Part shown: piece after piece, positions 1-31,072 of the stretch
How positions within the stretch are numbered: position 1 is the stretch's first letter
How the letters are laid out: each line of letters opens with the position of its first letter
Source of the DNA: a virus
Strand: one strand, 5' to 3'
IMG/VR virus record: IMGVR_UViG_3300025012_000232
Span: 1 to 31,072 of that record
Length of the DNA: 31,072 nucleotides
The notes under the pieces: generated by a model
Told to the model about the DNA's origin: nothing
Databases searched by the model: none
What the model saw: the letters and a program-made list of their open reading frames with translations, nothing else
Translations under genes and position numbers: made by a program

Positions 1-190
1 CCCGAGCCAGTCCGTTCGTCACAATTTGGAGATCCTGGACCGTAGCCTCAGTCGTGGCAATAACCTCTTCCTGAGCTGATTGATAATTCGTAAAATTCCC
101 ATAGTCGCGCCATCCCCCATCCTCAAACACTTGAAATTTCGCGCTGAGGGAAACGGCAATTAATACCAAGCCTACAATCAGGATCTTCAT
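1..190 (-). CDS. Secreted small protein, 3' end beyond left edge
   Basis: This reading frame starts with ATG at 190 and stays open to the left edge, so at least 63 residues are present and the C-terminus is missing. The start overlaps the stop of the upstream gene in an ATGA arrangement, which fixes it. The first 16 or so residues (MKILIVGLVLIAVSLSA) form a short positive end plus hydrophobic core with an Ala at a plausible signal-peptidase position; the rest is hydrophilic and Gln/Thr-rich. It is the last visible member of the lysis cluster. No family is recognised. A periplasmic spanin-like or host-interaction role is possible but unsupported. Confidence 0.6.
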   Translation of the reverse strand, partial: MKILIVGLVLIAVSLSAKFQVFEDGGWRDYGNFTNYQSAQEEVIATTEATVQDLQIVTNGLAR

Positions 191-396
191 TTTCTATATC
201 TATTCCTTATCTGCGTTTTTGTCGGACGGCCATCAATTCTTTTCCTCGCGGCGTTGATCTTCTCGGTCCAGATTTCGTTAGGCGATTTCCCGTTTGCTGA
301 AGGATAAGTGAACACGCAAAGGAACGCGACCAACAGAGCTGTAATTACAGCCCATATCCAAAGGGCAATTTTCTTAATGCTGAATTTCTTAGCCAT
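187..396 (-). CDS. Small single-span membrane protein (69 aa)
   Basis: A basic N-terminus (AKKFSIKKIA) is followed by one strongly hydrophobic segment at about residues 11-32, then a hydrophilic, Arg/Lys-rich tail that would lie outside the inner membrane. The start overlaps the end of the holin-like gene upstream, and the stop overlaps the next gene by ATGA. N-in/C-out topology with a charged tail is seen in inner-membrane spanin subunits and in other small lysis accessory proteins, but the tail is short and has no obvious coiled coil. I do not recognise the family. The lysis role is inferred from the neighbours. Confidence 0.6.
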   Translation of the reverse strand: MAKKFSIKKIALWIWAVITALLVAFLCVFTYPSANGKSPNEIWTEKINAARKRIDGRPTKTQIRNRYRK

Positions 397-595
397 TGGG
401 TTTATCCTTTTCTAAATATTTTTTCAGACCGATAACCGATGCCGTAAATATTAAAAACATCTCGGAAGATATCTCCACGCGTCCTGATGCCCATACCCAG
501 AATAGAACCGCCCACGTCAGGAAGGACGGGCTGATCAACTTGATAATAAGTGATTTTATTCTATTCACCACCTGTTCTGGAAATTGTTTTTTCAC
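389..595 (-). CDS. Putative holin, two hydrophobic segments (68 aa)
   Basis: I place the start at the GTG at 595, which overlaps the upstream stop (GTGA) and lies just after a good GGGAGGT ribosome site. Another GTG two codons upstream is possible. The protein has a basic amphipathic N-terminus, a hydrophobic segment containing PSFLTWAVLFWVWAS at about residues 26-42, a second one around MFLIFTASVIGL at about residues 50-61, and a charged tail (KKYLEKDK). Small size, two membrane segments and a charged C-terminus match class II-type holins, which open the inner membrane so the endolysin can reach the wall. The gene lies within 1.3 kb of the transglycosylase. Holin is the best guess; sequence alone does not prove it. 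Confidence 0.55.
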   Translation of the reverse strand: MKKQFPEQVVNRIKSLIIKLISPSFLTWAVLFWVWASGRVEISSEMFLIFTASVIGLKKYLEKDKPNG

Positions 596-696
596 GGCCA
601 CCTCCCGATTAAACTTAAAACAAAAACAAGCGCGAACATTGCCAATATAATGACATTGGTTTCCGCTTCGGTATTCTCTCTGCCTCGTTGTTTCAT
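592..696 (-). CDS. Tiny single-span membrane peptide (34 aa)
   Basis: This 34-residue frame starts at ATG 696, overlapping the stop of the SLT-like gene by ATGA, and ends overlapping the next GTG start by GTGA. A charged N-terminal half (MKQRGRENTEAETN) is followed by one hydrophobic segment (VIILAMFALVFVLSLIG) and ends within a few residues. The tight coupling at both ends makes translation likely even though the gene is very short. Such peptides in lysis clusters can be holin modulators or small signal-anchor proteins, but no family assignment is possible. Confidence 0.55.
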   Translation of the reverse strand: MKQRGRENTEAETNVIILAMFALVFVLSLIGRWP

Positions 697-1835
697 CTTT
701 TCATACCTGTTAGTTTATTGAATAGATCAACTACTTTCCTCCGCCACTGTCTGAGTTTGTTATTTTCTTTTATAGCATCATCCGCACGACATGCGAAAAC
801 GGCCTCGTTCAAAATTGAAATATGTGAAAGCAAATCCTCGTTGATCGCCCGATACTGCGAATATTGCGACTGAACCTGTTTGCACTTCTCATCCATATCA
901 AGTGCTTTTTCCTCGGCCTTCAACCTCAATCTGACCACGTTGATATATTCCGTAATTGCATTCCCTGACCGTTTGAATATTCCGACAATTTCCTCGAACC
1001 TGCTTATCCTATCCATCCTTCCAAGTGAAATTCCCTGCGCTAATTCAAAAACATTCTGATAATATTCCCGTAAGAAATACTTTCCCCACTGTCCATCAAG
1101 CCTGTAGTTCGGGATCATTTTCAACCCCGATGATTTCCAAAACAGCGTTTTTGCTTCTCCAAAATGAAACCCTGTAAGAACCCAATCCCATCTATAATCA
1201 TACTCGCTCAATAAATACTGGATATAGGCATAATCGAATTTTACGACATTCTCCACGTTGCGGAAGACCTCCTTCATCCGTTGTTCGCTCAGGGGATTCT
1301 CGTAAAGCTCCGGGATGTAAAACGGATGCCCTCTTTGGATGCAGAGCGTGTGCTTATAGTGATACAAGGCTATGACCATACCTTCCACCGTGTAGCCCGT
1401 CATCCTAATCACCTCTCCCGTGTTGTGTTCGGCATACGGGTTGATGGAACTTTCAAGTATCCATTTTGAAATAGGGATATAATTTTCCCAAGAGTCAAAC
1501 GGGATATTCAACTGGCGATTCAGCTTCCACGAAAGTTCGACCAAGTCATTGTATTCCTTCAGGCTCATCGCATACCGCTTTTCAGCGTTGATATACCCGA
1601 CTGTTGTTTTCTCCGACCGATACCATGACCACTGATAGACCTGCCGGGCAAGCAGACAGTTATTTATAAATGTCCGTTTGTAATCATCCTCTTTCGTGGC
1701 CGACAGCTTATTTATTTCCATGATGTCATTGAAAATTTTATCCTTGATGTGAGATTCACCGCGTTGTATTCCAGATAAGAAAAAACTGACGGAAGCCACG
1801 ATGACCAATGAAGCGATCCATAATGTAGCCTTCAT
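693..1835 (-). CDS. Membrane-anchored, divergent SLT-like protein (380 aa)
   Basis: The chosen start (ATG 1835, MKATLWIASL) overlaps the stop of the transglycosylase gene by ATGA; an in-frame upstream start would add nine residues and deepen the overlap. A hydrophobic segment at about residues 3-22 should act as signal anchor. The body has an order of motifs that recalls the soluble lytic transglycosylase fold: a Glu in ILESSINPYA (canonical form E-S-x-F-N-P-x-A), then GMVIALYHY, then WVLTGFHFGEA where SLT enzymes have AYNAGPG, then aromatic YFLREYYQN. The usual GLMQ motif is not evident. The C-terminal third looks helical. Right after the canonical SLT gene, it could be a second wall enzyme or an inactive relative acting as regulator. 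SLT relationship is inference; gene reality is secure. Confidence 0.7.
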   Translation of the reverse strand: MKATLWIASLVIVASVSFFLSGIQRGESHIKDKIFNDIMEINKLSATKEDDYKRTFINNCLLARQVYQWSWYRSEKTTVGYINAEKRYAMSLKEYNDLVELSWKLNRQLNIPFDSWENYIPISKWILESSINPYAEHNTGEVIRMTGYTVEGMVIALYHYKHTLCIQRGHPFYIPELYENPLSEQRMKEVFRNVENVVKFDYAYIQYLLSEYDYRWDWVLTGFHFGEAKTLFWKSSGLKMIPNYRLDGQWGKYFLREYYQNVFELAQGISLGRMDRISRFEEIVGIFKRSGNAITEYINVVRLRLKAEEKALDMDEKCKQVQSQYSQYRAINEDLLSHISILNEAVFACRADDAIKENNKLRQWRRKVVDLFNKLTGMKR

Positions 1836-2338
1836 GTTGCCCCCGTGATATATTCCTGCCATCTTTTAGCGATCTTTACGACATACGCCGATGTTTCCCG
1901 TGGAACATATTTCTCCCAACACTCAAAAAGCAATCCCTTAATATTCCCGTTTTCTTCACGGGATTTCTTCATCATTTTTTCAATATTTCCCATGCCCCAG
2001 TTATAACACGCCCAGACCAACTTCCACCCTTCATCCCACGGCTGATTTAAAATTTCTCCATAAGGATAATTTTTCTCCACCCAATGCCGGAGCTGGGCCA
2101 AGAACTGGCACCCGTTATCAAGATTTCCTACTGGATCTTTTCCGTCAATATCCCCGTCCAGCCATTTATCCGTCCCCGGCATTAATTGCATCAATCCTAC
2201 GGCTCCGCAGGGCGAAACAGCATTCGGGTTAAAATTAGATTCCGCGAAAACGATTGCCGCGATCATAAACGGATCGAGTTTCCTTTCGTGTTTCGCGGCC
2301 TCGGTTTGGATCTCTTCCCAAAAAAGAATATTGTTCAT
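1832..2338 (-). CDS. SLT-type lytic transglycosylase, endolysin candidate
   Basis: A 168-residue protein of almost only the catalytic domain of the soluble lytic transglycosylase family, which cleaves the MurNAc-GlcNAc bond of peptidoglycan and leaves 1,6-anhydro ends. The signature motifs are in order: catalytic Glu in FAESNFNP at about residue 33, GAVGLMQLMPGT at about 46-57, ACYNWGMGN at about 110-118 in place of AYNAGPG, and a closing Tyr motif SAYVVKIAKRW. There is no signal peptide, so export would depend on a holin. The start overlaps the upstream membrane-protein stop by ATGA, and the stop overlaps the next gene. A role as virion-borne wall enzyme is less likely because the gene sits among membrane proteins. 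Confidence 0.88.
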   Translation of the reverse strand: MNNILFWEEIQTEAAKHERKLDPFMIAAIVFAESNFNPNAVSPCGAVGLMQLMPGTDKWLDGDIDGKDPVGNLDNGCQFLAQLRHWVEKNYPYGEILNQPWDEGWKLVWACYNWGMGNIEKMMKKSREENGNIKGLLFECWEKYVPRETSAYVVKIAKRWQEYITGAT

Positions 2339-2628
2339 TTCAATAGCACCGCGACGATCGCAACCAGAACGCTGATAACCGTCAAAATAGCAAGCACCGT
2401 TGAGATAAATTTCCAGTGATTTTGCTTATGCGCCTCCACCAGGTTCGCGGTAAAATCCGCTTTAGCTCCGGCGGAAACAGCGACGGCCTTAAAATCAGAT
2501 ATCGCATCAACCTTGGCAAACAACTCAATAAAATTATCATTCATGGATTTTTCCAGTCTGCATAGGGACTTATCTATAATATCATGTTTCACTTCACAAA
2601 TTTCTTTACTGACATTTTCCTCGGTCAT
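2335..2628 (-). CDS. Coiled-coil protein with C-terminal membrane span, holin-like
   Basis: A 97-residue protein with a charged, helical N-terminal two thirds (possible coiled coil at residues 15-70) and a C-terminal hydrophobic segment (STVLAILTVISVLVAIVAVLL) that ends the protein. The start at ATG 2628 follows a strong AAGGAGC site. This topology resembles XhlA-like phage lysis accessory proteins, which sit in the membrane by their C-terminus and work with a holin. The stop overlaps the transglycosylase start by ATGA, so the two are translationally coupled. An alternative is an antiholin or another holin. Family assignment rests on topology only. Confidence 0.5.
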   Translation of the reverse strand: MTEENVSKEICEVKHDIIDKSLCRLEKSMNDNFIELFAKVDAISDFKAVAVSAGAKADFTANLVEAHKQNHWKFISTVLAILTVISVLVAIVAVLLK

Positions 2629-2649
2629 TGAAAGCTCCTTAATATCAAA

Positions 2650-3336
2650 TTAAAAACATCCGATAACCAAGCTCATCGGGCTGGCCGTATATGTGGGGGA
2701 TCCTCCGGTGGTTGCGTGATTTGCCCCGGTCCCGCAGTCCTTTATTGATCCAGCTCCAGAAGCCGTACTTCCTGCCGGAGATTCGTTTTGAATCCACCTT
2801 GCCACAAGCGAATTAACGACATTATCCGCCCCCCTGCTTGCCGTGATATGCAATAACTCGGCTGCCGTAAATATTCTGTTATAATATCTGATATCAAATA
2901 AATCGCCATTCAGATAAGTGCCTGTGAGTCTTCCAACCCTGAACGGTTGGCTTGTAGTGTAGGGGTCTGTATCTGTAGCGGTCGGTCCCGAAACTGAAAC
3001 CCCGTCAACGAATATTTCTATCGTATTTGCCGAACTGTCTATTACGCAGGCATAGTGATGCCAATCAGTCCCGCTGTAAGCATAGGGCCCGGTCTGCGTG
3101 TCTCCCCCGGCATTGTTTCCGACAACAGCGTAAACCCCTCCATTATAAATATAAAATCCAACGAGATCCTCATTCGCCCCTGTGTCTCCGCTTAGATGCG
3201 ATATCGCGGGATATACTGCCGCACCGTTAGTCCCAAGTTTTCCCCAGAACATTACGGTCCTATCCGCACCGGAAACCGCAAACGCTGACGATTCCCATGA
3301 CTGCAATGATGCCGCCGCAAAATTCAAGCCCATCAT
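2650..3336 (-). CDS. LamG/concanavalin-A-like appendage protein (228 aa)
   Basis: The frame is open further upstream (to 3474), but I start it at ATG 3336, where it overlaps the stop of the fibre gene by ATGA; a second ATG follows directly at 3333. The protein carries the marks of a laminin-G/pentraxin-like jelly roll: WHHYACVID, then IEIFVDG, then a FRVGRL strand, then DIRYYNRIFTAAEL. This domain binds carbohydrates in many phage tail and surface proteins. The position just after the fibre-like gene and before lysis genes suggests a receptor-binding tip or side appendage. Codon pattern and start are convincing; the carbohydrate target cannot be read from sequence. Confidence 0.75.
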   Translation of the reverse strand: MMGLNFAAASLQSWESSAFAVSGADRTVMFWGKLGTNGAAVYPAISHLSGDTGANEDLVGFYIYNGGVYAVVGNNAGGDTQTGPYAYSGTDWHHYACVIDSSANTIEIFVDGVSVSGPTATDTDPYTTSQPFRVGRLTGTYLNGDLFDIRYYNRIFTAAELLHITASRGADNVVNSLVARWIQNESPAGSTASGAGSIKDCGTGANHATTGGSPTYTASPMSLVIGCF

Positions 3337-4367
3337 GCCCTCGGTAACTTTATCGAAAATGCCACTATCCCGAAATCCCCGGCAAGGTCCGCACCGGCGG
3401 GGGCGATCCGTCCCAAAACGTGTCTTATAAAATCGTTCGCCGCCCATCCGAGGTTCGCTACGGTCTCCGTCCATTCAACTTTATCAAGATCATCTTGAGT
3501 ATTTGTTATCGCCACATCCCCGGAATCTTCCGTGGTATAAGCAACATCCCAGGTATCGCCGGTGGTATCGCCGTGATGCGAATACTGCAATTTGACAAAT
3601 TTATCCGCCGCAGCAGTAGTGGCATATCCATAAGCAGTGAACGTAACCGTCCCTGAAAGATTCAAATCGGCTGGGCATATAAAAGACGGAAGCTGGACTG
3701 AATCGTTGACGGTGAAAAGATTCCTTAAAATTTTTCCGTTAGCTCCAGTATCGACATCCAACTCCCCGCCGTCTCCGATATTGATGAATGATCCCGCTGG
3801 ATAGTTTATGGGATGGTCCGGTTTTGCTGTAGTCACCGTCTGCCATGACACCGCCGCAGCATCCGATCTGAGAAATTTATTGACATCCTTTGCAAGTCTG
3901 ACAAAAGACGTTCCATCAAAAAAAAGTATATCCCCCGCCGCCAGACTTGCTATCGCATTTAACCCGGCCAAAGCTCCAGCGGACCAAGTAACCTTCCCTT
4001 TGGCATTAGCACTCCCCACATCCTCGGTTAATACCACGTCCGCACCGACTGGGGTGATCGCCCCGAGCCCGGCAACCTGTCCCGCCGTGGTGGTGTCTAT
4101 AATCGTTGACCCGGCGTTCAATACGAGCGTTTCGTTTCCGGCATCATCTGTTTCTGTGGCAACAATTCTATTTGCCGTTCCGACAAGTTTTGTTTTCAAA
4201 TACGCGGATGTGGTATCGTTGCTGGATATCTTGACTTCACCCGAAGCCCCCACATTACTGCCGTCTGCGTTCATTACACGGATCGCCCTTGCGTCTTTAT
4301 TTCCGCCAATCACTCCATCAAGTATGATAATTACGGCATCTTTTATTTTTGCTAATATGTCGTTCAT
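3333..4367 (-). CDS. Putative tail fibre/appendage protein (344 aa)
   Basis: A 344-residue protein that begins with a helical segment (ILAKIKDAVIIILDG), then is rich in Thr, Ala, Gly and Val with few charged runs, as in beta-structured phage fibres. The C-terminal part (about 215-344) looks like a separate beta domain ending in DFIRHVLGRIAP and FGIVAFSIKLP. The start overlaps the stop of the giant ejection gene by ATGA, and its stop overlaps the LamG gene, so both appendage genes form one translational unit. In podoviruses this slot commonly holds fibre or appendage genes. No catalytic (depolymerase) motif is seen. The family is not recognised with certainty. Confidence 0.6.
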   Translation of the reverse strand: MNDILAKIKDAVIIILDGVIGGNKDARAIRVMNADGSNVGASGEVKISSNDTTSAYLKTKLVGTANRIVATETDDAGNETLVLNAGSTIIDTTTAGQVAGLGAITPVGADVVLTEDVGSANAKGKVTWSAGALAGLNAIASLAAGDILFFDGTSFVRLAKDVNKFLRSDAAAVSWQTVTTAKPDHPINYPAGSFINIGDGGELDVDTGANGKILRNLFTVNDSVQLPSFICPADLNLSGTVTFTAYGYATTAAADKFVKLQYSHHGDTTGDTWDVAYTTEDSGDVAITNTQDDLDKVEWTETVANLGWAANDFIRHVLGRIAPAGADLAGDFGIVAFSIKLPRA

Positions 4368-7300
4368 TTTTTCCTCTGTAATTCCAGACGGATTTCCTTC
4401 TTCTTCTTCGACTGTAATTTCTTTATTTCATTATATAATCTGACTTTTTCTTCTCCCTGTTCCGTTTTTCTAAACTTCTCTATCAAACCCTCAAGGTCAT
4501 TATTATATTGCTTCTGTATATTTTTTACTACTTCCACAGCCTGAAAAGTTCCAGGAACTCCGAGTGAAAATCCGGCAACCGACATGAGTAATAATATTTT
4601 ATGTTGTGTTATTTTATCCGGATTTTTAGTTCTTTTCAAAATCCATATTTGTGTTGAAATACTTTGCAACATTGATAAAGACGGGACCGGCAACGATCCG
4701 TAATTAAGCATTCCCTGAATTTGCGAAATAAAGGGGACAGTCGATAAAGCATTTCTGACCATGTTTCTCGGAAAATCATCTTTCCAATCCGGAGGATCAT
4801 TTCCCGTAATCGCTGAAATCATTTCTTTGGAAACCAACCTAACGCTCGTTTCTGCTAATACTGCGAGTGCCATAAAAAAGAATATATTCATCGCCTGCCC
4901 GGCGTCTTTAGTTTTTATTCCCGTCCTTATCATATCATGCTCTATCAAGGACCATCTATTGAGCATGAAAGACTGGAATTGCAAAATTAATTTATCAAGA
5001 GATTTATTCCCGGTTAATTTACCTTGCGTCAACGCGCTTGGAGCATCTTTAAAAAATGAAGATGATTGCGTTCTTCTCATTATTAACTGAGCATATTCAA
5101 TACCATCTTTGTTCGGATTATCAAAATCAATTTTCATTCCCTTACCCTTTAAATATTTACTATATGCTCCGGAAACAATCGAAGAAGCCGTCAGCTTATC
5201 CAAATTTTGCAGAGGCCAAAAACCCGTTCTTATTATTTTATTTTTAAGACCCTTTCCGCCAAAATCAAGATACGCCGGATCATCCCCGATTCTATTTCTT
5301 AATTCCGGAAAATTATCTTTCAGAAACACCCGCCACTTCCTGCTTGTCGCGACATGCCATGCTCCGTCAAAAACGTATTTTCCTATCATGCCAGCTCCAT
5401 CCAACAGGGCTGTCGGCTGAATCAACGCACTTGATAATTTTAATCCCAACGTTGCGGCTCCGATATTTTTACGCAGTATGTCGATAACGTGTATTCTGTC
5501 TCCTTGAGTCTTTCCTTTTCTGGCTATTACATCAATCCATTCCCTGACCATTTGTTGACCGTATTTTCCGACCGCCTTACCATATTCTTCTGTTGCCGCT
5601 ATTTCCCCTATTCGTTTAGATACCGGACCGATTTTAATTAGATATAAAGCGTTATCAAAATGTCTAAGGAACACTTCGAGAGCGTTTATTTTAATTTTCT
5701 GACTCCCCCCGACTCTGGTTTTGGTAAACCCTTTCTCCGTATTCTTTTTAATCGGAGCATATTCCATTTCACCGATCTTATTCCCGAACTTTTCCCGTAT
5801 TTCGAAATCGGTCATCTTTTCAAAATCCGTCATAAAAGAGAAATAATTTTTTACCGTCCCCACTTTTTCATTATATGTATTCCTCATAACATCATCAATT
5901 TCCGGTTTCATAGAATCGAGTTTTTTCCTCATGTAATCATATAATTTCATTTCACTATCGGTTAATTTTATGCCGTCTATTTCTTCTTGCGGATATCCAG
6001 AATTTATCAGTTTCTCCGTTCCGCCATCTTGTTCCCGTGCGGCATGAACGCCAACCCGGTCGAAATTTAACACATTGAGCTTATTCTTACGAATGATGTC
6101 TATTATTTCGGTTTTGATTTTATCATTTAAATCAAGATATTCATTATAACCTTTATCAACTGGTTTTTTAAACACCTCGTAATTCACGCCTTTATAATGT
6201 TTTGTTCCGTCTATCATATCGAACATAACATCGATCGGAGTTATGGCCATGTGTTTTCGGGTTAGGAAATTACGAGTATCGTTCCATTTATTTTTTATTA
6301 TTTGAAATACACTGAGGCCTTCTCCGATCTTGGCTTGTATTAATTCTTTTTCAATTAACGGTTTAGATTCTTTCATAATCCTATTCAAATCTTTTTCTTT
6401 TTCACGTTCGTATTTTTCAGTAGTAATCCTTAATTTCGTTTTACCTACATGGATCAACCGTTCTATGTCGTTACGAATCGCCTCTAATTCGTCAGTTGTT
6501 ATCGCTTCTATGTTTTGTTGATTCATCCTGTTAATCATTCTGTAAATCTTATTCGGTAGGGTTACATCTTCACCGTTCTCACGTTGTCTGTTTATATATG
6601 CCTGAACGGATCTTATCTTGTCAACGGTATCAGAGGATATCTTTTTTAAGTCAATCCCTGTCATTATATTTTTAATGGCATCGACATATTCAATCGCTAT
6701 CTGGTTTGAGTCAGATGCTTTATCGACCATTTTTTTTATCTCACTGACCAGATCCCTCCTGTGAACCTGTTTCTCTATTTCATCAACCCGCGCTATCTGT
6801 TTGGACAACTGTTCATCAGTTTTGATGTTTTTAACAGCGGTCAAGAAAACGCTCTTTTCTTCTTTATCTAATTTACCGTTGACGTAATCCAATAATTGCT
6901 GTTTGATATTCCTTATTTTTTCTTCTTTTAGCTTTTGTAATATACCAGTTTCCTTAACCGTTGCTTTCGCTATTTCTTTCGTCAGTCTATCTATTTCCTT
7001 CGCCTTGATTAATATTTTTTCTTTTCCCAATATGTCGTATTCATCTGTTGTCATTATGTCGGCGATGTTCATATCCAAAATGTCGTATTCTTTTGTAAGA
7101 GATTCGATCTGCTGGTCAATTTGCTCGGTTGATATATTTTCTGCAAATAATTTAGTTTTCGTCTTTTTATGGTCTTGTATTTTATCGTATATTTCATCTG
7201 AATCCGAAATGAGCTTATTAATCATGCCTTTTGTTTTGATTTTATTTTCAATAGATTGATCTTTAACTTCATGCTTGGATTCTATCGTCTCTTTTCCAGT

Positions 7301-10300
7301 CTCGCCCAAAATCTTGTCGAAGAACGTCTTCTTTGCCCCGCTCAGCTTTACATCCAGTCCAGTGATGCTTTTGTATATTTTAGTCAGCCATTCCTTGAAT
7401 GCATCGAATACCTTTTGCAGTCCCCGTGACGGAGCCTTGCCCGTCATCACATACGCCTCAAAGCTCCGGGCAAAATCCTCTTCCTGCTGGACCGTCCACA
7501 CCTCGCCCGACTTTACCCCAAACGCCTTCTCCGCTTGTGAAAGCAGGGTGGGGTCATAAGTGGCCAAATCCCTCCTGAATATATGCGCCACTTCATGCAG
7601 TCCCGTTGACGCATCTGCGGACTCGAAAAACCGAATAATGATTTGATTGTCTGCAAACTGAGTAGATCCTTTGATTCTGGATTCTTTTTCGCCTTGAAAT
7701 AACAACTTTGAATTATCTATATATTTATCCGGATTTTTTATCTTATCCGCGATATTATCTGTATATGGAACCCACCACCCGATAGCTCCAGCACCGCCGG
7801 TTGCGATATTATTATTCGCCCAATTATCACCATCCATACCGTTATTTTGTATATACCATATTTTATCTGGCTGGACTATAAACCATTCCCCTCCGCCATA
7901 AATATTCTGAGTATCGTGAAATACTTCGCCCTCGACCTTATTGGTTCCTCCTGGTCGAGTCCCCGTCTTCTTGATTTCTTCTTCAATGGCCTTCAATACT
8001 AATAAGGATAATTTTTTTACCTGTTTCTTTTTTATCTCTGATTTTAATTCTTTTGATTCTTCTTCCGTCGCCGTCCTGACACTGGTCGTATATATCGATC
8101 CGCTGTCATCGCCGACACCGAAGGATAATCCATCTTCTCTGAAATATTCTGACGTAGAGTTTTCCAATACGTATAAAAACTCAGGGGCATCGGCAAGATA
8201 TTGTTTTCCTGTCCCATTTTGTTTATTCCATAAAACTTCGCCTTTTGTATGGGGGGTTCCCCCGTATCCGCTTCCCTCCGAAATTTGGAAATTTCCTTGT
8301 TTTTTATTTTCCTCTGTTTTTACATTCTCCTGTTCCACTTTCCCTTCATAAGTATATTTTTTTAATTCATCAGGTAATTTATCGCCGACATAAAACCACG
8401 TCCTCCGATCTCTGTCCCATTTTGCCCCATGTTGTTTCGCATCATCTTTTTTTTCATACGGAACCTGTAAATCAATGCGTTTATCAGAATGTTTCATTTG
8501 CTCAAATTCTTTTTTTCTGTTCAAAACCGGATCAACTATCTTATTATATTTTTCCACCATGTCGGGATATTTGCCGATATGGAGTTTCCCGGTTAATGTA
8601 TCTCTCCCGTTCTGATAAATATATCCTTTGTCGGCGGCTTCTTGCATATATCCGAGCCACTGAAGTATTTTAGACCGTTCCATTCCAGATGATTCATCAG
8701 CCTTTTCTTTTATAATAGCATCTTGCCCCATCGGAAATAGATATGATTTTGTACCGTATTTATTGCTGTCATATACGAGTTTCCCGGTTACGGATACAGT
8801 TTCACCTGCTTTATAATTTTGAGAAATACTATTAAGTTCCATATCAATAGTGTAATCTTTCCCTTCTGGTTTAGCTTTAACCCATTTTTTTCCGATACTT
8901 TCAATCGTATAATTTCCGGTATGGATTCTTCCTTCCACTTTTTTAAGTTCTTCGGAAGTTTGAAAGGCAAACTCAGATTCTGCCAGTCCATCTAAATACT
9001 TTGCGTGTTGTTCTTGTGCCTTAACCTCTGAAATTCCTTCCTCTTGTTCATATAGAGGGAAATCAGTTTGAACCGACAGCCTCTTATAGAACTCCGCTTT
9101 CGTCTTCCCTGTCTTTTTCGCAAGTATGCTTACCCTCGCATCGTATATCTCAGCCGTGGCCTTCGCTTCCTCCGGGGTCCGACCTGTTTGTTCAATGGCA
9201 TCGGAAAAAGAAACCTTGTCGATGATGGGAGCGGATTGTGTCTGATTCAACAATTCCGTCTTTACCTTATTCACCTGAGCCTTATTTGGGGCCTCTGCGG
9301 TTACCGTGACGGGTCTTTCGCTCCCGGGAACCGCTTCGGGATGTTCTTTGCCTTCCATTGCCGACCCATCTGGCATCGCATGGACAATACCTCCAGTTTG
9401 CCGTTCCCGGAACTTTTTTGATTTATTCCTGAATTCTTCACGCGATATCTTGGGGTTCTGCCCGGGCATCACCGGCTTCGGACCTTGAGGGGAAAGCAAT
9501 TGCTGTGACAAGGCTATCCCAACACCAGGTATTGAGAACGACACCAACTCCAACGCCCACTGTTCCAGACTCGGCATCCTCAACGGGCCGGATCGCTCAT
9601 CACCCAACGCCCCCATGATCGCATGCCCGACATCCCCCAACCGTTCCTCGCCGATCTCCTGCAATACCCCGTTCCATCCCATGTTCTTAACTATCTTGTT
9701 GAACATATACGGCGTGGCGCCGGGATTTGCCTGCATGAACCCTCGGAATAAAGCAATCTTCAAAACTCTTTCCTTAACGGGAGTGATGAGTTTATCGAAT
9801 ATTCCACCGCTTCGCTCGGACACGATTTCAATCCACTGATTCCCCGCGCTCTTTATGATTGCGCCAATAACAGATTCATCGTTATCAACAATTTCAGCAA
9901 TCTGTCCGGCCTGATAGGGATCCATTCTGATATCAGGCATCAACCGCGAAAGTGTTTCCGCTCCAATCGCCAGCCCTCTGGCCGGGATGACCTGCGCCGT
10001 TCCCCCCGCGATACCCGCTCCGATTTTGATACCGAACTCTGCAACCTTCTTAGCCAGTAATCCTGAAACACGGTCCCCGATGGCTCGTTCAAGCCCTTTC
10101 ATAGCCCCTTCATAAACACCTTTTTTTACAAGGTTTCCTATTCCTGCGGTAGCAAGAAGTTCTCCGGCAAAAGCCGGCAGGCCTTTCAGGACATCTACAA
10201 CCTTCCCGCCGAAGGTCCTATCAGTCTGATCTTCGGCCATCTTGTCTGCAAATTTCAATAGTAATGCTTCGTCTTCCGGAGAAGCCTCACCATTCTGATA

Positions 10301-10672
10301 AGCATAAGCGGCCTTCAACGTCTTTGAGTAATTGTAAATATTGATACCTGAAGAAAAGAAGGGTACTAACTGGATGGGATTTTTAACTACATCTTTCAGT
10401 TCGTCCATGTAGTCTTTTGGTGAAAAGGCTTCAACTACTTCTGGCGGCAGTGTTTCGACCGCAGGTATTACCGGTTTCTGTTCAGACGGTATTTGTTGTG
10501 CAAGTTCGTTTGGCACCAGGGGAAGGATTTGACCGGACCCTAACCGGTCCCGGGGAGATGAAACCTGTTCCTCTTTATTTATTCTGTTCGCGCTCTCGAT
10601 GAGCAATCGTTTCTTTCGGCGGTCTGCCCTTTTAAAAAAGTCCGCCGTTTGTAGTTCATTCAGGTCTATCAT
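4364..10672 (-). CDS. Giant polyvalent-type ejection protein with metallopeptidase-like domain
   Basis: A 2102-residue protein in the place where podoviruses encode the largest internal (ejected) virion protein. Visible parts: a helical, partly hydrophobic region at about 80-400; a conserved-looking segment QTGGIVHAMPDGS near 425; an EIYDARVSILAKKTGKT-type segment near 515; a DUF5710-like module at about 728-775 (VPYEKKDDAKQHGAKWD); a HExxH motif at about 1026-1030 (GLHEVAHIF) with a downstream Glu in EDFARSFEAYVM near 1062 as possible third zinc ligand; long charged helices at about 1110-1560; and a C-terminal region (about 1740-1960) with FQSFMLNRWSLIEHD and a hydrophobic span IFFFMALAVLAETS. 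This architecture matches the polyvalent proteins described for phages and conjugative elements, thought to enter the host with DNA. The domain names are from memory; peptidase activity is inference. Confidence 0.8.
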   Translation of the reverse strand: MIDLNELQTADFFKRADRRKKRLLIESANRINKEEQVSSPRDRLGSGQILPLVPNELAQQIPSEQKPVIPAVETLPPEVVEAFSPKDYMDELKDVVKNPIQLVPFFSSGINIYNYSKTLKAAYAYQNGEASPEDEALLLKFADKMAEDQTDRTFGGKVVDVLKGLPAFAGELLATAGIGNLVKKGVYEGAMKGLERAIGDRVSGLLAKKVAEFGIKIGAGIAGGTAQVIPARGLAIGAETLSRLMPDIRMDPYQAGQIAEIVDNDESVIGAIIKSAGNQWIEIVSERSGGIFDKLITPVKERVLKIALFRGFMQANPGATPYMFNKIVKNMGWNGVLQEIGEERLGDVGHAIMGALGDERSGPLRMPSLEQWALELVSFSIPGVGIALSQQLLSPQGPKPVMPGQNPKISREEFRNKSKKFRERQTGGIVHAMPDGSAMEGKEHPEAVPGSERPVTVTAEAPNKAQVNKVKTELLNQTQSAPIIDKVSFSDAIEQTGRTPEEAKATAEIYDARVSILAKKTGKTKAEFYKRLSVQTDFPLYEQEEGISEVKAQEQHAKYLDGLAESEFAFQTSEELKKVEGRIHTGNYTIESIGKKWVKAKPEGKDYTIDMELNSISQNYKAGETVSVTGKLVYDSNKYGTKSYLFPMGQDAIIKEKADESSGMERSKILQWLGYMQEAADKGYIYQNGRDTLTGKLHIGKYPDMVEKYNKIVDPVLNRKKEFEQMKHSDKRIDLQVPYEKKDDAKQHGAKWDRDRRTWFYVGDKLPDELKKYTYEGKVEQENVKTEENKKQGNFQISEGSGYGGTPHTKGEVLWNKQNGTGKQYLADAPEFLYVLENSTSEYFREDGLSFGVGDDSGSIYTTSVRTATEEESKELKSEIKKKQVKKLSLLVLKAIEEEIKKTGTRPGGTNKVEGEVFHDTQNIYGGGEWFIVQPDKIWYIQNNGMDGDNWANNNIATGGAGAIGWWVPYTDNIADKIKNPDKYIDNSKLLFQGEKESRIKGSTQFADNQIIIRFFESADASTGLHEVAHIFRRDLATYDPTLLSQAEKAFGVKSGEVWTVQQEEDFARSFEAYVMTGKAPSRGLQKVFDAFKEWLTKIYKSITGLDVKLSGAKKTFFDKILGETGKETIESKHEVKDQSIENKIKTKGMINKLISDSDEIYDKIQDHKKTKTKLFAENISTEQIDQQIESLTKEYDILDMNIADIMTTDEYDILGKEKILIKAKEIDRLTKEIAKATVKETGILQKLKEEKIRNIKQQLLDYVNGKLDKEEKSVFLTAVKNIKTDEQLSKQIARVDEIEKQVHRRDLVSEIKKMVDKASDSNQIAIEYVDAIKNIMTGIDLKKISSDTVDKIRSVQAYINRQRENGEDVTLPNKIYRMINRMNQQNIEAITTDELEAIRNDIERLIHVGKTKLRITTEKYEREKEKDLNRIMKESKPLIEKELIQAKIGEGLSVFQIIKNKWNDTRNFLTRKHMAITPIDVMFDMIDGTKHYKGVNYEVFKKPVDKGYNEYLDLNDKIKTEIIDIIRKNKLNVLNFDRVGVHAAREQDGGTEKLINSGYPQEEIDGIKLTDSEMKLYDYMRKKLDSMKPEIDDVMRNTYNEKVGTVKNYFSFMTDFEKMTDFEIREKFGNKIGEMEYAPIKKNTEKGFTKTRVGGSQKIKINALEVFLRHFDNALYLIKIGPVSKRIGEIAATEEYGKAVGKYGQQMVREWIDVIARKGKTQGDRIHVIDILRKNIGAATLGLKLSSALIQPTALLDGAGMIGKYVFDGAWHVATSRKWRVFLKDNFPELRNRIGDDPAYLDFGGKGLKNKIIRTGFWPLQNLDKLTASSIVSGAYSKYLKGKGMKIDFDNPNKDGIEYAQLIMRRTQSSSFFKDAPSALTQGKLTGNKSLDKLILQFQSFMLNRWSLIEHDMIRTGIKTKDAGQAMNIFFFMALAVLAETSVRLVSKEMISAITGNDPPDWKDDFPRNMVRNALSTVPFISQIQGMLNYGSLPVPSLSMLQSISTQIWILKRTKNPDKITQHKILLLMSVAGFSLGVPGTFQAVEVVKNIQKQYNNDLEGLIEKFRKTEQGEEKVRLYNEIKKLQSKKKKEIRLELQRKK

Positions 10673-10679
10673 GTACGGC

Positions 10680-11774
10680 CTACTTGTTTAACGATTTTAA
10701 CTGTGCCGACATCGCGGCCTGTTCCATTCTCTTCTTTGCCTTCTTCAGCACTTTTGCCGCGGCTCTTTTGGACTCAGCAAGATTTATATCCTTGACCGCT
10801 GTGCTGAACTCTTCATTGAGAGCGGACTGCATTTCTTTTGGATAGCCTTCGAGTTCGTCCCGTAACGCCTGAATGTACTGTTGTTTCTTAGATTCCGATG
10901 CTTTTGGTTTAAAGATCCGCTGAACTATGGATTCGCCCTTCTTTGACTGATCGGCCCTATCGTCACTCTCGCCGCCTGATTTAATGTCGCTCAATTCAAC
11001 ATCCAATTCTCTTATCGCGTTCTCAAGAGTAGCCGGGTCCTGGACATCGACATACTGTTTACGGTATGACCGAATAGCCTCAAGTGCTTTATCCTTCACT
11101 CCGTCAGAAATAAGATTAGATTCCCACTCCTTCTCGCGAGTCAGGATATCTTTATTGAACTGCGTGGGTTTATATGTAACACCGGAAGTCTTGGGTTGTG
11201 CGTATTCGTTTCTGAGTTTCAGTTTTTCCTCATATTCGGTCAACTTGTCCGGTAGTTTTGATCCCCCCTCATCCTGCATTTGCCGAAATTTATCGACTAC
11301 CTCAATATACTTCGGACTTCCAACGGGATTCTGTTTCAGCCATGTCCTAAAAGCCTGTTTTGTTTTAAGCATCAAGAACTCTTCAGATCCCCTATATTCC
11401 TTTTCCTTTCCCTCCGTTACTCTTTGTTGTGCCTGCGCCGAGGCTACCCCCGACCTGTCCCGCCGGTTTTGCTGACGCTTCAACAACCCCGCCTTCAACT
11501 CTGCAAATTTATTTTCCTCCTTCCCCGGGGCTGTGGCTATGGTCTCGGGTTGAAAGAGCCCGGTCTGATCAGCCATGTACTGATATTCGTTTTCAATCAT
11601 CTTCTTCCTTTTTATCGCCGCGATAATACCGCCAGCCAATTTGCCTGCTTCCTCAATAGCTCCACCCATCGCTTCGGCTTGTCTTTGCTTGATTAATTGC
11701 TGTTCTACGAAACTATCATGTTCCATCTTTGTCCGTCTTTGTAAAACAGATAAAAGGTTTTCAAAAGCACCCAT
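10680..11774 (-). CDS. Internal virion/ejection protein, coiled-coil (364 aa)
   Basis: The frame is open upstream to 11873, but I choose ATG 11774 (MGAFENLLSVLQRR) because it follows a GAGG site and clears the upstream gene, which ends at 11798. The product is almost entirely charged helix, rich in Lys, Glu, Gln and Arg, with several heptad-like stretches and no membrane segment. It sits between a gp14-like protein and the giant gene, the same order as the T7 internal core genes (small membrane protein, coiled-coil protein, giant protein). I infer that it is part of the ejected core complex. Sequence similarity to T7 gp15 is not claimed. Confidence 0.6.
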   Translation of the reverse strand: MGAFENLLSVLQRRTKMEHDSFVEQQLIKQRQAEAMGGAIEEAGKLAGGIIAAIKRKKMIENEYQYMADQTGLFQPETIATAPGKEENKFAELKAGLLKRQQNRRDRSGVASAQAQQRVTEGKEKEYRGSEEFLMLKTKQAFRTWLKQNPVGSPKYIEVVDKFRQMQDEGGSKLPDKLTEYEEKLKLRNEYAQPKTSGVTYKPTQFNKDILTREKEWESNLISDGVKDKALEAIRSYRKQYVDVQDPATLENAIRELDVELSDIKSGGESDDRADQSKKGESIVQRIFKPKASESKKQQYIQALRDELEGYPKEMQSALNEEFSTAVKDINLAESKRAAAKVLKKAKKRMEQAAMSAQLKSLNK

Positions 11775-11797
11775 TATAATATCCTCGTTATTTCGCC

Positions 11798-12622
11798 TTA
11801 TTTTTTCGCCAACGCACCTATCCCGCTCAGAAGACCGCCCAATCCTCCGGCAACAGAGCCTATTCCGGCCCAAGTATTTGCGTTTGATGTCATTTTATTT
11901 GTTATAGCGTCCAGTTGTCTCTGATAAAGCATCTGCGCGTTTTGCGCCTGAAGTGAAAGATTATTATAATATTGATCGCTGGCCTGTCTGACCGCATCGT
12001 CCTGTAAACCGTAAACATTCATCATTTTGCTGTAGGCATCCTGTTTTTTTCCTAAAAACCCGGCCTCTTGTCTGAGATAGTCAGATTGTTTAGCCCCAAT
12101 CGACATCTGAGCCTGAGCCTGGCGCATACTCGCAAGGCTGCGATTAATAGCCCCGCCGCTTGTAATCCCGAGAGACGCATTCTGTTTGGCCAAATCCTGA
12201 CCGTATAACTGCTCCGCTGATAATTGAGCCCTGTTTGATATCTTGGAATATTCATCGTTCGGATTATATGCGAATTGTCCGAACTTTTCATCAAAGGTTT
12301 TTATATCAGACAAGGCCTTTTCTTTTTCACCGGTCTTCTCCGCAAGTATCGCTGTATCAGACGCGCTTTGTGTTGCGGCTGATTGAGCCTGTGCGTAACT
12401 TTGCGCAGGATCGGACATATAGGACCTGATAGAATTGACTATTTTCCTCGCATCAGCCGTGCTGGTAAAGCCAAAATGATTATCTCTGGCTGACGCTGAA
12501 AACGCAGTCCCAACTTGGCTTTCAATAGTTTTTAAAGCGTCAATTCTTTGAGTAGCCGTCATCCCCGACAAGAGACTATTAATAGTCTTGATATATTCAT
12601 TTTTTCTTGATTCGTCACTCAT
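11798..12622 (-). CDS. Internal virion/DNA ejection protein, gp14-like position (274 aa)
   Basis: A helical, Gln/Ala/Ser-rich protein (QSYAQAQSAATQSA, RQAQAQMS) with a short Gly-rich hydrophobic C-terminus (WAGIGSVAGGLGGLLSGIG) that could insert in a membrane. This layout, helical body plus Gly-zipper-like hydrophobic tail, is common in small podoviral ejection proteins that form the outer-membrane part of the DNA channel. It lies directly after the tail hub gene and before the coiled-coil and giant ejection genes. The ribosome site before ATG 12622 is weak (GGCAGGTACC). Role inferred from composition and order. Confidence 0.62.
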   Translation of the reverse strand: MSDESRKNEYIKTINSLLSGMTATQRIDALKTIESQVGTAFSASARDNHFGFTSTADARKIVNSIRSYMSDPAQSYAQAQSAATQSASDTAILAEKTGEKEKALSDIKTFDEKFGQFAYNPNDEYSKISNRAQLSAEQLYGQDLAKQNASLGITSGGAINRSLASMRQAQAQMSIGAKQSDYLRQEAGFLGKKQDAYSKMMNVYGLQDDAVRQASDQYYNNLSLQAQNAQMLYQRQLDAITNKMTSNANTWAGIGSVAGGLGGLLSGIGALAKK

Positions 12623-12635
12623 GGTGGTACCTGCC

Positions 12636-15434
12636 TTATCTTATCTTCTTTAATTTAAAATCCATCATATAATTATAGACTTGAAACGGTTGACTTGCGC
12701 TTGCGTTCCTAAATCTTATTTTCATATAATGCCCGCGCTCTTCCACTATGCTGTTTTTAGAATAATGCCGTCCGGCAAAATTCATGCTTACGGTCTTATC
12801 GGTATACCCGCTATTATCAGTGTCGTAACTGACGGTCAAATTTGTAGCCGTGGATTGTCCGGCCAAGTCAGTGATGATTCTCCGGTAAGACTTCTCATTA
12901 TCGAATCCGAAGTTATGGTTCTTTATCACTCCATACCCGTCAATTGCCGCGGCAATATCTGCGTTTCCGGAGTCCTGAAGATTGACATATTTATCAGCAT
13001 CCCCCGTCCACATGACATCATCCCCGTTTGAGTCCACAAGCAGGCAAGATGCACTACATGACTGACTGAATGGATAAAATGTCTTATTCGTATATGGCGA
13101 GGTCAGATCAGATAAGATCACATTCAAAACTATAATGGAATTACAAGACTGCGAAGTCCCCGTTGGAACGAACCACCAAATTTCGGTATACTTCGGAAAA
13201 TACTGAGCATGGGAGAGATAGGCGAAATCCCAATTGATGTTATTAATCGTTGCGGGAATCCAGAACTTGGACAGATTTATAATCTGCGTCCCCAGCATGA
13301 ACATGATTCCTTCACGGGATAGAAAAAATACCCCGCCCATGCGTTGAACGACGCTCTTGTCTGAAACAATTCCGATATCTTCGCTGATTCTTGCAATTTG
13401 TTGATTGTCGGGATCTCCGATAATCGCGTAAATAGATCGCTCTTTACCGACTACGAAATTATCATCATATACGAAAAGAGCGGTATTTCCGAAGCCATCA
13501 TATTGACCGACATCAAACCAGTTGTTCACTAAAATTAAATCCTCATCCCCCCGAAGGGTTTCAGAATTATACGAAGAATACCAGAAACGGTGGGGATAAT
13601 CGGTCGAGCCGGTCAGCCCGAGTTTTTCCTTATTGACGGCCATGTATTTTGCCCGGCTTACATAATCATTAACTGTGGGACAGGCCGCATTTCCCGCCAC
13701 ACTTGCAGTATTGTCAATAATAGAATATAGATATATCGTCGAGTTGTCATCGTGCGCCGCCGCCGTGGTTCCCTTTTCGGCCCTGTCAATGGTAAAAGTA
13801 AGTGAGTTAATAGCCGTAACCAATATTATCTCATCATCGATTTTAATATAAAAACTTTCCCCAGGAGCTGTGGCCCCGTTTAAAGTATCGACTATCAATG
13901 ATAGAGCTGAATCGGTTATCGCTCCGTTCAAAGTCATATAAATCGGATAGGTGCCCTGAAGCAGATAATCAGCGCTACCGTCTTTTCGGTATAACTTAAA
14001 CCTGTCAATTAGCAAGGCCTCTGCTTTAATTTTTGTCATAACCGTATCTAACCCGAAATCGAAAGTTACTTCAACTTTCTTACTGGCCGCAACCGCGACA
14101 TTACTGACAGCTCCCCCTGAAGTTTCACCACCGGAAGAATTTAAGGTCCACGTAGCTCTATAATAAAGCGTTGCGTTTGGATTACCGGCAGTTGCCAACA
14201 CTGAAGTCTGTAATGCGTAAGGAGAGCAAAGATCGTACCATCTCGTAAGATCAACGGCTGTTTCTGTTGAATATTGTACCGTTGTCAGCGGTACTGATGT
14301 CTGCCATATATAATAATCAGCCTCCGTATTGGTTTGTGTAATTCTTTGCGCCATTTTACCTATGTTTGATTCTGTGAAAAAAAACTGTGTCGAACCGCCT
14401 CTGGGTTTCGCGTCTTGAAATACTCGGGTCATGGTAAATGCCGTAGCAATATCGGTGTGAGTATATTGGATCATCCCATATCCGGTCGATGTCGTATAAG
14501 ATATATTAGTGCAGACAACGTCAGCCCAGCATCCGTTAATAGCAGTAGTCCCCGTACCTGTCAAATAATTAGGAGATTCCAAACCTCCCAAAGATGTCAA
14601 CATTTTAGTCGATGAGATCCTTCCGCCGCCGGTAAGGCCTACTATATAAATTTTAGCAGTTCCGGTAAACCCGACGGGGGTTATAGCTATATGAAAGTAT
14701 GAATTTGGGGCGTATGCGTCCCAGTTAGCTGTCGTGTCGATCGTCGCAACTTGCGCCATTGTTGAAGCATTATACGATGTCACAATATTATTTGTTCCAT
14801 AAACAAATATTCTATCAAGCGCGGATGAATATTCGATGGATCTGCCTGCGGTGTGTGCGGTTGTGGAAAGAAGCGTCATGGAAGCGATTTCATATTTATA
14901 AATGTTGTTATCCGCAACAATCCATAGGAATAAAACAGAACTAACAAGATCATAAATGGCCGTAAGTCCGGTAGCAAGCGTGTTAATCAGCCGACCGTGT
15001 GAATCATGTTTATATACAGTGTTTGTCGTGCTTACGGTATATGTATAAGTGGTTGCCAAAACCTTTTTTATGCTGTCTTGACCATTGGAATATAAAACCT
15101 TATTGTTCCATTGCAGAAATTTTGCGTATTTATTTCCGTTAAGCCCCGAAAGGAGAGTGGTAACTGCCGATGCCGTCTCAGCGTTAATCTGCTTTATAAC
15201 CGAGTCTGTGGCTAAAAGATTAGTGCGTATTTCGTTTATTTTAAATTGAAATATTCCGTAAATACTCGTGCTTTCTGCGGCAGCCAGCACATGAGTCTTA
15301 CCGGTCCTCTTGGATATGGATCGATCTACGTTGACCCGGATATCCTGACAATCCTGTAGGTCTGTCTCCCCGATGAGGGAAGCGTCTTTCGCGTTGTTGA
15401 GACCACTAAAACCTTTACCTTCATATCTCCTCAT
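12636..15434 (-). CDS. Tail hub/nozzle protein, P22 gp10-like (932 aa)
   Basis: The N-terminus (FSGLNNAKDASLIG... RSISKRTGKT) resembles the start of podoviral tail stabilization proteins (P22 gp10 class), which continue the tail tube below the adaptor and plug the head. The body is beta-rich with repeated segments typical of a beta-propeller (IYDLVSSVLFLWIVADNNIYKYE, cited here only as separate strands IYDLVSSVLFLWIV and NNIYKYE), and the C-terminus has PTGTSQSCNSIIV and DKTVSMNFAGRHY strands. Around residues 525-570 there is an IDDEIILV...GTTAAAH module that also occurs in the adaptor gene. The start follows an AAGGA site ten bases after the small basic gene. Family call is moderately sure. 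Confidence 0.72.
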   Translation of the reverse strand: MRRYEGKGFSGLNNAKDASLIGETDLQDCQDIRVNVDRSISKRTGKTHVLAAAESTSIYGIFQFKINEIRTNLLATDSVIKQINAETASAVTTLLSGLNGNKYAKFLQWNNKVLYSNGQDSIKKVLATTYTYTVSTTNTVYKHDSHGRLINTLATGLTAIYDLVSSVLFLWIVADNNIYKYEIASMTLLSTTAHTAGRSIEYSSALDRIFVYGTNNIVTSYNASTMAQVATIDTTANWDAYAPNSYFHIAITPVGFTGTAKIYIVGLTGGGRISSTKMLTSLGGLESPNYLTGTGTTAINGCWADVVCTNISYTTSTGYGMIQYTHTDIATAFTMTRVFQDAKPRGGSTQFFFTESNIGKMAQRITQTNTEADYYIWQTSVPLTTVQYSTETAVDLTRWYDLCSPYALQTSVLATAGNPNATLYYRATWTLNSSGGETSGGAVSNVAVAASKKVEVTFDFGLDTVMTKIKAEALLIDRFKLYRKDGSADYLLQGTYPIYMTLNGAITDSALSLIVDTLNGATAPGESFYIKIDDEIILVTAINSLTFTIDRAEKGTTAAAHDDNSTIYLYSIIDNTASVAGNAACPTVNDYVSRAKYMAVNKEKLGLTGSTDYPHRFWYSSYNSETLRGDEDLILVNNWFDVGQYDGFGNTALFVYDDNFVVGKERSIYAIIGDPDNQQIARISEDIGIVSDKSVVQRMGGVFFLSREGIMFMLGTQIINLSKFWIPATINNINWDFAYLSHAQYFPKYTEIWWFVPTGTSQSCNSIIVLNVILSDLTSPYTNKTFYPFSQSCSASCLLVDSNGDDVMWTGDADKYVNLQDSGNADIAAAIDGYGVIKNHNFGFDNEKSYRRIITDLAGQSTATNLTVSYDTDNSGYTDKTVSMNFAGRHYSKNSIVEERGHYMKIRFRNASASQPFQVYNYMMDFKLKKIR

Positions 15435-15443
15435 TAAAAATCC

Positions 15444-15596
15444 TTACGCATATTTCTTGGGTTTTACCGTCTTGCCACGATGAATAGTTTTACGCTTCGC
15501 AGTTGACGGAGGAGTTTTTTTCACGCCGAGAATGTCCGGATGTCTCATCGCGTTGTGTAACTGTAAAAGACCTTTCATGTTTCCCAATGTTATCAT
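15444..15596 (-). CDS. Small basic protein between adaptor and tail hub (50 aa)
   Basis: ATG 15596 overlaps the adaptor stop by ATGA, and the frame ends at TAA 15444, ten bases before the tail hub start. The 50 residues comprise a short helix-like N-terminus (GNMKGLLQLHNAMRHP) and a very basic tail (AKRKTIHRGKTVKPKKYA). Tight coupling on both sides supports a real gene. The charge suggests nucleic-acid or capsid-interior binding, for example a minor virion component, but no family is recognised. Confidence 0.6.
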   Translation of the reverse strand: MITLGNMKGLLQLHNAMRHPDILGVKKTPPSTAKRKTIHRGKTVKPKKYA

Positions 15597-16696
15597 TCAC
15601 ACACCTCTTCGATAGTGTCATATTTATCCCGAGAGTTATAATTCGCGGAAGAGGCATACTGCTTAAATTTCAATTTCTCCTGTTCATATAACTGTCTGAA
15701 TATTTCGGCCTGAGCGTTGGCCCCGGTCATTTGGACATCATCGGTGTCCTGGATCTTCGCCTGCCATGCGGCATAGAACACCAAAACCATCGCATTATTG
15801 CACATGGAGTATTGAGGCTCGACCGTTGTATCAGGATCAGTCACGGCGGCAGTTCCAGTATGCGCGGCCGCAGTCGTTCCATCTCTGCCCCGAAGGCACC
15901 CGGTGAATCCGGTAGTCGATGATTTTCCTGTGTAAGAAATAATTTCAGAATCTATTTTCAGTTTTCCAGCAGTGGGGAAAGTCGCATTTGAAGCTACCGT
16001 AATCGTCGTCACCGTTGCCGTATGATCCCCGGTCAGCGTTGTCGAAAAAGCCCCGATATACATTGGGTCCGGGTTGACGAAATAATCAATAACTATATTT
16101 CTTTCGGTTACTGTCGCGTCCTCAAGGTGAGTGGCGGGAACCGTTCCCTCTTCGCCTCTCGTACAATTTGAAAATGTCGTGACATCCGTTGTCGAAGAAT
16201 AACTCCACCCGATATATCCTATGACCTCGGAATCAATAATGACTCGACCAACGCTTCTAAAAGTAACTACCCCGTGGACCTCGAAAGTCGAAGCGGCAGC
16301 GGTGGCAATCGCAGAACTCAAGGTCTCGGTCCCGGCGGACGAGGCCAGTCTCGGAGCGAGGTAGATATCCCTGCCGTTCTTCCAGTATTTTGAATGCACG
16401 GTATTCGTATCGTTCAAAATCAAATTACGCCATATCTTCTCGGTTATCGGGTCAAGAGTTGCGACGGTATTCCCGAGCCACATCTGTATCTTGGAAATGT
16501 CCAGAACATCAGCCGGCATCGTAAATTTCAAAGCGGTGGATAAAGAAGACCTGGTATATTCACTGATAAAACAATGACTTTCACTTGCCAGTATATTTAT
16601 GGCAGTATTAAGATCGGTAAGTATCTGAGCGTCAGTTGGGACATCGGCATCGTCAATCTTGCGCCTGACCGCTGTTATCAATTGAGAGGCGAGCAT
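15593..16696 (-). CDS. Head-to-tail adaptor (P22 gp4-like) with inserted beta modules (367 aa)
   Basis: The N-terminal part (SQLITAVRRKIDDADVPT, then ILTDLNTAINILASE) has the pattern of podoviral adaptor proteins that dock on the portal and extend the DNA channel: a helical bundle beginning with a short 'xLixxvRxxxxD' segment and an 'xINxA' helix. The C-terminal helices (NNAMVLVFYAAWQAKIQD, EIFRQLYEQEKLKFKQYAS) complete it. Between them, at about residues 145-200 and 240-290, sit two copies of a IDSExI...RGxxGTxxxxH module that the minimal adaptor would not need. An AAGGAG site precedes ATG 16696. The gene lies between head and tail hub, as expected. Confidence 0.68.
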   Translation of the reverse strand: MLASQLITAVRRKIDDADVPTDAQILTDLNTAINILASESHCFISEYTRSSLSTALKFTMPADVLDISKIQMWLGNTVATLDPITEKIWRNLILNDTNTVHSKYWKNGRDIYLAPRLASSAGTETLSSAIATAAASTFEVHGVVTFRSVGRVIIDSEVIGYIGWSYSSTTDVTTFSNCTRGEEGTVPATHLEDATVTERNIVIDYFVNPDPMYIGAFSTTLTGDHTATVTTITVASNATFPTAGKLKIDSEIISYTGKSSTTGFTGCLRGRDGTTAAAHTGTAAVTDPDTTVEPQYSMCNNAMVLVFYAAWQAKIQDTDDVQMTGANAQAEIFRQLYEQEKLKFKQYASSANYNSRDKYDTIEEVCE

Positions 16697-16705
16697 ACTG
16701 ACTCC

Positions 16706-16990
16706 TTACAGATAAATATGAACTGATCCACCGCCGATCGTTTTAAGATACAGTCCGTCCCACCGCGTGCCTTTGGAAAACTTGATGTTCACCCCGCCGC
16801 CAAGACCGGCCACGCCATTGAAGATGAGTTTTCCTCCGTCAACGCCGCCCTGATGTAATACGAGCGTATGAGCCGCCGTTGAAGTTGTCCAAACAAGCCG
16901 TTTCGGAGAAATCTGTCTTGAGTTTGCGATTACAGAAGAAGATCCCGCAGTATCGAGAAAAATAGGGTTAGTCGCCAAAGTGTTGGCCAT
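16706..16990 (-). CDS. Small beta-rich virion protein (94 aa)
   Basis: A 94-residue Gly/Thr/Val-rich protein with strands such as RLVWTTSTAAHTLVLHQGG and GGSVHIYL and no membrane segment. An AAGGAG site lies six bases before ATG 16990. It directly follows the terminator-like hairpin after the beta-helix gene and precedes the adaptor. Composition and place suggest a minor head or neck protein, perhaps a decoration or trimer-forming piece, but I do not recognise the family. Confidence 0.6.
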   Translation of the reverse strand: MANTLATNPIFLDTAGSSSVIANSRQISPKRLVWTTSTAAHTLVLHQGGVDGGKLIFNGVAGLGGGVNIKFSKGTRWDGLYLKTIGGGSVHIYL

Positions 16991-17006
16991 TTCATTCTCC
17001 TTGCCA

Positions 17007-17050
17007 TAAAATTAAAAAGAAGAGGACCGGAGAGGCATGTCCGGCCCTCT
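17007..17050 (-). terminator. Rho-independent terminator-like hairpin
   Basis: Read on the minus strand, AGAGGGCCGGA (17050-17040) pairs with TCCGGTCCTCT (17031-17021) over 11 positions including one G-T wobble, with an 8-base loop, followed at once by TCTTTTTAATTTT. It lies 27 bases after the beta-helix gene stop and before the next gene. The stem plus T-rich tail fits an intrinsic terminator or attenuator. Full termination here would leave the tail genes without a visible promoter, so partial read-through is likely. Confidence 0.65.
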
Positions 17051-17076
17051 AATAAAAAAGGGGGAAAAGACTTTTC

Positions 17077-18015
17077 TTACGCCGCCGGGGCTGTCGAGAG
17101 GAACATCCCATTGTTCGGAGCCGGGCCCGCGCCATACACATAAGTCACGGTACTGGCGATCCCAGTGAATCCGACGAACTGGCAATTTCCCCGAAGAATC
17201 ACATACCAAGTCACACCGGCAGCCGGGGTACTGATAGCGTCCGTAAGGGCTGTGGCGTGATTGACGGAGAAATTGAAAAACAGGCAGTCCTGGAAAACCG
17301 TCCTGCTGGAATTGGCCGCAACGGCAACCGCGAAATGACCCGCAGTATCGGACATCGATATGATCTCGCAATTGACGAACTTGTTCCGAAGAGCCGCAGA
17401 GGTGAGGACCAGATCAGCGTTAGCTGCTGCCCTGGTGATAGTCTCAAGACCGATTGAGCTGTCGATGAACACGTTCTCGGACCCGCTGACCGTCAGCGAA
17501 TACGAACCTGCCCTTGCACCGGGCGTTGCATGGCCCATCCCGGCGATGAAACAATTCGTAAACTCATTCCTCGACCCGCTGACCGTGACGGCCCCGGAAT
17601 CAACATCGGCATCAGCTCCGTTGAAGAACTGGAGGTTCCTGAAAATACAACCGCTGGCGGAAATTGTCAGAAGGACCGTCAGGTCTGCACTCGCCGAACC
17701 CGTAACGCGGCATCTCTGCCCGACACCAGGAAGGTTCGCTGACAGTCCGATAAGATGGGTGTAGTTTTTGCTCCACGTCAGAGCTGCGGTCAGAGCCGCA
17801 GCCGTGGGACCGCCGATAAAATACAGAACGTCATTCGTATTGGCGGTTAGCAGCGCATAAGCCGCTGCAAGGGTCTTCTTCGCGCTCGCCGGGCTTTTCC
17901 CGTCGTTCGAATCGCTGCCATTCTGGGGATCGAGAAAGAACGCCTGTCCGGTCGTTGCGAACTGCACCGGCATCCCTGCCATCGTTATAAGGTTTTTGAA
18001 AGGGGTAAACTTCAT
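17077..18015 (-). CDS. Parallel beta-helix protein of the head module (312 aa)
   Basis: The N-terminus FFLDPQNGSDSNDGKSP is the typical entry of right-handed beta-helix proteins (phage spikes, pectate-lyase-like). The middle repeats short strands with Asn/Gly turns: CIFRNLQFFNGAD, SRNEFTNCFIAG, SENVFIDSSIG, LRNKFVNCEI and SRTVFQDCLFFN. These FxNCxF/FxDC rungs, each about 25-40 residues apart, support a solenoid. The gene lies directly after the major capsid gene and is flanked by hairpins, so the product is more likely a head decoration fibre or capsid-associated protein than a tail spike. No depolymerase active site can be named. AGGAG site before ATG 18015. Confidence 0.7.
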   Translation of the reverse strand: MKFTPFKNLITMAGMPVQFATTGQAFFLDPQNGSDSNDGKSPASAKKTLAAAYALLTANTNDVLYFIGGPTAAALTAALTWSKNYTHLIGLSANLPGVGQRCRVTGSASADLTVLLTISASGCIFRNLQFFNGADADVDSGAVTVSGSRNEFTNCFIAGMGHATPGARAGSYSLTVSGSENVFIDSSIGLETITRAAANADLVLTSAALRNKFVNCEIISMSDTAGHFAVAVAANSSRTVFQDCLFFNFSVNHATALTDAISTPAAGVTWYVILRGNCQFVGFTGIASTVTYVYGAGPAPNNGMFLSTAPAA

Positions 18016-18042
18016 TTGATTTTCTCCTGTTTAATTATCAGA

Positions 18043-18063
18043 CCGGGGAGATATACTCCCCGG
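18043..18063 (-). other. Strong hairpin after major capsid gene
   Basis: CCGGGGAG-TATAT-CTCCCCGG on the minus strand forms a perfect 8-bp stem with a 5-base loop, 18 bases after the capsid stop. The bases that follow (TCTGATAATTAA) are AT-rich but lack a clean T run, so it is a weak terminator at best. It may mark a processing point or protect the abundant capsid transcript from 3' decay. Confidence 0.55.
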
Positions 18064-18080
18064 CCCAATCCTGTTTTTTC

Positions 18081-18980
18081 TTACGCTACGTTGTGACCGT
18101 AGCACCATCTCCAGTCATTGAAAAAGTTGGAGCACCTGTAATATCCGGCCATGACAAGTGCCAAAGTCGAAGTGCTTTTATCCCTCAACAGTTCCAGAGG
18201 GATTCTGTCGAGCCAGATGAGCATATCTTTTCTCATCTGCGAGTCCATCAGAAACCAATTCTTCTCATCCGTGATCTGAACGGTTTCGATGACCTGGGGC
18301 TTCCACGACTTGTTGATCGGGTTGATTTCATTGTCCGCAGACTTAAGGTTGCTTTCGGTGATAACAACAGCCATTTCTCCGTTCCCGTTCCCGACCATAA
18401 GGCTGTCGGGAATGACCTCGAAAATGTCACCGTTATCATCCGTGAAAGCGCGCATCGCCTTGCGGGTTGCGACGTAGGAATCGTAGCCCAGCGTAGAGGT
18501 GCCGTAGTTTGATTGATTCGCCACACCCAAAACGCTGGAGACATGGGCCGTCGAACAGAGAGCCAAAGTGTCACCGCCAGCCGCATAAGTGGTATCGAAG
18601 GCGTGATTGAAAACATTGAAGCCGGTTTTTTCGCGGGTTCTTTTCGCGGATCGTGCAAATCCGCTGAAAAAACTCTTCATGATCCCGTACTGATCGTCAT
18701 CCCAGAGTTTGCGTTCGATGATGATCTTCTTTCCCATCTCGGTATGAGAAACCGTCTGTTTGTATCCCTGGGAAGGACTGACGCCTTCCTCAAGAACACC
18801 TTGGAACTGTTGAAAATCTCCCATTCCGTTAATAGACACGACGGTCTCTGTCGCCTTCGTTGATTTCTGAACTGAAAACAGAACAGGAATCAGAGAGACA
18901 TACTGCTTCAACCTTTCCAGATAGTGGGCCATTAATATCGGTTCTGCGATATCCGGCCAATCATTCGATGAAAGAGACAT
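18081..18980 (-). CDS. Major capsid protein (299 aa)
   Basis: A 299-residue protein in the usual slot after the scaffold, of a size suited to the HK97 fold and with the look of the Mu gpT-like class. Features are an N-terminal helix with aromatic residues, VSQTEMGKK-like strand (HTEMGKKIIIERKLWDDDQ) resembling the E-loop/spine transition, LALCSTAHVS in the middle, and TRKAMRAFTDDNGD followed by VIPDSLMVGNG, the conserved 'helix, d-x-x-G, P-x-x-L-x-V' signature of such capsids. AAGGAG lies seven bases before ATG 18980. Residues 166-177 are encoded by a 35-base stretch repeated exactly in a small accessory gene at 27236-27270. The protein is assigned by pattern and order; no structure comparison was done. 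Confidence 0.8.
   Translation of the reverse strand: MSLSSNDWPDIAEPILMAHYLERLKQYVSLIPVLFSVQKSTKATETVVSINGMGDFQQFQGVLEEGVSPSQGYKQTVSHTEMGKKIIIERKLWDDDQYGIMKSFFSGFARSAKRTREKTGFNVFNHAFDTTYAAGGDTLALCSTAHVSSVLGVANQSNYGTSTLGYDSYVATRKAMRAFTDDNGDIFEVIPDSLMVGNGNGEMAVVITESNLKSADNEINPINKSWKPQVIETVQITDEKNWFLMDSQMRKDMLIWLDRIPLELLRDKSTSTLALVMAGYYRCSNFFNDWRWCYGHNVA
18451..18485 (-). repeat. 35-bp segment of capsid gene repeated at 27236-27270
   Basis: This stretch encodes YDSYVATRKAMR in the capsid protein and is identical over 35 bases to 27236-27270, in the same orientation and reading frame. Beyond the exact part, six of the next eight bases on the left-codon side (18486-18493) still agree, so the homology extends over about 43 bases with two mismatches. 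Confidence 0.95.
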
Positions 18981-19012
18981 AATTTTACTCCTTTAGTTTA
19001 TTTCTCGGCACT

Positions 19013-19711
19013 TTACGAAGTGGCGAGAGTTGTGGTGGAATCGAAACCGTTCAGCAGGACAAGATGCAATCGCTTCTTGTCGTTGCTCAGGCCGATAACT
19101 CGGAAACAAGTCCCAAGTCCGGTCGCCTGATTGAGCAGGATGCTGTCCGCATAGGTCGGATCGACCGAGAGGGTGATTGCGCCGATGATGCTTTTGCCGA
19201 GGGTGAGCAACTTGATCGTGTCAGCAGCCGCGAACAGACTCGTGGTAGTGGCGAAGGTGAAAGATCCCGTACCGGTCGTGAACGCCGTAATCGTGAGTTT
19301 GTTGCCGACCTGTGTTGGATTTGCGGCTTTGGCAACGACTTGGAATATTGAACCGACCATACCGTGTGTCGGAGGACTATCGTAGGTCGCCTGAACGAAA
19401 GTCGTTGCGGAACCGGAATCAGCAGCGATTGCCGTACCGTTGACGATATCCGAAACATCCGCTTCGAGAACCGTTCCCGTGGGGGTTAAGGCAACCTGAC
19501 AATCCGTGGTTTCACCGACAGCGATAGTTTCCTGTGCGAGCCCGAGATAAGAAACTAAAGTGGCAGCGGTGCCGAGAAGAAGAGTCGGAGCTGCGGCGGG
19601 AACGATACGAACGAACGCTCCCCTGCGAACTGCGGTCGTGATGATAGGAAAAGGACGGACGATAGGATCGAAGTGACCCCCGCCCGACATGTGTCCGATT
19701 ATTCTGAACAT
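19013..19711 (-). CDS. Putative capsid decoration protein (232 aa)
   Basis: A 232-residue Thr/Ala/Gly/Val-rich protein, largely strand-like, with no membrane span or catalytic motif. Phrases such as TGTVLEADVSDIVNGTAI and TFVQATYDSPPTHGMVG suggest a beta-sandwich. AAGGAG sits six bases before ATG 19711. It lies between scaffold and major capsid genes and would be made at a similar level to the capsid, which fits a head-decoration or minor capsid protein. Family not recognised; it could also be a capsid-stabilising accessory protein. Confidence 0.55.
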   Translation of the reverse strand: MFRIIGHMSGGGHFDPIVRPFPIITTAVRRGAFVRIVPAAAPTLLLGTAATLVSYLGLAQETIAVGETTDCQVALTPTGTVLEADVSDIVNGTAIAADSGSATTFVQATYDSPPTHGMVGSIFQVVAKAANPTQVGNKLTITAFTTGTGSFTFATTTSLFAAADTIKLLTLGKSIIGAITLSVDPTYADSILLNQATGLGTCFRVIGLSNDKKRLHLVLLNGFDSTTTLATS

Positions 19712-19732
19712 TGTTTTCTCCTTTGGTGTCTA

Positions 19733-19903
19733 TTATAGAGTTATCCCATCACCGTCATAGTCTTGATAGTTGGAGCGTCCGCAAAACGGACATGCCGAAT
19801 CCCTTTCGGTATCGCAATCCCATCCACACCACACGCAAGTAACCCGCGTGGGTTCCTCGGCATGATCGTGGTCCGGATAGTATCCGTTCCGCTCATAGCC
19901 CAT
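19733..19903 (-). CDS. Zinc-ribbon mini-protein in head module (56 aa)
   Basis: ATG 19903 to TAA 19733 encodes 56 residues with two Cys pairs: TCVWCGWDC at about residues 22-30 and ACPFCGRSN at about 38-46, a compact zinc-ribbon pattern (CxxC-x11-CxxC plus one extra Cys). The ends are acidic (DHDHAEE, DYDGDG). A weak AGGA site lies about eight bases upstream. It fills what otherwise looks like a 270-base gap between scaffold and decoration genes. A zinc-ribbon here is unusual; it may bind a head protein or nucleic acid. Function unknown. Confidence 0.65.
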   Translation of the reverse strand: MGYERNGYYPDHDHAEEPTRVTCVWCGWDCDTERDSACPFCGRSNYQDYDGDGITL

Positions 19904-19941
19904 GCTATAATCCTATGGTGATGTAGTATTGATTTTTTGAG

Positions 19942-19979
19942 ACTGCCGCGAGGGCAGTGAAGTTACCCCGATCAGGGGT
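19942..19979 (-). other. Two consecutive RNA hairpins after scaffold gene
   Basis: On the minus strand the scaffold stop is followed directly by ACCCC-TGATC-GGGGT (19979-19965) and then ACTGCC-CTCGC-GGCAGT (19958-19942), two clean stem-loops six bases apart. The following bases are CTCAAAAAATC, without a T run, so this is not a standard terminator. It may separate scaffold from capsid expression by processing or attenuation. Confidence 0.5.
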
Positions 19980-20734
19980 TAGTAAGTTCTGTAATTTTTC
20001 AGAGCGCTCTTGACACTCACGCCCGCGATCTTTGCCTTTTCGACGATTTTGGCATAAATCTCGGGATCCATATCATCAGGCGCTTCCGATATCGCCGGTA
20101 CTTTCGGCCTCGGCATCTTACCCGGTACTTTTACAGGGCCCCTGCCGTTGAACTTTCCAGGATGTAATTTTTCTACCGCCCTTTCGAGATAGTTTTCCTC
20201 GCTGGCGATAGCGTTTGCCGTATCCATGTATATTTTAAATGCCGGACTTCTCGGGTCTGGCAATTTGATCCCGTATTTTTCCTCAACAGCATTAGCCATT
20301 TCCCTTACATGCCTGTATGCTTCATCGCCTTTTTCTTTCTCATCTTTAGCCTTCTTTTCGGCTCTGTCTGATTCGACTTCTTTCCGTATCTCGATGAGTT
20401 CATCAATTACTTTTACGATCTCTTCATCCCCCTTCGCCGCCTCGCGTCTTTCCATCAGGGCTTTTATCTTCGCGCTTTCCTCGGGTGGTTTTACCGGCGC
20501 CGGGGGTTCGGAAGCCGTAGCCTTCGCCCTCATTATTTCCGCAATTTGCTCGCGTGAATATTCCACTCCTTCAATTTCGATAGTGTCGTCAGGTTCAGGA
20601 GGTTTCGGGTCGTCCTCGTCCTTGACCTCTTCTTCGACACCGAGTTTCGCTATCCCGTCCGAAATACCTTCTTCGATCTGATCGTAATCCCCGCCTTCGT
20701 CAACTACGGTATCTTCGTCGTCGTTGATTTTCAT
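19979..20734 (-). CDS. Scaffolding protein (251 aa)
   Basis: A very acidic N-terminus (DDEDTVVDEGGDYDQIEEG, then EEEVKDEDDP), a Pro-rich linker (PPEPDD, EPPAPVKPPEE), a long charged helical middle (IKALMERREAAKGDEEIV to about 150) and a basic C-terminal region (VKVPGKMPRPKVP ... KNYRTY). This charge order, acidic front, coiled middle and basic helix end that binds the capsid, is characteristic of podoviral scaffolds. The gene lies before decoration and major capsid genes. GGAGG precedes ATG 20734. Scaffold is removed or cleaved during maturation in known relatives; no protease gene is visible next to it. Confidence 0.75.
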   Translation of the reverse strand: MKINDDEDTVVDEGGDYDQIEEGISDGIAKLGVEEEVKDEDDPKPPEPDDTIEIEGVEYSREQIAEIMRAKATASEPPAPVKPPEESAKIKALMERREAAKGDEEIVKVIDELIEIRKEVESDRAEKKAKDEKEKGDEAYRHVREMANAVEEKYGIKLPDPRSPAFKIYMDTANAIASEENYLERAVEKLHPGKFNGRGPVKVPGKMPRPKVPAISEAPDDMDPEIYAKIVEKAKIAGVSVKSALKNYRTY

Positions 20735-20749
20735 TGTGCCTCCATGATT

Positions 20750-21193
20750 TTACTTTTGATTAAAAGCCTTCCTTACAGCCCGGGTCCTCTCGGGATCAAA
20801 TTCCGGGTTCATCCCGCCTTTCGGATGTCCGGAAAATTTAGTGGTTTTACGCTTTTTCTGAGAACCAGCGGGGACATACTTAATCCCTTGCTTTTCCATG
20901 AATGTTTTTTCCTCTTCGTTGGCAGGCCCGCCTGCATCTCTAATCCTTTGCATTTCGGCCTTTATTTCAGCGGGGCCCATCATCGTTTTCCGGCTGTTCG
21001 TCAATTTCGTCATAGCTTCTAAAAGATTCGGCTTGTCGGCAAGAGAGGAAATATCGACCTTGGCTTTCTTGGCTCCTTTCGCCAACGCCGATCCCGACGC
21101 TCCCCTTACATATTCCGGCTTGGGGCCTTTCTGACCGTTAGCGTTCCATGCTAAAACGGCTTTTTCATATTTACCGATATCTGTGTATTTCAT
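20750..21193 (-). CDS. Unknown basic protein upstream of scaffold (147 aa)
   Basis: A 147-residue basic, helix-rich protein without membrane segments. It has Ala/Lys/Gly-rich parts (SGSALAKGAKKAKVD), a charged helix (PAEIKAEMQRIRDAGG) and a basic C-terminus (KKRKTTKFSGHPKGG ... RAVRKAFNQK). It starts at ATG 21193, four bases after the lipoprotein gene stop, with an AGGA site. It lies between portal and scaffold, a position often held by minor head or assembly proteins. No family recognised. Confidence 0.55.
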   Translation of the reverse strand: MKYTDIGKYEKAVLAWNANGQKGPKPEYVRGASGSALAKGAKKAKVDISSLADKPNLLEAMTKLTNSRKTMMGPAEIKAEMQRIRDAGGPANEEEKTFMEKQGIKYVPAGSQKKRKTTKFSGHPKGGMNPEFDPERTRAVRKAFNQK

Positions 21194-21197
21194 GGTG

Positions 21198-21527
21198 TTA
21201 TCCTGTGCTCGAATTATTATTATACGCTTTATAGGGGTCTTTTCTCTCGTCCGATCCGCGTGTTCCTTTAGGTGTTGAATATGATTTTTTGCTTCCCCCG
21301 ACTTTGATCCAATGTTTTCCTTCTCTCCTGTATCCCCACGCCTTGATTTGAGCTATCGCGTCAATAGTACACTCTTTAAAATCGGCCTCTTTTTTCTCCA
21401 TGCAGGAATCCACGGTGCGGGAAAAAAGCTCATTGACTTCTTTGTCAATCTTTGTCTGCATCAGGCCACATCCTTGTCCTATAATAATTAAAAAAACCAT
21501 AAAAGTCAAGCACAACGTCCGTTTCAT
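21198..21527 (-). CDS. Predicted lipoprotein between portal and scaffold (109 aa)
   Basis: The start overlaps the portal stop by ATGA. Residues 1-20 (MKRTLCLTFMVFLIIIGQGC) look like a lipoprotein signal: positive end, hydrophobic core and a Cys after Gly-Gln-Gly, although Gln at -2 is not ideal for a lipobox. The mature part is charged, helical at first, then basic and Ser/Asn-rich (KKSYSTPKGTRGSDERK). A lipoprotein inside a head operon is uncommon; superinfection exclusion or an envelope function are options known for phage lipoproteins, but nothing specific can be claimed. A promoter-like element lies inside the signal-peptide codons. Confidence 0.6.
   Translation of the reverse strand: MKRTLCLTFMVFLIIIGQGCGLMQTKIDKEVNELFSRTVDSCMEKKEADFKECTIDAIAQIKAWGYRREGKHWIKVGGSKKSYSTPKGTRGSDERKDPYKAYNNNSSTG
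21481..21509 (-). promoter_or_regulatory. Sigma70-like promoter motif inside lipoprotein gene
   Basis: On the minus strand TTGACT (21509-21504), a 17-base spacer and TATTAT (21486-21481) form a good housekeeping-type promoter. The motif closely resembles the one at 26591-26619, including flanking TTTTA and TAAT bases. It lies inside the first codons of the lipoprotein gene, where hydrophobic Leu/Ile/Phe codons could make it by chance. If active, it would feed the head genes from 21193 downward. Confidence 0.4.
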
Positions 21528-23383
21528 GCGACTTGCCCCATTCCCGGTCCACCCGCAGGCCCTTGACCTGGTTGACCCTGCGGTTGGGCTTGACCTGGTC
21601 CTTGTGATCCTTCAGGAACCTGTTGACTCTGTTGTCCTTGTTTCTCCGCCTCTTGCTGTTGCACCAACCACTGCCGGAACATCTGCCATAATTTGTTACG
21701 CTCCAGCACCTTGTCTTTTTGCGGAAATTCGATGATATCGAGGAACGTCTCTATATCCAATGCGGTCGCAGGATTACCCATCATCTTTTCCGTCATTGCA
21801 ACAATATCGAGTTTCGTCTTGGGAATATCAGTCCCGGCCCGGACTTCGACCTCGAACTCATTGGGATCTCCGAGTTCTTTCCCTACAAAACTCATATAGG
21901 TCTTACCGCTGCGTTTTTGCAACGAGGTAATCCCCAAATCTTCGAATTTCATTTCCACCCCGGCTCTTATCTCTTCAGGAGTCCTGCCGCCGGCAGCAAG
22001 AATCTGTTGCACTGCATCGTTATGCTCACTGTTCAAAGCCTGCATGATTTCTTCTTCCGTGTTCCCGCTGATTTTAATTGTCTCTTCTACTGTTCCAAAC
22101 TGCTGAAACAAAATATTCAGCTTCTTGGCCAACTCCTCATACCCGAACAATTTAAGGTTGCTGACCATCTCCCGGAGCCTTGTCTGAGCGGCTTGTGTTG
22201 CCATCTCGATACTGCGTCCGGACGGACCGCCTGCTGTTGACAGATTGATATTCCCCTGCATCACATCCTGTATGCCGCTGACAATAGTATATAATTGTTG
22301 CAGAAGTCCGAGTAACTGGAAAAACACTTGCTCAACGGGAGGCGGATACAAATACTTTATCGCGTTTTCAAGAGGTCCGTTTATCCCCGTGACCTTCATA
22401 CCTTCTTCGTTTGTCAGCCTGTCAGGATTAATATTGGAATCCGCTGAAATCAGAACCACGGCATTAGCGGTCTTGGCTATAATCTTACTGATCCTCTTCA
22501 GTATTTTGTTGAACTCCTGCTCGATGGGCTTCAGGTCTTTTATCAGGTCTTTCCCGAATAACTGGCCGGGAATCAATATACAGGGAATGAAAATATAAGG
22601 AAACCCGATAAGCATTTCACTCTCTTCTTCTTCGAGTATCTGTTGATCCGTGGCCACAATGCGGTTACAGGCTTTCTTGCCTTTTTCAGGAGCCTCCCAA
22701 TATTCCCGAACTTCGATTATTTTATTTTCATCGTAATTCTCCGCAGCATTGAACGCAGTGATATCATCGGTTGAAGCGGAATCCCCTGTATCGCCCGATA
22801 TCATTTTATATTCCGGCCAGTATTCCTTGACTTCTTTCTGAGTATATCTGCATAATTCGATTACATACAGAATATCCTCACAGTTTGTTGCCATCGTATC
22901 GACGAAAACATCATGCGTATTCGGCACGTCTATTAAAATATTATAGCCTTTCCCTAAATCTTTTTCATCCTTCGCCTCTACGCTCAATTTATAAATAGCT
23001 GTACCGCTGAACATCATCCATTTATGGATATGCTTACGCTTTATTTTGTTTTTCGTCCGATCAAGAAGTGATTTGATCGCCGCTTGCCGTATTTTTGCCG
23101 CTAATTCATATTTCGGCAGTTTCGGGGACAGCATGATATCTATCGGATTGTCCTGCATCAATGCCGCCAGATTCTCGATGGTCGTCATTATCAGGTTGAC
23201 GATAACTTTAGCCTGATTCTTCACGCCCTTCGAGTGGTAGGTCAGGTTCATGTAGTTATCGACATTATCCCTTTGCGACCATGCCGAGTTCCGTCCGTTC
23301 TTCGCAGAGATTAGCCGCTGGTTTATCAGTGTCACCAGTTCGGCTTTTCTTTGTGATTCGTCTTTTTTAGGTTTGTTGTCCAT
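21524..23383 (-). CDS. Portal protein (619 aa)
   Basis: A 619-residue protein in the slot between terminase and scaffold. Typical portal features are an N-terminal helical start (RKAELVTLINQRLISAK), a VNLIMTTIENLAALM helix, DVPNTHDVFVDTMA with a Asp-x-x-hydrophobic-Asp pattern, and a long helix before NINLSTAGGPSGRSIE, followed by the helical crown. The C-terminal 45 residues are Gln/Gly/Pro-rich (QQEAEKQGQQSQQ). It belongs to the P22/podoviral-looking portal group rather than HK97-type, by length and layout. TAATG overlap with the previous gene and an AGGTGA site fix the start at 23383. Confidence 0.82.
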   Translation of the reverse strand: MDNKPKKDESQRKAELVTLINQRLISAKNGRNSAWSQRDNVDNYMNLTYHSKGVKNQAKVIVNLIMTTIENLAALMQDNPIDIMLSPKLPKYELAAKIRQAAIKSLLDRTKNKIKRKHIHKWMMFSGTAIYKLSVEAKDEKDLGKGYNILIDVPNTHDVFVDTMATNCEDILYVIELCRYTQKEVKEYWPEYKMISGDTGDSASTDDITAFNAAENYDENKIIEVREYWEAPEKGKKACNRIVATDQQILEEEESEMLIGFPYIFIPCILIPGQLFGKDLIKDLKPIEQEFNKILKRISKIIAKTANAVVLISADSNINPDRLTNEEGMKVTGINGPLENAIKYLYPPPVEQVFFQLLGLLQQLYTIVSGIQDVMQGNINLSTAGGPSGRSIEMATQAAQTRLREMVSNLKLFGYEELAKKLNILFQQFGTVEETIKISGNTEEEIMQALNSEHNDAVQQILAAGGRTPEEIRAGVEMKFEDLGITSLQKRSGKTYMSFVGKELGDPNEFEVEVRAGTDIPKTKLDIVAMTEKMMGNPATALDIETFLDIIEFPQKDKVLERNKLWQMFRQWLVQQQEAEKQGQQSQQVPEGSQGPGQAQPQGQPGQGPAGGPGMGQVA

Positions 23384-23646
23384 TATCTCACCTGTATCGT
23401 TTCGTGATTCCCGTCGCCCTTGTCCCTGATATATTCGATCGGAACTTTCAGCTTCTTGAGGAATTTAAAATTTCCAGACGTTTTAGCCTTGCCTTTTACC
23501 TGGTCTCTGGGGATCCACTTGCCGTTCTCCCACCGATACCGCCCGGGCTGGAGCTCTTTTTTCCTCCTTCCGAACGCCAGGCGATATCCTTCCTTGAACT
23601 TCTTCTTGTCGCCGGAATTGTATCGGTTATTGTTGTCAGTCGTCAT
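23383..23646 (-). CDS. Small basic protein upstream of portal (87 aa)
   Basis: An 87-residue, strongly basic protein (KKKFKEGYRLAFGRRKKEL, then RYRWENGKWIPRDQV), no membrane span or Cys. The start overlaps the end of the upstream Cys-pair gene by 11 bases with a GAGGGA site, and the stop shares a base with the portal ATG (TAATG). Coupling to portal suggests it is made with it, perhaps a minor head-assembly or DNA-binding protein. Family unknown. Confidence 0.55.
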   Translation of the reverse strand: MTTDNNNRYNSGDKKKFKEGYRLAFGRRKKELQPGRYRWENGKWIPRDQVKGKAKTSGNFKFLKKLKVPIEYIRDKGDGNHETIQVR

Positions 23647-24085
23647 CTAATCCCTCGGGGATCAACCCTGCGTCTTGCGCCGCTTTCTTTAGATTAGGTC
23701 CCAGATTCATCGTCCCGATATCCGAAACCGGCTGAGTCAACTGTATTCTGGCCTTGTTGACGACCGTTTTATCAGCTTGGCCTTTCTCGGCGGGCCCTTG
23801 TGGCCCGGCAACGACTGGTCTGTTCAGAGCTATTGATACTCCCCTGATTTCTTCTGCCCTTCTTTTCTGCCCTTCTTCCCGCGTCCCGAAAAACTTTTTA
23901 CGCAGGTCTTTTGTCTTAGCCCGTTTATTCTTTTCGCACTCATCATAAATCGGCCTGCACTCTTCGAGAAATTCAGGAACGATTTTATTACATTCCCTGC
24001 AATAGTCTTTGTTGTTGTGCCGATACGGGTCTTCCCGCTTGAGGTCGATGTCCCGTTCACATCCTGAACACATTATGATTGCCAT
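23636..24085 (-). CDS. Zinc-binding-motif protein in packaging module (149 aa)
   Basis: The first 35 residues carry CSGC (about 6-9) and YCRECNK (about 28-34), a CxxC...CxxC treble-clef or zinc-ribbon pattern. A charged helical middle (ECEKNKRAKTKDLRKKF) and a C-terminal half ending in acidic LDDD follow. AAAGGAG lies seven bases before ATG 24085. The gene sits between terminase accessory genes and portal. The zinc domain suggests nucleic-acid or protein binding; the family is not recognised. Confidence 0.6.
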   Translation of the reverse strand: MAIIMCSGCERDIDLKREDPYRHNNKDYCRECNKIVPEFLEECRPIYDECEKNKRAKTKDLRKKFFGTREEGQKRRAEEIRGVSIALNRPVVAGPQGPAEKGQADKTVVNKARIQLTQPVSDIGTMNLGPNLKKAAQDAGLIPEGLDDD

Positions 24086-24117
24086 TGTTTGGCTCCTTTT
24101 ACCGCTTCAGCGGTTGT

Positions 24118-24354
24118 TTATTTATCTTCTTCAGCGACATAGGATTCATATTTCTTTTCTTTTTGCGTAACCTCATTTTGTTCCTTGGCGGCATTGGACT
24201 GGCCAGCACTGATGATATCATAAATCTCAGTTACCTTGGCAAGGATTTGTCCTGTGCGTATCATCTCTACACGTACCCTCCGAGCTATCGAAACAGACCT
24301 CAAAAGAATTACAACACATACCGCCAGAATTGCAATCAGTAATACAACAATCAT
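24118..24354 (-). CDS. Single-span membrane protein with charged tail (78 aa)
   Basis: The frame continues upstream to 24444, but the true start is likely ATG 24354: it overlaps the preceding gene's stop (ATGA) and has AAAGGAGG seven bases ahead. The protein opens with a hydrophobic segment (MIVVLLIAILAVCVVILL), then a basic patch (SIARRVRVEMIR) and a hydrophilic helix. N-out or N-in orientation is uncertain. It lies between terminase and portal, where small membrane proteins are not typical; function unknown. Confidence 0.6.
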   Translation of the reverse strand: MIVVLLIAILAVCVVILLRSVSIARRVRVEMIRTGQILAKVTEIYDIISAGQSNAAKEQNEVTQKEKKYESYVAEEDK

Positions 24355-24521
24355 CGTCTTGCCTCCTTTGCCTGTTGTTCTTTTACCCACGCCATAATCG
24401 CTCCGTTGTTGCCCCGACCGAATCGCTTCTCGCCTTTCGCCCACAGGTCCTCGAACCGCCGGTTATCCTTGACCTTCTCCTGATAAATCCGCTCATTAAG
24501 CTCTTCGATATTTTCCGGCAT
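24351..24521 (-). CDS. Small charged protein overlapping terminase end (56 aa)
   Basis: ATG 24521 lies 26 bases inside the terminase 3' end in another frame, and TGA 24351 overlaps the next start by ATGA. The 56 residues are highly charged and helical (ENIEELNERIYQEKV, RRFEDLWAKGEKR, then AIMAWVKEQQAKEARR). Overlaps on both sides and the downstream coupling favour a real gene. No family recognised. Confidence 0.55.
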   Translation of the reverse strand: MPENIEELNERIYQEKVKDNRRFEDLWAKGEKRFGRGNNGAIMAWVKEQQAKEARR

Positions 24522-25881
24522 GATCTTCTTTCCTTATCGCCAGCAGTTCTTTTTCGAATTCGACTCCGTTTTTCCAGCAATCCATCAAATGGTCGTCCTT
24601 CTTCAGCGGCTCTTCCTTGAGATTGTATTTCGGCTCCCGGTCCTCGGGATCCTCCTGGTAGTGGTAATGTTCAACTTCTTGCCGGAAAAACTTGAGGCCT
24701 TTGAACAGATATATCCGAGAAAGCCCGTCCACGACCTTGAGTCTCTGGGCCACGGCCTCAATGCCATCCTCCCTCCGATGACCTTTAGACGGCTTGACAA
24801 GTATACCACGCTCCTTATAAAAAATATCAGCGAAATCTTTTCCAACGCTGTGTCCCGGATCGCGAGGATCATCATCCCATGCTGTCCGGTCCATTATACA
24901 TATATCAACAGGCCCGTCAATTTCCTCAAGACACGCTCGCGCCTGGCTGATCGAGTCCATTCCGCCTTGATAGCGCTCGTGGTAAGCAAACCACGTCCTC
25001 TCTTCGATATCGACCAAAAAAATCAACATCCCCGTCGGGTTACGCTTGCCCCAGTCAATGCTGACTAATCTCCGGTAATTCGCCGGGAGAATCTTGGGAA
25101 TTGGAAACGGATCAATCCAGTGAATGTCCTCTCGTATCTCGTATACGAGCCCGGTGTGCTGCTCCCATTTTCCCTTGACGTTGCGGTTGATATACCGCTC
25201 GGAGTGGCCATCTGTAATAGATTTCAGAAATCCTGCGGGAACAAAATTATAATCTGCCGACTGACAGTTTATCAGTACGCTACCGGGTTTCCTGTGGACA
25301 CTGTAGGATATCTTCGGCCCGCCCGAGCTTAATACCTCTTCCTGAATTGTTTCCTCTGAGCCTCGGACGAACTTCTCCCAGATCCAGCCCTTGCCCTTGG
25401 GGTTGCCCTCAACCAGATACAGATGCTCATCAATCGGCTGACCATACGCAGTAATCTTTTTCCGGTTGCGCGCTGGCAGGCAATCCCATGTTTGCTTTGG
25501 CATTTCTTCGGCTTGACTGAGCATCACGCACGATACGTCATATCCCGCGATGTGGTCTACCCCTCTGTGATCGTCCCATGCGTGGATACAGTATATCCGT
25601 GTCCCGTTTATCAGCGTCACAATCAAGGTCTGCCGATCGACGTGCCTGATGTATGGACCGTAATCGTCAATCATGTGGGCGAAAAATTTCTTCCGCAAAT
25701 CCTCTTTGACCATCATCATCGCTAACATGTTAGTCCCGGGGAATTTTTGAGCATGTTGCAGGCCTTTGAGTCGGATCCCGTATGATTTTCCGCTACCGAC
25801 TCCGCCGAAACACGCTATATACGGCTCTGTGGCCGCAACGATATCAACCTGGTGTGGATACAGATTGATTCGTTTTGTCAT
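24496..25881 (-). CDS. terL: Terminase large subunit (461 aa)
   Basis: The packaging motor: an N-terminal ATPase that pumps DNA into the head and a C-terminal RNase H-like nuclease that cuts concatemers. Walker A is GGVGSGKS at residues 26-33. The Walker B position (DVSCVMLSQAEEM, about 115-127) has Ser-Gln where Asp-Glu is usual, with acidic EE two residues on. The coupling motif is EGNPKG (158-163). Nuclease acidic residues appear as SIDWG (D276), IMDRTAW (D331) and KKDDHLMD (about 427-434). I start at ATG 25881 after GGAGG; a frame with a TTG at 25923 would add 14 residues. It overlaps the small subunit by 38 bases. Confidence 0.93.
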   Translation of the reverse strand: MTKRINLYPHQVDIVAATEPYIACFGGVGSGKSYGIRLKGLQHAQKFPGTNMLAMMMVKEDLRKKFFAHMIDDYGPYIRHVDRQTLIVTLINGTRIYCIHAWDDHRGVDHIAGYDVSCVMLSQAEEMPKQTWDCLPARNRKKITAYGQPIDEHLYLVEGNPKGKGWIWEKFVRGSEETIQEEVLSSGGPKISYSVHRKPGSVLINCQSADYNFVPAGFLKSITDGHSERYINRNVKGKWEQHTGLVYEIREDIHWIDPFPIPKILPANYRRLVSIDWGKRNPTGMLIFLVDIEERTWFAYHERYQGGMDSISQARACLEEIDGPVDICIMDRTAWDDDPRDPGHSVGKDFADIFYKERGILVKPSKGHRREDGIEAVAQRLKVVDGLSRIYLFKGLKFFRQEVEHYHYQEDPEDREPKYNLKEEPLKKDDHLMDCWKNGVEFEKELLAIRKEDHAGKYRRA

Positions 25882-26350
25882 CACCTCCGGCCTCCGGTTT
25901 CTGTGGCTCGTCCTGCCCGACAATCCCTATCACGATCGCCGGGATATCCGTTTTGATATCACCTTCGACGCTGGATTTCCTCGGGTGGACATAGGGAATT
26001 ATCTCGACAGCTGCGGATAATCTTAATTTTTGCAGATTTATCCTTTTCCGATCTGTGAATTTCATGGTTTTACCAACGACATCAAAAGCCTGATCTGTAA
26101 GCCTTTGGAGTTTTTTGGTAGTCCTGGCTCTCTGTTGCTTCCTGACCGCTTCTATCTGTTTTTCAAATTTCTTTGCCCAGTCTTCAACAGTCCTCCGGTG
26201 CATGTCATATCGCTTTCCCCATTCTTCACCAGTGAACTCATCCTCGTATAATGCCATTTCAGTAATAAACTCAGACTCCTTTACGGTAAGCCCTTCCTGC
26301 CCTTTAATATCTTGTTGGGCCTTGTTTCTTTGTTTCTTCCCCCTCTTCAT
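25844..26350 (-). CDS. terS: Terminase small subunit, probable (168 aa)
   Basis: It directly precedes the large subunit and overlaps it. The middle of the N-terminal half (GLTVKESEFITEMALYEDE, then TGEEWGKRYDMHRRTVEDW) looks like a DNA-binding helix-turn-helix of the kind that recognises the packaging site. A charged helical segment (EKQIEAVRKQQRARTTKKLQ) for oligomerisation follows. The C-terminus is acidic/polar. The start overlaps the upstream gene by ATGA. Role: recognise the pac/cos site and load the motor. Position and motif agree; exact family not proven. Confidence 0.7.
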   Translation of the reverse strand: MKRGKKQRNKAQQDIKGQEGLTVKESEFITEMALYEDEFTGEEWGKRYDMHRRTVEDWAKKFEKQIEAVRKQQRARTTKKLQRLTDQAFDVVGKTMKFTDRKRINLQKLRLSAAVEIIPYVHPRKSSVEGDIKTDIPAIVIGIVGQDEPQKPEAGGDDKTNQSVSTPG

Positions 26351-26571
26351 TGCACTATCCGTGGCATAGGGGAGTCAGGTACCAATATCTTGCTTGCGGC
26401 TTTTTCGTTAATCTGCCTCAATCTAATGCTCATTGCGTCAGTGATAAGCGAGAAAAACATGACATCGCTTATCTGATTGTCTACAGTCAATTCTAATTGT
26501 TTTGATTCGACATGAAAACGAAGGATGATATTGAGTATTTTGGGCCCGTCTGTAGAGGGTTTATGATGCAT
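26347..26571 (-). CDS. Unknown small protein heading the packaging operon (74 aa)
   Basis: A 74-residue protein that starts at ATG 26571 after GGAGG, downstream of the promoter-like element at 26591-26619. A beta-like stretch (ILNIILRFHVESKQLELTVD) leads into a helix (ITDAMSIRLRQINEKAASKI). The stop overlaps the small terminase start by ATGA. It is the first gene of the terminase transcript, if the promoter is right. No family recognised. Confidence 0.6.
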   Translation of the reverse strand: MHHKPSTDGPKILNIILRFHVESKQLELTVDNQISDVMFFSLITDAMSIRLRQINEKAASKILVPDSPMPRIVQ

Positions 26572-26590
26572 GGATGCCTCCGTAAACCCT

Positions 26591-26619
26591 ATAATAATTT
26601 AATTCAGTGTAAAAGTCAA
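26591..26619 (-). promoter_or_regulatory. Sigma70-like promoter before packaging operon
   Basis: In the 58-base gap between two genes the minus strand reads TTGACT (26619-26614), 17 bases, TATTAT (26596-26591), then AGGG and a ribosome site. Five of six -35 bases and four or five of six -10 bases match the bacterial consensus, with ideal spacing. It is well placed to drive the terminase and later genes. A near copy lies at 21481-21509. Confidence 0.7.
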
Positions 26620-26629
26620 GCCCGGCAAG

Positions 26630-26821
26630 CTAAGAAGTTTTCTTTGGCCTTCCCCGGCCTATCTTTGCCGGGGGGATAATCCTCATTCTCGATATCACCT
26701 CCTCGGCTTTCATCAGCCCGTTAATGACACCACGAAAATAGTTCGAAGGTTTGGCCATAAACTCGCGCTGATAACAGGAAATCAGATTTCGTATTCTGTC
26801 TACGCCTCCGTGGTTTTTCAT
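26630..26821 (-). CDS. Small protein with AT-hook-like C-terminus (63 aa)
   Basis: A 63-residue basic protein. A helical body (VDRIRNLISCYQREF ... INGLMKAEEVISRMR) is followed by KIGRGRPKKTS at the C-terminus; RGRPKK is the core of the AT-hook motif that binds the minor groove of AT-rich DNA. The start ATG 26821 abuts the TGA of the upstream gene. It is the last gene before the packaging promoter. A DNA-binding or transcription-related role is plausible; AT-hook function in phages is rarely tested, so this is inference. Confidence 0.6.
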   Translation of the reverse strand: MKNHGGVDRIRNLISCYQREFMAKPSNYFRGVINGLMKAEEVISRMRIIPPAKIGRGRPKKTS

Positions 26822-27217
26822 TCATTTTACCGGTACGAATCTATGCGTTGTCGTTGATCCGCAGACAAGGCATTTGAAAAAGCACCAATAGTATCTTCCC
26901 CCCTCTCTTTTTCGCCTATGTACCGGTTTTAATTTGCGGCCGCAATGATCATAGGCATATTCGAATCCGATTGGGACGGTCTGTGGCGATAATGTTATAG
27001 CTGTTTGCGTAGATGGGCGGAATAGTTTTTTAATACCTTCCCATATTCCTCGTCCCCATGTGTACAGACTTCCCCAAAAACCCTTTAAACCAACGGTTCG
27101 CGGCCTCGAAAGTGCGGATTCGTTCTTTATCTGAATCTTCGCAATTTCCACCCTTGACTTGGATTTTTCAAATAATGCTCTGTCAAAATCATAATTGCTT
27201 TTTCTGTTGATTTTCAT
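26822..27217 (-). CDS. Basic protein with C-terminal Cys motif (131 aa)
   Basis: The first 95 residues are basic and include a Trp/Gly-rich stretch (GFWGSLYTWGRGIWEGIKK). The C-terminal 40 residues have YDHCGRKLKP, WCFFKCLVCGSTT and a final basic HRFVPVK, giving Cys spacing that could hold one zinc ion, as in zinc-ribbon domains of nucleic-acid-binding proteins. A strong AAGGAGGT precedes ATG 27217, and the start overlaps the upstream stop (ATGA). Family unknown. Confidence 0.55.
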   Translation of the reverse strand: MKINRKSNYDFDRALFEKSKSRVEIAKIQIKNESALSRPRTVGLKGFWGSLYTWGRGIWEGIKKLFRPSTQTAITLSPQTVPIGFEYAYDHCGRKLKPVHRRKREGGRYYWCFFKCLVCGSTTTHRFVPVK

Positions 27218-27507
27218 AGCACCTCCTTAAGGGCACGCATCGCCTTGCGGGTTGCGACGTAGGAATCGTAACTCAGCGATGGCTTGTTTTTAACAATATA
27301 TCCATTTTTGTTTATATGCACACCTTTCATCATAAATTTTCCCGTAGTAGGAAAGCCATTCCTGGGGAAATTTTGAAAGGCTTTCTTTAATTTTTTAACC
27401 ATCTTGCGTCTCTTTCTTTTCTTTTTAAGCCATTTAGTAAATAGATCCCACTGGTCATTAGCCTTCTTTATCTTTTCCTCTAACTTACCGAGATTAATTA
27501 TAGTCAT
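27214..27507 (-). CDS. Small basic protein ending in a capsid-derived segment (97 aa)
   Basis: I start at ATG 27507 with GAGG seven bases upstream; an in-frame GTG at 27519 would add four residues. Residues 1-50 are helical and very basic (KWLKKKRKRRKMVKKLKKAF). Residues 80-91 are YDSYVATRKAMR, encoded by a 35-base stretch identical to the major capsid gene (18451-18485) and in the same frame; the protein ends six residues later (ALKEVL). The final codons double as the ribosome site of the next gene. Such a shared piece suggests recombination with the capsid gene, or a deliberately copied capsid peptide. Function unknown. Translation is likely but not certain. Confidence 0.55.
   Translation of the reverse strand: MTIINLGKLEEKIKKANDQWDLFTKWLKKKRKRRKMVKKLKKAFQNFPRNGFPTTGKFMMKGVHINKNGYIVKNKPSLSYDSYVATRKAMRALKEVL
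27236..27270 (-). repeat. 35-bp copy of capsid-gene segment
   Basis: Exact match over 35 bases to 18451-18485, in the same strand and reading frame. On the 5' side of the coding direction a further six of eight bases agree (27271-27278 against 18486-18493). The copies lie 8.8 kb apart. A match of this length in frame is not expected by chance. Confidence 0.95.
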
Positions 27508-27512
27508 TTTGT

Positions 27513-27610
27513 TCCTCACTGCACTTCATGTCAACGCAACGCTTCACTCGCCTTCGCCTGACACTCCGAGGGAGCGGAGTTGACGATCCACCGCAGGCTG
27601 TCCTCACTGC
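27513..27610 (-). repeat. 10-bp direct repeats around a structured, GC-rich 78-bp segment
   Basis: TCCTCACTGC occurs at 27513-27522 and again at 27601-27610. Between the copies the sequence is more GC-rich than its neighbours, has an inverted pair ACTCCG/CGGAGT around a 6-base loop and a wider GTCAAC/GTTGAC pair, and on the minus strand contains several GGA triplets. A 37-codon GTG frame (27607 to 27494) crosses it with an SD-like GGAGGG ahead, but its Arg-rich product is unconvincing and it overlaps the next gene. It may be an insertion footprint or a leader. Confidence 0.45.
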
Positions 27611-27720
27611 ATCCCTCCAGCCCGCATCTGCCAGAAAACCCATAGCCAGAACGCCGTGACAGCGGACACCATGAATAAAAATCCTACCGCGTTCCAGATA
27701 TCCTTCGTCCTATCTTTCAT
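27604..27720 (-). CDS. Single-span membrane peptide after csrA (38 aa)
   Basis: ATG 27720 overlaps the CsrA stop by ATGA and the frame ends at TGA 27604. The peptide has a charged N-terminus (MKDRTKDIW), one hydrophobic Trp-rich segment (AVGFLFMVSAVTAFWLWVFW) and a short end. The tight coupling to the CsrA-like gene supports translation. No known family. Membrane location is a prediction from composition. Confidence 0.5.
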   Translation of the reverse strand: MKDRTKDIWNAVGFLFMVSAVTAFWLWVFWQMRAGGMQ

Positions 27721-27914
27721 TTTCCGCTACCCCTCAGCTTCTTTTCTTCATGGATCAATTCCGTCCGTATGACGATGACCTTTTTCTTGTCAGCGTCAAT
27801 GCAAATTTTTATCCCCCCATTGCTGCCGATATCCTCACACGATATAGTAAACTCCGTTGGCTCCGTGACGCGAAAAGTGATACTCTCTTTTACGTTTCGG
27901 GATAGGATCAGCAT
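27717..27914 (-). CDS. csrA: CsrA/RsmA-family RNA-binding regulator (65 aa)
   Basis: The 65-residue product matches the CsrA layout: MLILSRNVKESITF at the N-terminus (E. coli form MLILTRRVGETLMI), a central beta region, and KKVIVIRTELIHEE at residues 44-57 corresponding to the APKEVAVHREEIY end with the RNA-contacting Arg kept. L4 and R6 are present; position 7 is Asn instead of Arg. CsrA dimers bind GGA motifs in mRNA leaders and change translation or stability, controlling carbon metabolism, motility and biofilm in bacteria. The start overlaps the preceding small gene by seven bases. In a phage it could redirect host translation or act on phage mRNAs. Confidence 0.85.
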   Translation of the reverse strand: MLILSRNVKESITFRVTEPTEFTISCEDIGSNGGIKICIDADKKKVIVIRTELIHEEKKLRGSGK

Positions 27915-28039
27915 TTCTTATCCTTCGCCGGGTTAGATGTTCGTATCTGCTTTGTCACCGAGACACACGCCTTGACGATTTTCCTTTCTTTCTCAGATTC
28001 CTTTGATTCTGGTATTCGGGGACGGTATCTACAGCTCAC
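27908..28039 (-). CDS. Tiny basic protein between methyltransferase and csrA (43 aa)
   Basis: GTG 28039 overlaps the methyltransferase stop as GTGA, with AAGGAG about eight bases upstream; TGA 27908 lies just inside csrA. The 43 residues are basic and polar (SCRYRPRIPESKESEKERK, then VCVSVTKQ-like KACVSVTKQIRTSN). The junction sequence is nearly the same as that before the methyltransferase gene at 29076. Coupling on both sides argues for translation. Family unknown. Confidence 0.5.
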   Translation of the reverse strand: MSCRYRPRIPESKESEKERKIVKACVSVTKQIRTSNPAKDKKC

Positions 28040-29076
28040 TTCTTCTTTCTCCTTCGGGGCAAAATATTAGTAAACGGCAACGGCTCGTCAACTTGCATTA
28101 TCCGTCTCTCTGCCATCTCGACATATTTTGGATTCAGCTCTATTCCGATATATTTGCGATTCAGTTTTTTGCAGACTACCCCCGTAGTCCCCGCGCCAAA
28201 GAACGGATCAAGAACTACCCCGTCATCGGGGCATCCTGCGAGTATGCAGGGAAATATCAAATCTTCGGGGAAGACTGCAAAGTGGGCTTCTGAAAACGAT
28301 TTTGTACTGACGGTCCAGACATCCCGCTTGTTCCGCATGGCCCCGCATTGTTCAAATTTGGTCATTGCGTCCCATCGGTCGTTAAATCCGCAATGCCTCC
28401 GGCCGTGATCCCTTTGTTTATCATGGTTCTTCCCGTCATAATCCTTATAGACAATTCTCCTGTCTTGTGGTTTTGCGTCTCTTGTGGTGTCCATATAAAT
28501 ACCGGGTTCTTTTATGGCTTCATTGTTATAATAGTATTTCTTTGATTTCGCTAACATGAAAATATACTCGTGGCTTTTAGTGCATCTGTCAGTCACGCTC
28601 TCCGGCGTCGGGTTAGGCTTCGCCCAGATTATATCCTGCCGGAGATACCAGCCGTCCGCTTGCAGGGCGAATGCAACACGCCACGGGATCCCAATTAGGT
28701 CTTTAGGTTTTAGACCCGCTGTTATTTTATTTTGTTGTTTTAATATGCTGATTTGATTTCTACTTCCACCCCGCAATGAAATCAAATCAGTAGCTTGTTT
28801 TTCGGTCCGATCCTTTCCCGGTGAAGCGTAACTATCCCCCAGATTCAGCCACAGTGTCCCGTCCTTCCTTAACACCCGATGAACCTCCCTAAATACCTCG
28901 ACAAGTTTATGAACATAGGCCTCTGGCGTGGATTCTAACCCGAGCTGGCCTTTCACCCCGTAGTCACGCAAACCGAAATAGGGCGGGGAAGTGACGCAAC
29001 AGTTTACGGACTCATCTGGAATAGTCCTCAGAACCGTTAGACTATCCCCCGTAATTATCCTGTTTATCAATTTCAC
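28036..29076 (-). CDS. DNA methyltransferase, N4-cytosine/N6-adenine beta-type (346 aa)
   Basis: The catalytic motif IV is TSPPYFGLRDY at about residues 29-39 and the AdoMet-binding motif I DPFFGAGTTG follows near the C-terminus at 290-299, with YIGIELNPKYVEMAERRI as the motif II region. Motif IV before motif I defines the beta group of exocyclic amino methyltransferases; SPPY is typical of N4-cytosine enzymes, although some N6-adenine ones have it. I start at GTG 29076 (VKLINRIITGDSL) after AAGGAG, not at the upstream in-frame start, because it overlaps the preceding stop (GTGA). No restriction endonuclease is next to it, so it is probably an orphan enzyme masking phage DNA from host restriction. 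Target sequence unknown. Confidence 0.88.
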   Translation of the reverse strand: MKLINRIITGDSLTVLRTIPDESVNCCVTSPPYFGLRDYGVKGQLGLESTPEAYVHKLVEVFREVHRVLRKDGTLWLNLGDSYASPGKDRTEKQATDLISLRGGSRNQISILKQQNKITAGLKPKDLIGIPWRVAFALQADGWYLRQDIIWAKPNPTPESVTDRCTKSHEYIFMLAKSKKYYYNNEAIKEPGIYMDTTRDAKPQDRRIVYKDYDGKNHDKQRDHGRRHCGFNDRWDAMTKFEQCGAMRNKRDVWTVSTKSFSEAHFAVFPEDLIFPCILAGCPDDGVVLDPFFGAGTTGVVCKKLNRKYIGIELNPKYVEMAERRIMQVDEPLPFTNILPRRRKKK

Positions 29077-29249
29077 TTCTTTCTCCTTCGGGAGGGGCGG
29101 TAGTGAGGGCAAACAATCAGTTCTAAATCATCGGGAAAGTTTTTATAACAGTTCTTTTTGTCGCAAAAATGCAAAGGGAGCCATGTGTAAAAATAACTAC
29201 ACCCATCCTTATCCTTTCTTCCGCACCACCTCGGCTTCTTTCGCTTCAT
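29073..29249 (-). CDS. Cys-rich mini-protein upstream of methyltransferase (58 aa)
   Basis: ATG 29249 follows GAGGAGGAATAA, in which the ribosome site is the end of the preceding gene; TGA 29073 overlaps the methyltransferase GTG. The 58 residues include RWCGRKDKDGCSYF, HFCDKKNCYK and VCPHY, a pattern of five Cys and some His that could bind zinc, and the chain ends in basic RPSRRRKK. It is absent from simple ORF lists because it is short, but its overlaps on both sides are convincing. Family not recognised. Confidence 0.6.
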   Translation of the reverse strand: MKRKKPRWCGRKDKDGCSYFYTWLPLHFCDKKNCYKNFPDDLELIVCPHYRPSRRRKK

Positions 29250-29252
29250 GGC

Positions 29253-29459
29253 TTATTCCTCCTCATCGTAATCCGTTTTCCTGTTGGGTCTAAGCCCGTA
29301 TGCTTTCCTTTCAGATTCTGTTAAGTCTTTTTCTGACCCCATTGGATTATTCCACGGTTTGAATGGATCATCCCGGTGCATTGGATTATTATGCGGAGCG
29401 AACGGATCGCCTCTACTCATTGGATTGTTCCACGGAGCAAACGGATCATTATTTCTCAT
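29253..29459 (-). CDS. DPFxPWNNPM-repeat mini-protein (68 aa)
   Basis: Residues 4-42 are three tandem copies of a 13-residue unit, DPFAPWNNPMSRG, DPFAPHNNPMHRD and DPFKPWNNPMGS, encoded by 29334-29450. An acidic/basic tail follows (EKDLTESERKAYGLRPNRK) and ends in DYDEEE. AAAGGAG lies before ATG 29459. Pro-Trp-Asn-Asn-Pro repeats suggest an extended, multivalent linear motif rather than a globular fold, perhaps a binding decoy or assembly tether. I recall similar repeats in small phage proteins but cannot name a family. Confidence 0.65.
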   Translation of the reverse strand: MRNNDPFAPWNNPMSRGDPFAPHNNPMHRDDPFKPWNNPMGSEKDLTESERKAYGLRPNRKTDYDEEE

Positions 29460-29471
29460 GGCTTTCTCCTT

Positions 29472-29702
29472 TCAGGCTTTCCGAATGACTGTTATTTTTC
29501 CGCCACATTCAGAACAGAATTTTGGAACTAATCCATAACCTCCACGGTCGTCAGTCCCAACACCGGCGATGCCACCACATTGACGATTATAGTCCGTTAC
29601 ATACCCGTCACCTCCAGTTTCTTCCCACTGGCATGTTCTATAACGCTCGCTTTTATTCGTACATACTGGTTTGCCTTCCTTTATCTCTTTTCTTATAATC
29701 AT
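29472..29702 (-). CDS. Gly-rich protein with C-terminal Cys pair (76 aa)
   Basis: A 76-residue protein starting at ATG 29702 after AAAGGAGG. The Gly-rich middle (GGDGYVTDYNRQCGGIAG) leads to a C-terminal FCSECGGKITVIRK, a zinc-ribbon half site; further Cys at VCTNKSERYRTCQW may complete a four-Cys site. It precedes the PWN-repeat gene. Possibly a zinc-binding host-interaction protein; family unknown. Confidence 0.55.
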   Translation of the reverse strand: MIIRKEIKEGKPVCTNKSERYRTCQWEETGGDGYVTDYNRQCGGIAGVGTDDRGGYGLVPKFCSECGGKITVIRKA

Positions 29703-29729
29703 TTCCTTGTCCTCCTTTTGGACTTGGGG

Positions 29730-29894
29730 TTAATCATCTGAAAGAATTGACACTCTCTTTCCCGTCACATCAAACAACAGGTCTTGCATGTCGTCGATGA
29801 AACCATACCCTGTTTTCTCGCAAGCCCTGTAATAGTCTATAAGTGCCTGTTCCAAATTCATTCTATCCACCGCTCTCTTTTCATCGTTGTTCAT
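29730..29894 (-). CDS. Small acidic helical protein (54 aa)
   Basis: The frame is open to 29924, but ATG 29894 lies seven bases after AGGAGG and is the better start. The 54 residues (MNNDEKRAVDRMNLEQALID..., then YGFIDDMQDLLFDVTGKRV) are mostly helical with a net negative charge and no Cys or membrane span. It lies between two Cys-pair mini-proteins in the accessory region. No family recognised. Confidence 0.55.
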   Translation of the reverse strand: MNNDEKRAVDRMNLEQALIDYYRACEKTGYGFIDDMQDLLFDVTGKRVSILSDD

Positions 29895-29907
29895 TCCTTT
29901 CCTCCTG

Positions 29908-30078
29908 TCAGTCTGATTGGTCATCTTTTCCGTAAAATTTATCTATCAGTTTTCCAGCGCACTCCTCGCAGGCTTTCTTTTCGTGTTTTAGAATATATAC
30001 GGCAACATCACCTACCTTGATTTTCTTTCCGCAATATCCACACTTAAAATCCCATTTTACTATAAACGATCCTCCCAT
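29908..30078 (-). CDS. Zinc-ribbon mini-protein (56 aa)
   Basis: ATG 30078 shares a base with the TGA of the upstream gene (TGATG), and TGA is at 29908. The sequence has FKCGYCGKKI at about residues 11-20 and KACEECAGKL at about 36-45: two CxxC pairs about 20 residues apart, as in treble-clef/zinc-ribbon folds. The remaining residues are charged. It may bind nucleic acid or a host protein; phages carry many such modules in early or accessory regions. Function cannot be read from sequence. Confidence 0.6.
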   Translation of the reverse strand: MGGSFIVKWDFKCGYCGKKIKVGDVAVYILKHEKKACEECAGKLIDKFYGKDDQSD

Positions 30079-30368
30079 CACTTACCTCCCGTGGTCTGTT
30101 CCGCTACCGTGTCGAGGGCTGTTCGGGCCATCCTAATAGCTTTGTCCATTTCAAGGGAATATTTGACATTTATTGTTTTACAATGGACAAGTTGCTCCAA
30201 CGCCTCCCTCATCACCTTGTTCGCCTCCCGGAGAGACTTTATCTCCGTTACGCAGTCCCCATAGTCACTATATTTAATAAATGGCCCATCGGGGCATTTC
30301 ACTATTTTGCTATATGGATGCCCATCATACATTTCGCCATAGCGCGTAATCTCCGATGTGTGCTTCAT
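30078..30368 (-). CDS. Unknown accessory protein with helical C-terminus (96 aa)
   Basis: A 96-residue protein overlapping the stop of the upstream repeat gene by ATGA. The N-terminal half has GEMYDGHPYSKIVKCPDGPF, whereas the C-terminal half is a charged helix (EIKSLREANKVMREALEQLV, KAIRMARTALDTV) typical of small phage accessory proteins found among lambdoid-type early regions. No motif allows a function to be given. Confidence 0.5.
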   Translation of the reverse strand: MKHTSEITRYGEMYDGHPYSKIVKCPDGPFIKYSDYGDCVTEIKSLREANKVMREALEQLVHCKTINVKYSLEMDKAIRMARTALDTVAEQTTGGK

Positions 30369-31072
30369 GTCTTGCCTCCGGTTGTAAAGAATTCCTTGTA
30401 TTTTTCCGCTTCGTATGCGCCTTTCGTCAACTCGATTATTTTTTTAACAGTAACCGTCTCAGGTGTCTTCCTCTGGTCCATCCATGCCCGGACTCCGCCT
30501 TCACAAGCTCCGGTTATGACTCGATATGACCTGATCGCGTCTCTCTTTGTTACAACCGTATCGAGTTTCCATTTTTTGAACTCGGACGGATCACGGTTGC
30601 CGATTTTAAATAGCAGGCCGTCTCTTGCTTCTCGCAGGGTCTTTCCGTGCGAAAACACTTCGCCATCTGTGACGAGATAAGAAATCTCTGTCTTGCCGCA
30701 AATCTTGACATGAGCCACGGGTCCGCGTTGAGATATGATTTCTGCCAGGATTCCGTCAGCGAAAGAAAATCCCGCTTTTGCAAACGATTTTAACAGAAGA
30801 TCCTGGCAACTCAGTAATGCCTTGTCATTATTTGTTTTTACAGAAGAAAAGTCACCGCTTGCGTCGATGGAACCGCCGACATTTTCTAATTTCGGAAACG
30901 CTGTCTTCGTGTCGCTCCCGAATGCGTAGATGGAACCGCCGACATTTTCTAATTTCGGAAACGCTGTCTTCGTGTCGCTCCCGCGTGCGTCGATGTAACC
31001 GCCGACATTTTCTAATTTCGGAAACGCTGTCTTCGTGTCGCTCCCGCGTGCGTAGATGGAACCGCCGACATT
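30365..31072 (-). CDS. Repeat-solenoid protein with conserved C-terminal domain, 5' end outside window
   Basis: An open frame runs from the right edge to TGA 30365, 235 residues visible; the ATG at 30718 is internal and not the true start. The first part is a tandem repeat of 21 residues, NVGGSIYARGSDTKTAFPKLE, split here as NVGGSIYARG and SDTKTAFPKLE, three full copies plus a partial one. A Gly-Gly, hydrophobic, Leu pattern per unit suggests a leucine-rich-repeat or beta-solenoid fold. The C-terminal part (KICGKTEISYLVTDGEV, HGKTLREARDGLLFK, DAIRSYRVITGACEGG) resembles a domain I recall following such repeats in other phage proteins. Role unknown; repeat domains often bind proteins. Confidence 0.7.
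   Translation of the reverse strand, partial: NVGGSIYARGSDTKTAFPKLENVGGYIDARGSDTKTAFPKLENVGGSIYAFGSDTKTAFPKLENVGGSIDASGDFSSVKTNNDKALLSCQDLLLKSFAKAGFSFADGILAEIISQRGPVAHVKICGKTEISYLVTDGEVFSHGKTLREARDGLLFKIGNRDPSEFKKWKLDTVVTKRDAIRSYRVITGACEGGVRAWMDQRKTPETVTVKKIIELTKGAYEAEKYKEFFTTGGKT
30861..31072 (-). repeat. 63-bp in-frame tandem repeats
   Basis: Units start at 30861, 30924, 30987 and 31050 (spacing 63 exactly), continuing beyond the edge. The complete units differ only at four bases in three codons, while the other 18 codons are identical base for base. They encode 21-residue repeats of the solenoid protein. Confidence 0.95.

Follow-up and report, generated by a model that had tools for sequence, protein, structure and literature searches.

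A segment of the major capsid gene recurs in frame near the end of a small accessory gene in a phage genome

The capsid gene and the accessory genes

The window, that is, the whole stretch of DNA analysed here, is an entire virus record of 31072 bases. It carries a major capsid gene and, closer to its right end, two overlapping accessory genes. The features concerned are the following.

18081-18980, minus strand: major capsid protein, Mu gpT-like (by profile: PF10124, 3.3e-11; phrog_371, 1.4e-14; PDB 9jod, 1.6e-12)
18439-18493, minus strand: probable donor stretch in the major capsid gene, with the exact core at 18451-18485 (repeat search, family alignment)
26822-27217, minus strand: next gene, an orphan of 131 aa carrying two pairs of the C..C type towards its end (open frame, searches)
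27214-27507, minus strand: small accessory gene, 97 aa, orphan, with a very basic long predicted helix followed by a capsid-like C-terminal helix (open frame, GAGGA-type ribosome site upstream of the ATG, AF2 model)
27215-27230, minus strand: AAGGAGGTG, immediately following the copied stretch, with the ribosome site of the next gene and an ATGA in which stop and start overlap (sequence)
27224-27278, minus strand: extended similarity to the capsid gene, 87% over 55 bases (ungapped extension)
27236-27270, minus strand: exact copy of capsid codons, 35 bases, YDSYVATRKAMR (repeat search, codon comparison)

The capsid protein belongs to the Mu gpT-like family, scoring 43.5 bits with PF10124 against a curated cut-off of 20.1, and phrog_371 also matches; its single-sequence model was useless (pLDDT 35). 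The single-sequence AF2 model of the 97-residue protein, which is of moderate confidence and counts as weak evidence, places helices at residues 6-45 and 80-96 with a disordered middle between the basic helix and the terminal one (mean pLDDT 71.5, pTM 0.32). This protein matches no capsid profile and its model consists of two helices only, so that we do not class it as a capsid protein. No relatives of it were found in viral contigs, phages or plasmids, nor by Pfam or phrog profiles, and the 131-residue product of the next gene has none in viral contigs.

Several other elements of the window were noticed. Just upstream of the accessory genes lies a phage-encoded CsrA-like protein (27717-27914, minus strand; Pfam CsrA 2.4e-05, just below the curated cut-off; phrog_9500 7.9e-4), the end of which is overlapped by a frame of 38 residues, part of them strongly hydrophobic (27604-27720, minus strand), possibly a small membrane protein. 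The translation start of the 131-residue gene (27206-27226) resembles that of a putative scaffold gene (20723-20743), both of the form GGAGG..ATGAAAATCAAC, at 86% over 21 bases. Tandem 63-base units in at least three copies occupy the right end (30855-31072) and run off the contig, encoding on the minus strand repeats like NVGGSIYARGSDTKTAFPKLE; the assembly probably broke within them.

An exact repeat of 35 bases in a common frame

A repeat search of the window found that bases 27236-27270 are identical to 18451-18485 at all 35 of 35 positions, as a direct repeat. Both copies lie on the minus strand and are translated in a common reading frame as YDSYVATRKAMR. With its surroundings, the copy in the small gene reads LSYDSYVATRKAMRALKE and that in the capsid gene LGYDSYVATRKAMRAFTD. 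The ungapped extension reaches 55 bases at 87% (18439-18493 and 27224-27278), and blastn returned the same repeat as 46 bases at 93%. These results reproduce the 35-base identity and the shared frame reported in the preliminary description, as well as its claim that homology continues past the core, although similarity outside the core is marginal. The same description had placed the capsid-like peptide at the C-terminus of the small protein. It does lie near the end, but six further residues (ALKEVL) follow it.

This repeat is not due to chance. With the right-end tandem repeat left out, no other direct repeat in the window exceeds 17 bases, and the longest per sequence in 60 order-2 Markov simulations was 13-19 bases; set against these values, a repeat of 35 bases must be real. 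Neither blastn nor a scan with the 35-mer found a third copy in the window, the second-best site for the 35-mer matching at 20 of 35 bases. That the repeat is an assembly artefact is very unlikely. The sequence is indeed a metagenome contig, but a wrong join between direct repeats would delete or duplicate the intervening 8.8 kb rather than add a short copy. Moreover, the capsid gene continues undisturbed to either side of the repeat, and the spacing between the small gene and the next one is normal.

To estimate how common such repeats are, we used as controls 75 loci of at least 8 kb (1.2 Mb); the adjoining DNA methyltransferase had served to draw 80 phage loci for this purpose. In this sample, non-random because most of its loci were drawn through the methyltransferase, dispersed exact direct repeats of at least 35 bases occurred in two of the 75, both just before start codons. 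A peptide 10-mer was shared between separate open frames in 14 of the 75, many of these frames not being real genes. Five of the 14 were aligned: two were paralogue-like (L050, L076), one was a repeat of start regions (L082), one was unconvincing as a DNA repeat (L049), and in the last the repeat was local and stood where the contig ends (L087). None of the control repeats that were inspected linked an internal part of a structural gene with a gene unrelated to it. This kind of copying is thus uncommon, yet one case is unsurprising across very many scanned windows. We found nothing to the point in the literature on short phage duplications.

Direction, edges and age of the copy

The copied peptide aligns with the stretch LSExxL...M..F.DDxGxLxxVxPDxLxVP of the gpT-like family, in agreement with the earlier placement of it in the conserved helix before PDSLMV. 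Capsid relatives, about 25% identical at best, align on both sides of the copied segment. In addition, the copied end of the small gene has a GC content of 58%, against 32% in the gene body. The fit of the capsid segment to its family on both sides and this step in GC make copying from the capsid gene to the small gene the well-supported direction.

Codon comparison showed 11 codons to be identical between the two genes, synonymous sites included. Codon choice, and not the peptide alone, is thus shared, which points to recent copying of DNA. With 11 identical codons, a GC step and a donor in its native family context, the stretch has the features of a recent intragenomic partial duplication. 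Identical synonymous sites would also fit a common DNA or RNA element, for instance a binding site of the neighbouring CsrA-like protein, and ANGGA follows both copies, as ACGGA and AAGGA directly after the core. We consider such an element very improbable: AAGGA is simply the ribosome site, there are only two copies and one of them is mid-gene, they fold differently and without a stable or common structure (z-scores 0.12 and 0.66), and no Rfam match was obtained.

All seven mismatches of the 55-base stretch fall outside the 35-base core. Directly after it come two synonymous changes (capsid/small gene: CGC/CGT and GCT/GCC), and beyond these F/L, T/K and D/E; before it stands G/S. The differences are not restricted to adenines, which tells against reading the two copies as the template and variable repeat of a diversity-generating retroelement, where differences are adenine-directed. 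Similarity outside the core is marginal when the extension score is set against random codon-aligned pairs (P ~0.013), and P falls to ~0.0004 if one treats the flank lengths as chosen. The GGA part of it may be forced by the AAGGAGG ribosome site of the next gene. These edges would be compatible with a copy that is old, with a donor that differed slightly, or with copying of 35 bases only, between edges that are alike by accident.

The edges also bear on whether the tail came from the present capsid gene or from that of a related co-infecting phage reading LSYDSYVATRKAMRALKE. The edge differences include synonymous changes, and the S of the small-gene copy, where the capsid has G, is the family majority residue at that position (LSE...). 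We regard such a donor as unlikely, given that the core is identical to the present capsid over 35 bases and that no capsid of this kind was found in viral and genome contigs. Searches in viral contigs with the small protein, the capsid, the terminase, the portal and the next gene returned no relatives, and neither did the capsid and terminase in genome contigs. The exact 35-mer is absent from other viral contigs, a degenerate pattern of the copied peptide has no match in them, and a 67-base stretch had no relevant match in phages and plasmids. Capsid, terminase and portal are all distant from the searched databases, the portal lacking a tblastn match in phages, and the virus looks like a member of a poorly sampled phage lineage.

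Altogether, the copy of capsid sequence is real, and we favour, with a probability of about 0.6, a short and probably recent ectopic event that left a recombination scar. Part of the major capsid gene of this phage, 35 bases for certain and at most ~55, would have been copied without crossover to a site ~8.8 kb away, where an accessory gene rich in AT has its 3' end. The mechanism we infer is most likely a switch of replication template, or else recombination at short homology, while phage DNA was being synthesised or repaired. The insert would have fallen by chance in frame, just ahead of the ribosome site of the next gene, leaving the donor capsid intact and yielding a small protein that ends in a capsid-derived helix, for which we infer no function. 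The preliminary description had proposed both a scar and a recent event, and both agree with the data. It had also raised ongoing gene conversion, which may account for an identical core with differing edges; a single copy, its edges alike by accident, would give that pattern too. Against a recent scar count the flanks, slightly more alike than random coding pairs, and the finding of no comparable coding-to-coding event among the inspected control repeats. The two synonymous changes after the core would fit a copy of greater age, or one taken from a donor that differed slightly.

Possible function and known systems

The frame of the insert is weak evidence of selection. The core, read directly, has no stop in any of the three forward frames, so that chance alone would put a third of the copies on that strand in frame. 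In favour of a selected capsid mimic, the frame and the family-conserved helix are kept, and the model gives the tail a helix of its own (residues 80-96). It might bind capsid, scaffold or portal, or act as a decoy for a host capsid sensor, while the very basic helix might bind nucleic acid or membrane; PMC9712102 describes a host immune system that a capsid protein triggers directly. We think such a mimic quite unlikely. What was copied amounts to a small piece of a folded domain, the identical synonymous sites leave little time for visible selection on the peptide, and no relatives were found that would show conservation of the tail. Still more doubtful is the specific version in which the capsid helix, grafted on a small basic protein, docks on capsid subunits or occupies a host capsid sensor while gene conversion keeps the copies matched. 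If the tail is selected, the phage would have built a capsid mimic out of its own capsid gene, which would be a simple way to gain anti-defence activity or control over assembly. If it is a scar, a small fusion gene has been caught near its birth, with an accessory protein gaining a ready-made helix.

Illegitimate or relaxed homologous recombination in phages, a source of mosaicism, likewise involves short-homology exchange able to yield gene fusions; relaxed recombination by Rad52-like recombinases is treated in PMC3945230. The exchange described here differs in that it apparently took place within one genome, covers only 35-55 bases and left the donor intact. None of the scanned genes of the window was recognised as coding for a recombinase. 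Compared with Mu gpT-like capsids (PF10124, phrog_371; solved as 9jod and 8rkc), in which the copied peptide corresponds to the stretch before the PDxLxVP strand, the small protein has only 12-18 residues and no capsid fold. The dispersed leader repeats of three control loci (L057, L090, L082) are likewise exact or near-exact, ~35-45 bases long and close to a start codon. In those loci, however, the repeat lies at or just before start codons in both places, whereas here one copy lies in the middle of the capsid gene.

Follow-up and report, generated by a model that had tools for sequence, protein, structure and literature searches.

A few variable residues within otherwise near-identical repeats set the specificity of TAL effectors and of the variable lymphocyte receptors (VLRs) of lampreys; TAL repeats are helical and bind DNA, and VLRs belong to an animal immune system that builds them from cassettes in the genome. 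The HNWD NOD-like receptors of the fungus Podospora anserina (het-d, het-e) carry near-identical WD40 repeats that undergo concerted evolution and display a 'high internal conservation' (PMC12222747). The same text describes a few hypervariable sites under diversifying selection on the predicted interaction surface, polymorphism in repeat copy number, and arrays at which Illumina assemblies fail (PMC12222747). In diversity-generating retroelements, whose mechanism is outlined in PMC10907252, an error-prone reverse transcriptase uses a template repeat to rewrite codons.

The DNA considered here (the window) is a virus record of 31,072 bases, a phage fragment, at whose end lies a repeat gene on the minus strand (31072 to 30365, stop at 30365; 235 residues, P0001) that lacks its 5' end. 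Tandem Repeats Finder reports a 63-base array at 30855-31072 with 3.5 copies and 94% matches, and the gene, read on the minus strand, consists of 3.5 units of 21 residues followed by about 150 non-repeat C-terminal residues. The three full units encode NVGGSIYARGSDTKTAFPKLE, NVGGYIDARGSDTKTAFPKLE and NVGGSIYAFGSDTKTAFPKLE, and the partial fourth reads NVGGSIDASG. The features of the gene are:

30365 to 31072, minus strand: 5'-truncated repeat-protein gene P0001, from its open frame and translation and from relatives
31010 to 31072, minus strand: repeat unit 1, variable residues S, Y, R
30947 to 31009, minus strand: repeat unit 2, variable residues Y, D, R
30884 to 30946, minus strand: repeat unit 3, variable residues S, Y, F
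30854 to 30883, minus strand: partial fourth unit, a capping strand, residues S, D, S
31058 to 31060, minus strand: x1, first variable codon of unit 1 (equivalents at 30995-30997, 30932-30934, 30869-30871)
31052 to 31054, minus strand: x2, second variable codon of unit 1 (equivalents at 30989-30991, 30926-30928, 30863-30865)
31046 to 31048, minus strand: x3, third variable codon of unit 1 (equivalents at 30983-30985, 30920-30922, 30857-30859)
30365 to 30808, minus strand: conserved C-terminal domain (HG...A...L..K...R and YR.ITGAC..G), from alignments of relatives

The original prediction for this locus held that the three full 63-bp units share 18 of their 21 codons and that all four base differences are non-synonymous and restricted to codons 5, 7 and 9; reading the minus strand from 31072 bears out both statements. 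The coding strand and the continuation into a non-repeat domain of 150 residues go beyond what the prediction stated. The differing codons are TCC/TAC at position 5, TAC/GAC at position 7 and CGC/TTC at position 9, which correspond to base columns 14, 19, 25 and 26 of the unit, and the partial fourth unit contributes a third allele (AGC, Ser) at codon 9. The chance that four random variable columns would all fall within the nine columns of the three codons that vary in the family is 0.0002, and about 23% of random single changes in the unit would be synonymous. Taken by themselves, the three units of the window make a modest codon argument, and one that becomes strong once the relatives are added. 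An open frame of 98 residues on the plus strand (30778-31071) was dismissed; it is the opposite strand of the repeat gene, and no relative points there. The idea that the record is circular and was broken within the array was likewise rejected; the first 720 bases of the window contain no repeat in any frame, and the missing 5' part of the gene is therefore not at the other end of the record.

P0001 has no significant match in Pfam, NCBIfam or PHROG (best phrog_32205, E 0.037), and no convincing match to the C-terminal domain was found in these collections for the window protein and its relatives either (for the protein of L012, best phrog_5758, E 0.0075); PADLOC models matched none of seven proteins. 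Within IMG/VR, the window protein detected nine related loci and the C-terminal domain of six members detected 18, and a 21-row alignment of this domain retrieved 161 relatives, of which the best 80 were kept. Thirteen columns are invariant in the 21 rows, including those of the motif YR.ITGAC..G. The arrays that precede the domain differ widely: ADTKTAFPKLTTVGGSLDARG (the window type), LPDNLTVGGSLYLSGTQIT, IPEGFNPTVGGSLDLRSLTS, LPVLTSVGGSLYISADAK and others with a GG-x-L-x-A/L-x strand, as well as nine-residue SSGDYAKVA, eight-residue CTFKTGSD and NSHVVARG units. On a 79-row tree of the C-terminal domain, the solenoid class (a regex label, with 18 of the 79 rows labelled 'other') changes at least 27 times, the least possible number being 7 and the mean after shuffling 52.9; hence, solenoid classes are inherited but often replaced. 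The nearest relatives of the window form a four-row set (support 99/91) in which two different repeat classes occur. Searches with the repeats yielded loci of which the C-terminal-domain profile matched 25 of 80 (the best 80 of 157) and 18 of 79 (the best 79 of 99); some of those without a match are cut by the contig end, and others have complete, unrelated tails. Several loci with SSG-type arrays end in another tail without the C-terminal domain.

Among GTDB genome contigs, the repeat query found no relative and the C-terminal-domain query found three loci; a profile search of cellular genomes detected the domain in two of 391 from one class and in one of 192 from one phylum, with the starting genome counted in each. 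The domain is rare in cellular genomes. In 50,697 phage records, six queries found it only in HQ225832/NC_019930 (a single phage, TJE1), PP511318, OQ789245, OQ268095 and MT835900; the phages concerned are Tetrasphaera phage TJE1, Dulem virus 31, the Riemerella phages CRP5 and CRP6, and MT835900. Residues 38-167 of the Dulem virus 31 protein (L012) form an SSG-type solenoid that resembles E. coli YdhT (NF007410; E 1.2e-24, 87 bits, under the curated cut-off of 300), a protein whose repeat differs from that of the window. In Riemerella phage CRP6 (L122, 4782-5390), a short BspA-like array precedes the C-terminal domain and the gene is annotated as 'ribonuclease inhibitor', a name that probably derives from the repeat only. 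The reading frame of the domain seems interrupted near its end at one locus (L029, near 4400), perhaps by a broken gene or a sequencing error.

Tabulating substitutions codon by codon across many arrays, as the original prediction had suggested, shows that change at the three sites is almost wholly non-synonymous. In the main class, GG-x-L-x-A-x (50 arrays, 228 units), in which the same three strand residues vary, the three sites hold 156 non-synonymous and 5 synonymous minority codons, and all non-site columns together hold 149 and 107. Since the pattern used to find the repeats fixes some columns and thereby biases their non-synonymous counts downwards, the comparison was made with columns 8 and beyond; in the filtered set, from which cap-like units had been dropped, it stands at 137:5 for the three sites versus 75:67 (Fisher p = 7.5e-19, a value that is only a guide because minority codons of related arrays are not all independent events). 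Near-duplicate loci (L051, L081, L085, L108, L116, L118) and arrays that lacked two or more units at regular spacing had been removed before the 50 arrays were counted. Twenty-one arrays, with 82 units and with the window among them, are homogeneous in that they have at least 95% codon identity outside the three sites: here the ratio of non-synonymous to synonymous minority codons is 44:0 for the three sites and 6:2 for the remaining codons, the latter count being low by choice, since the arrays were selected for identity outside the sites, and the former not. Eighteen of these 21 arrays vary at the sites, L035, L066 and L101 being invariant there, and most of them have few codons per site. 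Older arrays (L070, L099, L075, L062) carry many changes also outside the three sites. The other solenoid types (SSG, 7 arrays; CTF, 5; NSV, 2; ATI, 2) vary mostly at a few columns, and nearly all of these changes are non-synonymous. Synonymous codons at constant positions differ between phages and hardly do so within a homogeneous array, a hallmark of concerted evolution. The residues S/Y/W, D/Y/N and R/S/K/E recur at matching sites in distant phages, and the alleles therefore look old and reassorted.

The original prediction had also placed the three variable residues close together on one face of a solenoid, and the model of a relative is in line with this. AlphaFold2 folded the protein of L051, with 30 alignment rows, at a mean pLDDT of 85.8 and a pTM of 0.64; the predicted strands (49-52, 70-74, 91-95) coincide with the variable stretch, and the variable residues (48/50/52, 69/71/73, 90/92/94) alternate with Ile and Ala and should therefore point outwards. 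A search of this model with Foldseek against the PDB gave nothing with an E-value under 0.001, and one against BFVD gave five matches under 0.001, all of them phage proteins and three of them named uncharacterized. The matches listed by VIA-align are L domains of the insulin- and EGF-receptor family, with a best Z of 8.8 over 111-116 residues, a score that lies below the value of about 13 under which matches between repeat proteins may reflect a common arrangement. For an SSG-type protein (L106), the best model (pLDDT 79.3, compared with 64-71 for the remaining four) predicts a regular solenoid that repeats every nine residues, and the protein of L037 has a near-threshold match to Recep_L_domain (PF01030; E 2.7e-4, 21.5 bits versus a cut-off of 21.8). 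The array is predicted to form a beta-solenoid, perhaps of the kind seen in receptor L domains and leucine-rich repeats (LRR).

The number and order of the units differ between close relatives. Two loci from different metagenomes, L050 and L051, share 3,572 identical bases upstream into the array and about 2,100 downstream and have seven and three full repeats, respectively, so that they differ by four units of 63 bases exactly. Repeats can be collapsed in assemblies of short reads (PMC6868369), and this pair alone is therefore not proof of turnover. In thirteen enterobacterial prophage loci, where a related solenoid is joined to a different tail, the arrays comprise 4-17 repeats, and the order of these is scrambled; the loci lie within L126-L146 and L283-L285 and include three complete E. 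coli chromosomes. Left out were L286, whose array and annotation equal those of L285, L287 with its single unit, the cut locus L130, and L151, which has a different tail. Their 108 units carry 32 non-synonymous and no synonymous minority codons at the sites, compared with 2 and 2 in the 17 other codons, and the site codons are TCG/TGG/GGG, GAC/TAC/CAC (GAA once) and CGC/GAA/AGC, that is, three or four per site. An exchange of CGC for GAA alters all three bases and no intermediate is seen, so that recurrent point mutation is a poor explanation and exchange between units a good one. The N-terminal part and tail of these prophage proteins are mostly 86-99% identical to the reference (one N-terminal part, for which the start was not found, 67%). 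The constant repeat codons, synonymous sites included, are more alike between the prophages than the unique parts of the gene; phages may exchange arrays with one another. Sites only 6 to 12 bases apart show four-gamete combinations in 11 of the 22 arrays that could be tested, as expected if crossovers within a unit are frequent.

The original prediction read the locus as a recent repeat expansion with selection or directed diversification on a binding surface. Expansion, homogenization and reshuffling of the units are recent, array length changing quickly; the origin of the variants is not, since the same variants (S/Y(W), D/Y, R/S(E)) are present in distant phages, which the prediction itself had named as an argument against recent diversification, and the alleles look old and reassorted.

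A contig end lies inside the gene in 37 of 80 contigs. Seven IMG/VR contigs (among the best 79 of 99 relatives) have matches to SSG-type arrays near both of their ends (L215/L234, L236/L240, L237/L272, L248/L264, L266/L267, L278/L280 and L238/L282), as if a circular molecule had been cut open at an array that could not be assembled.

For the 115 ORFs that adjoin the gene in relatives, a count that rests on a greedy choice of ORFs and not on annotated genes, the named PHROG and Pfam matches fall mostly into DNA metabolism (Erf, RecT, SSB, helicases, SbcC, NinB, exonucleases); one ORF has an Acb2/Tad1 hairpin, two tail-sheath families are represented by one member each, most matched families have one or two members, and many ORFs are unmatched. 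ERF genes are located a few genes away in Tetrasphaera phage TJE1 and in Riemerella phage CRP6; in prophages of E. coli, the gene is followed by exoX and an AAA ATPase and has a LexA-family or S24 repressor upstream. The genes of such regions in lambdoid phages usually act early and inside the cell. Further along the same strand of the window are:

30078 to 30368, minus strand: next gene, overlapping the repeat gene at the latter's stop; unmatched in PHROG
28036 to 29112, minus strand: DNA methyltransferase (phrog_67, E 1.2e-80)

The PHROG matches of named function in the window (methyltransferase, large terminase, portal, major head protein) are all on the minus strand, and no recombinase was found among the ten window proteins scanned. 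Two further observations concern this stretch. A 55-base segment of the major head protein gene (18439-18493) recurs with 87% identity 8.8 kb away at 27224-27278, a copied fragment of the capsid gene that occupies the 3' end of a short reading frame (27214-27519). An ORF of 68 residues on the minus strand (29253-29459) consists of three similar units, DPFAPWNNPMSRG, DPFAPHNNPMHRD and DPFKPWNNPM, and is thus a second repeat protein, on the same strand as the main array and unrelated to it.

How might such a pattern arise? The original prediction had considered directed diversification by a diversity-generating retroelement, and the codons at the sites in the window, which all end in C (TCC, TAC, GAC, CGC, TTC, AGC), are of a kind that AAC codons in a template could produce; the targeting of variation to the surface would likewise suit such an element. 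However, RVT_1 was detected in none of 26 records (the window and many of the others being fragments), compared with 3 of 14 control genomes, and the direct repeats of the window, an incomplete genome, include nothing resembling a template. Other lineages use TCG/TGG/GGG, AAA, GAA and AGA at the sites, and the variation extends over most units of a long array instead of one 3' variable repeat. Moreover, the three or four alleles per site in the 108 enterobacterial units are too small a set for random adenine mutagenesis and do not show its spectrum; we therefore do not uphold this part of the prediction and regard a retroelement as extremely improbable. Ordinary mutations in young units after a recent, neutral tandem duplication would account for near-identical repeats with only four variable columns in the window, but they would hardly strike the same three codons in independent arrays at 44:0 and in enterobacterial prophages at 32:0, nor produce the same alleles in distant phages. 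We consider neutrality very unlikely.

Two other alternatives concern what the protein does. Repeat solenoids are common in phage fibers, and two tail-sheath families are matched by adjoining ORFs, both of which would suit a receptor-binding or adhesion protein of the virion with a variable tip. Yet in the window small genes and a methyltransferase follow the gene, the portal and head genes are at a distance, and the informative neighbors elsewhere are mostly genes of DNA metabolism; a role in the virion thus appears improbable to us. More serious is the proposal that the same evolutionary engine serves a different purpose, with the protein acting as a sensor, encoded by phages or prophages, of competing phages (superinfection or abortive defense) and with the C-terminal domain as its output module, instead of inhibiting host or defense proteins. 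The nearest analogue, the fungal HNWD system, is a sensor; the solenoid is joined to different tails in different phages, as in sensor/effector proteins; and several relatives reside near the repressor in prophages of complete genomes. On the other side, the C-terminal domain has no match to a known effector, and the gene tends to adjoin replication and recombination genes. We view a sensor as a possible but rather doubtful reading.

In our view, this is most likely a phage protein that acts early and within the cell and binds a partner with a specificity that can be swapped. What the data display directly is the codon pattern, the changes in array length and order, and the swapping of solenoid types on one family of C-terminal domains; with no reverse transcriptase in 26 records and with small, old and shared codon alphabets, homologous recombination plus balancing selection fits these observations. 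A constant C-terminal domain would be combined with an N-terminal beta-solenoid whose strand face presents three variable residues per repeat, and this array would serve as a binding surface of quickly changeable specificity. Homologous recombination between near-identical units, both within a genome and between related phages, would add, remove and reassort units and at the same time homogenize the 17-18 constant codons, while selection for altered binding would keep the three exposed sites polymorphic for a small number of old codons. The neighboring replication and recombination genes, and the rarity of virion genes among the neighbors, suggest that the protein acts inside the host cell early in infection, where its target might be a variable host, defense or rival-phage protein; the genes of the neighborhood also point to the phage recombinases Erf and RecT as candidate agents of the shuffling. 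We consider this explanation, taken as a whole, somewhat more probable than its failure. A bolder version, which we put forward tentatively, sees in these arrays a retroelement-free repertoire generator: a fixed and small codon alphabet at three exposed sites of each repeat (for example Ser/Trp/Gly x Asp/Tyr/His x Arg/Glu/Ser) would continually be recombined into new arrays, so that every lineage of phages would possess an intracellular binding protein that changes quickly and is used against variable host or rival proteins, perhaps in a manner comparable to lamprey VLRs or TAL effectors.

Should this explanation be correct, a widespread and apparently undescribed group of phage proteins would gain fast changes in specificity through repeat recombination on a constant scaffold, and recombination among repeats would achieve what retroelements do by targeted mutation. 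It would name candidate counter-defense or competition proteins that annotation has missed ('hypothetical', 'ribonuclease inhibitor'), explain why many phage contigs (the 37 of 80 mentioned above) break at one gene, and offer repeat scaffolds of natural origin in which three residues of every repeat form a code that can be read.

The phage arrays share with TAL effectors and VLRs near-identical repeats that have a few variable residues each. Receptor L domains and LRR proteins (PF01030; BspA-like LRR) may have a fold like that predicted for the array, but the window protein lacks a Pfam match and the phage repeats are homogenized at the DNA level. As in the targets of diversity-generating retroelements, insofar as PMC10907252 outlines them, surface codons of one region are diversified on a constant scaffold; unlike those targets, the phage arrays have a small allele set and many repeats varied at once, and reverse transcriptase and template were not found in the 26 records and in the window, respectively. 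The closest parallel is with HNWD. In both, the repeats within a gene are near-identical, synonymous sites included (6:2 outside the sites in the 21 arrays); hypervariable sites, in the phage protein predicted to be exposed, show an excess of non-synonymous change (44:0; 137:5); and the number of repeats is polymorphic among close relatives (4-17, and 7 versus 3 with the assembly caveat given above). Concerted evolution of the repeats and the breakdown of short-read assemblies at the array are further points in common. The differences lie in the architecture: the phage solenoid is joined to an unrelated C-terminal domain, whereas HNWD proteins are fungal receptors with a beta-propeller and NACHT and HET domains. 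A Pfam scan of the window protein (5' end missing) and ten relatives found no NACHT, HET or WD40 domain. Searches of open-license PubMed Central text listed no paper whose title or opening of the abstract deals with a phage version of such arrays; the evolutionary pattern is known from the fungal HNWD receptors, and its phage counterpart is apparently undescribed. The phage protein works like the HNWD repeats but is not a member of the HNWD family.
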